Source of the DNA: Incurvaria masculella
Taxonomy: Eukaryota; Arthropoda; Insecta; Lepidoptera; Incurvariidae
DNA: 64,000 nucleotides
Assembly (NCBI GenBank): GCA_946894095.1
Contig: OX335665.1
Location: 7,078,001 to 7,142,000, forward strand
Direction of reading: 5' to 3'
Both the position numbers and the translations under genes were made by a program. This document shows positions 1 through 64,000 of this stretch, one piece after another. The notes below the pieces were generated by a model. That model did no database searches and was not told the DNA's origin. It worked only from the letters and a program-made list of their open reading frames with translations. How positions within the stretch are numbered: position 1 is the first letter of the stretch; each line of letters begins with the position of its first letter.

Positions 1-45
1 CTTATTTATTATCTTTTTTCTATCATTACTTATAAAAAACTTATA

Positions 46-141
46 TCGAACTCGGACAGAGAAAGACAGTGGTGCATGTCGGAATTGAACCCAGGCCTCT
101 GGTACGCTAGGCCAGTCCCCGCTACTAGGCTACGAGCCGCG
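46..141 (-). mobile_element. SINE-B fragment, tRNA-like head
   Basis: On the minus strand this is the 5' head of SINE-B. It has an A-box-like stretch (TAGCCTAGTAGC) and a B-box-like stretch (GGGTTCAATTCC), as in tRNA-derived pol III promoters. It then reads into the CTTTCTCT-rich linker shared with the copies at 44387 and 24695. The body is missing, so this is a truncated copy. Confidence 0.65.
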
Positions 142-152
142 CCTACTCTACA

Positions 153-2215
153 CTAACAGTAGCATCGGCCAGTCAGTTCGCTAATGAATTAGTTTACTCC
201 TGGTGTTTTCGATTTCCACCGAGACTCGAGAACACGCAAAACTCAGTGGATTACCATGGTAAATTAGCCAGTTGAACAAGCAAGTGAGTAATTAAATCTG
301 ACGTTTAGTTGCATTCAGTACTGTTCTGTCAAATCATTATCTTTTGGCCAAGTGAGCTGAAATGTAGCTAAAAGATGGTACGAAGTGTGCACATTCCTTC
401 TTTGAGAGCCCACGATCCTGTAAGTCCTTTATCGATAGGGTACGTAAACTGTGGAATATACGTAAACTGGGCTGGACTTTCAAACTTGGGTTTTCGCAAA
501 CGCTGATAATAATCGAAAGCCCATGGGCGCCGACGGACTGAGAGTCTGGGGAATGCCATATGTCGCGCTATACATAAAAAACATAACGAGTGTCGAGCTC
601 ATTTCTGTGAGTAGGTACGGAGACACCACCGATGTTGTGAGTTCCCTCATAATCGTTTCTTTATGCCGCATTCTCACACACCCAGGTAGCTCTCCATCTA
701 GCGTTCTATTCCAATTATACTCATTTATAGTTTGCATTCCAAATATTTTTTCAATTCCATGCGTCGTTTTATGGAAGAATATTTATTTGCGCTGCCATGC
801 GTACATACCTGACTATTGTGAGTAACGTATAGTTTTGCTGAGAAATTAGATGACAAGCGTGGACGATTCTAAAATAAACAAGCGAAATCACACCCACGTA
901 TCTGCTAAAAAACTCAAGTCAATGCTAAAGGGAAATAAATGACTTTTTTACCCTTACAATAAATGGCAGACACACCTCATCTAACCTAACGCTAAAAGTT
1001 GTTAAACTGTAGAACTTAATAATTAATAACATTTCATGAATAGCTGTAATAATCGTGAAAATGCCTGATTATTACGCTGGCAGTCAGATGAAAGTCAAAC
1101 GGAATGGAAACAAATATAATGAACGTCAGAACGCCACAGTAGGGGGAGAGATCCAGTGGGACTATTCAATGAATGCTGGAACCTATAACGGCCTGAAATA
1201 GAAGCGTGTCGGTCTGTTTGATCGTCCTGTGTGGTCCTCTCAGATTGTATCTGAGCCCCCTATCGCGATATTAGGCATTCGTGCCCTCTGGTGGAGGGTA
1301 AAAAAACGCTTAAAGTGTTGTGCCGAGCGCGAAACGACGTTAGGGCCGCCAAATGCGGGTTATCGATGATGCTCCGAATACGTCATCCTTTTCCATGAAT
1401 ATCCTTGACCACACAAAACTAAATAAATACCGTGTTTGTAAGATACATTAGAACACTCCGCTTTTCCAAACTTATCACCAGACTTTCATTGTAGTAATAT
1501 CAGTTTATGTTCAGATGTCTTAACATTACAATAAATGCTATCAGTTGCCATCAATGAAACCTTTGAATTACGGGAATTTGAACCAAATCTTAGGGCCGAG
1601 TGCACGAAAGGACGAAAAATCTAAATCAACGTCAACGCATTATTAAGGCCTGGCAAGGCGCAAAGTTAGACGAGGCACCCCAAGTTACAAAATTACAAAA
1701 ATATAGACAATATTTCTCATGAACTAATACGGTTAGGGCAATTATATGTTTTCCTGATTAGTAGGTATTTAAAATTATTCAAATAGTAATGTGTCTGGTA
1801 AAGAGTGTAGGTGTGAATGTATATTAAGTACTTATATATATTATTAAAAAACAAAAATTAAAGGGTAAATAGTATATATCTCGAACAATGATGTTTATTG
1901 TAGGTATAGTAGTAATAATAATAAATTTAATTTAATAATAAATATACACATAGGGTTAGATTAGTACGTAGATAGATGTATGTCAATTTGCCGTTCACGT
2001 GTCGTGTGACTGTATGAGAGTATTATTTACATGTTTTTTAAACATAAATTTACTGAGATGAAAGATATCAATGTGCTGGTATTTATTGTTACAGGTTTCT
2101 GTGATACGTGGAATAAATGAAATTATAGATGATTATAATGACATCCTAGTCTCGATTATTTCAAGCAAGTTTCACAGATAATTAAAGAAGCCATATTGTT
2201 TACTGTGTTTTCATC
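153..2215. other. Intergenic, no gene recognised
   Basis: Both strands carry only short open frames without recognisable domains. Positions 1700-2150 are strongly AT-rich. The only repeat recognised inside is the MITE-I end at 1643-1690. Around 160-190 a short motif (GGCCAGTCAGTTCG) recurs near 22960 and, inverted, near 58355, so it is probably part of an uncharacterised repeat. Confidence 0.5.
1643..1690. repeat. MITE-I terminal fragment
   Basis: The stretch starts TTAAGGCC and continues GCAAAGTTAGACGAGGCACC, matching the terminal part of the elements at 40033-40511 and, inverted, 12658-13141. Only one end is present. Confidence 0.55.
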
Positions 2216-3400
2216 ATGCGTACACTGCACTCGGATTTATCATACTTTTTGTCAACTGGCAAGAAACTTACAAAAGGATTTCCCATTGCTTACAGATATA
2301 CATATTTTTTTTGTAACATTAAAAGTAAATACTTAGCAATGATGATACAAGAAAAAAAATATCTTAGTAATATCTTTTATAAGATAGTTTCCTTAATTTC
2401 AATTTATGCAATTTTTTTGATTGGATAATATTATTTTTATTATTTTACTATTTATAATTATTGAAATAGAAAGGCAAAGCATAAAAAAATCACTAATTGA
2501 ATTTCTTCATGGAATGTTACAAATTATTATCAAAATTATTCCAAGCCGTAGTTACCTTAGTAATGTAGTTGACTCATTATGTAAAATGACAACAGCAATC
2601 GCAGTTATAATTTGTATTAAGAGCATCCTCATACCTAAACATTTTGGACCAATTTTTGCGATTAAAACGAGATAGCCAGAGCCCGATTTCGCTTAGTTAT
2701 AGCAGTTTGGAATAATTCTTTCTAAATGTGACCAACCCGAATAACGCGTGAAACCGGTTTTTTTATTGTTTCGTTAAAGAAAGTGGGAAAAGTTAAACAT
2801 TTTCTTCGCTGAATGGGTAGATAATGTTAAGACCTTTGAAATGGGATTAAAATAAATATTTGTTAATATCAATATAAGCCGCAAACTGAAAAAGAATATA
2901 TTTGAGACCTGACTTCATAATTTTTTTCCATGCATAAAATATCAATTTCTGTAACATTTTTCTTTCTGTTTTGGTAGTACATTAGCTGTAATTATACATG
3001 TTTTCTTTTCATGTTCTCATTCCATAAAGATCAGGAACTTAACGCAATGAAACTATTCGCCTTGGCGATTGTATGCTAAAGCAAACGCCATGGCCACGAT
3101 TGATATAAATGTAACGCGCTTTCGTTCAAATTGCGTAAAACAAATACCTTATAAGCTATCGATAAACAGATCAGCACATCACTAGACGCGCGAAGCTAAT
3201 AGGTTCCCGCCAAATTCCTCGCGAGAGGTGAATTCGAATTCTCGCCGAATTCTTTCTCATCTCGACCTAGCCCGTAGAGCGGCGGTCTAGGTTATTTTTT
3301 GCCAGAACAAGCGCATCTACGCAAAGTCTGTATCATTAATTCCTGTATAATCGTGGCGTCTGTTTGTCTGTACCTCTGCGTGTGCGCGCGTCACTCGAGA
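2216..3400. other. AT-rich intergenic stretch, no gene supported
   Basis: Open frames of 60-85 codons exist at 2216-2675, but they are AT-rich, low-complexity frames (Ile, Lys and Tyr rich) with no known motif. The start near 2220 holds a short segment (CACTCGGATTTATCATA) that recurs inverted at about 45840 and 57315, which suggests repeat-derived DNA. Nothing else is recognised. Confidence 0.45.
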
Positions 3401-3470
3401 ATAGGGTTGCCAGATGATACATTGATAAAGGAGGACCGATGAGTCTAATAAGGAGGATTTTCTGTAAAAA

Positions 3471-3700
3471 TCCGGCCAAGTGCGAGTCGGACTCGCACAC
3501 GAAGGGTTCCGTACCATCGTACAATATTAAAAAAAAAAAAATTCATGTTATACCGGCAAAATAAATACACACTCTGTGAACATTTCAGCTTCCTACCTAT
3601 CACGGTTCCTGAGATACAGCCTGTGACAGACGGACGGACGGACAGCGGAGGCTTAGTAATAGGGTTCCGTTGGCACCCTTTGGGTACGGTACCCTAAAAA
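3471..3700 (+). repeat. Rep-A interspersed element
   Basis: It begins CCGGCCAAGTGCGAGTCGG with the palindrome GTGCGAGTC-G-GACTCGCAC. It continues through GCAAAATAAATACACACTCTG and a (GACG)n stretch, and ends in the hairpin AGGGTTCCGT...ACGG(A/T)ACCCT. No coding capacity. It abuts a SINE-B copy on its right side. Confidence 0.8.
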
Positions 3701-3712
3701 GGATGAAATGTT

Positions 3713-4046
3713 TTTTGATGGATGGCGAATACCGAACTAACAGTTCAATTTAGCCTAACGCACCACATGGGAACTAGGTGCCATGCCAGGATTTTCCTTA
3801 TCTTGCTAGGCTGCATTGAACTGGATGGAAAACACGGACAATTTTCATTGCCGCTTCGATCAACGTTCATTCAATGCGACGGTACCAACCCGGGCGGGAA
3901 GGGGACCTACAGTTTTACGTGGAATCCGAACCACGGCCAGCCTCAAAGGTTGAATATGGTCACTTATCCAGAACCTAACCGCGCTCAAAGGTTAGCCCCA
4001 GCTTATCGAATCGTAAGGCGTCGCACACTGAGCTACCGAGGCTGAT
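3713..4046 (-). mobile_element. SINE-B, 5S-type head, near full length
   Basis: Read on the minus strand, it starts at about 4046 with CAGCCTCGGTAGCTCAGTG. It passes a diverged 5S-like segment containing GCGCGGTTAGG and GGATAAGTGACC, then GTGGTTCGGATTCCACG, then the body with the GGTTGGTACC and CCATCCAGTTCAATG landmarks. It ends at a T-run near 3711 (the A-tail on its own strand). Confidence 0.75.
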
Positions 4047-4292
4047 ATAATATATATATTTTTTAATATCATTAACTTTATTCTAATCGTCAATGAGCTG
4101 CCAATTTTTGCAAGAAGTTCTTGGTTTTTCAACAAATAATTACGAAAATCTTCACTTCTTATTTTTACTAAAGTTATATTGATTTACAATTAAATATTTT
4201 ACTTCCTCCACGCTTCATTTGTTTCTATCTTTAGTTCAATTTTCAGCACGAATTAATGATGACATAGCAAAAGGAGGACATACGGTAGAATA

Positions 4293-4606
4293 CCGGCCAA
4301 GTGCGAGTCGGACTCGCACACGAAGGGTTCCGTACCATCGTACAAGATATAACACAAAAAAATCACGTTTTTTGTATGGTATGCCCCTTTAATTATTATT
4401 ATTTTATTCTTTTACCTATTTGTTGTTATAGCGGCAAAATAAATACACACTCTGTGAAAATTTCAGCTGCCTACCCATTACGGTTCATGAGATACAGCCC
4501 TGTGACAGACGGACGGACGGACGGACGGACGGATGGACGGACGGACGGACAGCGGAGGCTTAGTAATAGGGTTCCGTTTTCACCCTTTGGGTACGGAACC
4601 CTAATA
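4293..4606 (+). repeat. Rep-A interspersed element, long (GACG)n
   Basis: Complete copy from the 19-bp palindrome to the terminal hairpin AGGGTTCCGT...ACGGAACCCT. The internal GACG run is longer here (about ten units, one GATG variant) than in the copy 600 bp upstream. Confidence 0.85.
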
Positions 4607-4726
4607 AAGGACGACAGGATATTGATTTTGGAAATCAATTTTGGGATTAAAAAAGTTTTATAACTTTTTTCCGAATACCCTCTATATAAAAAGTTCAACT
4701 TTCCATACAAAGTATTGATTGATTGA

Positions 4727-4925
4727 TTTTTTTTTAATACGCCACAAAAAACAATTTACAAAAGAAAGTATAGTGCAATAACAACATAAGTGGGGGCGCA
4801 AAGGCGGGCTTATCCCTCAAAGAGATATCTTCCAGCCGACCTTTGGGTGTTTGAGAAGTTCAATAGGGATATATTCGTAGGTAGTGGCGGTAGGTTTGGT
4901 TTGTTAGTTTGAGTATACTTTTATT
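4727..4925 (-). repeat. Rep-M, LINE- or SINE-like 3' end
   Basis: A matching copy lies at 50596-50815; shared landmarks are AGGCGGGCTTATCC and AGCCGACCTTTGGGTGTTTG. On the minus strand it ends in an A-run followed by a TCAA repeat, as retroposon 3' ends do. No coding sequence is seen. Confidence 0.55.
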
Positions 4926-5055
4926 TTAACCTAAAACTAATTAAATTGAGTAAGTGTAAAAATCATGTAATGTTCCGTGGGACTTTTTATATTAACCTAA
5001 AAATAATTAAAGTAAGTGTAAAAATAATGTAATGTTCCGTAAGAACGTGGGAACG

Positions 5056-5336
5056 TTGTATGTAACTGGACATGGATGGCTAACATCACACTTAGGCTGA
5101 GATAAATAGTTGTCACCGAAACTAATGCTAACGCAAAGTAGTACTTTGTGACGTCATTTTGACACATCTTGTATGGACGAAATCTCAAAGTAGTTCAATT
5201 TGACGTCACAAAGTACTACTTTTCGTTAGTCTTAGTTTCTGTTACGACTATTTATCTCAGCCCTACTGTCACGACATTAGCCTGAACACCACGTGGGAGC
5301 TGGGTTCCATGCCAAGACCTTCCTTATGCACGGTAA
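5056..5336 (-). mobile_element. SINE-B 3' part split by MITE-C
   Basis: The tail segment (ACTGGACATGGATGGCTAAC) and the following body segment (ACACCACGTGGGAGCTGGG) are normally contiguous in SINE-B, but here 169 bp of MITE-C separates them. The remaining body stops at about 5336. Confidence 0.7.
5095..5263. mobile_element. MITE-C with TA target duplication
   Basis: A 169-bp near-palindrome. The left arm starts GGCTGAGATAAATAGT and the right arm is its complement ending in ACTATTTATCTCAGCC; arms of about 62 bp match with few differences. TA lies on both sides (5093-5094, 5264-5265), typical of Tc1/mariner-type MITEs. It has no coding capacity. Related half copies lie at 10853-10915 and 22829-22943. 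Confidence 0.85.
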
Positions 5337-5802
5337 CAACATCGCGTCGAATTACATTAGACGAAAACTAAAATTTAAAAAATAATTCGGTAACTAGACT
5401 TTAAAGAAAAAAACTATTTACTTATTTGTCTTGGATAAACATGAGGAAATGTATGTAGTGGATTTTGCAATTTTTTATTTGATTAAAAAATTTAATTATT
5501 AAAATTCTACACAAATTACTTTAGCAACATGAACACCAAAAGTATACGACACATTATGTTCAATAATTTCAAAATGCAATTTACATACTTACCTACATAA
5601 TTGATATCAAAATATGATAATATGGTTATGCTAGATACTAATTATAACATTAAAAACAAGTTATAAATAGGGATTATTGAGATATATTTTCTAGCCTTTA
5701 GTTTAAATGAAAAAAAAAAACACATATTTTTATTGAGTAAATATACTTTTTCGTACTAAGCAGGTACGTCGCTTATTCCAAGGTATGCTATATGCATTTA
5801 TG
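5337..5802. other. AT-rich intergenic, nothing recognised
   Basis: Very AT-rich with A-runs (5709-5719) and no frame with recognisable motifs. Confidence 0.5.
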
Positions 5803-5937
5803 TATAATCGACCGTGAAGCAAGGACACATGAATTGAAGAAAGAGCCCAGTAAAAAGAACTACTTTACGAATACACTGCAAGGCTGGACCCGAACCAGCC
5901 AAACATACCATTCGCGGGTATTGCGTCTACCAATTTA
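5803..5937 (-). mobile_element. SINE-F, tRNA-Leu-like head
   Basis: On the minus strand it reads AAATTGGTAGACGCAATACC (A box), then a B box GGTTCGGGTCCAG, then TTCTTTTTACTGGGCTCTTTC and TTGCTTCACGGTCGATTATAC. The same order is found at 26041-26265. Confidence 0.75.
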
Positions 5938-6562
5938 TATTATATTTATTTATTGTTCATCCAACTACAGAAAACATCAACAAACATACATACATTCAGA
6001 AGTATTTATCTATTATACATATTTTTTCGGATCTTTACCAATAATAGAGGATAACTATCTATTGCCATCGGAGTCCAGAAAGTGTCATCAAATCTTTAAA
6101 AACCCAACCACCACTGTCTTTCTTTTGATTGAATCATGAGAACCAATCACTGGATTTGGATGCGCTTATGTATATACGTTGGATCGTCCCATTAATTATG
6201 CATAACATCACGCTGAAACGCCTAAGGGGTGCGCACAATTATTTATAAAATATGTCGAGGAAAATGGCCAAACGCCGTCGGAAAATACGAGCGCAAAATT
6301 GATAAAAGTTTTTCTTGGCCTTACATCGAGCTGTTGGATGCTTTAGACAGTCTTATGTTAAGATATTATATATATATCTAAAATTTATTTCTTCAGAACT
6401 AGCTGATAGGTACATTCAGGTGGAATTAAGTAGTTTCTCAAGATAATAAAATTGCTTACAATATTTGTACACTTTATTACATTTAGTTTGCTTTTCACCA
6501 ACTGCATTACTAAAGTGCTGATTATCTTGTACTGGTATCGATTGCAAGATGGTAAAGGCCCT
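5938..6562. other. Intergenic, no gene recognised
   Basis: No supported gene. Positions about 6515-6560 contain a short segment (ATTATCTTGTACTGGT) that recurs inverted at about 63130, so part of this is an uncharacterised repeat. Confidence 0.4.
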
Positions 6563-7401
6563 TTAAGGTGGCCCAACCCGCTCTGCTCCCCATACGAACG
6601 GGGAAAGAAGATCACGCCCATATTTCTCATCAGAGATCCCAAATTTTTAATTTTAATTTTAATTTTTATTTTATTTTTATTTGCGTAACAAACAGTCGAA
6701 TACATACAGAAAAACATAGTTAACATAAATATACATAGACCAGCGAAGTTACGACCAAATTGGTATCACACAAGTTACATTAACAACAAAGAATACACAA
6801 CAAAAAAATAAAAACTACCAAAAATAAAATACGTTCTAACTATTAAATGAGTAAATAAAAAATAAATGATCATATAAATCTACAATAAATTTAAGGTTTT
6901 CTTTAATTTAGATAAACTAATATAAAAATTTTTTTTGCTCAAAAGAGCTTTATTTGATCGAACTAGATGTCTGATGACCGTTGGAATTGCAAAATTGTGT
7001 TTGGTTTTTAAGTTATAAGGTCCGAAAGTTCGAATTTTTCGCGCGTTTTAGACAATAACTTTGGTGGTTTATTACGCAATGATAAAGTAAGAAAATCTTA
7101 AAAAAATTAGTCATCAGACATAGCTTATTTAATCAAGATTCATAATCTATTTGGTTTTTGTTAGATTTTTGACTACAGCGGTCGTGGTTTACTTTTAGCT
7201 ATAAGTCGTTTTGAAATTAACATTTTCGTAAATCTTACCAAATCATACACAATGCACATTGTCTTTTTTGTGGATATGTTGCAACTTCCTCATCACGGAG
7301 CCTGCCTTTTTCTTTGAAACAGATAAGTTCCCAGAGCGCAACAGCACGGTTTTGTACAGTGCCCGCGAATGGGTTAGTCCCGCCGGTTTGGGCCACCTTA
7401 A
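6563..7401 (+). mobile_element. MITE-D with an internal insertion
   Basis: Bounded by TTAA on both sides (6563-6566, 7398-7401). TIRs are GGTGGCCCAACCCG on the left and the slightly mutated complement on the right. The interior matches the copies at 9421, 33731 and 47022 except for about 280 extra bp at 6649-6930. The short open frame near the right end is part of the repeat and is not a gene. Confidence 0.85.
6649..6930. repeat. AT-rich insertion inside MITE-D
   Basis: The other MITE-D copies read directly from GAGATCCCAAATTTTG into CTCAAAAGAGCTTTATT. Here about 280 bp of A/T-rich DNA, beginning with an (AATTTT)n stretch, separates the two. No family is recognised. Confidence 0.55.
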
Positions 7402-9420
7402 TGTTCGAATTAAGCTTATCAATACTTGCGAGAGACCCTAAATATAATAATGATTACAACAATACAGTTTTCCACAAATTCGACGTTAAAACAAAGTCAG
7501 TACCAAGTTAAAATGTAAGAATAACAAGAAGTTAAAATGAATTAATAATATACATGAATACAAACAATCTTGTGTGGAAAACTTAAAGTATTAACAACCA
7601 AAAGGTAACAACTTCCATACAGTTGCACAAGTCAATTCACTAAGCTAAAAGGCTGTAAGTTCCTTAATAAATCCATAGGGATCCTCGGGCTCGAAAGGCA
7701 TTAAGTGCGATACGAAATCGGGAATACGCTTGAGTCCAAAACGCCGCATCTCCACCGGGGACCACACACGTCGAGGCGGCGAGATTTCAAAAAAGGAATG
7801 CGGCAACCGCGCGCGTTCGTTACTTCATCATCCACGTTCCTGTTATAGGCTTCCGTTGGTGCAGCCAGGAACACATGTTTCACCGTTCATCGGTGTGTTC
7901 GTGCACAATCGTTAAAAGAGTGTATATGTTGCAGTAAATTGGCAATGCCGCAGTATTATATTGTTACTATTAAAATTGTAATTTTGCGAATAATTGTAAA
8001 AACGTACCATAAACTTAACCTAATCTTACTCATCTCGCCTAAAATAAGCTACTAATCTTATCTAACAATCTCCAGTGAAATCGTAGTAAAGTCACAATAT
8101 TGTAAGAAATATAAACGATTGACTATAATTCATAAACATATTTATTTTATCAATTAAAAATCATAGCATACGGATTTGACAGCATATTGCGCCATCTTTA
8201 TTGCATACAAACGATTTGGCATACAACTATGCATAAGGAACCATTAGTATAGAAGCAGTTTGAAGTCGGTAACTAAAAAAATATGTGATATTATTTTGAA
8301 ATGAATTATTTTCTATTGGTTTACTTAGAAAACCATCATTATAGCGCACAATTCAGAAAATTGCCTACTATTATTTAACTATTTAGTTGCCCAGATTAAT
8401 TCGCTAGTGAAGGTCAAACATAGTAAACTTACATTGTAAATGTTTCAATTAACGTGTAAAAAAACTTTTAAACTGAAATTTAAATAAATTTAAATTAAAA
8501 AAATTGCTTTCACGTTTATCACAAATATTTAAGTATTTTGCGGGCCTTATGTGATACATTTTAAAGAACGATAAACAACGTACTCGTATGTACACAAGTG
8601 ACTGTCTCGTTTTTAATTATTATTTATTCCTGTTTAGAAATATGCGTCAAAATATATCGAAGAAGCAAAATATGTAGAGCACAAAAATATATATTAAAAT
8701 TACTAATTTGCCTATAAAATACATGTTTTCGTATATTTATCACCAATAAGAAAGTGCTCTGGGTATCTTTCTCACGGGATCCTCGAAAATCGGAGTGTTC
8801 GTCCAGCGTTTTTCTCTTTTACTGCCTGCCGTGCGGGATTTAATGTGCCGGCCGGTACTATCCGATCGTATTATATAAATATATAGATTTTAATAGGTTT
8901 TTTTTTGTATTCTCTGCCGTATATACCGCGTTTTTATTAACAAGATAATGTCGTCAGTGTGTTGGTGCGGTCCGCGATGGATAAATAAGTGTTTTTGTTT
9001 TTTTTTTTCTCTTATTATTCTATGTCTGTCGTCGAGGGCCGTATAAAATATTCCGGTTTATCGGCGCGTTCGCTGCCGCTTCTGATGTTGGCTGATTTTA
9101 TGGGTTTTTAAATATTCCGAAAGAGTCGGGTTTCCGTGGCGTCGGGTTGCGCCTTAGATTAGTTTATCAGTTGTGGGAATACGTTTTCTTACCAATAAAG
9201 TCGGTGAAAGATGGCTTCTTTTAAGGAGATCTGATTGTGCACCCTTACTGGTAGGCTTGATTACCATTGGAAGCAGCCTTCGAGAATGCTATTGGTGAAG
9301 TTGTATCAATGTATACTTAAATATACCTGTTTCTTGCTTAGACATTGGGTTGCTAAATTCAATATTTATGTAACTTTACGTATTTGGTTTCAAAGTACTA
9401 GAAATAAATCGTAGCTACCT
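7402..9420. other. Intergenic; unique-looking island near 8750-9240
   Basis: No gene recognised. Positions 7402-8740 are AT-rich. From about 8750 to 9240 the composition shifts to CpG-containing, apparently single-copy DNA with no obvious repeat motifs, a possible regulatory segment of the distant homeobox gene. That role is an inference only. Confidence 0.35.
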
Positions 9421-9970
9421 TTAAGGTGGGCCATCCCGCTCAACTCCCCATACAAACGGGGAAAGAGGATCACGCCCATATTTCTTGTCAGAGATCCCAA
9501 ATTTTGCTCAAAATAGCTTTATTAGATCGAACTAGATGTCTGATGACCATTGGTATTGTAAAACTGTGTTCGGTTCCTAGGTTATAAGATCCGAAAGTTC
9601 GAATTTTGGGCGCATTTTATATAATAACTTTGGAGGTGGATTACGCATTGATAAAGTAAGAACATCCTAAAAAGATTAGTCATCAGACATAGCTTATTTA
9701 ATCAAGATATATAATCTATTTAGTTTTTGTTCGAATTTTGACTACAGCGGTTGTGGTTTACATTTAGCTATAAGTCGTTTTGTAATTAAAATTTTCGTAA
9801 ATCTTACCAAATCATACACTATGCACATCGTCTTTTTTGTGGACATGTTGCATCTTCCTCATCACGGAGCCTGTCTTTTTCTTTGAAACAGATAAGGTCC
9901 CAGAGCGCAACAGCACCGTTTTGTACCGTGCCCGCGAATGAGTTAGTCCCGCCGGGTTGGGCCACCTTTA
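9421..9970 (+). mobile_element. MITE-D, near full length
   Basis: Starts TTAAGGTGGGCCATCCCGCT and ends GCCGGGTTGGGCCACC followed by TTTA. The interior is colinear with the other MITE-D copies. The left target site is TTAA; the right one is mutated or read one base off. Confidence 0.85.
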
Positions 9971-10606
9971 GAAAAAGAAAATGCACACTACATCACAACA
10001 CTTAGATACAACTTTTAAAAAAATCACTGAATGTAGTAGTTATTTTACAGCCATCGCTTTTTAAAAATAACTTATTTAAAAAATACTTAAATAACTCAAA
10101 AACTATTGATTTTAGACCCGCATTACACTGGGCAAAATTTGTTGCATATTCGCTCTATAATGATCTCTTAGAAGGAATGTATCGAATTTCCAATCACCCT
10201 CTATACTAGAAGTACATGAAAGTATTGACAGTATGTTACATCAACAACCAAAAACACCTCAGACAGTTTTGCAGAGCATTAAGATACATATTTTTCCTAT
10301 AAACTCTATTACGAAATCGGTAAAAAGTGTAATAGGAAAAATATTCTCATTTTTATCTCTAGTATCACCCTCACAGTGTCTATAATTACCACAGGGCCAA
10401 TCGTGAACGTACCATAGGACGAGTACATACAATATCGTGTTATTGTTTGATTTCATTGCTGGTTACAATTTGTTGAGACTGAACCAAGAGTTTGTAGGGC
10501 ATAGGTCGAAATTGGAAAATCATTGTTACTGAAAACTAAATTATTAGCTACTTAAGTACGAGTACTGTCCTTTTGTGTGAAATCTATATGCCGGAAATAG
10601 AGACAA
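9971..10606. other. Intergenic, no gene recognised
   Basis: Only short frames without motifs on either strand. No repeat family recognised. Confidence 0.45.
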
Positions 10607-11659
10607 AGGAGAATGCCCATTCCAGTATGGGCTAAAAAAGCGCTAGAAATTTTCATGTACAGACATGAAACCAATTTTATTTCATTCCTCGTATCATAAA
10701 AGTAACAATCTGTAAATTTAACTTTTTTTCTACAATGGGGATAAGTCGGCAGACACGGCTAAAGATTAACTTTAAGGTTAATTTTTACCATTATACCTAC
10801 ATACCATCTTTGGTTGATATTTATTTGCTACACCACTTTTATGAGTCACACGCTGAGATAAATAGTCGTAACCGAAACTAAGACTAAAGAAAAGTGGTAG
10901 TTCATAATATTTGACGCCAGTCCAAAGTGGGGTGCTAACCGCAACGCCATCTCTAGTTACTTATAGGTACTACCTTATTGTTTTTTTGTTCTACAAATAA
11001 ACAGATTTCACTTCTGCACTGGTCATACCGAGCCTCGAATACCTTAATCGGCTCGTACGACATGCGCAGTAATAAATTAATGCAGTGGAATAACTTGTAT
11101 TAATTTTCAATGGCTGTGCCCACACAGCAAGGAATCTTCCCCATTTTAAATCATTCTTAACTCTAGTAGATCATTAAATGGTACCTATTTATTAGTCATA
11201 CCACTCTAAGACGACCTGCAGATAATAGAATACCATACAAACGCCAAAAGGCACCGCTATCGATTTATTCTGTTCCCTTACCCTCAGTAGAGTTCACATA
11301 TAGCTGATGTACGTACTCGCTATAGCAATAATAGTGCCAACTATCTTTTCCCTGATACTGTTTATGTAAATTCTTAAGTACCTAAACATGCCTTATGTAA
11401 TGAGGCCCTGTAAGTAACCATTGTGACAGCAACACTCACTATGCAAATAAATATCCACCACCCGTGGTACAATACACTTACAATGTGGGAAATAACCTCA
11501 AATTTCATCTTTAGCAGTGTTTACTGACTTATCCCCATTATAGAAAAAACTGAATGTCACACATTTTTACTAATATGATACGAGGAATGAAAGCAAAGTG
11601 GATTCATTGGTGTACATGCTAACTGCTAGCGCTTTTGTAATGGGCATTCTCCTTTGAAA
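10607..11659. mobile_element. Foldback element Q, about 1.05 kb
   Basis: Left end AAAGGAGAATGCCCATT and right end AATGGGCATTCTCCTTT are inverted copies. Similarity continues inward for about 150 bp: GCGCTAG, TTTCATTCCTCGTATCATA and AATGGGGATAAGTC occur in the same order on opposite strands. The interior holds half of a MITE-C at 10853-10915. No open frame of useful size, so it is a non-autonomous element. Confidence 0.7.
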
Positions 11660-12657
11660 TATCTTTCTGTCATGCTGGCGTCTACCATAGATTAAAAGGG
11701 ATTTAGGAATTTCTTCTCTTTACAGTGTATACAATTGAAAGGAAACGACTTCACATCTGTTATTTATCTACCTTGTTATTGTCTTGCATATTAATATCAA
11801 AATCTCTTAAAGTTTGTTTATATGTTGCCAAAACTGCTGTAGATATTGGCTACCAAATTTAATTTTAACAAAAAGAGCAAGATATAAAGCCAGAAAATTT
11901 GCCCACAAGTAAATTCACAGAGCAAATACATAACATTACTTTAGAATGATGTTATAAAAACAAAGATACCATGATAAAATACTCGAGAAAATATCAACAT
12001 ATTTTTAAGTGATTTCAAGTGCTAGAAGTTATCTTAAACATTTAAACGAATAACATATTTTTTTCAAATGAGAAACAAAGAGAAAAAAACCCTACATAAT
12101 TCCCAAACATGAAATGATATAGCAATAAGCAACAAGAAAAACTTAAGAAAAAAACTAGTACATGAAATAGACATATTTATTAAAAAAAACAATATAAGTT
12201 TTTGTTAAATTATATCATAATATATTACATATCTACAGCTCATCCAACAATTTGCGAGTTGAAAGAACTATTGTATCCTAATGGATCGAGAAAAATATAT
12301 GTCAATTGTGTTAAAAAGACAGTTATTAGTGAGATACATTCTATGTAACGGTTTTTTTTCATCCATCCACGAAAAAATATCTAAACGTTTCGACCGATAG
12401 TACCGATCCCCCGATCTCTCAACATTTCAAAGCGCCATTATGATCGAATCACTGTTGAACTTCGAACCCCGAACTGATCTCACGAGATCTCTACGGCTTA
12501 TTAAATTAGGGACATTACGTGTGAAAGTGTTAAGGTCATCACTAGTCTTCCCGCGGCTTCGCTCACGTGAAATACGGGAAATGAATACCTTTATTTTCAA
12601 TTGGGCGATAAAAACTACTAAATTATCGCATTTTCTCTGCGCCCAAGAGTCTTCGTG
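11660..12657. other. AT-rich intergenic, no gene recognised
   Basis: No supported gene or repeat. The frame of 73 codons at 12440-12661 has no known motif and runs into MITE-I. Confidence 0.4.
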
Positions 12658-13141
12658 TTAAGGCGCTAGGACTAGCCAACTACTCGCGCCATACAAATAC
12701 ACCTTTTAACAAATGTAATAATATGTAGTGAAACGCTTCAGCAAATCCAAATAGAACTCCAGACTGATAATGGATTGTTAATATTTTTTTATTCCATCAT
12801 TTATTTAAATAATAATAAATAATAAAAAAGTTGATTTTTCTCATAAGAAATCTGAAAGTAATTCTATTTATAGATATAAGCAAAAACAGCATATATGCAT
12901 AAACAAAAAAATCCATTTGCTTTCAGATTTCTACCTTTAGTCAAAAAAATTCGGAAATGGACACCGTTTCCGATTTTAATTTTGTATAGAAAAAGGAAAC
13001 ATACATTAACGAAAATAGGTTGATTCCTAGACAAGGAATCATATATTGTAAGAATGACACTTCTAATCGTCAGACTTATGTAGTTAGTTAACTTGGGGTG
13101 CCTCATCTAACTTTGCGATTTGGCTAGTACCAGGGCCTTAA
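12658..13141 (-). mobile_element. MITE-I, full length, TTAA sites
   Basis: TTAA on both sides (12658-12661, 13138-13141). Imperfect TIRs: GGCGCTAGGACTAGCCAA on the left and the complement of GGCCCTGGTACTAGCCAA on the right. It is colinear with the oppositely oriented copy at 40033-40511 over its whole length. It carries no transposase frame; the TTAA site suggests mobilisation by a piggyBac-like enzyme (inference). Confidence 0.85.
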
Positions 13142-13289
13142 GGCTCCAACTGAGTCCAGCGTTCGGCAAACATATTACAATTGCTACATTCGGAAGCAGT
13201 GAGTTTTCGTGGGTTCATTGTTGCATGTAGATAGTTAGTTATCACCTTACTGTATTCAGAGTGAAACTGTAAAAACTTTGTACGGAATT

Positions 13290-13350
13290 TGCATCTGACT
13301 AACCATACAAAAACCGGCTTAGGCCGCGTATAAAAGTTAGTCCGCCCTAC
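13290..13350. repeat. Short inverted-ended repeat U
   Basis: GACTAACCATACAAAAACCGG at one side and AAAGTTAGTCCGCCC at the other. The same pair occurs at 20371-20455, with GGACTAAC and GTTAGTCC forming inverted ends. Confidence 0.5.
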
Positions 13351-13428
13351 TGTTTTGAGCATTATTTTGAATCTCCAACAAGAAATGTGCGTATGATATT
13401 ATTCCTACGTTTTTATGGGGAGATGAGC
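13351..13428 (-). repeat. MITE-D end fragment
   Basis: Resembles the terminal 80 bp of MITE-D on the minus strand (landmarks CAAGAAATGTGCGTATGAT and TATGGGGAGATGAGC), diverged and truncated before the TIR. Confidence 0.55.
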
Positions 13429-14964
13429 TAGTCAAAATGTGAAAAACCGTTAATTTAAACAAATATTAATGAATAATTCATAAAGACTAACAATCTATAC
13501 AAAAATATGCGTTATATTCTGACCCCAACACTACAAATCTATCTTTTTTTTTCTTACTGTTCCAAAAAGGTATAAACCAAAATCCAAAAATAAAGCTTCA
13601 GTTACTTTAAAATAAAATTGTTAAAAGAATCGCTAATCATTTTTACATGAAACTAGAGCTTATTTTTGTAATTGTTTTATGACATTAAAAACACAATAGC
13701 CTAATGTTCTCGCCACTACAGGTTTCAGTTTGTATATTCATATTAAATTTATATTTAATATTCATATTTCACGAGTCATTGCAGATGTCGCTACGAGCGA
13801 CTGTGGCAAAGAATATATACCGCGGTGCGATCTATTTTGACGATTCCTCTACGCGCAAGAAGGCTTTGCACTTTTTATATTCTGTGCATTTATTCTGTGG
13901 CTACGTGTTCGTGTTAAAAACGAACCAATAAGCGAAAGATTGGATCTATTAAAAACTTAATGGCTGTGGAAATGGAAAAATTAAACACAGCCAACAAACA
14001 CCGTTGCCTAACCCCACGTCTGTGCATTGTTAACAATTGAAATCGGTGAAAGCCCAACGCAGCGCGCGCTTCGCGCCATGGGGTCTGTGTGCCCGGCGCG
14101 CCGAATTTTAGGTTATGTGTAGCTGTCAAAATATTTCTTTTTGCTTTGCGCGCTGGCCCTTTTTGTCGGACGCGCAGACGTCAAAGCGATTCATTCGGAC
14201 GGGCAGGCAAAGCTTAATTTGACGTGTCGGTGTTGTCCGGTGTAGATGTTTATTGTTGTTGTTATGTTTTACTGATTAGCCCTGTTGCGGTGATGTTTAA
14301 ATATGTAGCCACTCAGAGTCACAACTCCGCTTTTTAACTTCGCTTTTTAGTTTTTGCGGTACGGGGTTGTGATATTTGAAAATTAGAAGAAAATGCGAGA
14401 GAAAATGATTTCTTTGTCCATTGGCCAAGGCACAATTTTGCACGCCGAGCGGGAAATAAATTAACGATATCGTATTCCAAGCCCTTACGGTTTCCTACTC
14501 CTAAAAGTTGTCAGATTTTAATAAAAAAAATATTGTACAGATTTATTTTACAGAATTACATATTTTAACAAAAACTAAATTCACTTGAGCAATCAAGATT
14601 CAACGAACATTTTTATATTATTATGTGAATGTCTGTATTTTCCCGTAATTAAAATATTCTCAAACGACAGCAAAAGAAGAAGAATGTTTAATTCCAATCT
14701 AAAAGGTAAAAATGAACAAACAGACAGGTCTCGACAATATAATGTCAATAAAATCATGCAAAAATATGAATAAACCCAAAATATGGATATGTTAGAATGC
14801 AAAATTTCAAAATCTTAGTAAAATATTTAGAGCAAAAAATAGCTATCGACCGGATATTGATTTGTTGCTCTTTTTAATAATTTTATTTTGTTGCTTTGTT
14901 TATTTTTGTTATATGAACTTAGCAAAGCACTCAAAAAAAAAAGATCACACATTGTTTTGTGTTT
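13429..14964. other. Intergenic; CpG-rich segment 14040-14330
   Basis: No gene recognised. Positions about 14040-14330 are rich in CpG and look single-copy (GCGCGCGCTTCGCGCC, CCGGCGCGCC). This is candidate regulatory DNA, but no specific factor site could be assigned. Confidence 0.35.
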
Positions 14965-15112
14965 TATGTGACTGGACATGACTGGCTAATGCACCGTTAT
15001 GATATTAGCCCAATACACCCCATTCCCGAAGTAATAGGATAGGTTGGGTTAGCTAGGACCTTCTCTTTATGAGCACGACTACATTGAACTGGTTGGAAAT
15101 CGTGGAAAATAT
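14965..15112 (-). mobile_element. SINE-B 3' fragment
   Basis: On the + strand it reads TTTTATGTGACTGGACATG, then TGATATTAGCCCAATACAC, then a diverged GGACCTTCTCTTTATGAGCA and TTGAACTGGTTGGAAA. This is the complement of the 3' half of SINE-B. Confidence 0.6.
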
Positions 15113-17282
15113 CTCACTAGTATTTTTTAATAAATTTTGCATGCACGGCTGTTGTTCTGAATTTACTTGGTTCGTATTCAGCTGGCTTTGTCCGTCCGTA
15201 TTGAGTTATTCTTAGTCTATGAATACCTACACCTAACTTAACTTGGCAAGCCGTGACGGAAAATAAACATCCTCGCTGCTAGTGTGGCCAGTCTAAAAAA
15301 AACTACCTTAATGAGAAGACCTTGTACGCATCTCAAATCCCACTGCGCCTCCCAACATTTCGCCCAAATCCCTGCAGCGCGTGGAGAATTATCGCATACA
15401 ATATTCCAAATTACGGTCAAAACATTTACGGCGTTTTTACAAGCGACCTTACAATAATTTGGACGCGCGACAATTTAGCTTCGTCGGACAATAGCTTACC
15501 TGGGAGGATGCACAATGAGAAATCAATTTGTTACGACTGTCAAAAAGGTTTTGATGGATCTGTGTCTCCTTGGAGAGTGGATTTGTAAATAGTTTGTGGG
15601 ATTTGTAACGGTGGACTCGAGGCTGTTTAGGCAAATTAAACCAAGGTTGAATGAGGATTAATTTGTGGCAAGGAGTACCTGTAACATGCCGTTAAGCTCA
15701 TTGGACAACGGTTCGTAATGTGATATAAGACCCTAGAACTTATGTGGTAAGCGTTAGTTTTGTATTATAAGTTTTCTTAAAAAGCACTTTTCTGCAAACA
15801 AGGTTATGGGAAAAACTTATCATTGAACTATCTTATAATTGAGACTAACACAGGTTGGGCGTTGCCATTCAAATTCATAAAACTTTCAAATGCGATAACT
15901 ACAAAATACGCGGTGTGAGCATTTTTTAAAAATTTAATTCAACAATGGATTATCTAGTGTGCCGCTTGAAAGCAATATTTTTTTGGCTATATACTAATTT
16001 CTGTTATAAGCGATTCTGAGAAAGTCGTAGACGAATTCTCCCAGAATCGCTCATATTTTTTAAATTAAAAATGATTTCAAACGCGAAACTAGAAGATTAA
16101 TTTGTAAATATAATAAAATTAAAATAATATGCCCTCACAGCTTATGTTGTAGGAGATATCGCGTTTTAAAGAAAATCAAAGCATTTTAAGGCTTAAATTT
16201 TTTAAGGCAAGGACCAACTTTTATTAATGTTAATCATAAAATGGTTATATGTCAAGCTTTTCTGATGTTTGCGAATAAGTGCTTATTATGAAAACCAAAA
16301 ATATAAAATGATAACTTATGGGATACGGTCGTTCTAGGGTATATGTCCCCTGTGTAGAGTAATATAATTATAATTACATTACAATATTAATATGTAATGC
16401 TATAAATATTCAAAATAAATTGTATCAATATTAATTAGGAAATTAGATTTAAAATTTCTAGTAAAACTCGTTCATTAAAACTTGGTAGAAATAGCAGCAC
16501 AGAGTTGTGACGTTTCTAAGACATGTCGCACGTTATGATGAGCGTTACGGTTTGGTTATCGTTGAGAACCCAATAAAATATATGAGGTTAAACAATTCTC
16601 TTTGGTGTAATCTAAACTAACCTACCCTATTCGTTACTATGTAGGTACTTACGTGTTAGTTTTGGAAAGGGTCGGAATCTCTAAAAGTAAAATTCAACCC
16701 GTACAATCCTTTTAAATTCATAACATCAAAACGTTTTGTTGATTTAGACCTTCAAAATCACCCCTCCCCTCGACGGTAACGAGATCCTCTTCAGAATAAC
16801 CCGTATACGCACATCCGACAGTGTATTTATGTTAATACCGCTAAAGTAAACCGTCAGAGATAGTATCGTTGCATTCCAAGCTCCTACAATTCAATACGCG
16901 AAATGCAGTGCCGAATCGCGACCGATCACATCTGGACGCATGTCCGTATAATTGCTGCAATGCTCTGCGAAAATATGTTTTTATGGAACGCTGATCAAGT
17001 GGGTATAATTCATGTGCGTAGGCTTCCGTGCGAAAACGTTACTCCGTCGGAATAGTCTGTCATGCTTTCCTCGAACATCGGGACGTTGTAAATATTATTA
17101 TTTTCATCAGCTGCAAACAGCGAGAGCCGAAAAACAAGTCGTAATGTGCGAAAGCTCATCCCATGCTTATAATAAAAAATATGTCCTTTATCTAGGTATT
17201 TTGAGGTTATGCAGGAACATCTAGGTTGTAATTTGTAATTCGTTCTTAAAATTAATCAAAAATATTTTGGTCTGAGCTTTCG
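15113..17282. other. Intergenic, no gene recognised
   Basis: Several 60-90 codon frames overlap on both strands without motifs. Positions about 15780-16330 may be a diverged inverted-ended element (AGCACTTTTCTGCAAACA near 15785 and a similar inverted stretch near 16270), and a small inverted pair AGCGATTCTG / AGAATCGCT lies at about 16010-16050. Confidence 0.35.
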
Positions 17283-17352
17283 TCTGAAGCAGGTTTCGAA
17301 TCTGCGACCATCTGATTAAATTTCCGCTGCTCCAACCAGATGAACTATCCAG
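17283..17352 (-). pseudogene. tRNA-Lys-like relic
   Basis: On the minus strand it reads GTTCATCTGGTTGGAGC (D-arm-like), then a TTTAATC anticodon-loop-like stretch, then GGTCGCAGATTCGAAACCTGC (variable loop and T-arm-like). The TTAATC...GGTCG...TTCGA spacing resembles tRNA-Lys. The anticodon stem does not pair and the acceptor stem is weak, so this is a decayed tRNA or tRNA-derived SINE head, not a working gene. Confidence 0.4.
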
Positions 17353-18834
17353 TAAATTACGTCTTTTAATAATCTTTTATTTTGTAATCGACAATTTTTT
17401 TGTATTGTTTATTCATCACCCGTAGACAGTACACTGCACTCGAATTTGTCATATCTTAACATTTGCCGGTTCATCAAAATACAGCAAAGGAGAACTGGCA
17501 AGAAAATACGCTGTTATTTCCAATGCTTATAACAAACGGTAGTCTCCTACGAGATTGCTATTTGAAACAGCGTAAATGTAAGTTTATTTGTGACTTATCT
17601 GCTCAAAATGTCTAATATATTATGCCTATTGTTCGAGACTTTAAAATCTCCTTACATATTTTCTTAGTTAAATTTGAAATTGTGTTTCTAGAAGCTAAGA
17701 TGAGATAGTAATTTTACTTCATACAGGGCATTCTTTGGGTTCACATAAAACTTGTACATCTATTAAAACAACCAAGTTCATTTCAACAAAGCATTCGTTT
17801 CGAACGAAGATCTGAGAGTAAACTCACGGCACCCTAACATTACGAGTCGTATATATAAATAAATTAGATCATTTGGAACCCGCGCCTAGCCTTCTCGTTA
17901 TGCGACCCTTAAAAAGAAAAAAATCATAATCGTCCGCGCAGCCAACGAACCCCGCTCTCTCCCTCACTATCCGTAATAGACGGCGGAGCGCGAGCGAGAC
18001 GCAACGAAAAATATGGCGCGACCGCAATATCGTCGACTCCGCGCCGCGATTGGCCCGGATTATGGCGGGAAGGCGGTCCGGCGTTGCCAGCGCAATAAAT
18101 TGAGCTGTTGACAGATTAATAAGTTGGGTTATGTTTTAATATTTGGTCGTTTTTGCTAATTATAAATGCGCGGAATACTTATTGCTGGGAACACGGCTGT
18201 GCTGCGATCGCGTTTAATGAGCTGTGTGTGTGGTCCTCGCTGGATTACCGAAACGATTGGATTGCAGTGGTGGCGTGGCGTGAACGCGAGGTGTTCCAGC
18301 GTGGTATTATGGAACGACAATTTAATTACAAACGGTGAATAAACATATCGCGACGTTAAATTGCTCTGTTCCACTATTGTTCTCGAAATTAATTAAAAAC
18401 ATACAGAATCTTTGATTAGCTCTCGACGAATTATAACTGTGAACGCAATTATAAATTAATGCCTTACAGCTTTCTAGTTGTAAAACTATTTATTCCTTAG
18501 AGGCATACTACTTCCTGCAGTGTTCGACGTAATAGACACCTACTTAATACTTATTTACATCTTACTTATATCCTCATAACTATACTTGTCCAATTATATG
18601 GTAAATTCATTGACACATTGCAAAGTTATCAATATTGTTTTCTCCTAATGTCTCTTTACGACTTCACGTATCGTAGTTTTTTCAGAGAAGTACAGCATAA
18701 AAATACTAAAAGCATACCTATAATTGTAATAGTTCATTCAATGGGCTTATACCTGACATAGGTGGTTAAGTAGAAGGCAGCTTTTACACCAGAGAAATTT
18801 GGAATGCTACAAATTATATTAATTTATATTATTA
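17353..18834. other. Intergenic; CpG island-like block 17880-18330
   Basis: AT-rich to 17870, then a CpG-rich single-copy-looking block, then AT-rich again. Frames on both strands at 18153-18374 lack motifs. Confidence 0.35.
17930..18110. promoter_or_regulatory. Candidate regulatory block with PHO-like and GAGAG-like motifs
   Basis: Two minus-strand matches to the Drosophila Pleiohomeotic core GCCATHWY (complements at 18010-18017 and 18059-18066) lie about 50 bp apart, with CTCTCTCC (GAGA-factor type) at 17955-17962. The motifs are short and expected by chance many times in 64 kb. The suggestion of a Polycomb response element rests mainly on known PREs at Drosophila engrailed and invected. 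Confidence 0.2.
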
Positions 18835-19110
18835 TGTTAGCAACTTTGTTAGTTATAAGCAATTTACACTGAGGGTTGCTGTTTCTTTTAATCATTGTTC
18901 TTTGTCTTAATCTGTTCAACCAAAGAATTGTTTGGCAGCAGCATTTAGATCTAAGTGTGTTTCATAATTGTGGACAAACAAAAAATTTTACATAAACCAA
19001 GGAAGTTTCATGGCGGGTTCTTCTTTACTGAGTTGATTGAATCCGCGCATCTATCAGTTTGTTACGTAAGTTAGTGTAGTTTGACTACAAAAAGTGGAAA
19101 TAAATTAAAT
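18835..19110 (+). mobile_element. LINE-K 3' end
   Basis: The same block occurs at 59250-59545 (+) and inverted at 28978-29225 and 61545-61795. Shared landmarks: GGGTTGCTGTTTC, GGCGGGTTCTTCTTTACTGAG, AATCCGCG and TAGTGTAGTTTGACTAC, ending in an A-rich tail (AAATAAATTAAATTGAAATT). The fixed 3' end and A-rich tail suggest a LINE 3' UTR. No coding sequence is preserved. Confidence 0.65.
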
Positions 19111-19164
19111 TGAAATTTAAAATTGATGAAACCACCCGCGCGGGATCAACGCTAGCACCTCATA

Positions 19165-19310
19165 ATTAAGAAAGAGGACCTACAGTTTTACGTGAAATCC
19201 GAACTACGGCCAGCCAAAACCGCCAAGGGGTTATCCATCCATAACCCGACCGCTCCGAGTGTTACTTAACCTGAAGTACCTATACCCGAGACGATAGCTC
19301 ACTGGAGTCT
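19165..19310 (-). mobile_element. SINE-B 5S-type head fragment
   Basis: On the + strand it reads GAGGACCTACAGTTTTACGTG, then AATCCGAACTACGGCCAGCC, ATCCATAACCCGACCGC and a terminal AGCTCACTGGAG. This is the complement of the head and first body segment only. Confidence 0.55.
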
Positions 19311-19761
19311 GAGATTATTTTTAAAAGCATTGACAGATTAGGCATGCTGAAATCGGTATGTAAAACTGTCGAAAATATCTTAAATCGTCAAAATTATTTT
19401 CATCCATGGACACCCGTGTAACAATACAATTTTAACAAAAAAACAGATCTCTACGGACGATAACAAATCAATTTTCCAAACAAATCACTTATATTTTTAA
19501 TAATAATATTACATGAAACATCTGCCTCTATCATAAATCTATAACTCCATTATAAGCATACTATTATGTATAGGGATGTGGGTATGTAATAACAGCGGCG
19601 TATATTCTATGTTAGATAATAATATTCTGAACCACAATACACCCCATTAAGGTGCGTAGCTAACATACCCCACTCAGAAGACGAATGCAGCGTTTTAAAA
19701 CAGACATCGAATGGTAAATGAATGGCACATCCAAAGATTTTATGTGATACTGTTTCAGCCT
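19311..19761. other. Intergenic, no gene recognised
   Basis: AT-rich, with no frame or repeat identified. Confidence 0.4.
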
Positions 19762-19787
19762 AGCTCCTTACAGTGTTGTAAGGAGCT
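19762..19787. repeat. Perfect 11-bp hairpin
   Basis: AGCTCCTTACA, loop GTGT, TGTAAGGAGCT. It lies immediately before the 25-bp tandem array. Confidence 0.8.
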
Positions 19788-19788
19788 T

Positions 19789-20335
19789 ACAGCCGTGGTT
19801 CGGATTCCACGTTAATGCCGTGGTTCAGATTCCACGTTAATGCCGTGGTTCGGATTCCACGTTAATGCCGTGGTTCGGATTCCACGTTAATGCCGTGGTT
19901 CGGATTCCACGTTAATGCCGTGGTTAGGATTCCACGTTAATGCCGTGGTTCGGATTCCACATTAATGCCGTGGTTCGGATTCCACGTTAATGCCGTGGTT
20001 CGGATTCCACGTTAATGCCGTGGTTCGGATTCCACGTTAATGCCGTGGTTCGGATTCCACGTTAATGCCGTGGTTCGGATTCCACGTTAAACTTTAGTCC
20101 CCCTTCCTTACTTACTAGGTGGTAGGGTTAATCCCGCCCGGGTTGGTACCATCGCATTGGATGAACGATGGTCGAAGCGGCAATGAAAATTGTCCGTGTT
20201 TTCCATCCAGTTCAATGTAGCCGTGCAATATAAGGAAGGTCCTGGCATGGCACCTAGTTCCCATGTGGTGTGTTGAGCCAATACCATGACAGAACTTGTG
20301 GTATTAGCCATCCATGTCCAGTCACATAAAAAACA
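19789..20335 (+). mobile_element. SINE-B body with internal minisatellite expansion
   Basis: After the tandem array the normal SINE-B body follows (TACTAGGTGGTAGGGTTAAT, GGTTGGTACCATCGCATTGG, TTTTCCATCCAGTTCAATG, CATGTGGTGTGTTGAGCC), ending CCATCCATGTCCAGTCACAT plus an A-run at about 20329-20335. The normal 5' head is missing. Confidence 0.8.
19792..20091 (+). repeat. 25-bp minisatellite, 12 units
   Basis: The unit GCCGTGGTTCGGATTCCACG plus TTAAT is repeated 12 times in exact 25-bp register. Only a few substitutions are seen: CAGATT in unit 2, TTAGGATT in unit 6, CACATTAAT in unit 7. The unit derives from the SINE-B segment GTGGTTCGGATTCCACG. Each unit can form a CGTGG/CCACG hairpin and contains a B-box-like GGTTCGGATTCC. 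Confidence 0.95.
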
Positions 20336-20370
20336 AAATCAGAAAGGAACTATCAAAAACTTAGTACGAG

Positions 20371-20455
20371 ATTAGCACCGGACTAACCATACAAAAACCG
20401 GGATAGCCCGACATTAAAACGCGTACTAAAGTTAGTCCGCCCACTCTGAATAGGG
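20371..20455. repeat. Repeat U, inverted ends
   Basis: GGACTAACCATACAAAAACCGG and AAAGTTAGTCCGCCC, as at 13290-13350, with about 30 bp of different sequence in the middle. Confidence 0.5.
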
Positions 20456-20792
20456 CTCTATGAGAACGTTCCCATACTACGTGACCGACTTTAGGTTAAC
20501 CTCTCCCCGACACCCCCACCCCCCCCCTGTGACCACGTGGTATCTTGACTCATGCCCTCCTAATCTCCGTTTTCGAACCTTGCTGTGTTTATGTTTATGT
20601 AGATAATACATTTGTTTTTATAATCCACATAACCGAACGGTTTCGAAATTTACGCGGGACATAACGCTCTGTCCGCTGTCTTTGTTGTTTAGTTTTTGTG
20701 TGTTTCTGTGTTTTTTTAGTCTGTTTTTGACAATTTTATTATGTGTATATATCTTATTCTGTAAATGAAACGATTCCTAAAATTACACATGT

Positions 20793-20937
20793 TTATACAA
20801 AATAATAAATGTCAGCCATATCGCTGCCAGGCAGTAGCTTGCCCAAAAGACTGGCCGAATTCCCTCTCTGGATAGCTAGGATCAACCTCTGCCCGAGATA
20901 CCAGCCAGCCCTCTGGTCACGCGATGATATTTTTATA
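20793..20937 (-). pseudogene. LINE ORF2 C-terminal relic
   Basis: Translating the minus strand from about 20937 gives RDQRAGWYLGQRLILAIQRG, then NSASLLGKLLPGSDMADIYY and FV, then a TAA stop at 20793-20795. The AGWYLGQR..LAIQRGN.AS.LG pattern resembles the extreme C-terminus of jockey/CR1-like reverse transcriptase proteins in insects, from memory of the family. It has no start and no upstream RT domain in frame, so it is a 5'-truncated dead copy. Confidence 0.45.
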
Positions 20938-20964
20938 GTCTTTTTTAAATAATAATTCTATTTT

Positions 20965-21010
20965 GAAATACCACGCGCAATACGCTCTGTCTGACCCAGC
21001 GTGGTATTTC
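20965..21010. repeat. Perfect 12-bp inverted repeat
   Basis: GAAATACCACGC (20965-20976) and GCGTGGTATTTC (20999-21010), with a 22-nt spacer. Nearby, AACGTTCCCATACTACGTG (about 20466) and an inverted similar stretch (about 21055) may be the ends of a roughly 600-bp element. Confidence 0.6.
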
Positions 21011-21182
21011 GATAAACCCCTCCCTCCCCCCAAATCGGCCATGTGGTATGGGAGCGTTCCCTTACCTGTATTTTAGCACAATGGGACGATTTTAAAGAAA
21101 ATAAAGAAGACATATATTTTACCAATAAACAATTTAGAACCATTAACCAAATTTAACATACACATTAGTGGAGATAATACAG

Positions 21183-21348
21183 CTGGTCGAAGCGGGAATG
21201 AAAATTAACGTGTTTTCAATCCAGTTCAATGTAGCCGAGCAATATAAGAAAGGTCCTGGCATGGCACCTAGTTCCCAAGTGGTGTTTTAGGCTAATATCT
21301 GACGGGCAGTTTGGTCATAGCCTTCCATGTCCAGTTACATAAACAAAA
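21183..21348 (+). mobile_element. SINE-B, 5'-truncated
   Basis: Starts within the body (GGTCGAAGCGGGAATGAAAA) and continues to CCATGTCCAGTTACATAAA with a short A-rich tail. The 5' truncation is typical of target-primed retroposition. Confidence 0.75.
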
Positions 21349-21394
21349 CACAATTCCTTCAAATATATAATACAATGGAATGTGACATGTATAC

Positions 21395-21535
21395 TGCAAA
21401 ATACTGCAAGACATATTAGTAAAGTAGTTCTTTTTACTGGGCTCTTTCTTTAATTCATATGTCCCTGCTTCACGGTCGATTATACATACAAACGTGTCAC
21501 ATTCCTTGGAATAAGCGACGCACCTGCTTAGTTCG
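21395..21535 (+). mobile_element. SINE-F, 5'-truncated
   Basis: Contains TTCTTTTTACTGGGCTCTTTC and CCTGCTTCACGGTCGATTATAC, and ends TTCCTTGGAATAAGCGACG. The tRNA-like head is missing. Confidence 0.7.
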
Positions 21536-21557
21536 AAATAGTATATTTGTTGCCTTA

Positions 21558-21589
21558 TCAGTCAGTCAGTCAGTCAGTCAGTCAGTCAG
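21558..21589. repeat. (TCAG)n microsatellite, 8 units
   Basis: TCAGTCAG repeated eight times. On the minus strand it is CTGA repeats directly after the end of the LINE relic at 21596-21830, which is where RTE-type LINEs carry simple-repeat tails. Confidence 0.9.
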
Positions 21590-21595
21590 CGTGTT

Positions 21596-21830
21596 TGCGT
21601 CCACTGCTGGACATACGCCTCTTCAATTTTTCTCCAGTCCTCCCGGCCCTCAACGGCTTTCCGCCGACGCACTTGATGTCGTCGTCCCGCCTGGCGGGTG
21701 GTCTTCCCACACTCCGTTTACCTGTCCACGGCCGCCAGTGTAGGACACGGTTACTCCAACGGTCGTCGTCTCTTCGGCTGACGTGACCAGCCCACTGCCA
21801 TTTCAGTTTAGCCACCCGGTGTCCAATATC
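21596..21830 (-). pseudogene. RTE-like LINE RT C-terminus, frameshifted
   Basis: On the minus strand one frame gives MAKLKWQWAGHVSRRDDDRW and then GKRSVGRPPARR, and a second frame gives EDWRKIEEAYVQQWT. The motif set WAGHV.RR...RW, GRP..R and EEAYVQQW is the familiar end of RTE-type endonuclease-reverse transcriptases in arthropods. The switch of frame between about 21640 and 21690 shows a single-frame disruption. CTGA repeats follow. It encodes no active enzyme. Confidence 0.8.
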
Positions 21831-21832
21831 GA

Positions 21833-22600
21833 CTACTTTGGTATTTGTATTTGTATTTGTATATATAAATCAGCCTTTGGAACACATAAGGAGCACTTGG
21901 AGTCGTCAAAATCTATTCTACATAAAATATAAAATACAGAGCATCAATAGAATTGTCAAATAGTTACTTAATTAAAGTACCAGTAAAAAGATAGCTAGCA
22001 TCAACAGAATTGTCAACAGGATAACTAATTGGTAAATTAAGAAATAAGTGTTATTATTTATAATATTACATTACAATATAGATCAGACAATTAATAATTT
22101 AATAGACTTGTCAACTCAGGTAGCTCCTATTTAGTCATATATTCTTGTATCGTGTAACATTCTTTTTTAATTAGATATGTTTTAACTGTGTTCTTGAAAC
22201 ATTTACCGGTACGTCGGCGGATTGCCTCATGTAAACAAATAATACCAATTTTTTTTCATGATGGCGTTCTCGCCTCGAATGGGGCACGGCATAGCCACAA
22301 TTTGGAGAGTATAAAAAAATGATTAGTTGCTCAAAGGGCCGACACACCCACAGGCGGCGACTAAAAACTTCATTCCGAAATCCATTATGGCCGGGCGGGT
22401 TTTTTTTACGCCCTTTTGTCATACCGCCATGGGGGCAGGGAGATTTCTGTATGTCTATCGCTTGTGTGTTTATGTATGCGAGAATTGACCATTTACGTAC
22501 AGGGCGATTGCGTATTGAATCGTTTTGAGGAGCATTGCCTCGATCCTTTGTTGTGTGTTTGCGACATCGAGTCGATGACATAAACGTTAAGCCACGTTTT
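21833..22600. other. Intergenic; long minus-strand frame without motifs
   Basis: Begins with (TATTTG)n at about 21840-21860. A 136-codon minus-strand open frame covers 22171-22581. It shows no recognisable domain, crosses a segment with an open frame on the other strand, and has no splice or start context I can support, so it is not called as a gene. Confidence 0.35.
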
Positions 22601-22828
22601 ATACTCCAGGAACTTTAGCCTTAAATCAGCAGCAAAACATTAAATCTGAAATGATTTTTTTTTCTCATAAACGTAGTATTTCATGTGGACGTGTGTACAT
22701 TAAGTTTGCAACATTTTGGGGGGTCCGGAAGATAGAAATAAATATGAAATATGTTTAAAAAATGATATCTCCTAAACAAATATTTAGAAATGTTTTTTAA
22801 AAATGTTATATGTTAGCTAAGTAAGCTG
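22601..22828. repeat. Foldback J, one arm
   Basis: Matches the left arm of the element at 32009-32862: ACTCCAGGAACTTTAGCC, TCATAAACGTAGTATTTCAT, TTTGCAACATTTTGGGG and ATGATATCTCCTAAACAAAT. The other arm is missing here. Confidence 0.75.
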
Positions 22829-22943
22829 TAAGTTTCTGTTACGACTATTTATCTCAGCCAAAATGTGTCAAAGTGACGACACAAAGTACTACTTTTCGGT
22901 AGTCTTAGTTTCTGTTACGACTATTTATCTCAGCCTTAGTGAT
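22829..22943. repeat. Two tandem MITE-C arms
   Basis: GTTACGACTATTTATCTCAGCC occurs twice in the same orientation about 80 bp apart, with CACAAAGTACTACTTTTCGGTAG between. This is a rearranged MITE-C with duplicated right ends. Confidence 0.7.
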
Positions 22944-23214
22944 AATACGCTGACGGTAGCTTTGGCCAGTCAGTTCGTGTTTTAGGGCTCCGTACCCATG
23001 AAGGGCGGCAAAAGTAATTACTTAGTGCATTACTACATTACTGTACCTGTGTACTATCAATTATTTTCAGAATTTTTCGGGACAAAATTAGTGCGCTTTT
23101 TTCGTTTTGTTGTCGACGGAACCCTAAAAACACTGAGATAATCAACTAACTAGACGAACTCCATTGCGTTCCGTCTCGTGCATGTCGTAAGATAGGTGAC
23201 TGAGGGATTTGTCG

Positions 23215-23378
23215 GTTAGTATACCACGTTATACCAAGGGTCCGGTTTGGTAAGGTTAATCCCGGGTTGGCAGCAATGCTTTGAATCGACGGTGGTCGAA
23301 GCGGCAATGAGACATTGTCCATGTTTTCCATTCAGGTCAATGTAACCGTGCTATAAAGGGAAGGTTTTGGCTTGGCAT
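23215..23378 (+). mobile_element. SINE-B body fragment
   Basis: Contains GGTTAATCCCGGGTTGG, GGTGGTCGAAGCGGCAATGA and TTTTCCATTCAGGTCAATG, ending at GGCTTGGCATCTG. Both ends are truncated. Confidence 0.65.
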
Positions 23379-23388
23379 CTGAGTGGTC

Positions 23389-24255
23389 AGTCTAAGTTCT
23401 CACCTAAATTGGCGTTTACGGCAAACCGATCGACTGGCGTTTTCCGTAAAAACGTCAAACTCCATACAGGTTTTTACTAGATATTCTGTGGTTTTACTTC
23501 TTTAAGGTGGCCCAACCCGCTCATTTCCCCATACAAAAGGGGAAAGAAGATCACGCCTATATTTCTTGTCAGAGATCCAAAATTTTGCTCAATATAGCTT
23601 TATTTGATTGAACTAGATGTCTGATGACCATAGGCATTGTAAAATTGTGTTTGGTTTCCAAGTTATAACGTCCGAAAGTTCGGATTTTTCGCGCGTTTTA
23701 TACAATTACTTTGGAGGTAGATTACGCAATGATAAAGTAAGAACATCTTAAAAAGATTAGTCATCAGACATAGCTTGTTTTTTTTGTTAGATTTTTGACT
23801 ACAGCGGTCGTGGTTTACTTTTTGCTATAAGTCGTTTTGAAATTAAAATTTTCGTAAATCTTACCAAATCATACACTATGCACATTGTATTTTTTGGTGG
23901 ACAGGTTGCATCTTCCTCATCACAGAGCCTGTCTTATTCTTAGAAACACAGAAGGTCCCAGAGCGCAACAGCACGGTTTTGTACCGTGCCCGCAAATGAG
24001 TTGATGCCGCCGGGTTGGGCCACCTTAAGCTGTCAAAGTCAAACTCGGACTTCCGATTTGTATCAAAACGCGGAGTCGGCGCAAACGGCAACGTCGACGT
24101 ATTTACGGCAACGTTGAGTAAGCTGTCAAATCAAACTCGGACTCGCCAATGTTAGTTCTATTAACGCCTGCGCGCGCTCTTCAATTTCTCCATACATTTG
24201 AAAACGCCAGTCGATCAGTTTGCCGTAAACGCCAATTTAGGTGACAACTGAGACT
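23389..24255. mobile_element. MITE-E interrupted by MITE-D
   Basis: Left TIR contains CACCTAAATTGGCGTTTACGG and CCGATCGACTGGCGTTTTC; the right end is the complement (GAAAACGCCAGTCGATCAG, CCGTAAACGCCAATTTAGG). MITE-D occupies 23512-24028. Without it the element is about 350 bp, similar to the intact copy at 36937-37256. Confidence 0.8.
23512..24028 (+). mobile_element. MITE-D nested in MITE-E
   Basis: TTAA at both ends (23512-23515, 24025-24028) with TIRs GGTGGCCCAACCCG and CGGGTTGGGCCACC. It is slightly shorter than other copies because of a small internal deletion near 23777. Confidence 0.9.
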
Positions 24256-24256
24256 A

Positions 24257-24694
24257 CCGGCTCTGCTTTCTTTTGTAGAGTCTCTGACAGTTTTAACAGG
24301 TATTTTCGGGTAGGTCGCCTAGACGCCACCTGTCGTTATAAATAAGTAGTTTTCTTCGCCATATCATAATATTTCGTATCTTACTTAGAAACTCCACTTC
24401 GTCTAGTTTCCTTGGCATGTTTCTATTGTTTGCGTAATAATGAATATTCTATCTTCCACACATATAATGTCGACAGAGGAACACCCTGGCAACACCATGC
24501 CTAATAGTCTCGTGTGTTGCCCGCGGGGATGGGATGTTCCTAACGCGCCGTGTCGATACGAAATAATAACCTCACACACACGACGTATTATATCATCAAC
24601 TCACACGGACACGCGCGCCTGTGTGTGTGTGGCGGCCATTGAAATATTGGTGAGATGAAATGTGTTTTGGGATGGAATATATTTACCTAAATGT
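24257..24694. other. Intergenic, CpG and GT-rich patches
   Basis: No gene recognised; a 72-codon frame at 24440-24658 has no motif. Contains CACACGGACACGCGCGCC and a short (GT)n near 24621. Confidence 0.4.
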
Positions 24695-25050
24695 AAAGCT
24701 CGTGATCTAGGGGCTAGAGGACTTGCCTTTCATGCGAGAGGTCTGGATTCCAATCCTCGCCTGGACATGCACCAATTTCTTTCTCTTTCTGAGTTGGATG
24801 AGTGAATTTCGTTGCGAATGCGAGCTGTTCCATGGTTCGGAACCCATGTAAAACAGTAGGTCCCCTTCCCTTACCCTACCAGGTTAAGCCCGCCCGGGTT
24901 GGTACCACCGCATTGGATGAAACTATGATTGAAGCGGCAATTCACAATTGTTCGTGTTTTCCATCCAGTTCAATGTAATCGTCCTCTTAAAGGGAAGGTC
25001 CTGGCATGGCGCCTAATTCCTTCGGGAGGGTGGTGTATTGGGCCATGCAT
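24695..25050 (+). mobile_element. SINE-B, tRNA-like head, near full length
   Basis: Head with GGGGCTAGAGGACTTGCC and a B-box-like GGATTCCAATCC, then the CTTTCTCTTTCTGAGTTGG linker, CCATGGTTCGGAACCCATG hairpin, and the body through GGTACCACCGCATTGGATGA to AATTCCTTCGGGAGGG. The last 60 bp and A-tail are missing or diverged. Confidence 0.8.
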
Positions 25051-25341
25051 TCTAGGTATGCTTATTTATGTCAAAAATATTAAATTTATTTCTAAAAGTA
25101 ACTGAATCTTCTTAATATTAAAATATCTTCTGATAAACGTAGTATTATATCTATTACTTCTTTAAGTACACGTGTAACAACAAATGGACATGAATGTTCA
25201 ATACCACACCTAGTAGTCATGATATTAGCCACCGAAGCCATCATAAAAGGAATGGGGCCACGACGGAACCATACTAATAATTTCATACTAATGTGTAAAA
25301 AAAACAACATCTTTAAGCTTTCGCAGGGTGCGATTGCGACA

Positions 25342-25512
25342 ACACACCACATGGGAACTAGGTGCCATGCCAGGACCTTCCCACCGCACCGGCTTCATTG
25401 AACTGTATATGGAAACAGAATTTGTAGTGCCATCATAGACATTTTTCATTGCCGCTTCGACCAACTTTAATTCAGTTCATGTGAAGGTACCAACCTGGCC
25501 CCGACCACTTAC
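25342..25512 (-). mobile_element. SINE-B body fragment
   Basis: On the + strand: ACACACCACATGGGAACTAG, GCCATGCCAGGACCTTCC and CATTGCCGCTTCGACCAAC, with about 30 bp inserted near 25410. Complement of the SINE-B body. Confidence 0.7.
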
Positions 25513-25694
25513 TAAGTGAGGATGGTCAGTTAGAATAAGGGTCCTCGTGTTGTGTGTCAAGCTAATATATTTACAGTAAATTATAGCCAACCAAATAAAG
25601 CATATGTGAGGACATCGCCTTTCTCTACCAACTTTTTCGAACTCTACATTAAAAAAAACACATTTTAATAAGTACTGGACACTTCTCAAGCGTT

Positions 25695-26406
25695 TTAAGG
25701 TGGCCCATCCCGACGGGATTAACTCATTCGCGGGCTCGGTACAATATCGTGCTATTGCGCTCTGGGACCTTCTCTGTTTCAAAGAAAAAGACAGGCTCCG
25801 TGATGAGGAGGATGCAACATGTCCACAAAGCAGTCATGCGCATAGTGTTTGATTTTTTAATGATTTACGAAAATGTTATTTACAAAATGACTTATAGCTA
25901 AAAGTCAATCACGAACGCTGTAGTCAAAAGTGAAACAAAAACCAAATTAACTATTAATATTCATGAAACAAGCTAGGTTTGATTACTAAACTTTTTTAGA
26001 TATTTTGGTTTCATGGTTGCGTAATCCACGTCCAAATGTATCGCAAAAATGTCGACTGTAGGAGAATTCCAAATCTTGGGTATACAGCCGGTGGCGACGA
26101 AATTGGTAGACGCAATACCCGCGAATGGTATGTTTTGATGGTTCGGGTCCAGCCTTGCAGTATATTCGTAAAGTAATTCTTTTTACTGGGCTCTTTCGTC
26201 AATTAATGTGTCCTTGCTTCACGGTAGATTATACATACATACATGTCACATTCCTTGGAATAATTTTACAATGCCAATGGTCATGAAACATCTGGTTTGA
26301 TTAAATAAAGTTGTTTTTAGTATCATTTTGGATCTATGATACTAAATATGCGCATGATCTTCTTTCCACGTTTATATGGGGTGTTAAGCGGGAAAGCGCA
26401 CCTTAA
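25695..26406 (-). mobile_element. MITE-D split by SINE-F
   Basis: TTAA at 25695-25698 and 26403-26406. The left end is GGTGGCCCATCCCGACGGG and the body runs in the minus orientation. It is interrupted at 26041-26265 by SINE-F and then resumes at TTTTACAATGCCAATGGTCAT. Confidence 0.8.
26041..26265 (+). mobile_element. SINE-F, full length with tRNA-Leu-like head
   Basis: Contains GCGACGAAATTGGTAGACGC (A box; close to tRNA-Leu), then GGTTCGGGTCCAGCC (B box), TTCTTTTTACTGGGCTCTTTC and TTGCTTCACGG. It ends TTCCTTGGAATAA where MITE-D resumes. Confidence 0.8.
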
Positions 26407-26489
26407 GGTTTCTATTTGGAATTTAGAAAAATACCCGGGGTGATTATAGTGTTAAAATTGAACGAAATTTCATCTTTCATGACATCAGG

Positions 26490-26548
26490 CTTTAGTCAGT
26501 AAAAAAAGTTACACCTACCTCAGGTGTAACTTTTTTTACTGACTAAAG
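26490..26548. repeat. Perfect 27-bp hairpin
   Basis: Arms 26490-26516 and 26522-26548 are perfect inverted copies (left arm begins CTTTAGTCAGT and ends AAGTTACACCT) with a 5-nt loop. It lies just outside the MITE-D copy and belongs to no other recognised repeat. Confidence 0.9.
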
Positions 26549-26715
26549 TACTCTTTGTAAACAAATACCTTTACAATTCCAAATAAAAAGTTCTATATCC
26601 AAGTCTTGTCACCACTATCTGAGAATAGATTTGTCCCTATTGAAAATATCAACCACCCAAAGATGGCTTTACGTCCGAATTATTATGTTGTTAATATTTT
26701 ATTTATCTTTTTTTA

Positions 26716-26822
26716 GGTTTTATGTGACTGGACATGGATGGCTAATACCACACATTCTGTCATGGTATTAGCCCAACACACCACATGGGAACTAGGTGCC
26801 ATGCCAGGACCTTCCTTATATT
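26716..26822 (-). mobile_element. SINE-B 3' end
   Basis: On the + strand: TTTTATGTGACTGGACATGG, GTATTAGCCCAACACACCAC and GCCATGCCAGGACCTTCC. Only the last 105 bp of the element (minus orientation). Confidence 0.8.
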
Positions 26823-27383
26823 TTAATCTTTTGGCATTTACAAAATATTCTACCTTCCTATCTATCTTCGAAGTGTATCTTGTAATGCAATGTGCCACTT
26901 TTTCGCATGGCATCAATTTGTATGGATAATATACATTTTAAATGGATATATTTTATTTTAATTTGCCCTGATCGAATCAATCATTAAAGAAGAAAATTTT
27001 CTTTAAATTAAATCAAACATTACATTATACTTTTTATGTACTGTAAATAGGGGTAGTCAATAAGGTAAATGAACCAAGGATGGGTAGCACTCAGAGTATT
27101 TTATTCTATCTTTAACAATTTAGGACGCTGACACGCGCGCACTCGTCGAATGCTTGTTGCCGACTGACTCGTCCGCCGTGTCGCTTCAGTCTCCTCTTCC
27201 CACTTCCGCACCGCGCCGCCGTGACGTCCGGTGTGGCCATGTAGTTTTTCTTACAGTACATATATCGATATAACAGCTTGACGCGAGATTAACCTGTGTA
27301 AATAAACACGAAGTAATTATGAAAAAGATATGTATGCATTGCAGAAATTAAAAACTAAAATAATATACATTATCCTATAAATC
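26823..27383. other. Intergenic, no gene recognised
   Basis: AT-rich, with a CpG-rich patch at 27130-27240 (GCCGACTGACTCGTCCGCCG). No coding or repeat assignment. Confidence 0.4.
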
Positions 27384-27610
27384 CAGGACCTTCCCTTTAT
27401 GAGCACGGCTACATTGAACTGGATGAAAAACACTGACTGTTTTTCAATGCCGGTTCGACCATCTTTCATCCAATGCGATGGTACCAACCCGGGCGGGCTT
27501 ACTCAGAAATAGAAAGAAATTGGTGCATTCATGAGGCCGGGATTTGAAACAATTACCTCCGGCATTGAAGGCAAGTCCCCGCGCCCCTGACCTACAAGCC
27601 GTTCAGGAGG
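27384..27610 (-). mobile_element. SINE-B, tRNA-like head, 3' shortened
   Basis: The complement contains GCTTGTAGGTCAGGGGCGCG (A-box region) and GTTTCAAATCCCGG (B-box-like), then the body through GGTTGGTACCATCGCATTGG to GTTCAATGTAGCCGTGCTC. An internal segment between the linker and the GCCCGCCCGGG part is missing. Confidence 0.7.
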
Positions 27611-27615
27611 TTTTG

Positions 27616-28122
27616 TTAAGGTGGCCCAACCCGGCGGGCCTAACTCATTCGAGAGCACGGTACAAAACCGTGCTGTTGCGCTCTGGAACCTTCTCTGTTT
27701 CAAAGAATAAGACAGGCTCCGTGATGAGGAAGATGCAACATGTACACAAAAAAGACAATGTGCAAAATTTTAATTTCAAAACGACTTATAGCTAAAAGTA
27801 AACCACGACCGCTGTAGTCAAAAATCTAACATAAACCAAATAGATTATAAATCTTGATTAAAGAAGCTATGTCTGATGACTAATCTTTTTAAGATGTTTT
27901 TACTTTATCATTGCGTAATCCACCTCCAAAGTTATTGTATAAAACGCGCGAAAAATTCGAACTTTCGGACCTTATAACTTAGAAACCAAACACAATTTTA
28001 CAATGCCAATGGTCATCAGACATCTAGTTCGATCAAATAAAGCTATTTTGAGCAAAATTTTGGATCTTTGACAAGAAATATGGGCGTGATCATCTTTCCC
28101 CTTTTGTATGGGGAGATGAGCG
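27616..28122 (-). mobile_element. MITE-D, truncated at one end
   Basis: TTAA plus GGTGGCCCAACCCGGCGGG at the left. The body continues to TATGGGGAGATGAGC, where the second TIR is missing. Confidence 0.85.
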
Positions 28123-28310
28123 CAAAGATATCTTTCAGGATTCGCTCAAAGTAAAACTGTGCCGGAGCGAATGCGACTAAGGACTGCTTTAAAACGTGAC
28201 CTCGCTTTCCTTATTCAACTTATCCCTAAAGAGGTGCATATCTTGATGGTTATTAACTCATTTTCCGTATGCAATCTGCCTCGTAGCCGCGCGCACGAGA
28301 GGAAGTAGTA

Positions 28311-28975
28311 TGCAGGATAGCACCAATAATATTAACAGTACGTGAATATATTTACATTAAAATAAAAATACTGACCAGGATGTAAACACATAAGCAATAA
28401 TGTGCAATATAAGATATGTAGATTGGCCAGTAATCTATAGACCCTTTTTTTAAGCTATCCCGTAAACTGTATGTATATATGCAGTATGCAGGATAGCACC
28501 AGTAATATTAACAGGAGGTAAAATATTTAAATTACAACAAAAATATTGGCCAGGATGTAAACCCATAAACAATAATGTACAATATGAGATATGTAGATAG
28601 GCCCGTAATCTATAAACCCTTTTTCTTAAACTATCCCGTAAACTGTATGTATGCATGTAGTATGCAGGATAGCACCAGTAATATTAACAGTAGGTGAATA
28701 TATTTACATTACAATAAAAATTCTGACCAGGACCTATTAACCAATAAACAATAATGTACAAAGATGTAGGACCGTAATCTAGAGACCCTTTTTAACCTAT
28801 CCCGTAAACTGTGTGTATGTATAAAGCCATACAATATAGATTATAATGTACAGTACCTATGAGATATGTATAGATTAGCCCGTAACCATCTGTACGCCCT
28901 GCTCCTTAAACTATCCCGTAAACCGTATGTATAAGCCAAACAATATATATTATAATGTACAATATAAGATATTTC
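28311..28975. repeat. 176-bp satellite-like tandem array
   Basis: TGCAGGATAGCACCA recurs at 28311, 28487 and 28663, two exact 176-bp steps. Each unit continues with TAATATTAACAG, TTTACATTA, ATAATGT and CTATCCCGTAAACTG. The third unit is shortened and is followed by two partial units of about 100 and 65 bp. Confidence 0.85.
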
Positions 28976-28977
28976 AT

Positions 28978-29225
28978 TTCATTTAATTTATTTAAACTTG
29001 TTTTTGTAGTCAAACAACTCTAAGTTAAGTCAAAAACTGATTGATCCGCGGATTCTATCAACTCTGTAAAGAAGAATCCGTAAAGAAACTTTACAAGCTT
29101 TCCGTCTACAGTAATGAAATACATACTTTGATATAAATGCTACCGCCAAAATTTTTTTGGTAGAACAGTTTAAGGAAAATAACCAGAAAGAAAGAAACAG
29201 CCACCCTCTGAAGTGGTTATAGCTA
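28978..29225 (-). mobile_element. LINE-K 3' end
   Basis: Inverted copy of the 18835-19110 block. The complement ends in an A/T tail at about 28978 (ATTTCATTTCATTTAATTTA on the + strand). Landmarks CCGCGGATTCTATCAAC and GAAACAGCCACCCTC. Confidence 0.65.
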
Positions 29226-30204
29226 AAATAATTAATTATATAAAAGTTACAGCGTTTGCATATACTTATTATATAACGATTGGTGGTGTAATAATTAGGA
29301 TAATGATGGTGTCTGTGAGGGTAAGGGTATGCGTCACGGTGTTAGAGTTGGTGAGAGGGTGAGTACATGTCACTTACATGTAGGCTTGTATATTAGGTTG
29401 GGAAGGCATAAGACAGATAAGGGTGTGTTAGCATACCTCATCGCCTTAAGTTTTTATAAGTACTTTTGGTCTCTCAGCACAGCCCGCAGAAGCGGCAAAG
29501 AAAAGCCGTCCGTGTTTTTCATCCAATTCAATGTAGCCATATTCATGCAAAGGCTAGGACTTGCATCTATTTAGTAATCTAAATCTATCCACTAATTCAT
29601 ATAAAACTGTACATTAATCTATCCAAACCTAATGAGAAATCACAATTTTAATTAAAAATCTTTTATTTTAGGTTTGGTCTATACGATTACTAGTTTACGG
29701 ATATTACATTTTCACTGACATATCTGTATAGCTCTCTTAAAATTATTAATTCATTTTGCTTTGTTTAAAACAATATGTATTCAATGAAATCCTTGAATTT
29801 AATTAATACATTGGTTACATCTCGCTTAACGCTATTTTTATTATGTATGTTATGAAGTGTGCAAATGCAGGCTTATAATAAAGATTGTACTTTATATGAA
29901 TACATTCCATATACAGGATATTTTAATATGGTAATAGACTCTTTATATTTTTTGCATACACTCTCCTTGAAAATTGTTGTTATTGCAAGAATGTAACCTT
30001 TTTGAATATATTTTCGATAAAAATTGTAATTTACATATATAATTCCTTAATTAGCCTATTTTCCATTTTGCCCATACTGAGTGGATGTATCTATCATTAG
30101 ATGCCCATGGCTCTGCTCGTGTTAAAGTCTAATATTGAAACTCACTGATCACTCCTCAGGATCGTGACGATAAGGAGCCTATCGGTGAATATATCATGTA
30201 TATC
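29226..30204. other. Intergenic, no gene; small SINE-B scrap
   Basis: A 60-bp SINE-B body scrap lies at 29505-29570 (GTCCGTGTTTTTCATCC, CAATTCAATGTAGCC). The rest is AT-rich, with no supported feature. Confidence 0.4.
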
Positions 30205-30602
30205 ATGTATGCATGCATAATCGACCGTTAAGCAAGGACACATTGCCTTTCCTTGGAATAAGCTACGCTTATTCTTTGCTTAGTACTAACAAGTATATTT
30301 ACTTGAGTCAACCTAGGACTTTTTGTAGCTTCTGATGCTGACGATTTTGATGACGACGGCAATATGTTTGAATGTTCAATCTTTGCAGTCAATGTCCGCA
30401 ACTGTGTTAGTAGGAGGCATTGATTACAGGAGGAGGGGCTGTAGCGGAATTCCAAATAATGGGTTTACAGCCGATGGCGAAATTGGTAGACGCAATACAG
30501 TACAAGCCTTGCAGTATATTCGCAAATTAGTTCTTTTTACTGGGATCTATCTTCAATTAATGTGTCCTTGCTTCACGGTCGATTATATATACAAACATGC
30601 CT
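30205..30602 (+). mobile_element. SINE-F pieces
   Basis: 30440-30602 is a + copy with GATGGCGAAATTGGTAGACG, a deletion removing the B box, then TTAGTTCTTTTTACTGGGA and TTGCTTCACGGTCGATTATA. 30205-30310 holds a rearranged fragment (AATCGACCGTTAAGCAAGG and TTCCTTGGAATAAGC in opposite senses). Confidence 0.6.
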
Positions 30603-31111
30603 AAAAGTGATTGAAAGGTTCAAGTTAAACGCAGTTAAACATTGCATTACGAATACAATTGTTAAAGGAAATGATATAATTTATTTGCATTATACTGTAC
30701 ATACATCCTGTATTAGTGCATTAAGAATAACAATAAATTATTCCTCTTTATAAGAACGAATCGAAGTTAATGAGTTCTGTTTATTTAACAAAATAAACTT
30801 AATCTGTTATGGACCACCCTGTGCTATCCGGTTCGTTAGCCAACATGGCGTCGTCTTGTCCGCGTTTCGCACATAATGAAGCAACCGCCAGCGGCCTCCA
30901 AGCTGAACGCGAACTTATCTCGACGAAATAAAGCTCAGATTCGCTTGAACCGGCAAAGGCTTGTTGAGTTTAGATAGAAATTAGTGTGAGCAGTAAATTG
31001 GCTGTGCGGTTTAGGTATTAAAGTAATAAAATCATTTGACGCACATCTTTGATGATATGCGCACGTGAAAATTAGTGAACTTAGGTACATCATCGATTAA
31101 GGTACATATTG
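30603..31111. other. Intergenic; CpG patch 30830-30950
   Basis: No gene recognised. The patch around 30830-30950 is GC-richer than its surroundings and looks single-copy. Confidence 0.35.
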
Positions 31112-31361
31112 AAAAACCGGCCATGTGCGAGTCGGACTCGTACACGAAGGGTTCCGTACCATCGTACCAGATTTCACACAAAAGAATAAGGTTTTTTTAT
31201 AAATTTTACCTACTGGTTGTTATAGCGGCAAAATAAATACACACTCTGTGCAAATTTCAGCCTCCTTACTGTCACGATTCATGAGATACAGCCCTGTGAC
31301 AGACGGACAGACGGACAGCGATGGCTTACGTTGTCAACCTTTGGTAACGGAATCCTAAAAA
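31112..31361 (+). repeat. Rep-A interspersed element
   Basis: Palindromic start CCGGCCATGTGCGAGTCGG (one base changed), a middle segment with ATAGCGGCAAAATAAATAC, a short GACGGACAG stretch and a decayed terminal hairpin (GGTAACGGAATCCTAAAAA). Confidence 0.8.
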
Positions 31362-32008
31362 GGACCCTTTTGTTCTGGCCCTGGTGTCTGTCAGTCACAC
31401 GCAAATTGTCCCGAATTGTTTCTCCGGTGGTTTGAAAATTCTGAATAAAATATACCAATGTAGGTACACTTACATAGTTGTGAACCAACTAATTAATAAT
31501 AAGAATAATAAAGCCATTAAGTTTTATGAGCACATAAACATAAAAGTATTATATTTCTGTGCTTTTTCTGCGATTAAAATAAGTTGTTTTTCTCATCTTA
31601 ATATTGGTTATGGTGCTGTCTCTACAACAAAAACATAAACAACAATCGTTGTTATTAACATTATTTCTGACATTTCTGCCTACAGAATGATTATGATAAA
31701 TAAATAAGGGAAACAGCTAATCTGGTTGTTTATAGCTGCACTATCACTATGTTTAGTTCCCTGCGCTACTTTAGTGTTTGATAACGGCGCGCTAATGCCG
31801 AAATATTACCGCGTTTTCGGATCCTGATTCCCAATCCTGCGCTCCCTGCACCCCATTGCAGCTCAAACATCTGTTTTCACTCAGTTAGAGCTTGTTAGAG
31901 TAACCAATTTACTTGGATGGCTCTATTTTAAGGTTGTTATTTCTGTTGAATTTCAGTTGGATTCACTGATATTTTTTTCAGTGAACATGATTCATGTCCA
32001 TGTCTAGC
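31362..32008. other. Intergenic, no gene recognised
   Basis: AT-rich. An 84-codon frame at 31384-31638 has no motif. A small GC-richer part lies at 31760-31870. Confidence 0.4.
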
Positions 32009-32862
32009 ATACTCCAGGAACTTTAGCCTTAAATCAGCACTTAGAAAAACATTAAATCCGAAATGCATTTTTTTTTCTCATAAACGTAGTATTTCATGTG
32101 GACGTGTGTAAATTAAGTTTGCAACATTTTGGGGGTCCGGAAGATAGAAATAAAATATGAAATATGTTTAAAAAATGATATCTCCTAAACAAATATTTAG
32201 AAACGTTATTTCAAAATGTTATATGTTAGCTAATTTTAGGTATAATATTACTGTAAATTTGCAACAATTTCTTATTTACGGAACTGTGTAAATTTTTTTT
32301 TGTACTATTTTCATATTATCTGCAAAGCAAATAATGAAAATTCTATTTTATTTTCTGAAATTGGAAACTGACCGCAAACTCTATATTCTGTAAAATTTGT
32401 AAAATGTTGCAAATATTAGAAGCACATTTTTTTTCATGTATAATTTTTACATTCACACAAAAGTTAAACAAAAAATTCGAAATACGTATAAAATAGTTCG
32501 TTGTATAGTTTTTAAAGAATTTAATTTTCTTTTACATATTCTAGAAAGAAATATAGCAATAGCAAGTTAGGTTCGCGGCATTGATTTTTTTTAGTAAAAA
32601 CATTTTTTTAAATACATTTCCGTAATTATAAAATTGTTGCAAATTCACAGTTACATTACGCCTTAAAAGACTTAACATATACATTTGTTTAATAACGTTT
32701 CTAAATATTTGTTTAGGAGATATATATTTTTTAATACATTTTAATTTTTTTTTCTATCTTCCGGGCCCCGCTAAATGTTGCAAACTTAATGTGAGCATAT
32801 GAACATGAAATTATATATTTCTGAGAAAAAAAAACATTTCGGATTTCATGTGCTTCTCAAAC
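32009..32862. mobile_element. Foldback element J, about 850 bp
   Basis: The left arm (ACTCCAGGAACTTTAGCC, TCATAAACGTAGTATTTCAT, AAGTTTGCAACATTTTGGGG, ATGATATCTCCTAAACAAAT) is mirrored by the right arm (TAAATATTTGTTTAGGAGAT, TCTTCCGGGCCCC, ATGTTGCAAACTTAATG, AACATTTCGGATTTCATG). Arms are about 200 bp and the AT-rich centre about 400 bp. It is non-coding. Confidence 0.75.
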
Positions 32863-33197
32863 CGTATCTATCCCGGTCTACAGGGACGGGAGCCTCGGCA
32901 CGTGAACATGTACACACTTGACTGGTTTTTTCTTTGATTACCAGCGCAGCGCCTTAAGGTAGATGTATTATACATAAATAAGTCCCAGTTTCAAACCATT
33001 TTGGCATTACTGGTTCGCCATGATTGGAGAGTCAATTAGCCGCGTACGATGTTTGCATGTTAATCGACATGGCATGGTTAATGACCGCAAAATGTGTTAA
33101 AAATCTTCCATGCAGACAATTTCGGATTTGTGGGAGCTTAAATGTTAAACGTATCCGCACATATGTATGTTTTAGATTTATAACATATATATTTATA
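32863..33197. other. Intergenic, no gene recognised
   Basis: No repeat or gene assignment. The last 8 bp (33190-33197) are the left target duplication of the hAT MITE. Confidence 0.4.
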
Positions 33198-33668
33198 CAG
33201 TGGCGTAGCATGGGGGGGGGGGGGGGGGAGAGAGTGAGGTCCGCACCGGGGGCACAAAATTCCTTGAAAATTTTTTCCTCAATGTTTTTCCAACAAAAAA
33301 AAATTACATACCTACATTCTTAGCAAAAGTTGTTCTATATCAGATACTGAATCAACCCTATAAGGCTTGTAGGTTATTATAAACTCACCTTATATACAGG
33401 CATAATATTGTATGAATTGGTGAACTGATGCAAGTTTCTTCAATAACTTTTATTAAGGAAATTAATTTTGATTCTATTTGATTTTAAATAAACATCTCTT
33501 TTTCCCAATTTTTTGTACTTCGCCGTAATGACCGAATAAGAGTATCCTTTTGACAGTGTTTTCATTTTATGCACGGTAAAAAGGCATTTTTATGATCAAT
33601 CACAAAAATAAGAGGGCGGCAAATTTGGGATCCGCACCCGGTGCAAGTGAACTTATGCTACGCTACTG
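33198..33668. mobile_element. hAT-type MITE with 8-bp TSD
   Basis: Ends CAGTGGCGTAGC and GCTACGCTACTG are inverted copies with one mismatch. TATTTATA occurs immediately outside both ends (33190-33197 and 33669-33676), a perfect 8-bp target duplication as made by hAT transposases. A G17 tract lies at 33212-33228 near the left end. There is no transposase frame, so it is non-autonomous. Confidence 0.93.
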
Positions 33669-33696
33669 TATTTATAGCTATAAATTGTTTTTATTA

Positions 33697-34316
33697 AACT
33701 GGCCATGGATAGCTAATACCACACCCAATGGGTGGCCCAACCCGCTCAACTCCCCATACAAACGGGGAAAGAAGATCACGCCCATATTTCTTATCAGAGA
33801 TCCCAAATTTTGTTCAAAAGAGCTTTATTTGATCGAACTAGATGTCTGATGACAGTTGGCATTGTAAAATTGTGTTTGGTTTCTAAGTTATAAGGTCCGA
33901 AAGTTCGAATTTTTCGCGCGTTTTGGTGGTTTATTACGCAATGATAAAGTAAGAAAATCTTAAAAAGATTAGTCATCAGACATAGATTATTTAATCAAGA
34001 TTTATAATATATTTGGTTTTTGTTAGAGTTTTGACTACAGCAGGCCGTGGTTTATTTTAGCTATAAGTCGTTTTGAAATCAAAATTTTCGTAAATCTTAC
34101 CAAATCGTACACTAGGCACATTGTCTTTTTTGTGGACATGTTGCATCTTCCTCATCACGGAGCCTGTCTTTTTCTTTGAAACAAAGAAAGTCCCAGAGCG
34201 CAACAGCACGGTTTTGCACAATGCCCGCGAATGAGTTAGTCCCGCCGGGTTAGGCCACCTTATGTCTTGGTATTAGCCAACACACCACATGGGAAGACAT
34301 GGAAAATATTCACTTT
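33697..34316 (-). mobile_element. SINE-B 3' end split by MITE-D
   Basis: ACTGGCCATGGATAGCTAAT and CCACACCCA are followed by 532 bp of MITE-D, then TGTCTTGGTATTAGCCAACA and CACCACATGGGAAG. The two parts are contiguous in other SINE-B copies. Confidence 0.7.
33731..34262 (+). mobile_element. MITE-D nested in SINE-B
   Basis: Starts GGTGGCCCAACCCGCTC and ends CGGGTTAGGCCACCTTA. The interior is colinear with other copies. TTAA is not preserved on the left. Confidence 0.85.
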
Positions 34317-34317
34317 C

Positions 34318-34668
34318 CTAGTTCAGGGGCTGGTGGACTAGCCATCCATGCCTAAGGTCTGGGTTTAATTCCTCGCGCCGACATGCACCACTTTCTTTCT
34401 CACCTGAGTTCGATATGTGCATTTCGTCACGAATGCGGCTGCTCCATGGTTACCGGAGGTCCCCTTCCCCTACTAGGTGGTAGGGTTTAAGCCCTCCCGA
34501 GTTGGTACCATCGCATTGGATGAAAATATATTGAAAGCGTCAATGAAAAATTGTCCGTGTTTTCCATCCAATTCAATGTAGCTTTGCTCATGGTCTTGGC
34601 ATGGCACCTAATTGAATTAAATGGTAATTGTGTGGTAGCCATCCATATGTCAGGTTATATAAAAAAAA
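34318..34668 (+). mobile_element. SINE-B, tRNA-like head, nearly complete
   Basis: Head with GTTCAGGGGCTGGTGGAC and B-box-like GGGTTTAATTCCTCG, linker CTTTCTTTCTCACCTGAG, body CCTACTAGGTGGTAGGG and GGTACCATCGCATTGGATGA, ending TCAGGTTATATAAAAAAAA. Confidence 0.8.
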
Positions 34669-34726
34669 CTGCAGTCTAAGCCTTTATTCAAATAAACTAA
34701 GTATGCATAGGAAGCGTTTTTTTTTT

Positions 34727-34971
34727 TATGTGACTTATATGTTGCCGCTTCGACCATCGTTTATCCAATGCGATGGTACCAACCCGGGCTGGATAAACCC
34801 TACCACCTAGTAAGTAAGGAAGGGGACCTACAGTTTAACGTGGAATCCGAACCACGTCCAGCCTCTCTCAACGGTCGAATGGTCACCCATCCAAGACCAG
34901 ACCGGACCCAGCGTTGCTTAACTTCGGAGAGCGATCGCCGAAGTGTCGCGCCACTGGGCCATTGAGGCTGA
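34727..34971 (-). mobile_element. SINE-B, 5S rRNA-like head, internally deleted
   Basis: The complement starts GTCAGCCTCAATGGCCCAGT, then CGAAGTTAAGCAACGCTGGG (34911-34926 region; 5S box A-like), GGTCTGGTCTT (intermediate-element region) and GGATGGGTGACC (34881-34892; 5S box C-like). The distance from AAGTTAAG to GGATGGG is 32 nt, the same as in animal 5S rRNA. The body follows to GGTTGGTACCATCGC and then jumps to the CACATAAAA tail. Confidence 0.85.
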
Positions 34972-35380
34972 CAATGATGCTTACGTGTGAGACGTTCCAT
35001 CTCTCTCTAACTCACAGTAGTGGTGCTTGCGTTGACTTCTCACTCCTACTTCGTGTTGTAAGCGCAGCGCTCGTTCTATGTATGTGGTGCGAACCATCGT
35101 ATTTCGCCTCACCTCCCTCCGGAGTTCCGTAGGGCAGAGCGTCCATTACTCACAGATAAGGGCGGATATCCCACGCACCTCCATTAGCTCGGTCGTACAG
35201 CGCCAGCCGCCCTTTGTTGGCAGAGAGCACCTGGCGGTTCCCACAGCGGAGTACCCGGCGGAGATACTCTGGGATTGGGCGTGAGGATGTGCCATAGTAT
35301 GATTTCTTTTCCGAATCGCGTAAGCGACTGAAGCGTGAGTCCGCTAATAGATAACTCCACTTTCGGGCGTTAAGAACTAT
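34972..35380. other. Unique-looking GC-richer segment, origin unknown
   Basis: Frames are open on both strands (35078-35284 + and 35150-35389 -) in GC-richer DNA; no domain is recognised. The minus frame contains PEYLRRVLRCGNRQVLSANK. It may be a transposon remnant. Positions 35340-35370 match one end of foldback T. Confidence 0.35.
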
Positions 35381-35702
35381 GCTCCCCATACAAACGTACT
35401 TTACTAATCATTTGGAAACCGCTATTCCAATTAAATTGATATTTAATATATAATATCAGGTAACAAATATCTGTGTCTGCATGCTTTTGTTTTTTTTGAA
35501 AAATCCAAACCGAATGAAATGAAAGCAAAGAGAAAATCTTCATACGAATTTTGTTTTCTCTGTGGTTTGACCCAGAAAACATTTACCGAAAAAACAAGGC
35601 ATGCATAGACACAGATATTTGTAGCCTAATATTAGATACCAAATATCAAGTAAGTTGTAACAGTGGTTTTCAAATCATTAGTAAACTACGTTTGTATGGG
35701 AG
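35381..35702. mobile_element. Foldback element G, 320 bp
   Basis: Left arm GCTCCCCATACAAACGTACT, TTTACTAATCATTTGGAAAC and ACAAATATCTGTGTCTGCAT; the right arm is the complement in reverse order (ATAGACACAGATATTTGTAG, TTTCAAATCATTAGTAAACT, ACGTTTGTATGGGAGG). Arms run nearly to the centre. Confidence 0.8.
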
Positions 35703-35732
35703 GCGAAATTTTCAGGTGCTTACGGGCCGACC

Positions 35733-36045
35733 TTAAGGTGGGCCTTCCCACTCAACTCCCCATACAAACGTGGAAATAAGATCATGCGCATATTTCTTAT
35801 CAGAGATCCAGAATTGTACTTAAAACAGCTTTATTTGATCGAAATACATAGATGTCTGATGACCGTCGGAATTGTGAAATAGTGTTCGGTTTCTAAGTTA
35901 TAAGGTCCGAAAGTTCGATTTTTTCGTGCGTTTTATACCGTAAGTTTGGACGTGGATTACTCAACGATGAAATAATAACATCTTAAAAAGGTTAGTCATC
36001 AGACCTAGCTTGTTTCATGAAGATTCATGTCATTAGACATCTAGT
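35733..36045 (+). mobile_element. MITE-D left half
   Basis: Starts TTAAGGTGGGCCTTCCCACT and is colinear to about 36045, where it stops at the T-run marking the tail of the neighbouring SINE-B. Confidence 0.75.
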
Positions 36046-36047
36046 TT

Positions 36048-36440
36048 TTTTTTATGCGACCTGACATGGATGGCTAATACCACACAACTACCGTTATGAT
36101 ATTAGACCAATACACCACATTCCCGAAGGAATTAGGTGCCATGCCAGGACCTTCCCTTTATGAGCACGGCTACATTGAACTGGATGGAAAACACGGAAAA
36201 TTTTTCATTGCCGCTTCAACCATATTTTCATCCAATGCGATGGTACCAACCCGGGCGGGCTTAAACCCTACCACCTAGTAAGTATGGAAGGGTACCTACA
36301 GTTTTACGTGGAATCCGAACCACGTTCAACCTTATCGGCTGAAAGTGGTCACCCATCCGGAACCCAACCGCGCACGGAGGTGCTTCACCCAGCTTATCGA
36401 ATCGCAAGGCGCGCGCCACCGGGCTACCGTGACTGCCGCA
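36048..36440 (-). mobile_element. SINE-B, 5S-type head, full length
   Basis: The complement starts CGGCAGTCACGGTAGCCCGG, passes GCGCGGTTGGGTTCC and GGATGGGTGACC, then CGTGGTTCGGATTCCACG, and the entire body to CATCCATGTCAGGTCGCAT plus an A-run. One of the most complete copies here. Confidence 0.85.
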
Positions 36441-36612
36441 GGATCTACAGCTTTAGATGGATTCCGAACCATGGAGCAGCACGTATTTGTGACTAATTGG
36501 ACTTACATGGAGGAAAAAGTGGTGCATAAACGGGGCGGGAATCGATCCCATGACCTGTCGCATGAGAAGTAAGGCCCCGTACCCTGGTCTAAGAGCCTGT
36601 CATTACGAAAAG
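36441..36612 (-). mobile_element. SINE-B tRNA-like head fragment
   Basis: The complement has GACCAGGGTACGGGGCC (A-box side), GACAGGTCATGGGATCGATT and CCCGCC (B box GGGATCGATTCCC), and CCATGGTTCGGAATCCATC. It sits directly upstream, in its own sense, of the 5S-headed copy. Confidence 0.65.
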
Positions 36613-36936
36613 ACGCCTTGAAGGCAAGATACCGCGGCAGCGCATTCAGACACACTTATTAGTAATCTCTTCCCGTCAGGCGCGCACACAATCCACACTT
36701 ACGAACACTAGTGGCGCCCTGAGCTGTTCACCTCGCGAGTTTGTCTTTTTGAACATTTGACTTTTAAAAAAAATCATGAATTTGAAAATATGTCTTTTTG
36801 ATCATTTTGATTTGAAAAAAAATATCGTGAATTGGAAAAATATTCGAAAGCTGGCTCGACTATAAAATTCTATGGTAAAATTTCCAACCTAATCACGTAA
36901 TTTCACGAGAATAGGTTGAGAAATGCGACCGTGCCC
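36613..36936. other. Intergenic, no gene recognised
   Basis: Includes a local duplication around 36745-36840 (TTTGAACATTTGACTTTTAA and TTTGATCATTTTGATTTGAA). Nothing else is assigned. Confidence 0.4.
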
Positions 36937-37256
36937 GTAGTCCCGGTGTCACCTTAATTGGCGTTACGGCAAACCGATCGACTGGCGTCTTCAAATGTAT
37001 GGAGAAATTGAAGAGCGCGCGCAGTGGGCGTTAAGCGAACGACATTGGCGAGTTCGAGTTTGATTTGACAGCTTACCAAACGTTGCCGTAAATACGTCGA
37101 TGTCCGTTTCATACAAATCGGAAGGCCGAGTGACAGTTTGACAGGAAGTAAAACTACAGAACATCTAGTAAAATCTTCTATGGAGTTTGACATTTTTTAC
37201 GGAAAACGCCGATCGGTTTGCAGTAAACACCAATTTAGGTGACAACTGGGACTACA
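36937..37256. mobile_element. MITE-E, uninterrupted copy
   Basis: Ends GTAGTCCCGGTGTCACC and GGTGACAACTGGGACTAC are inverted, extending inward to GGCAAACCGATCGACTGGCG and its complement. Inverted relative to the copy at 23389. Confidence 0.8.
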
Positions 37257-37276
37257 GGCTCAGAAGCGTAAGTCCG

Positions 37277-37395
37277 CTAATAAATAACTCCATATGCGAG
37301 CGTTAACGTTATGAGATAACCCCGGAATCATACAAAATTGTACCAAATGTTGTGTTATCTCATAACTCTCGCTCGAAAGTGGAGTTATCTATTAG
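37277..37395. mobile_element. Foldback element T, 119 bp
   Basis: Left CTAATAAATAACTCCATATG, CGAGCGTTAACGTTATGAGA; right TCTCATAACTCTCGCTCGAA, AGTGGAGTTATCTATTAG. Arms of about 45 bp, short centre. Confidence 0.75.
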
Positions 37396-37890
37396 GGAAA
37401 GTATTTATTATTATTTTTATTCTTCGAACATATTCACAAGATTACAAACTATGCGAAAATAAAGTATACATTTAACATATTTAACATTATTTATTTAACA
37501 TTCTGTCATCCTAAAATACAGCCATAACGGCCAGTTTAGGTGACAAGGTTTTGACAACAGTTAATTACGTTAATTAATTACAACAGTAAACAACTACTTT
37601 TATTATATCATCAAATGAAGTTATACTGTTACTTTAGTAAAAACATTGTTTACTTGTACCTTTTTCTTTTTAATAAACGTTTCTTTCTTTCTTTCTTTCA
37701 ACATAATTAATTATTTATACACTTTTATCTAAAAAAATACATATATTCGAAACATACATAATACATTAAACACATTGTCATGGGGACTCGGGCTTCTGTA
37801 GAGGAGAGCACTCGGACATAAGAAAACATTTTTGTCCAGTCGGAAACGGAGACGCTTCGCTCTTCGCTCGGTCAATTAAAAATAGGTAGG
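37396..37890. other. Intergenic with (CTTT)n tail
   Basis: No gene recognised. AATAAACGTTTCTTTC with (CTTT)n at 37680-37698 looks like a retroposon tail. The 60 bp left of the telomeric-type array are GC-richer (GGAAACGGAGACGCTTCGCT). Confidence 0.4.
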
Positions 37891-38190
37891 TTAGGTTAGG
37901 TTAGGTTAGGTTAGGTTAGGTTAGGTTAGGTTAGGTTAGGTTAGGTTAGGTTAGGTTAGGTTAGGTTAGGTTAGGTTAGGTTAGGTTAGGTTAGGTTAGG
38001 TTAGGTTAGGTTAGGTTAGGTTAGGTTAGGTTAGGTTAGGTTAGGTTAGGTTAGGTTAGGTTAGGTTAGGTTAGGTTAGGTTAGGTTAGGTTAGGTTAGG
38101 TTAGGTTAGGTTAGGTTAGGTTAGGTTAGGTTAGGTTAGGTTAGGTTAGGTTAGGTTAGGTTAGGTTAGGTTAGGTTAGGTTAGGTTAGG
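37891..38190 (+). repeat. Interstitial telomeric-type (TTAGG)60 array
   Basis: Exactly 300 bp of uninterrupted TTAGG, 60 units with no substitution, preceded by the degenerate AATAGGTAGG and followed by TTTTTTATTG. TTAGG is the ancestral insect telomere repeat and is kept in Lepidoptera. Unique DNA on both sides shows this array is internal. No telomere-specific retrotransposon sequence was recognised beside it. Confidence 0.97.
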
Positions 38191-38370
38191 TTTTTTATTG
38201 ACGATTTCAATATTGAATTCGATTAATTTTGCAGAGTGCTGACTTAAACCGTAAACAATTTACTGACTTTGCTAATAATAAAAAATAATAATATAATTAT
38301 TTTCAATGTATAATGAAATAAAACTACATAAAGAACACACAGTAAAGATGCATGCAATATTCTAACACCC

Positions 38371-38650
38371 TTTTTAGGGTTCCGTACCCAAAGGGTGAAA
38401 ACGGATCCCTATTACTAAGCCTCCGCTGTCCGTCCGTCCGTCCGTCCGTCCGTCACAGGGCTGTATCTCATGAACCGTAAGAGGTAGAAAGCTGAAATTT
38501 TCACAGAGTGTGTATTTATTTTGCCGCTATAACAACAAATAGGTCAAATAAAAAAAAATACAAATTAAAGGGGGTCCCCATACAAAAAACGTGATTTTTT
38601 GCTGTTGATGGTACGAAACCCTTCGTGTGCGAGTCCGACTCGCACTTGTT
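38371..38650 (-). repeat. Rep-A interspersed element
   Basis: Minus orientation: starts TTTTTAGGGTTCCGTACCC, GTCC repeats, ACAGAGTGTGTATTTATTTT, and ends at GTGCGAGTCCGACTCGCAC. Confidence 0.85.
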
Positions 38651-38719
38651 TATTATATTCGTAATTTATTTGAATTATTCAATGTACAGTATGACATGAA
38701 TATAAAATATCATGCCAAA

Positions 38720-38905
38720 ATATCATGTTTCTTGTATGGGGCTGGTTAAATTTTGACCATTTATTGTTATGCCGCAATAGAAATACACACTCTGTAAAAA
38801 TGTAAACTAACTATTTCAATTCATGAAATACAGCCCGCTGACAGACGGACGGACGGACGGGGGAGGCCAAAGTAAAACCCTTTGGATACGGAACCCCTAT
38901 AAAAA
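38720..38905 (+). repeat. Rep-A, diverged 3' part
   Basis: Contains TTATGCCGCAATAGAAATAC, ACACTCTGTAAAAATG, GACGGACGGACGG and TACGGAACCCC. The palindromic end is lost and the copy is more diverged than its neighbour. Confidence 0.65.
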
Positions 38906-40032
38906 CACAGTGAACATCCATACAAGGTTCTAATACTTGCATTGTTTAAACTACCGTGTTTAATTACAATTATTAACTGTATTTATTAACGCCAACATAC
39001 ATTATACACAAAAAACTTTCCGGTATAGTTACGTAACTAAGTAGATGTATACATTCAGTTGTGATAACCTTACTGCATCAAGTCAGACAGATTTCCAAAC
39101 CTTTTAGAGATCAAAGGCGAACACGGAATGACACGAAGAAAACATCACATACATCAATAACAGCAAGTCTACATAATGGTTCCCACAAAAATACCCCTAA
39201 TTTTGGTGATACAGGGATCAATTTCCACCAGCTATCTACCGGCTTTTCCGCCTTTCTGCGAATTCGCGTTCGCACAAGCGAGGCATTACAGAAAACCCAC
39301 TGAGGATTGAGGGAGGGAAATTCGGAAATGAAACGCCGAGGTGCTTTCCGGCGCGGGAGAACTGACAGCTGTCACTCTGACAGCCGGAGGCGGTTGTGTC
39401 GCCTCACGCTGCGAATAGATTGGAATTTTCAGATTTTTTGAATTTTAGAAGAATCTCGCAAATTTCTCTTGCTACACAAAAATTATTACTATTTACATCA
39501 GTTATGAATTATGAATTACATCTTATGAATGTTTAATTTCATTTGAAATTGATGAATATACTTCAACGAGAGGTTACCTACTCACCTTACCTAACCTAAC
39601 TCATCCAAACAATTATTATATTAACTATTTGTTATATACTTTTCTTGCATACAGAGAATGATATTTTTAATGTATGGCTACATCGATTCAAAAAGGAAGG
39701 GAGTGGTGATCGAATGGCTGAAAAAAATAATCAGTGAATCTAACTGTAATTCCGATCATAACAACCGTCTTGCAGCGTTAAAATAGAGCCAAATAATTAA
39801 ATCGGTTACTCTAACTGAGTGACTTAAATATTAAATACTACTTTAATTGTTTTTTTTTTTTTACTTTGTGCAATAACTGTTTCTAGCTCTAGTATTTTTT
39901 CCATTCTTACTTACTCTTATATTGCTACTGATATTCAGTGAAAAGGTACTGTCCAATCTGTTAAAATTACTGTACCTCTTGAAACTGGACAGTTGCACGC
40001 CTAATTTGTAATCAGTCGTAATGTTCAATCAG
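38906..40032. other. Intergenic, mostly unique, no gene supported
   Basis: An 80-codon frame at 39061-39303 has no motif. Around 39358-39395 the palindrome TGACAGCTGTCA is followed by further GACAG copies. Short CCTAACC motifs lie at 39590-39602. No repeat family recognised. Confidence 0.4.
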
Positions 40033-40511
40033 TTAAGGCCCTGGTACTAGCCAAATCGCAAAGTTAGACGAGGCACCCCAAGTTAACTAACTAAGTCTGA
40101 CGATTATAAGTGTCATTCTTACAATATATGATTCCTTGTCTAGGAATCAACCTATTTTCGTTAATGTATGTTTCCTTTTTCTATACAAAATACATTGCGG
40201 AAACGGTGTCCATTTCCGAGCTTTTTTGACTAAATGTAGAAATCTAAAAGCAAATGGAATTTTTTGTTTATGCATATATGCTGTTTTTGCTTATATCTAG
40301 AAATCGAATTACTTTCAGATTTCTAATGAGAAAAATCAACTTTTTTATTTTTATTATTATTTAAATAAATGATGGAATCAAAAAATATTAACAATCCATT
40401 ATCAGTCTGGAGTTCTATTTGGATTTGCTGAAGCGTTTCAGTACATATTATTAAATTTGTTAAAAAGTGCATTTGTATGGCGCGAGTAGTTGGCTAGTCC
40501 TAGCGCCTTAA
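40033..40511 (+). mobile_element. MITE-I, full length, TTAA sites
   Basis: TTAA at 40033-40036 and 40508-40511, ends GGCCCTGGTACTAGCCAA and TTGGCTAGTCCTAGCGCC. Inverted relative to the copy at 12658 and very similar along its length. Confidence 0.87.
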
Positions 40512-40571
40512 TAGTAATGAGAAATAGCGTAAATGATTGAATTTTAATTTTGATAAAACATCACATCATTT

Positions 40572-40818
40572 TTAGGGTATCGTACCCAAAGGGTGCAAAC
40601 GTAACCCTATTACTAAGCCTCCGCTGTCCGTCGTTCCTTCCGTCCGTCCTTCTGTCACAGGGCTGTATCTCATGAACCGTATAATAGGTAGGCAGCTGAT
40701 ATGTTCACAGAGTGTGTATCTATATTGCCGCTATGACAACAAATAGTGAAAGTGAAGACTGTATTGAAATAAAAATACAAGAATCACGATTTTATCGTGT
40801 TAAATCTGGTACGATGGT
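40572..40818 (-). repeat. Rep-A, missing its palindromic end
   Basis: TTTTAGGGTATCGTACCC start, interrupted GTCC repeats and ACAGAGTGTGTATCTATATT, ending at TCTGGTACGATGGTA. The last 40 bp with the palindrome are absent. Confidence 0.75.
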
Positions 40819-42211
40819 ATTTTATGTGTTTTGTTTTTGTGTGTGGTATTAATTTAAAGTGTTCATCAGATCCGACCTAGTGCTAACGCTCAAAACTATC
40901 TTTTTGAGGTTCTGAATGACTTCACAATATCAAGTGATTCCAAGTCGGCGCCTTCAAACTCATTAAGCATTCAGGAAGTTTTAAATAAAAACGCAATGCC
41001 CAAGCCAAGAATATAAGCCCCGTCCTGCCCCACCCACGAGACTCGGTCACGCAATCAATGCTACTATTTGTCCACGGGAATTGTATTCCTGCCTGGCAAT
41101 GTGCACGATTGCCCACCGTTCGGTAGCATGTCATTTCAGGGGATGCGTACGATAGGTCTAACTGTGGAAGGTCGACTCTTGATCGAATGTAATATTATAT
41201 TTTCTATGTGTCTGTTTTTTGGGAATCGCTTAGAACAAAATCTCCTCTAGTCAGTGGGAACCATCGTAGAGCGTTCCCAGTGACTAAAAGTCGTGGAGGA
41301 GTAATTAAAAACCATATGCATATGCATTTTAAATTAGCTATGAATTCTATTTTCATACAATACTATTTGATATACAAGCGTTAGGCAAATATTTTAATAA
41401 GATTAGAAAGCAGATGTGTAATAGATACACCTACAATAGACTTAGAATCCGGAAACGTATTGCTGTTATTGTACCCTAAAATTTGCAAGCTAGAGGGGGA
41501 AAAAGGCTTCGACTTCCTAGGTCGCAGTAACGTTGAACTATGGATGGCAATCCGGGACTGGTCGAGGCGACACCGATTACAAAATAATTGATTATAAATT
41601 CCCATGTTCACAAACTGTATACTGTATCCAATACTAAGTCGATTCGCGAAAAAAAAATACCGAATATCGACAATAATTGTCAATACAAAAAAAAAAACGA
41701 AATGCGTGAAATTGTGTTGAGAAGATGATATTTCGCTTTTCTAAACTTTTGAAAGTCGCCTCGTTTTAACAGTGGCTGTCGGAAAGGGGGGGTGGGGGGT
41801 TTGCAGTGATTGCATAACGCTGTGCACTCGCCGCAAACCCGCAGTATTGTCGGTAAGCATTTCATTGTTTTGTTAAATTTTCTCGAAATAAACAAAATTC
41901 AGGATTTTGAAAGAATTTTCTTATTTTTTTTAAGAATGTAACTTCACATTTTAAAAGTAGCGGTTGATGAAAAAACATTCTGTTTGTCGACCTCATTCAT
42001 GACGATCTATGCAACATGCGCCACACCAGCATGACGCGCGCTATCATAATGGCGGTCCAATAGATGCAAGAAAGCCGTACTTTCCGTAAATTATTTACTA
42101 TTTTCCCTGGCAAAATCGCAGCGATATAAACACAGACTACGTTTTACTCGGTTTCCGAGGATTTAATTCCAGTGCGGCCAGGTACAAATTAAATGAACCG
42201 ACATAGATGGC
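40819..42211. other. Intergenic, no gene; imperfect hairpin at 41248
   Basis: Frames at 40922-41134 (-), 41381-41683 (-) and 41680-41895 (-) have no motifs. A 14-bp inverted pair with one mismatch (TAGTCAGTGGGAAC / GTTCCCAGTGACTA) lies at 41248-41286. Confidence 0.4.
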
Positions 42212-42573
42212 TACGTCCGTGATATTAGATAATTACACACTGCTCTTTACAATGTGCAGATATGGTTTTGCGTGGAGTATTGTTCCCATGTGTGGGACGT
42301 TCTACATCCGTGATATTAGATAATTTCACACTGCTCTTTACAAGGTGCAGATATTGGTTTGCGTGGAGTATTGTTCGCATAAGTGGGACGTTCTACATCC
42401 GTGATATTAGATAGTTACACACTGCTCTTTACAAGGCGCAGATATGGTTTTGCGTGGAGTATTGTTCGCATGTGTGGGACGTTCTACATCCGTGATATTA
42501 GATAATTACACACTGCTCTTTACAAGGCGCAGATAAGGTTTTGCGTGGAGTATTTGCTCGCATGTGTGAGATC
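42212..42573. repeat. 91-bp minisatellite, four units
   Basis: TCCGTGATATTAGATA recurs at 42216, 42307, 42398 and 42489, exact 91-bp steps. Each unit contains CACTGCTCTTTACAA, GCAGATA and GCGTGGAGTATTGTTC. The fourth unit ends with a diverged TTTGCTCGCATGTGTGAGAT. Confidence 0.93.
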
Positions 42574-42726
42574 GCTCATTACTATATTGTCTCCTTGAAC
42601 TCAACGCAGCGCCCCGTGCCGTGTCTCGTCGATCCGAAGGGATGCAGGTTGACGTTTTGTTCTATCACCTCTACGGAAGAATACTCTTCGGAGCTGCATA
42701 ACGCCATCCCTCCAACAGGCAGCCAT

Positions 42727-43216
42727 TAACTGGAAATGGATGGCTAATACCGCACTTACCGTCAGATATTACCCTAACGCATCACATGGGAACTAGGTGC
42801 CACGCCAGGACCTTCCTTATATTGCTCGGCTTCATTGAACTGGATGGAAAACATGGACAATTTTCATTGCCGCCTCGACCATCTTTCATTCAATGCTATG
42901 GTAACACCCACGTGGTTATAACCCTACTAGTTTTACGAATCTAAGGCTGGAGTTCACAATCTCTGGTTGGTATTATATTTATGCTTTTTAGATCGCGAAA
43001 GATAGATATTTCAGGCGAAAAATAAGGACGGATATTCTATATTATAATTGTCACTTATATAGATTATGCTCTTCACGTTAAGTACTTCAGTTTAAGGTAC
43101 GTAGATCCGAACCACGGCCAGACTTTACGAACGGTCACATATCTAGAAACTGATCGCGCCCGGTGTTGCTTAACTTCAAGATAAAATACGTGGCGTCGCG
43201 CTACTGGACTACCGAG
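42727..43216 (-). mobile_element. SINE-B, 5S-type head, interrupted
   Basis: The 3' half is at 42727-42935. The head is at about 43095-43216, where the complement reads GAAGTTAAGCAACACCGGGC and GCGATCAGTTTCTAGATATG then TGACC, a close match to the 5S rRNA internal promoter. About 160 bp of unrelated AT-rich DNA separates them. Confidence 0.75.
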
Positions 43217-44149
43217 GTTGAGATGCTTTTGAATATGCTAAAAAAAACCAACTCTCTTACATTTTATAGTTCTCTACAGTGTAATCCAAAGAGAGCACTC
43301 GCTTGTGTAAACAAAATAAACTAACACACACGACAGCGCAGCTAACAAGACTAGCCTCCAACGCCCCGCCTGTCGCCGTGTCCGCTTGACAGCTCGCGTT
43401 CCCGCCTAAATAGCTGTCAATCGCGCCGCCATTGTTGTAAGCTGTGTTGGGCCCGTGTTGACGGGCCGTGTTTTTGGCGCTTTGATTGTGAGAACATCCT
43501 ATATTTGTTTTGGCTTGTTGTAATGCAGAGTTCTCGCTGGGAATAATTGAATAGTAAAAAAAAAGTTTTGATGAGGAAAGGACGAAAGGTTCGTTATTTC
43601 ACAAAGTTCTTTTTTGGAACTATGTTTCTCAACGCGGATGAGGGCCGGACGAAAAATTGTGTCCTCGACACTTTTGCTCTCAAACAGACAGTGACACCTA
43701 CACGTTTTACCTCGACGAAAGTAGGTACCAGAGCTGCAGAAATTGTTAGATATTTTAGAATTTTGTAACACTATCTGTGGCCGGGCCTCGTCTGTGTGGC
43801 CATGCAGATTTTAAGATCCCCTTGAATTTATATGGAATTTTAATAACATTGGAATCTTGGTAAGTACTAGAGCGGCAGAAATGTTTTTTTTTCCTGTGGC
43901 CCCTGTCTTGAAATCAAGACAATTAGCCAGTTTCTAGTTTCTGTTATTTGTTTCTCTTCGTTTTATTCCCATTAATATTCAGCGCATTTTAAAATGTTCG
44001 TGCATGTTTAACATTTTTGTAAAACTGTGATTTGTGGCTGGGCCCTATCTGTGCTAGTCAGTGACTTAGAAATAAATCATTATACATTAGAAACGAAATC
44101 TATAAAGGAAATTCGTTACTGCCGGGTGTCCCACAACGCCTTTCGTATT
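43217..44149. other. Intergenic; CpG-rich patch 43320-43460
   Basis: No gene recognised. Overlapping frames on both strands at 43499-43771 lack motifs. The patch 43320-43460 (CCGCCTGTCGCCGTGTCCGC, CGCGCCGCCATTG) is single-copy in appearance. Confidence 0.4.
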
Positions 44150-44846
44150 TTTTAGGGTTCCGTACCCTAAGGGTGCCAAACGGAACCCTATTACTAAGTC
44201 TCCGTTGTCCGTCCGTCCGTCCGTCTGTTGCAGGCCCGTATCTCATATGGACCGTAATAGGTAGACAGCTGAAATTTTCATAGGGTGTGTATTTCTGTTG
44301 CCGCTATTACGATAAAAATGATTAAAACTTTAATTACCCCCTTTTGACAGATTTGACCCAAAGAAACGTCATATCTTGTATGTTCTAGGCTCGTAGCCTA
44401 GTGGCGCGGGGACTGGCCTAGCGTACCAGAGACCCGGGTTCAATACCAACTTGCACCACTGTCTTTCTCTTTCAGAGTTCGATAAGTGCATTTCGTCACG
44501 AATGCGAGCTGCTCCATGGTTCGGAATCCATGTAAAACTGTAGGTCCCCTTCCCCTACTAGGTGGTAGGGTTTAAGCCCGCCCGGGTTGGTACCATCGCA
44601 TTGGATGAAAAGATGGTCGAAGCGGCAATGAAAAATTGTCCGTGTTTTCCATCCAGTTCAATGTAGCCGTGCTCATAAAGGGAAGGTCCTGGCATGGCAC
44701 CTAATTCCTTCGGGAATATGGTGTATTGGGCTAATATCATAACGGTAGTTGTGTGGTATTAGCCATCCATGTCAGGTCGCATAAAAAAAAAAAAAAAAAA
44801 TGTACGGAAACCTTTGTGTGCGAGTTCGACTCGCACTTGACCGGTT
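44150..44846 (-). repeat. Rep-A split by a SINE-B insertion
   Basis: The first part (44150-44386) runs from TTTAGGGTTCCGTACCC to ATATCTTGTA. The element resumes at TGTACGGAAACCTTTGTG and ends GTGCGAGTTCGACTCGCAC and CCGG at about 44846. A short repeated TGTA flanks the insertion. Confidence 0.85.
44387..44798 (+). mobile_element. SINE-B, tRNA-like head, full length, A-tail
   Basis: Starts GGCTCGTAGCCTAGTGGCGC (A box), B box CCGGGTTCAATACCAAC, linker TCTTTCTCTTTCAGAG, hairpin CCATGGTTCGGAATCCATG, the entire body and CATGTCAGGTCGCAT, then an uninterrupted A17 run. The clean tail suggests a young insertion. It encodes no protein; movement would depend on a LINE in trans. Confidence 0.92.
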
Positions 44847-45238
44847 TTTTTTGGCACGTTGATCACCTTCACGCTCGGCGGCGATGTCTGGACTCGTTCC
44901 TTTCGGACGGACAGACACGCAGTGCCAGGAAGTAGGGTTCCGATCGGCGGCTCTCCGCCGCACCGGCCGCCGATTGTTTTCGATCGCCGCGCCCTGGGTG
45001 GTCGGCCGCGTTTATAGGTCGTAATGTGAGGGAAAACATTATGTTTATGGACTGGCGGCGGGCGTACGTATTAATCAAATGGCTGCAGACCGCTAAACGG
45101 CGTGGTTGGGTTTTATGTGGTATGCCTTCGGTAAATACAGTTCCGGATACGTTCCGGTGTAATTTTGGACGCCTGGCAGCAATGGATTGAATTCTGTAAA
45201 GATATACCTACTTTTCCTTAGTCAGCAAGTACGTCTAT

Positions 45239-45513
45239 TTTTAGGGTTCCGTACCCAAAGGGCGCCCTAATAACCCTATTACTAAGCCTCCGCTGGCCGT
45301 TCGTCCGTCCTTTCGTCCGTCACAGGGCTGCATCTCGTAAACTGTAATAGGTAGGCAGCTGAAATTGTCACAGAGTGTACATATATTTTGCCGCTATAAC
45401 GGCAAACAGGTAAAATTGAAAAAAAAAAAGGGAGGGCCCATACAAAAAAACGTGATTGTTTTGTGTTAAGTCTTGTACGTAACCCTGCGAGTGCGAGTCC
45501 GACTCGCACTTGT
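45239..45513 (-). repeat. Rep-A interspersed element
   Basis: TTTTTAGGGTTCCGTACCC, GTCC repeats with changes, ACAGAGTGTACATATATTTT, ending GAGTGCGAGTCCGACTCGCA. A short SINE-F-like scrap follows at 45527-45562. Confidence 0.8.
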
Positions 45514-45973
45514 TTAATGAATGTGACATGTATGTGGAGTCGACTGTGAAGCGAGGATATTTAAGTGGGATGCCCAAAGAGGCCCATGGGCTTTTGAACT
45601 TTAAGGGAAAACCATGCCGGCCGAATTTAAGGTTGCGCTGACTCTTTAAAGTGAAATAACATTTTGTTGCTTAAAAAAAATTCAAAAGAAGAATGATGCA
45701 TCTATTGGCACTTACTTCATCTGTGGTTGATGGTCTACCTATCAATATTTTTTTTATTTATCATTTTGTTTTCTAAATTTGTTGTAACAGTTTTTAAATA
45801 TAATTAAATGTTGTCACGGCAAATGTTAAAACATGACAAATCCGAGTGCCGCGTACAGTGTAATGATGATTAAACAATACACAAAAACAATAAAAATAAA
45901 CAATTTAGGATGTCACCGAAAGAATTTTAAATTTAAAAACAAAAAAAAAAAATTAGATTCATGTCATATTGAA
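45514..45973. other. Intergenic, no gene recognised
   Basis: Contains ACATGACAAATCCGAGTGCC at about 45831, shared with 57312, which is part of an unclassified repeat. Otherwise AT-rich. Confidence 0.4.
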
Positions 45974-46270
45974 AAAAACCAGTCTAGTGCGAGTAGGACT
46001 CGCACATGAAGGGTTCCGTACCATTGTACAAGATTTTACACAAAAAAATCAAGTTTTTTGAATGAGACCCCCCTTTAATTTTTACTTTTTTTTATTTTAC
46101 CTATTTCTTGTTATAGCGGCAAAATAAATACACACTAATTTAAAAAAAAATCAGCTGCCTACCTGTTACGGTTCATGAGCCACTGCCCTGTGACAGACGG
46201 ACGGACGGACGGACAGCGGAGGCTTAGTAATAGGGTTCCGTTGGCACCCTTTGGGTACGGAACCCTAAAA
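45974..46270 (+). repeat. Rep-A interspersed element
   Basis: Palindromic end mutated (GTGCGAGTAGGACTCGCAC), middle and GACG repeats intact, terminal AGGGTTCCGT...ACGGAACCCT hairpin intact. Confidence 0.85.
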
Positions 46271-46336
46271 ACAACATAATAAAAAATAAAATAACCGACT
46301 TACATGAATAAAAAGGAAGTTTATCGATTCTACTCG

Positions 46337-46470
46337 TTTTTTTTATGCAACTGAATATGGATGGTTAGTACCACACCTATGGTCAGCCCAACACACAACA
46401 TGGGAACTAGGTGCCATGCCCGGAACATCCTTTGCACGGCTGCATTGAACTGGATGGAAAACACGGATTA
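46337..46470 (-). mobile_element. SINE-B 3' fragment
   Basis: TTTTTATGCAACTGAATATGG, CAACATGGGAACTAGGTGCC and TTGAACTGGATGGAAAACAC on the + strand, the complement of the SINE-B 3' half. Confidence 0.7.
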
Positions 46471-47021
46471 ACCCCTTATTCTTAAAAAAATCTAAACCCA
46501 TTGGAATATTTTTTAAAGAAGGTATGCACTCAATAAACTGCATCATAATATAAAGATAATGAAAACTGCTTATTATCTTCATCTATTATACTTCAAATAC
46601 TTTAATTTTTGTTTGTATTATTTAATCTCAAGTCTTCACTGATTACTGATTTCCTGTAGAATTGCTTGTAACTCCATTACTTTCTGTTGTTGTTTGAATG
46701 CATTAATTTTTTAAATTATTTTTTTCTATTCCCGTTGTTAGTTATAGATTAAATTATGAGTCGTAGACCTCAACTATGTAAAATACGTATATACTCTATA
46801 GTTTTATTATAAAATCCAAATAATTGAATGCTAAGACACTTGGTTTTTATGCAATGTTGACAGGGATGTAGCTTAAAGCTCATCAAGTTACTTATTATCT
46901 CGAATAAAATGTTGCCTACCGTCCAAAGGATTTACTTTTGAAAAAGGAGAAAGTAGGAAAGTTAGGAGTTATCGGTTATAGCGAAACATTTGCTGGCTTT
47001 ATTTGCCAGATTTGCATTTAT
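46471..47021. other. AT-rich intergenic, nothing recognised
   Basis: No frame or repeat that I can support. Confidence 0.4.
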
Positions 47022-47561
47022 GGTGGTCCATCCCGCTCAACTCCCCATACAAACGGGGAAATAAGATCACGCCCATATTTCTTGTCAGAGATCCCAAGTT
47101 TTGCTCAAAATAGCTTTATTTGATCGAACTAGATGTCTGATGACCGTTGGCATTGTAAAATTGTGTTTGGTTTCTAAGTTATAAGGTCCGAAAGTTCGAA
47201 TTTTTCGCGCGTTTTATACAATAACTTTGGAGGTGGATTACGCAATGATAAAGTAAGAACATCTTAAAAATATTAGTCATCAGACATAGCTTATTTAATC
47301 AAGATTTATAATCTATTTGGTTTTAGATTTTTGACTAAAGCGGTCGTGGTTTACCTTTAGCTATAAGTCTTTTGGAATTAATATTTTCGTAAATCTTATC
47401 CAATCATACACTATGCACATTGTCTTTTTTGTGGGCATGTTGCATCTTCCTCATCACGGAGCCTGTCTTTTTTTTTAAACAGAGAAGGTCCCAGAGCGCA
47501 ACAGCACGGTTTTGTACCGTGCCCGCGAATGAGTTCGCCCCGCCGGGTTGGGCCACCTTAA
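47022..47561 (+). mobile_element. MITE-D, full length
   Basis: Starts GGTGGTCCATCCCGCTC and ends CGGGTTGGGCCACC plus TTAA (47558-47561). Colinear interior. This is the MITE-D copy nearest the engrailed promoter, 2.0 kb upstream of the start codon. Confidence 0.88.
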
Positions 47562-47574
47562 GTACTTCAATTAG

Positions 47575-47815
47575 TGGCCGAGGTACCCGGCTCCGCTCGG
47601 GTCAATGTCGTTTTGGATTTGGAAATCATATGAGTTCCCCCTAAAATGTCTCCCCCTGTTTAACCCACTTTAAGGTAAATTTTCGCCACAAAGGTAGCCT
47701 ATGTCCAGATTATCTCTGAACCGAAATTCATCAACATTGGTTCAACGGCTTAGGCATGAAAACGCAACAGACAGACAGAGTAACTTTCGCATTTCTATTA
47801 TTAGTATGGAGCATG
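47575..47815. repeat. Rep-O, possible Helitron-like remnant
   Basis: Shared with 58686-58965: GAGGTACCCGGCTCCGC, GAGTTCCCCCTA, ACAAAGGTAGCCT, ATTGGTTCAACGG, ACAGACAGAC and a terminal ATTATTAGTATGG. The sequence resembles the non-autonomous Helitron-like repeats common in Lepidoptera, but I cannot confirm the CTRR end or the hairpin. Confidence 0.5.
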
Positions 47816-48780
47816 GATTACTGTAATAATGTTATTTGCCTCTTAATTATTGCCTCAATGACAAACGTACTTAGGTAGATCTTTACTTTAGTTTTTAATT
47901 AATAGTTAATTAACTAAATTAAACAAAACATTTTAAAGGTATATAAATGACGCAGTGAAGTAAAAGACACCTTATTTAGTTAAATCTAGTGATTTAGCCA
48001 AATTTTCGCATGTTTCTCAATTTTGTATCTAAATTTGCTAAGGTAAGCTAGATTGCAGCATTCTAATGTAATGGTAGAGCAGCTAACTCCCTGCCAACAT
48101 TGCATAAAAACCAGCTAAGTGGCTAAGCATTAAATGATTTCGATTTTATAATAAAAGTTAAGACGATGGATGTACGTACTATACATAGTTAAGGTCTACG
48201 ACCCAGCTTCGCTTCCATTTATTTAATGTAACGCAGATAAATAGAAACATCTTGAGTAACTAGCAAAAAACGGTTAAGTATTCTATTTGGCTGTATTTGT
48301 CACTGACGATTTTTTCTATTTCAATTCGACGTATTATAATACTATTAAAAATACACACCACCTACTTAATAACTTATTATAATGGTCGTAAAGCATAATT
48401 CTGAATAGCTGAACTCAAACGACTTTATCAAAGCAATTTAAAAGTCAAAATCACCAATCTCAAGAGTCATTAATGACATAATTGTGCCGCCAGAACCAGC
48501 AAGTCGGGTTGCCATTTGGCGGATCAGCGAGCAGTGAATCAACAAGGAAATCGCCTATCAATATAATAATTCTGTCAAACTTTAATTGAAATTCCGAATC
48601 GGACAATGCGCGTACACGGGCAGAGGTACAATTTACTAAAGAAAAAGCCTGCTATAACGCTATTATTGATACATTACAACCGGCCGGGAAAGAGCCATCG
48701 AAACGCAATTTACAACTGAATTACAACTCCTATAACCTCACTAAATACACAATCCCATAAAATCAATTCAACCTCTCCGG
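47816..48780. promoter_or_regulatory. Unique promoter-proximal region of engrailed
   Basis: About 1 kb with no recognised repeat between Rep-O and the putative promoter. It is AT-rich and single-copy in appearance, unlike most of the window. Promoter-proximal enhancers are expected here by position, but no individual site is assigned. Confidence 0.3.
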
Positions 48781-49595
48781 CGGGACCTCTCTCTCTTTCT
48801 AAGGCGACGCTGACGATGCGCGAGCGAGATGAGGCGAGTCGCTCGCTCGCGGAGTTCAATAAAAAGCTTTATAACCGGTGCCCGCCCACAACGTTTGGTG
48901 AGGGAGAAAAAAATAGTTGTTTGTTTTGCGAAGGCGGGGCTCTCCCTCTGTGCCCCGGGCCCCGGTCGGGGCGCCCGTCAGTCGCTCGCCAGCCGTCACA
49001 GAGTGCGCAGCGTGCCGACGTCGAGTTTAAAAGATTTGTGACAGCTGACGTTGACAAATCTGAAGGAGCGAGTGCCATTGAACTCGAAGAGGCCGGAAGT
49101 GACGACTCGAAACAGAACTGACAGTAAAAAGAAGTGAAAAACAAAATAAATAAATAGAAATCTCATTGAATATTTAAATTGACAAGTGTTTCGAAATCAA
49201 ACAAAGCTGAGGACTCAATAACATAGACAAATAAGCCGGAATTAAGAAATTATGCTAATTCATGCGACGTGTGAGAGGATATTGTGTTCAGATTGATAAA
49301 TATTAATGACTTCAAGAGTGTCACTGTCATTTGACATTTAAATCGACAACTTAAATCAATGACCATTCAAAATCGTGTCTACAAAACAAGGTACAATTGA
49401 ATTATGCATTGACGAGTGTACGGACTTTTGTGAACACACATTCAACGTTTGATGTTTTGACATTCCGTTCCGCTATATTAAGATTTCTTAACAGCGGTTC
49501 CGCGCCGCGGGCGGTCGCAAATCTACCATGACGGGATCCAACAAAGCGCTGTGACGCGAAAGTGCGTTGTAAAAGGTGTTTTGACAGACAAGAGA
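48781..49595 (+). promoter_or_regulatory. en: Putative promoter and 5' leader of engrailed
   Basis: A CpG-rich block beginning with CTCTCTCTCTTT (48788-48799, GAGA-factor-like) and GCGAGCGAGATGAGGCG, with GCTTTATAACC at 48866 and an arthropod initiator-like TCAGTC at 48979 (48978-48983: TCAGTC with the A at 48980). No downstream promoter element fits and the TATA-like motif is about 110 bp away, so the exact start is uncertain. An open frame of 101 codons at 48816-49121 has no known motif. The leader carries a short upstream ORF at 49528-49554. Confidence 0.4.
49528..49554 (+). other. Upstream ORF of 8 codons in the leader
   Basis: ATG at 49528 (context CTACCATGA) followed by seven codons and TGA at 49552-49554, giving MTGSNKAL. 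It ends 41 nt before the main start codon and is in a different frame. Such an upstream ORF could reduce translation of the main frame. Whether it is in the transcript depends on the true start site. Confidence 0.45.
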
Positions 49596-50364
49596 ATGGC
49601 GTTCGAGGACCGCTGCAGCCCGAGCCAGGCGAGCAGCCCCGGACCGGTCGCCGGCAGGGTGCCTCTGCCGCACCCCGAAACACCGCCGTCCAGCTACCAA
49701 CCGCCAAGTCAGTATACCTGTACAACGATCAACCAGAGATTCGATCGGTCTCCGACGATGACTGTCGTGAAAGTCCAGCCGAATTCGCCGCCCCCGAGCC
49801 CTATGGACGTGTCGCAGGAAGACAGCAGCGTATACCAAAACTATTACCAGAACGAGCGACCGGAGTCACCGGATATAAAGCCCGTCATTCCCCCAGCCCA
49901 AATCGACCTGGGGATTAATTTCTCGATAAGCAACATCCTCCATCCCGAGTTCGGCTTGAACGCGATCCGAAAGACGACCAACAAGATCGAGGGGCCGAAG
50001 CCCGTCGGGCCGAACCACAGCATTCTGTACAAACCTTACGACCTGTCAAAAGCGAAACCGGCCCCAAAGGCCGGGTACAGCTTCGACTACAAGGCGAAAG
50101 TCGACGAGCCTCGACTGCCGCCGCTGGGCGGATTGCGGCAGACGATCTCGCAAATCGGCCTCCAGAGGGAGGTGGACGCGCCGGTGAAGGGCGCGGATGT
50201 GACGCCCCAGACCAGGCCAGACTCGGCGAACTCGATGGTCTCGTCGACGTCCAGCGGCGCACCGTCGACGTGTAGCGGCGCGGAGAGCAACGGGCAAGCC
50301 GGCAACGGAACCATGTGGCCGGCGTGGGTGTTCTGCACCAGATACAGCGATCGGCCTAGTTCAG
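49596..50364 (+). CDS. en: Engrailed-class homeobox protein, first coding exon (partial)
   Basis: This exon encodes the N-terminal 256 residues plus one base of codon 257 of an Engrailed-family transcription factor, a nuclear repressor that sets posterior compartment identity in segments and wings. The start is ATG 49596 (A at -3, G at +4), giving [10 protein letters not shown]; the frame stays open to a GTG 45 nt upstream, but no earlier in-frame ATG exists. Visible parts: Pro/Ser-rich stretch at 25-70 ([12 protein letters not shown] at 58-69), EH1 [12 protein letters not shown] at 109-120 (Groucho binding in the family), basic and Pro-rich region 125-190, Ser-rich tract 210-232, and EH2 [17 protein letters not shown] at 241-257 (Extradenticle contact). 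EH2 has Phe at 246 where many relatives have Tyr. Homeodomain, EH3 and EH5 are not encoded here. Length before the intron favours engrailed over invected, but invected cannot be excluded from this exon alone. Confidence 0.93.
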
Positions 50365-50370
50365 GTTAGT
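50365..50370 (+). other. Splice donor of engrailed intron 1
   Basis: TCAG|GTTAGT splits the Gly codon after RPSS in phase 1, the position where engrailed-family genes have their first intron, between EH2 and EH3. Reading through would give a stop at once (GGT TAG). Confidence 0.85.
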
Positions 50371-50595
50371 CTTGCGTGGTCTTGTACCTGTATGCACCTA
50401 TACTTTTCGGCCTACGTAGCGTTTTTCTTCTTCTAATACTTACAAGAGTAGTTCTTTTATAAGTGCTTCTTCTTTTATCTGAGTATCCTTCTATTTTATT
50501 ACCGATTCCAGACAAGAATTCTTTCTTCCATTTAATATTTTATGCTACGTTTTTAAAAATGTAATATAAATCCGCACCTCTTCTTGAACATTCTT

Positions 50596-50815
50596 TAATA
50601 CGCCACAAAAAAAAACAATTTAAAGAAGAAAGTATAGTGCTATAACAACATAAGAAGGGGGGGCAAAGGCGGGCTTATCCTTCAAAGAGATTTCTTCCAG
50701 CCGACCTTTGGGTGTTTGTTCAATAGGGATATATTCGTAGGTGGTGGCAAAGATAATAATAATAAGTGGCGGTAGGTTTGGTTTGTTAGTTTGTGTATAC
50801 TTATTATATTAACCT
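50596..50815 (-). repeat. Rep-M, second copy
   Basis: Matches 4727-4925: TAATACGCCAC, AAGTATAGTGC, AAAGGCGGGCTTATCC and AGCCGACCTTTGGGTGTTTG. It has an additional short AATAATAATAAG insertion near 50755. Confidence 0.55.
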
Positions 50816-51548
50816 AAATCTAAGTACACAATTAGTACACACTTTGACTTTGATGTAGGCCTATGATTTTGTTACATTTTCAGCTCTCCAAATTTACCTT
50901 TACGAAGTAGATTGGATGTCGCAGTTCCGAGAATAGATCATTCAGGTGGTTGAAATCATGACATATTGCGTGACGTATTAGGACTTAAGCAACTGGTTTT
51001 ACTAAAGATGATATAGGTAGATACAAGATATAACAATTTGTTATCAAGTTAAAGCGGGAGAGATGAACAGAATATCTTTTTTAGAGACATTCGATAAAGG
51101 TTTTCGCATGTGTATTTTTGTTTCTACACATGTATGTGTTATTGCCTAGAATGCCCACAAACAATTCATGGTTTAAAATGAATTATTGTTTGAAGCAAAT
51201 TCGTTGAGATAATATTATGGTATGTTAGACTTTCTCATTGTTCCATGTTGATATAAATATCTAGGGAAAGATTATTCTAAAGTTTAGTACCATCGGCAAA
51301 TTAATGAAAAACACGACGTAATATAATAGGCGGTTCCCAATATAGTAGCCAACATACATATGTACACACATGCATACAAGTTAAGCTAAGAAAAATCTTT
51401 TTTTTTAAGTCGGTTGCATTCCGAATTCGACGCAAGTAGGCCCACTTTCATAGGTAGAATTCCGTTATGCGTGTGTTCGTAATTCCTTTCAGTCCTCCTA
51501 AACGGCTAAACCCATTTCGATGAAAACAAATGTACTGGTTTTAGATAT
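50816..51548. other. Intronic, mostly unclassified
   Basis: No coding feature. Positions about 51395-51548 (TTTAAGTCGGTTGC, GGCTAAACCCATTTCGATG) resemble motifs of a common lepidopteran interspersed repeat, but no boundaries are clear. Confidence 0.35.
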
Positions 51549-51812
51549 ACGGCCAAAGGGTAAAAACGGAACCCTATTACTAAGCCTCCGCTGTCCGTCC
51601 GTCCGTCCGTCACAGGGCTGTATCCCATGAACCGTAATAGGTAGGTAGCTGGAATTTGTACAAAGTGTGTATTTATTTGGCCGCTATAACAACGAATAGG
51701 TAAAATTAAATAATCATAATAATTAAAGGGGGGCATACAAAAAACGTGATTTTTTGTGTTAATTCTTGTACGGAACCCTTCGTGTGCGAGTCGGACTCGC
51801 ACTTGGCCGGTT
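51549..51812 (-). repeat. Rep-A, lacks the terminal hairpin
   Basis: Starts inside the terminal part (GGCCAAAGGGTAAAAACGG), continues through GTCC repeats and ends GTGCGAGTCGGACTCGCACT and TGGCCGG. Confidence 0.82.
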
Positions 51813-52296
51813 TCACCTATAGTTGGACCCGATAGATGCCGCTACTGTTGAAGTCTGTAGCAAGACGTCTATCCTGCCGGGTCCGCTAGTAATCTTAGAT
51901 TTTGATTAATGTTTGTTATAATTCTTCGTTGGTACGTCCGATTGAGGTCCGATTTCACGTTTGTTTTTTACGTCAAAATTGAGATGGTTTTCCATGTGAT
52001 TGATAAAGAGTTTGATCAACAATTCCTCTGCTAGATACATACCTACAAAAGTGCAGAGTATTTTGTATGGTTAGACATTGAGCGTGGCTGTAGGCCTAAA
52101 TTACTCTAGTGAGCCTCTCCGTCAAATAGCTAGATGGCACATCAATGGGCGTGCCACGTGTGGCTGAAAACATCATTGAGATCGCCCGAGGTTGACAATA
52201 GTCAACTGCTAGAGCGGATCGTAGATAAGTGGCGCTGGGACCCGCCTTGCATGCCAGATGTCATGGCTTGAAATCCAGCCTCGTTCATGCACTTTG
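51813..52296. other. Intronic, no feature recognised
   Basis: Weak inverted motif GGACCCGATAG (51826) / GCCGGGTCC (51880). A SINE-B tRNA-head-like scrap at about 52200-52290 (GGCGCTGGGACCCGCC, TGGCTTGAAATCCAGCC) precedes the next element. Confidence 0.4.
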
Positions 52297-52670
52297 TCAG
52301 CCTCGGTTGCCCAGTGGTTAGGTTAAGCTGGTTAAGTACCTCTGAGCGGGGTTGGGATCTGGGTGGGTGACCATTTTCTACCGTTGGGGCTGGCCGTGGT
52401 TCGGATTCCACGTAAAACTGTACTTACTTACTAGGTGGTAGGGTTAATCCCGACCGTCGTTCATTCAATGTGATCGTTGGTACGATCATATTGAATGAAC
52501 GACGGTCGAAGCAGCAATGAAAATTGACAGTATTTTCCATACAGTTCTTTGTAGCCGAGCAATGTAAGACACATGCTGGGATGGCACATAATTACCATGT
52601 GGTTTGTAAGGTTAATATCTGACGTTCAGTTTGGTCTTAGCCATCCATGTCCAGTTACATAAAAAAATCA
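52297..52670 (+). mobile_element. SINE-B, 5S-type head, full length
   Basis: Starts CAGCCTCGGTTGCCCAGTGG, then CTCTGAGCGGGGTTGGGATC and GGGTGGGTGACC, GGCCGTGGTTCGGATTCCAC, and the body to CCATGTCCAGTTACAT with an A7 tail. A local inverted duplication (GTCGTTCATTCAATGTGATC / its complement) at about 52459-52507 is unique to this copy. Confidence 0.82.
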
Positions 52671-52714
52671 CCAAATCCTTCTATTTCGAATCCCTCTATT
52701 TCAAATCCTTCTAT

Positions 52715-52864
52715 TTCCGAGTTGGTCAGGAGAATTTCGTCACGAATTCGAGCTGGCCCATGGTTCGGAATCCAGTCGGAAGTAGAGTTTAGCCCGCCCG
52801 GTTGGTACCATCGCATTGGATGAAAATATGTTCGAAAGGGCAATGATAAAATGTCCGTGTTGTT
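52715..52864 (+). mobile_element. SINE-B body fragment
   Basis: CGAGTTGGTCAGGAG, CCATGGTTCGGAATCCAG, GGTACCATCGCATTGGATGA, ending AATGTCCGTGTT. Truncated at both ends. Confidence 0.65.
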
Positions 52865-54258
52865 CAACTGTTGGCAGTTAGTTCTAGTTCGCTTACGAAT
52901 TCGGAACGAGTATCAACATACATCGTTGCTTGGGAGGCAGAAATGGAACCCGCGATGATATTTTGTGAGTAGATACATATACCTAGCAAGCGTTTCGAGT
53001 TAGCATAACGATTGGGTAGGTAGAACGCGCGTATACCTACCTAGATACTATAGTACTCTATATAGTACTCTATATAGTACTCTAGTAACAACTCCGGTGC
53101 GATCAACAGAACAAACAGAACGTATGCACAGGTGGAACGTCGACTACCACTCATTGCCCACATTATTACGCGGGCAATTTGTTCGTCGCGAACAAAAGCG
53201 TCGTGTAAGTCAATTTTAATGTCAAATTATTATATTACGTGCGTCTGTGGAGTAGTCACACAATGGCGCGACGACGCGCGTCTGCCGCAGTGACAGCTGT
53301 CAGATTTGACAGTTGAACAGTACTATATGCTTGCTTTGCGTTTGCTCTGCGTGACAAATCATTGAGTTCACTACGAATGAGTAGAAAATATGGAGATGCA
53401 TGAATAAACAACTTGTAGGTATAGGTATTTATCTCATATTAAATACATGTCTCACCTATTTCGAATTGCTTTTCATGGTTTGAAAACTATAGGCACAGAA
53501 TACTTAATAAACTAAAAGGTGTTGTATTTGTCTTAATAAGACGATACATTAAACATAATTAGCATTTAAATTGTCTTTAACGGTTACTACAAATACATTC
53601 ATGGGATAATGAAACAATAAGTCAGTAAAATATAAACATAAATTCTAACATTTTATTATTCTAATAAAAATAAATTTAAATGTTGACCGGATATACCTAC
53701 ACTATGACAATTAGCCACAAATTTAGACTAGTACAGCGTTCCTTTAAACCCAGGACATTCTCGGAATAGTTGTACTATGTTTTGTCCTCTGCATTGACAT
53801 GCTGTTACAAATGCGACAGAAAGGGACAAAACATGGTGTGACTACTCTGAGGTAGTTCTGGGTTTATTTGTAACCATGGTAATGGAAACTATGTGTAAAC
53901 TGAATAAATAGGTTCTAAGCCGGAATCCTTCGCCCGGCACGGAGTAGACATGGAATTTTAGAAATACGGTTTCAGAATTGGGACTCTACCCGAACGCAGC
54001 CATTGTGTGACAGTTCGCGCGGAATATTTCCGTGAATTTGTTTTAGATTTCGAAAAAGGAACGTGTGTGGTAGCATTCGGAGCGGCCAATACAGATTTCG
54101 TATTCGAAAATAGAACCAAAATTCCGGATTATAGCGGTTAGAAGCGGTTCCAAGGGATCTCTTTTAAATGACCTTCATATTTGTTGCATCATACTTATCT
54201 CCTGTTAAATAAAGTCTTAGAAGAGCTGAGGTATACATAGGTACGATGGTATGGACGT
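52865..54258. other. Intronic, no gene; 12-bp micro-repeat
   Basis: TAGTACTCTATA repeats about three times at 53049-53086. A CpG-rich patch at 53225-53350 contains GTGACAGCTGTCAGATTTGA. Otherwise AT-rich with no assignment. Confidence 0.4.
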
Positions 54259-54534
54259 TTTTATGGTTCCGTACCCAATAGGTGCCAACGGAACCCTATT
54301 ACTAAGCCGCCACTGTCCGTCCGTCTGTCACAGGGCTATATCTAATGTAATAGGTAGGCAGCTGAAATGTTCACAGAGTGGCTATTAATTTGGCCGTTAT
54401 AACGACAAATAGGTAAAATTTAAAATAATCAAAATTAAAGGGGGGGCCCATACAAAAAAGGTTATTTTTTGTTAAATCTTGTACGATGGTACGGAACCCT
54501 TCGCGTGCAAGTCCGACTCGCACTTGGCCGGTTT
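54259..54534 (-). repeat. Rep-A interspersed element
   Basis: TTTTATGGTTCCGTACCC, shortened GTCC stretch, ACAGAGTGGCTATTAATTT and GTGCAAGTCCGACTCGCAC with one base change in the palindrome. Confidence 0.82.
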
Positions 54535-55321
54535 ATATGGCCGCATTACCACCATGCCCTAATAGGCTCTAACCGAACCCTTTTTCTCTGCCTTTGCCTG
54601 CTCACGATTATGTTATGTGCGTACAAAGAAATACGTATGTCCAGCCCGAGGCAACGAAACGTGAATACGATTTGAATGTTAAAACTTATTTATAAACGAA
54701 GTAAGTGCCCATGTAGATTCTAGGCGATAATTGAACGCGTTTCGCGACAAATATACGTGTAATGTGGAAGCCAACGCAAAGGTTATAGTGGTTAAGCATT
54801 TATGAAACCTTGTTGGGTTCGAGTGAAGGGTACACATCGGGCGACGAAGCAGCGATCTTCCAAGCGACGTCGTAATTACTTTTCGCGATATCACTTCACT
54901 ATGCATAATATATAACTTCACTATGACATATTAAAATATAATTATTTAAAAAAACAGACCCTAGCCTAGCCTAGATATTGTTTAGCTAATATAAAAAATG
55001 CGTCCGTAAATCAAGCTATATATATAGCTACATTATAAAGAAATATACTAAGCCAAACATCAGAAAAAAAAATAGTACAAATGATACAAAGATAAAACTA
55101 ACAAATAAGACCTATATTTTTATTGTTCTAAACACAGAACACATACAAATACACACAAGTAACAGATAAAAATGAAAAAAAAAAAACCATGACAATGACA
55201 ATTTTAATTAACCCTAACAAATAGCAATCATTAATAAAAATGTTCTTATAAATAAGACTAATATCAAATAAGACTTGTTATAAGATAACAAGAAAATTTA
55301 TATGTTGCTTATAAACGATCA
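54535..55321. other. Intronic, no gene recognised
   Basis: Frames at 54469-54675 (+) and 54679-54921 (-) lack motifs. 54940-55310 is very AT-rich. Confidence 0.4.
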
Positions 55322-56041
55322 GCCTCGTTACACAGTGTGCGACGCCTTGCGTTTCGGTAAGCTGGGGAAGCACCTCTGAGCGCGGTTAGGTTCATGATGG
55401 GTGACCATTTTCAACCGTTGAGGCTGACCGTGGTTCGGTGCCTTACTTACTAGGTGGTAGGATTAATCCCGCCCGGGTTGGTATCATCGTATTGAATGAA
55501 GCGGCAATCAAAATTGTCCGGGTTTTCCATCCAGTTCAATGTAGCCGAGCAATATAACCATGGTGATGGTTTCCGAAATAATCTTGACTCACTGAATCAC
55601 AATAGGCACAAAACTAATCTTGGTAAAAATTACCCTCTTGCAAGAATTTGTTAGTACTTTCAATAAGACATATTATTCTATAATTTCTCTAAAATTCTTT
55701 GATAATATCTGCTTTGTGATTGTTTGGTTATCATTTTAATGTAATTATTTTTATATTCACTCATATTCTTATTTTTACTTTTACGTTGTGGTTATATGAT
55801 TTTGTTTTTTGGTTATAATTGTTTTATTTTTTTCGTAAGTTAGCAATTCATTTGTACATGTTGTGTTTGTCCTTAATAGTAGATAGTTTTGGTGTGTTTT
55901 TTCTTTCTTTTAATATCTGTAAATGTAAGAAACGATTCTATGTGGACTAACCTTTAAATAAAAAATAAAAAAATGTGATATGTTAGGCTAATATCGGACG
56001 GTCATTTCGGTATAAGCCATCCATGTCCAGTTAAATAAAAA
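55322..56041 (+). mobile_element. SINE-B, 5S-type head, interrupted
   Basis: Head: CAGCCTCGTTACACAGTGTG, CTCTGAGCGCGGTTAGGTTC, GATGGGTGACC. Body to GCCGAGCAATATA at 55561. The element resumes at 55976 with TTAGGCTAATATCGG and ends CCATGTCCAGTTAAATAAAA. About 30 bp of normal body are missing at the junction. Confidence 0.75.
55562..55975. repeat. Unclassified insertion in SINE-B, A-rich end
   Basis: About 410 bp of AT-rich DNA ending TTTAAATAAAAAATAAAAAAA, which looks like a retroposon-type 3' end. No coding motif. Confidence 0.45.
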
Positions 56042-56378
56042 AAATCTCGAAACGTCGGAGAATGTCTCTCCCTGCCGCGTGAAAAGCCGTAAATTGGTCA
56101 CGTCAAAACCAAACAGTTTTGCTTTTGAGTTTCTTAAACTTTTCTACGGAGATATCGCTCGTTCGTCGCTAGTCTCGCCGCTACCCGGTGTAGCCATTGT
56201 GTGGCACAGCAATTATGAAGTATTTATACCACAATGTGTGCCTACTTACAAGTCCAGGCGTGAGGGAACATCATACATGTTATTAATGATATCTTCAAGT
56301 ATTTTATTCAATTATGATGCGCTCTTGATGATGGTCTAACAGTTGGCCCATTTGGTAGTTCTTCTGTACCGCCCATTT

Positions 56379-56836
56379 TTAGGGTTCCGTACCCAAAGGG
56401 TGCCAACGGGAACCTATTGCAAGGCCTGTGCTGACCTTCTGTCGGTCAGCTGAAATTGTCAGTGTTTATTTATATTACTATATCTATGACAAAAACCGGC
56501 CAGGTGCTAGTCGAAATCATACACGAAGGGTTCCGTACGATCGTACAAGATTTAACACAAAAAAACATTTCGTATTGCACCCTTTAATATTTATTATTTT
56601 TGGAGTTTACCTATTTATTGTTATAGCGGCAAAATTAAAAACACTCTGAGAACATTTCAGATGCCTACCGATTACGGCCCTGTGATAGACGGACAGACCC
56701 CTTTGGGTGCGGAACCCTAACAAAAAATTAAACATTAAAAAACAAACTAAACGGGGCCCTTTTTTGCTGAAACCTGTATGTGTGTTGATGGTAAGGAACC
56801 CTTCATTTGTGAATCCTACTCACACTTGTCTGATTT
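56379..56836. repeat. Rep-A pieces in opposite orientations
   Basis: 56379-56490 is a minus-strand piece (TTTTTAGGGTTCCGTACCC). 56493-56720 is a + copy (ACCGGCCAGGTGCTAGTCG to GGTGCGGAACCCTAAC) with a diverged palindrome and short GACGG. 56750-56836 is a minus-strand end piece (AAGGAACCCTTCATTTGTG). Confidence 0.7.
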
Positions 56837-56964
56837 TTTATACTTACCAAGGGAATGATAATAAATGTACAAAACTGACAGATAAATTGCATGTCGCAAC
56901 ACATATGCTGGGTGCAGTCGGCTGCATGCATACCAATTCGTTGGTGTTTTGTATTGGGCGTCTC

Positions 56965-57300
56965 GTGGCTCGGTGCGCGGGGCCTTGCTTCTCTTGCGAG
57001 AGGTCATGGCTTTTCACCCGGTCATGCACCACTTTCTTTCTCTTTCCGAGTTGCATTTCGACACGACCATCGTTCGGAAACCATGGATTGGTGTTTTTTT
57101 ATGTAACTGGATATGAATGGGCACACCTTCCGTCGTGATATTAGCCCAACGCACCACGCAACCGAACGAATTAGATGCCATCTTGCATTCGATGCGATGG
57201 TACCAACTCGGGACGCTTTAATCATGACTTCCGGACCATGGAACACCTCGCATTCGTTACGAAACGCACTTATCCAACTCAGAAAGAGAAAGAAAGTGGC
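56965..57300. mobile_element. Two SINE-B pieces in opposite orientations
   Basis: 56965-57085 (+): tRNA-like head with GGTGCGCGGGGCCTTGC and CCACTTTCTTTCTCTTTCC. 57093-57300 (-): TTTTTATGTAACTGGATATG through GATGCGATGGTACCAACTCG to the AGAAAGAGAAAGAAAGTGG linker. The two parts form an imperfect head-to-head pair. Confidence 0.65.
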
Positions 57301-58685
57301 CAATGTTAAAATATGACAAATCCGAGTGCAGTGTATTGTCTATGGATGATGAATAAACAATACAATACAATGCAAGAACGGGGCTAGCCGGCCCTCGGGT
57401 CGGTACCATCCCATTGAATAGAAGATGGTCGATTGTACTCCATGTCCAGGTTGTATTCAACACTTTGAAATCAATAAATCAATCTCTTATATCCCTAGAT
57501 TATTATAGACCTAGTACGAGCGCGCTCTGCTTATAATCTAAGTCTATGCTTATACCCTCATATTTGAACATGACGTTGTTCTTGTGGCTGTAGAATGAGA
57601 ACAGCCGACTATCCAACAGCCGGGGATGAACCCGAAAGGGCCAGATCACATTAACAGCGATGCCAAAACTTCATTACTCAACTGGCCAACGACTCTGTCA
57701 ATTGCTTACAAGGAAATTATAATTAGGAGAGCTGAATTAATGGAATTGCAGAGTCGTCGAATAGTCGATAATTTTTGTGTATCGATTATTTTAACAGTTT
57801 TTATTTCTATATTTCAATTCGTGGACGTGAAGGTACCCGCGCGTTTGAATTAGGAATAATAATTATGGCTCTAGTTAGGTTTTTTTAACAGTTTGGAACA
57901 CCATTTCAATAATTGCGGTTATTAAACATGATTGAAAAAACGCATGACTTTTCATGAGCGACCGAAACTCATCCGTATATACAGCGGCAGCTTAGCCACG
58001 TTTAAGTTAATACCCCAAAGGTAACGACGTCCAGTTAGTTCGCTTACGAATTCGGGACGCAAATCGAAAGTTCGCTCGAATGTCGATGGAGCTCGAAAAT
58101 ATAAGGAAATCTACTCTTGAAATTTACATTCGCCTGTGATGCAGTCACCTGTGACTCACAAAACTTTCTGACTCATTAAATGACAGCCACGAGTAACCCT
58201 TGTGTTGTCCTTTTCTAAATAATCTAATAAGAGTGCTTTGACACAACATAAACATTTTCTGCGGTGACGTGAGGCGAGAGCTAAGCGTGTTTCACCTTTA
58301 TCTGTGAATTAAAGTCATGTTCGCTTGATGAGTGCATAAACAGGAATTAGTAGGCGAACTGACTGGCCGCTACCATCAGTGTGTTTATCACTAAAACTTG
58401 GCTACACTGTTGCTATAATCGATATTACCTAAAATATGTCGTGTTTGGGGCCATCCCTATGGCATTCCTGAGTCCTTCCAGTGAAAGTCCCCGGGGCGAC
58501 CACCGACCATCGGCACCGGGAATCCTACCGTTTTTGCCATATCCTATACCGGGAACATCTGTAGCTTCACGGTCGAAATCATTGGCCACGGTTGGTCTTT
58601 CGGGTGGTAACGCATCATGAGGCCGTTATTTTGAGGTTGAACATCCACTATTTATAAAGCGTTACATTTTGAAAATGCAGTATTA
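57301..58685. other. Intronic, no gene supported
   Basis: 57307-57365 matches part of the repeat seen at 45831. 57390-57450 is a SINE-B scrap (GGTCGGTACCATCCCATTG). A 79-codon + frame at 58381-58620 has a Pro/Ser-rich end and no known motif; it may be a transposon remnant. Confidence 0.4.
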
Positions 58686-58965
58686 GTAGCTGAGGTACCC
58701 GGCTCCGCGCGGGTCAATGTCGTTTCGGACCGATGTCGGGCTGAACCTAACATTTTATGTTATATGAGTTCCCCCTACAAACTTTCATCTCCCTTTTCAT
58801 CCCCTTTGCGTTAATTTTCCCCACAAAAGGTAGCCTGCGTCCTTCCCAAGGTCCAGACTCTATCTATACCAAATTTCATCAAAATTGGTTCAACGGTTTA
58901 GATGTGAACACTTAACAGACAGACGGAATAACTTTTGCAATTATAATATTAGTATGGATGCTCTA
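58686..58965. repeat. Rep-O, second copy
   Basis: GAGGTACCCGGCTCCGCGCG, GAGTTCCCCCTACAAAC, AAAGGTAGCCTGCGTCC, AAAATTGGTTCAACGG, ACAGACAGACGG, ending ATAATATTAGTATGG. A diverged third piece follows at about 59018-59155. Confidence 0.55.
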
Positions 58966-59249
58966 ATTGATCGTAAAATAGTTTGTTTATTACTATAAGA
59001 AGTATACAAAACTATCTGGGGTACCCAGCTCCACACGGGACAGTCTCGAGTGATAAAAGTAGCGTATCTAACTTAAAATCACGTCGATCCGTTACTTCGA
59101 TGCCATGTGAAAGAAGGACAAACAAACAAACCCATTTTCGCATTTATAATAATCTAGCAGGATTTCAAGATTTTGGACTACATAAAAAGGGTTTATCTGC
59201 CTAGAATCTGATCGGTTATTAGAGTTATTCTGTGTTATTAGGTTAAAAA

Positions 59250-59545
59250 GTAATTTATAATTTAGACTTTCACATTGTGGGTTGTTGTTTCCTCGTAGTT
59301 CTTAGTTCTTTGCCTGAAACCGTTCTACCAATGTCAGTTTGGCAGTAACATTTAGGTATAAAATCATAATTGTGTTATATCATTAATGTGGATGAAAAAA
59401 AATTACAAAAAAAACATAACTTATAGACCAGTGTAGTCTTTGCGGGTTCTTCTTCACTGAGTTGCTCGAATCCGCGGATCAATCAAATTGTGACATAGTG
59501 TAGTTTGACTACCAGAAGTTGAATAAATAAATGAAATGATGTCAG
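59250..59545 (+). mobile_element. LINE-K 3' end
   Basis: GTTCTTTGCCTGAAACCGTT, TGCGGGTTCTTCTTCACTGA, AATCCGCGGATCAATC, GTAGTTTGACTACC, then GAATAAATAAATGAAATGA tail. Confidence 0.7.
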
Positions 59546-60385
59546 ATTCCGATTCTACGAGAATAGAAATCGAACACGGGAATCTAGTTACCACATGTCC
59601 ACCGCGCCTACGGTAAGAATTCGCTAATAACTTGATTGTGGCGGTAGCATCGTATTTGAGACGTTTTCAAACGTGCCCTGTACTGGTGGGTCCTTTTTAG
59701 TTCGGCCTAATTTAGAAATTAAATGTGTGACAACAGAATATAGTTACGCGTGCATTGGTTGATTGGGAAATAACTTAAAAATACTATCATAGTGGCTCTC
59801 AGAGCTGTAGACCTCTTTAACAGTAGAACATTTATAATTAGCTAAACTATTTCATAAATAATTGTATTTTAGTAACCATAAATAGCTGTTAAGTTTTTTA
59901 TAATAAATAAATAATCGAATTGGCAGACAAAAATTATATTTAAGAATCCGAGTTTACATATGTATGTTGATAAAGATATACGAATAACAATATTGAATGT
60001 AATATTTGGTTATACATATCCTGGAGGCAATAAACTGAAACATCTGATATGTTTCGATAATTATCCCTTGTATTCCATAAAGTATGACTCAATTTTCGGC
60101 GGCAAACGCGGTGGCTAAGCGACGCCATTTTGAAATGTCAAATCAAATGTGAGGGTCGCCAACACAGAATAACGTGTGACTATGTCATCATAATAAAGCG
60201 AAATTCACACAATATTACGTCTCAAATATTAATTTATAACATAAAACTGTCATATATGTCATTAAATAAGACTTATTGATTACTTGATTATTATTATCTA
60301 AGTCGTGCGCTGTTTGTATGTTTTGTGAGTTTATGTACCTACTGGGTATTCAAATGGAACTGAGCTGCTACGAATGATGAAGTAT
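59546..60385. other. Intronic, no gene recognised
   Basis: AT-rich. One frame of 62 codons on the minus strand at 59940-60128 has no motif. Confidence 0.4.
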
Positions 60386-60730
60386 TTTTAGAGTTCCGTA
60401 CCCAAAGGGTGCCAACGGAACCATATTACTAAGCCTCCGCTGTCCGTCCGTCCGACCGTTCATTCGTCCGGCCGTCCGCCCGTCCGCCCGTCCGTCCGTC
60501 CGTCCGTCCCTCTGTCAAAGGGCTGTATCTTATGAACCGTAATAGGTGGACAGCTGAAATTGTAAGAGAGTGTTTATTTATTTTGCCGCTACATCAGCAA
60601 ATATATAAGTAAAATAAAAAAATAATAAAAATTAAAGGGGATATACAAAAAACGGGATTTTTTGTTTTAAATCTTGTACGATGGTACGGAAGGCTTCGTG
60701 TGTGAGTCAAACTCGCACTTGGCTGGTTTT
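60386..60730 (-). repeat. Rep-A, expanded (GTCC)n
   Basis: TTTTTAGAGTTCCGTACCC, then a long interrupted GTCC tract (60440-60512) with GCCC, GACC and ATTC variants, ACAGCTGAAATTGTAAGAG, ending at a mutated palindrome (GTGTGAGTCAAACTCGCAC). The longest tract of all copies. Confidence 0.85.
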
Positions 60731-61544
60731 AAAAAAATCTGTTTTGCAGTGGAAATAAGTCACTAATATCCCGCTGCGAGGACTCAGTCAAGAAATAAAT
60801 CATCATACCTATGAGTAATTTGACTAGTTATTTATTTTTCATCATTACTATGTACTTAATTTAATGCAAAAAAGAGACAAATAAACGAATTTTCTTTTCT
60901 TTCTTTCTTGTAAGTAATTTATTTTTGGCTTAGAAGTTCATATTAATAACATATGCAACATATGTTTGCTTTCAGTCATAGTATACATGTATAGTTAAGG
61001 AAGATTCTCGTCTCTTGAATAGGGGTGAAAACATGTTTTTTTATAATAAATGGTTTCCTTTACATAACCTTCCAAACGCCAAATAATAATAGCCTTAAAA
61101 ATGATTGACGACAAGCAACACGCGACTTTGGAGTTATTGATTTCAAATCAAATGTTCAACGACGTAATGTTTGACTGGGGGGAGAAAATTCCTTACCAGA
61201 AAAGACAAAAACAGAATTAAAAGTTTATTTTTTATTTTTCTTCTTTTTTTTCTGAAATTTAAAGATTTTTTTTATTTGACTTTCTTTTACTGAGCAAGTC
61301 ACTGTTTTTATCTTTACGAATATGTCTATTTGACATTGGAATTTAAATAATTGCATCATAAAACTTTCCCGTGAAGAAGGGATATATTTAATAAAAAAAC
61401 GTATACTTGAGTTTTATTAAAATTATAGGTTTTTTTTTGTTAATGGACGTGGATGGATATACCACTCTCCCATAAACTCACTCCGTTCTGCAGTCGTGCC
61501 ACACCTAAATCTCGCTTACACGAGGGACAAATATAATTTCATTT
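60731..61544. other. AT-rich intronic, no gene recognised
   Basis: Long T- and A-rich runs (61229-61275, 61424-61440). Nothing is assigned. Confidence 0.4.
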
Positions 61545-61795
61545 ATTTAATCTTTTTGGTAGTGAAACTACACTCTGTTACGTCACAAAGATCAGCGGAT
61601 TCGATCAACCCAGTTAAGAAGAACCCGCAAAGAAACTCATAAACATAACATATTGATTCCATCCACAATTATGAAATACACATTTAGATCTAAATGTTTT
61701 CTTGATAAAACAATTCCTTGGTAGAACAGATTAATGTAAAGAACAAAGAACAATAGAAACAGCAACCCCCAGTTTAAATTACTCACAACTAACAA
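61545..61795 (-). mobile_element. LINE-K 3' end
   Basis: Inverted copy: GTAGTGAAACTACAC, ATCAGCGGATTCGATCAACC, AGAAGAACCCGCAAAGAAAC and GAAACAGCAACCCCC. The A/T tail lies at the left (ATTTCATTTATTTAATC on the + strand). Confidence 0.65.
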
Positions 61796-62241
61796 AATTT
61801 CTAATGCAATTATGATTCATGTTCATCACTGACTAATAAACAGACATCCCTTACTAATAAACCTAGATCATCGTCTGATTAGTAATACAATGTTTTGTCG
61901 CTTTCTCTCCAATTCGAAATTGAATGTCAATGCAAAGGACAAACATTGTATATCTATTCAGATGATGAACTGGGTTTATTTGTAACAGGGTTTAAACAAT
62001 CTCCTCATACCACACTGTTTACCCAAATGTTGTGTAACTATAGCCGGAACTGCAAAAATCAATGCCTAGGCCCGTCTCGGGGACATGAAAAGATTTTCCC
62101 GCTCACGCCTCGGGGGTGGTAAGTGATTTTGCCCCATTCGTATGCGACCCGCGGATACCTTACGCCCCCATCGAAGCCTGCAGTTGCCAGGAGTCGAATG
62201 GCATCCGTGTATATGTACATACATAGGTTCAGCATATTCGT
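61796..62241. other. Intronic, no gene supported
   Basis: A 75-codon + frame (61895-62122) has no motif. The GC-richer portion 62060-62200 (CTCACGCCTCGGGGGTGGT) may be a transposon remnant. Confidence 0.35.
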
Positions 62242-62940
62242 GGACTGTAGGCAGGGGTGGATTTAGAGGTGTGGAGGCCCTGGGGCAACAAAGGAGTGGT
62301 CGCCCCTAATTAATGTTCATATAACCCGGAAATGGCGGTGCATGCGTTCTAGATAGACATTGAAGAGCTCCCTAAGGAAGACTGGTGGAACATTGGTTAC
62401 AAAAAATGCAAAAAAATATTTATTGTGAGGGCATATACTTTGAAACACAAGAAATTATCACAAGTATATCTGGTTTTGTTTATCGGAATCCACAAACTTT
62501 TGCGTTTCTCTGAATATACATATCCACCAGGCAGGGCTAGAACATATGCTTGGTGTAAAGGCGCCTTATTAATAATAATTTTATTTTTCAGGCAAAATTC
62601 CAATATTAATTATACGGTCCTTACACCAAGCATACAATAATTGGAGAGTGGCAACCCCGTCCGTAGCGCTTGACACGTGGCATGTACATATGAATGACAC
62701 ACTCTATTTAAAGAAAATGAAATTCAAAATTCTGAGTAGATAAATTTGATTTTATATTTAAAATTTAGATTTTTTCAACTAATCATATTTTCTTTATAAA
62801 ATGAGTGCCCAAGCTATGAAAATTTGGGTTAACCCAACCTTTTTTTTAAATAAGTACAATGTTTTCGTACAATATCCTCTTTTGTGGAGGCCCCGGTTGC
62901 CCTCTCTTAAATCCGGCGCTGACTATAGGAACATACCAAA
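62242..62940. mobile_element. Candidate non-autonomous element P
   Basis: Near the left end GGTGGATTTAGAGGTGTGGA and GGCCCTGGGG; near the right end GGAGGCCCCGGTTGCCC and TCTTAAATCCGGCGC, partly an inverted match. Inside, ATATGCTTGGTGTAAAGG (62546) and CCTTACACCAAGCATAC (62620) form another inverted pair. Boundaries are uncertain. Confidence 0.4.
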
Positions 62941-62984
62941 TTATGTGTGTCGTAAGGTAGCGAGATTAGTAGGCGCATTGTCCG

Positions 62985-63095
62985 ATAAAGGTTTCTTCCT
63001 GGTTCGTGTCCAACCTGCAATATATTTGTAAAGCAGTTCTTATTCAGCTTTCTTTCTTTAATTAATATATCCTTGCTTCACGTTAGATTCTACGG
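62985..63095 (+). mobile_element. SINE-F, diverged
   Basis: A diverged head (GCGAGATTAGTAGGCGC about 62960), B box GGTTCGTGTCCAACC, CAGTTCTTATTCAGCTTTC and TTGCTTCACGTTAGATTCTAC. Confidence 0.6.
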
Positions 63096-63754
63096 TCCTT
63101 TGACTAAGAGGCTTTTCTTACCATCTTGCAATCAAAACCAGTACAAGATAATACGCAATTTAGTAATAAAGGCCCTTTAAGTGTCGATTTAGATAAATTT
63201 TCGGTACATCGACGATCGTACGGTCGTTTCCTATCAAATGTATACACTGGAAAGAGAAGGAAGTCCTAAGTCCGTGTTACTCTATGGTTGACGTCAGCAT
63301 GTCAGAAAGAGATCTCAAATTTGTCTCTATTTCCGGTGTATAGATTTCAGACGAAACGACGTATCTAGCCATTTGACACATACCATTTGAAAGATACCTA
63401 AGATATCGAACTGTCGACAAACTAATGGCAGATTACTATGTTGAAAACGCATCCACTACCAAGGCTGCCATCGCCAAACCACCGAAAGAAATATCCCCTA
63501 ATCACCATCAGTAAATCGTCCTCGAAAAACGCAACTCCCCCCGACGCGTCCAACTCTATCGAACAATTTCTATTTACCCGCAAACAGAATATAAAGTAAT
63601 TAAAATAGCGAACACTCTGGCCACCCCGGCTACAATGTTGGGCTTTTAGGGCTGCCACCAGCCGACGCCATAATAGGCCGTTATTTATACACACAGCCCT
63701 AAAAAGTATGGGAGGTTGTGGGTGATTTGGTTACGTCATTGTCTTGCTGGATTT

Positions 63755-63770
63755 TGTTTCACGTGAAACA
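63755..63770. other. Perfect 16-bp palindrome TGTTTCACGTGAAACA
   Basis: The sequence equals its own reverse complement and has a CACGTG E-box core. It also fits the bacterial ParB-binding parS consensus TGTTNCACGTGAAACA, but nothing around it is bacterial, so I treat that as coincidence. Confidence 0.9.
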
Positions 63771-63980
63771 TCTATGGGCAAGCAAACTCATAGCTTATCG
63801 TAGATGTCGCATGAGCGAGTCACCTTAGAAACGTCAAAACTATCATTCCTGTCAAGTTTGATTTACGGGTTTTTTGATGAAATATGAAAACGGTTTGGAG
63901 GAATAGAAGAGCTTTTGTTTGTCTTCAAACACATTTAAATGTGATTGACCTGCATAAATTATGGAACGATATCCCATACA

Positions 63981-64000
63981 CCTAACCTAACCTAACCTAA
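63981..64000 (-). repeat. (CCTAA)4 at window edge
   Basis: Four CCTAA units, i.e. TTAGG on the minus strand, running to the last base of the window. The array may continue outside. Orientation is opposite to the 60-unit array at 37891. Confidence 0.8.

Follow-up and report, generated by a model that had tools for sequence, protein, structure and literature searches.

SINEs that carry 5S- and tRNA-derived heads on a common body have already been published for moths. In Helicoverpa armigera, the tRNA-headed HaSE1 and the 5S-headed HaSE3 have consensus 3' regions that are 94% identical, and Wang and co-workers proposed that HaSE3 arose by a template switch from HaSE1 RNA to 5S rRNA (PMC3272025). 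The tRNA-like 5' end of ObSE2 is followed by a 122-bp central region in common with the 5S-headed PxSE4 (PMC8010984), and tRNA and 5S heads have been described as separately fused to bipartite RTE sequences (PMC7245038, PMC13174262). The SINE family of Incurvaria masculella analyzed here resembles the HaSE1/HaSE3 pair in that 5S- and tRNA-headed SINEs with a common body and 3' tail were found in one genome. According to the sections available for the Helicoverpa elements, HaSE1 and HaSE3 end like the RTE element HaRTE1.1, whose own end consists of TGA repeats, whereas the present tail is A-rich after CATAAA; likewise, HaSE3 seemed much scarcer than HaSE1, whereas in the present family exact-marker copies are more numerous for the 5S-headed lineage. 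The available text of PMC3272025 describes neither reciprocal nor multiple mosaics. PxSE4 and ObSE2 belong to different moth species, with no within-genome recombinants in the portion of their description at hand, whereas the present case concerns one genome. The DeuSINEs share one central domain. AmnSINE1, SINE3, OS-SINE1 and LmeSINE1 of this one group bear 5S or tRNA heads, and the springhare has the 5S-headed Ped-1 and the tRNA-headed Ped-2 with the same partner LINE, BovB (PMC3747384). Both head types thus occur in one genome in the springhare as well, the relation of the bodies not being given in the excerpted account; the DeuSINEs are spread over many vertebrates and their exchange is inferred between families, whereas ours lies within one genome. 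To our knowledge, no young mosaics are known for the head exchange of DeuSINEs.

We analyzed a window, that is, the whole stretch of 64,000 nucleotides (C25:7078001-7142000), in a genome of 552 Mb in 31 contigs. The window contains one SINE family with two head types, tRNA-like (T) and 5S-like (S), on a homologous body of about 270 nt (table 1). Its members have the traits of SINEs: they are about 400 nt long, A-tailed, dispersed, present in thousands of exact-marker copies and non-coding by appearance. SINE-derived sequence makes up about 5.9% of 264 kb (the window and 20 stretches of 10 kb), and the copies are sometimes nested. Reading of the copies bore out the tRNA-type heads that the original prediction had placed at 24695, 34318 and 44387 (all on the plus strand) and the 5S-type heads at 34727 (minus), 36048 (minus) and 52297 (plus), the two minus-strand copies having been cited by their 3' ends. 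The claim that all six run from the hairpin to the A-tail held only in part, since the copies at 34318, 34727 and 24695 each miss parts. The 44387 copy belongs to a young family, with 40 genomic copies at 99-100% identity, itself included, among the 40 scored of 1820 candidates. The 34727 copy kept the proximal S body and an A-tail and lost most of the distal body, and in the 36048 copy an S hairpin (36324-36307) is followed by a T-lineage body and a T tail. Scans of viral_contigs and genome_contigs with the body pattern gave 0 matches.

Table 1. SINE copies and related features of the window (T, tRNA-like head type; S, 5S-like head type)
Feature	Positions	Strand	Remarks
T-type head, 3' truncated	44..138	-	
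Old S-type SINE	3717..4044	-	
Old, degraded S-type SINE, head and proximal body	19122..19310	-	
12 tandem copies of 25-bp S-type hairpin unit	19792..20090	+	leads into S-type body, to 20331
T-type SINE, 3' truncated	24697..25046	+	start cited as 24695; lacks 3' end and A-tail
T-type SINE, head-body deletion	27384..27600	-	
T-type SINE	34318..34668	+	most of hairpin and part of distal body deleted
Young S-type SINE (34727 copy)	34727..34972	-	5S-like head 34972-34856; hairpin CGTGG..CCACG
5S-head/T-body SINE (36048 copy)	36045..36430	-	old-type 5S head
Older tRNA-head and hairpin fragment	36431..36600	-	directly 5' of 36048 copy, head to tail
Old S-type SINE	42733..43221	-	other sequence inserted, about 43094-42928
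Full-length T-type SINE (44387 copy)	44387..44798	+	T-lineage body, A-tail; from young family
44387 copy, tRNA-like head	44387-44513	+	
44387 copy, hairpin	44515-44532	+	CATGG..CCATG
Interrupted T-type copy, 5' part (head)	52214..52290	+	host of 52297 copy
Old S-type SINE (52297 copy)	52297..52667	+	nested in T-type copy
Interrupted T-type copy, 3' part	52706..52861	+	host of 52297 copy
Old S-type SINE, 5' part	55319..55558	+	S-type 3' end at 55972-56044
Old T-type SINE fragment	57122..57299	-	best matches a mix of T and S body queries

Nested and neighboring copies were also seen elsewhere in the genome: a young T copy lies inside an S-type copy at L011 (C10:11427505), the young T copy at C4:23273939 is flanked on either side by T-like sequence in the match list, and at L048:8981-9188 an old S-like hairpin/body fragment immediately precedes a young S copy. 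Two long inverted repeats of the window (26498-26600 and 61862-61974), with weak matches to unrelated Rfam hairpin families, are possibly small inverted-repeat transposons. The only listed open reading frame of the window of at least 150 aa is an engrailed-like coding stretch with an EH1-like motif (49551-50369, plus strand). Among the 120 of 263 matches listed for it, the named best ones are lepidopteran (52-67% identity), followed by beetles (30-34%); a set of the lepidopteran matches are mostly 65-86% identical to each other, with Eumeta at 55-63%. These identities mark the genome as that of a lepidopteran-like insect with no close relative among the species compared.

We examined the origin of the two heads by comparison with known pol III genes. 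The 34727 head aligned to positions 1 to 120 of the Rfam 5S_rRNA model (RF00001) with 18.4 bits and an E value of 0.11, below the gathering score of 38; the 43220 head, the sole other 5S head searched alone, gave no Rfam 5S match, and at E 10 the whole window likewise had none. When head strings read by hand were aligned to a moth-like 5S reference, 77 of 110 aligned bases were identical in the young S head and 76 of 106 in the old one, and 0 of 300 shuffles were as good in either case. Judged from these alignments, the likeness of the S head to 5S is beyond chance. For the T head, the 44387 head gave no tRNA match in Rfam, and ARAGORN at a lowered threshold returned a defective fold only; A and B boxes, read by eye against their consensus, suggest that this head is tRNA-derived. 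The first 36 nt of the S consensus agreed with the T 5' end at 25 of 29 paired bases (18 of 5000 shuffles as good) and with the 5S 5' end at 21 of 31 (352 of 5000); these figures come from a computed consensus and are preferred to the hand-read version, than which they are weaker. An earlier comparison of the S-head 5' end with T, based on a window-only consensus, was weaker still (55 of 2000 shuffles as good). A generic tRNA would likewise match an A box, and ARAGORN found no tRNA gene for comparison on 20 loci. The S head may itself be a tRNA/5S chimera; one young head nonetheless aligns to the whole 5S model. Such heads are in general established drivers of pol III transcription, and both heads here probably serve as pol III promoters. 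With one extra base, the hairpin GGTTCGGAATCC/GGTTCGGATTCC is similar to a pol III B box; a role for this B-box-like hairpin is speculative. The hairpin array at 19792-20090 consists of 12 units with a 97% match, and all 6 genome matches to adjacent exact unit pairs lie within it; the tRNA-Ile calls that ARAGORN placed on this array were read as false.

The original prediction regarded all copies as sharing one body. The bodies are indeed homologous across head types (blastn E 4e-37 for 44387 vs 34727 and 8e-128 for 44387 vs 36048), but a single uniform body was rejected: both divergence and hairpin type (CATGG..CCATG in T, CGTGG..CCACG in S) separate two lineages. The comparison of body divergence by head type, suggested with the original prediction, gave greater differences between than within types in the window, namely 17.1% within T (13 pairs), 18.0% within S (31) and 22.7% between (45). 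We extended the analysis to a 264-kb sample composed of the window and twenty 10-kb stretches at round coordinates, which yielded 84 chains. Simple head-plus-body copies numbered 12 S-S and 11 T-T; the remaining chains were body only (49), head only (7) or complex (5), the last being 52297 with its host copy, 36048, 57122 (a T head with mixed best matches), L048 (a young S copy beside an old S fragment) and L032 (a T body without a head and with an S-like tail). The sole S head on a T body in this sample was that of the 36048 copy. In a tree built from 25 body rows (14 S, 10 T and 36048; bodies under 90 bp left out), head type changed once, with support of 91/99, 0 of 500 shuffles had as few changes, and the 36048 body grouped with T. 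Over segments of at least 100 bp, divergence from the nearest sample consensus spanned 3.8-29.4% for the 35 S segments and 5.4-30.4% for the 25 T segments; thus, both lineages hold old and young copies. The young S heads of the sample are nearly identical. These results indicated that T and S are two long-lived lineages in which head and body are linked.

To follow this linkage genome-wide, we used two exact markers, the type of hairpin and, 118-148 nt downstream, a marker in the middle of the body (a span of about 136 nt), which catch only copies unmutated in about 30 letters and therefore favor young ones. Concordant copies numbered 7,345 S-S and 4,853 T-T, so that the 5S-headed lineage outnumbers T by exact markers, whereas 18 S-T and 27 T-S copies were discordant (45 of 12,243 in all); the backwards-pattern control gave 0 matches for each of the four marker pairs. 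We fetched seven of the 18 S-T and seven of the 27 T-S loci, chosen by eye and not at random; 36048 and L054, from an earlier search, are two more of the 18 S-T loci, and the other 9 S-T and 20 T-S loci are known from 80 listed letters each. Nine of the 14 fetched copies, from eight loci, were clean one-switch mosaics, and both directions were represented. L057-L061 have a young 5S head and an S proximal body followed by T sequence (L060 misses the first head bases), and L063-L066 have a tRNA head and a T proximal body followed by an S 3' part and an S tail (the head is whole in L063, L065 and L066 and short by a few bases in L064). At 35-36 markers, all nine fit one switch with 0 misfits and no switch with 11-15 misfits, 3 of 39 marker columns that vary within a lineage having been dropped after inspection of the strings. 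The breaks fall in the intervals 63-95, 118-138 and 138-160 (T-body positions counted from 44513). L057 and L058 are near-identical neighbors; because their flanks are shared, we count them as one event in a duplicated locus. As to the remaining fetched copies, L056 is the sole clean two-switch form, a short T patch lying within an S body (S-T-S), L067-L069 lack a complete T head and fit one switch with 1-2 misfits, and L062 is not explained by any simple model. Taken together, these results support repeated and reciprocal head exchange between the S and T lineages. The promoter swapping between SINE lineages that the original prediction had put forward therefore finds support in clean-break S-T and T-S mosaics, mainly outside the window; among the six copies that it named, head and body are of different lineages in 36048 alone and linked in the other five.

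Other copies are less easily assigned. The minus-strand copy at 14955-15120 is a headless body with T-type mid-body markers and S-like letters at two tail markers, and represents either a mosaic or an ancestral tail. Some older T copies (15116, 57122) show S-like tail letters, so that single tail markers may be ancestral. Two forms of the 5' end, GAGCGGCTCG.. and ..AGGCTCG.., are common among twenty young T copies (L009-L028). The longest exact matches between the flanks of these copies, examined as candidate target-site duplications and without a random control, are 3-8 nt in 19 copies and 10 nt in one; the two forms and the short flank matches suggest variable 5' ends, either of the RNA or of integration.

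The 36048 copy belongs to an older group. With the full composite (36600-36048) as query, whole coverage was obtained at its own locus alone among 40 scored of 6,236 candidates, a search in which an old, diverged relative of the pair could be missed; six other loci matched from the 5S head (its start or within it) onward, and the rest of the 40 matched the body only. Given one full match among the 40 scored, we rejected a tandem two-headed SINE family. Between the T-head fragment (36600-36431) and the sample T consensus, 26 of 154 aligned bases differ, whereas the 36048 body beyond the break departs from young T at 5 of 224; for this reason we regard the fragment as an older neighbor outside the element. 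An 8-nt flank match around the composite (TAATGACA), equalled by 20 of 5000 random flank pairs, carries no weight because it does not abut the A-tail. The six loci carry an old-type 5S head and an S hairpin followed by T features, namely a CTCATAAAGGG-type stretch, a six-base insert and a GTCAGG-type tail, with variation in single copies. In a pair of trees restricted to body rows of at least 140 bp and heads of at least about 86 bp, the bodies of these loci and of 36048 were placed within the T clade (100/99), the corresponding heads grouped with old S heads (95/94), and six T rows formed a subclade (93/88) nested among the 5S-head/T-body copies. When the distal body was analyzed alone with three more T rows, T-headed and 5S-headed rows were mixed, and a single clade was rejected for T (AU p 0.019) and for the 5S-headed rows (0.028), which points to more than one exchange; with the full body, these tests do not reject (p 0.226 and 0.371). 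Six of the 28 rows, those without an anchor, entered the clade tests uncut, and columns filled in less than 30% of rows were dropped. The older copies fit one switch with 1-3 misfits and their break points disagree; in three of them the best break lies right at the hairpin end (T-body positions 18-21), and overall the junction, which the original prediction had left to be located, falls at the hairpin or up to about 75 nt after it. The older group (36048 and the six loci) stems either from an earlier event of this kind or from a stage of the original replacement of the head.

We consider it fairly probable that this is one SINE family with two lineages, in which an occasional switch of template by the reverse transcriptase gives rise to head-swapped mosaics. 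Target-primed reverse transcription begins at the RNA 3' end. The enzyme would copy the RNA of one lineage from its 3' end, jump to the RNA of the other where both bodies are identical, and continue to the 5' end of this second RNA, leaving a one-switch mosaic with a foreign head; the expected products would be 5S-head/T-tail and tRNA-head/S-tail mosaics. Most copies keep their own head. Mosaics whose 3' end belongs to one lineage and whose 5' end belongs to the other match this prediction. Template switching, which has also been discussed for LINE-1 chimeras (PMC13174262, in the part available), thus appears to be the likeliest mechanism, with gene conversion as its main rival. Matches to the SINE tail revealed no partner LINE in 264 kb: 11 of 50 tail matches had no SINE body upstream, and the 1.2 kb preceding them held open reading frames of at most 155 codons.

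Gene conversion or ectopic recombination at the DNA level between inserted SINE copies would also make mosaics. The S-T-S copy L056 fits it at least as well, SINE copies are dense and sometimes nested, and the flank duplications by which head and tail could be assigned to a single insertion are weak; nine of the 14 copies (eight loci), however, switch exactly once, with each end wholly of one lineage, tail included, and we therefore judge this route unlikely. Mis-joining of such similar repeats during assembly, for which the near-identical neighbors L057 and L058 might be cited, would yield collapsed or chimeric repeats. That explanation is highly improbable, because 31 contigs for 552 Mb suggest a long-read assembly and the older 5S-head/T-body copies are mostly several percent diverged, unlike mis-joined young copies. 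Even less credit can be given to the refuting alternative named with the original prediction, that the head pairs are merely adjacent or nested independent insertions: it holds for 52297, which lies in a T copy, and, as we read it, for the T-head fragment before 36048, but not for head-body junctions generally. S-S and T-T marker pairs are each repeated in thousands of copies, the same head junction is found across the sampled copies, and the 5S-head/T-body junction occurs at six more loci; we rejected adjacent insertion as a general explanation on the grounds of this recurrence.

Two further readings concern the original split of the lineages. The older 5S-head/T-body copies could be, instead of recombinants, intermediates of a single later replacement of head and hairpin on a T body that at first carried one head, a replacement that left both kinds behind, as the nesting of the six T rows in one tree and the three breaks at the hairpin end would suggest. 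Yet the subclade dissolves with three more T rows, the distal body rejects one clade for either head type, and the young mosaics are left unaccounted for, so that we regard a single replacement as rather improbable. It is somewhat easier to imagine, though still doubtful, that the same LINE-derived body captured two heads independently, in which case the original S/T split was not a swap. Such a route was described by Kojima for RTE-derived SINEs, and the head 5' ends give no more than weak evidence of a common origin; the later mosaics, whose breaks lie within the body, cannot be explained by independent capture. For these, template switching between the RNAs of the two lineages remains our preferred explanation.

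Earlier papers, in the parts that deal with these families, infer head exchange from family consensus sequences, and in the open-licence literature we found no account of mosaics formed in both directions between 5S- and tRNA-headed SINEs of one genome. Young two-way mosaics with mapped breaks and a genome-wide denominator make the rate, direction and break-point preference of such exchange measurable. A retroposed 5S promoter has been expected to be silent or weak, as cited in the available portions of PMC3272025 and PMC8010984; the S majority among exact-marker copies (7,345 vs 4,853) is at odds with this expectation. We proposed, with the balance of probability lying on neither side, that the two lineages form a recombining population in which both RNAs may contribute to a copy, one the 3' half and the other the promoter head. 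If so, the promoter class, 5S-type or tRNA-type, would be an exchangeable module, and this genome would offer a natural experiment in which template switching by an insect LINE can be assayed, with 45 discordant copies among 12,243 over about 136 nt.
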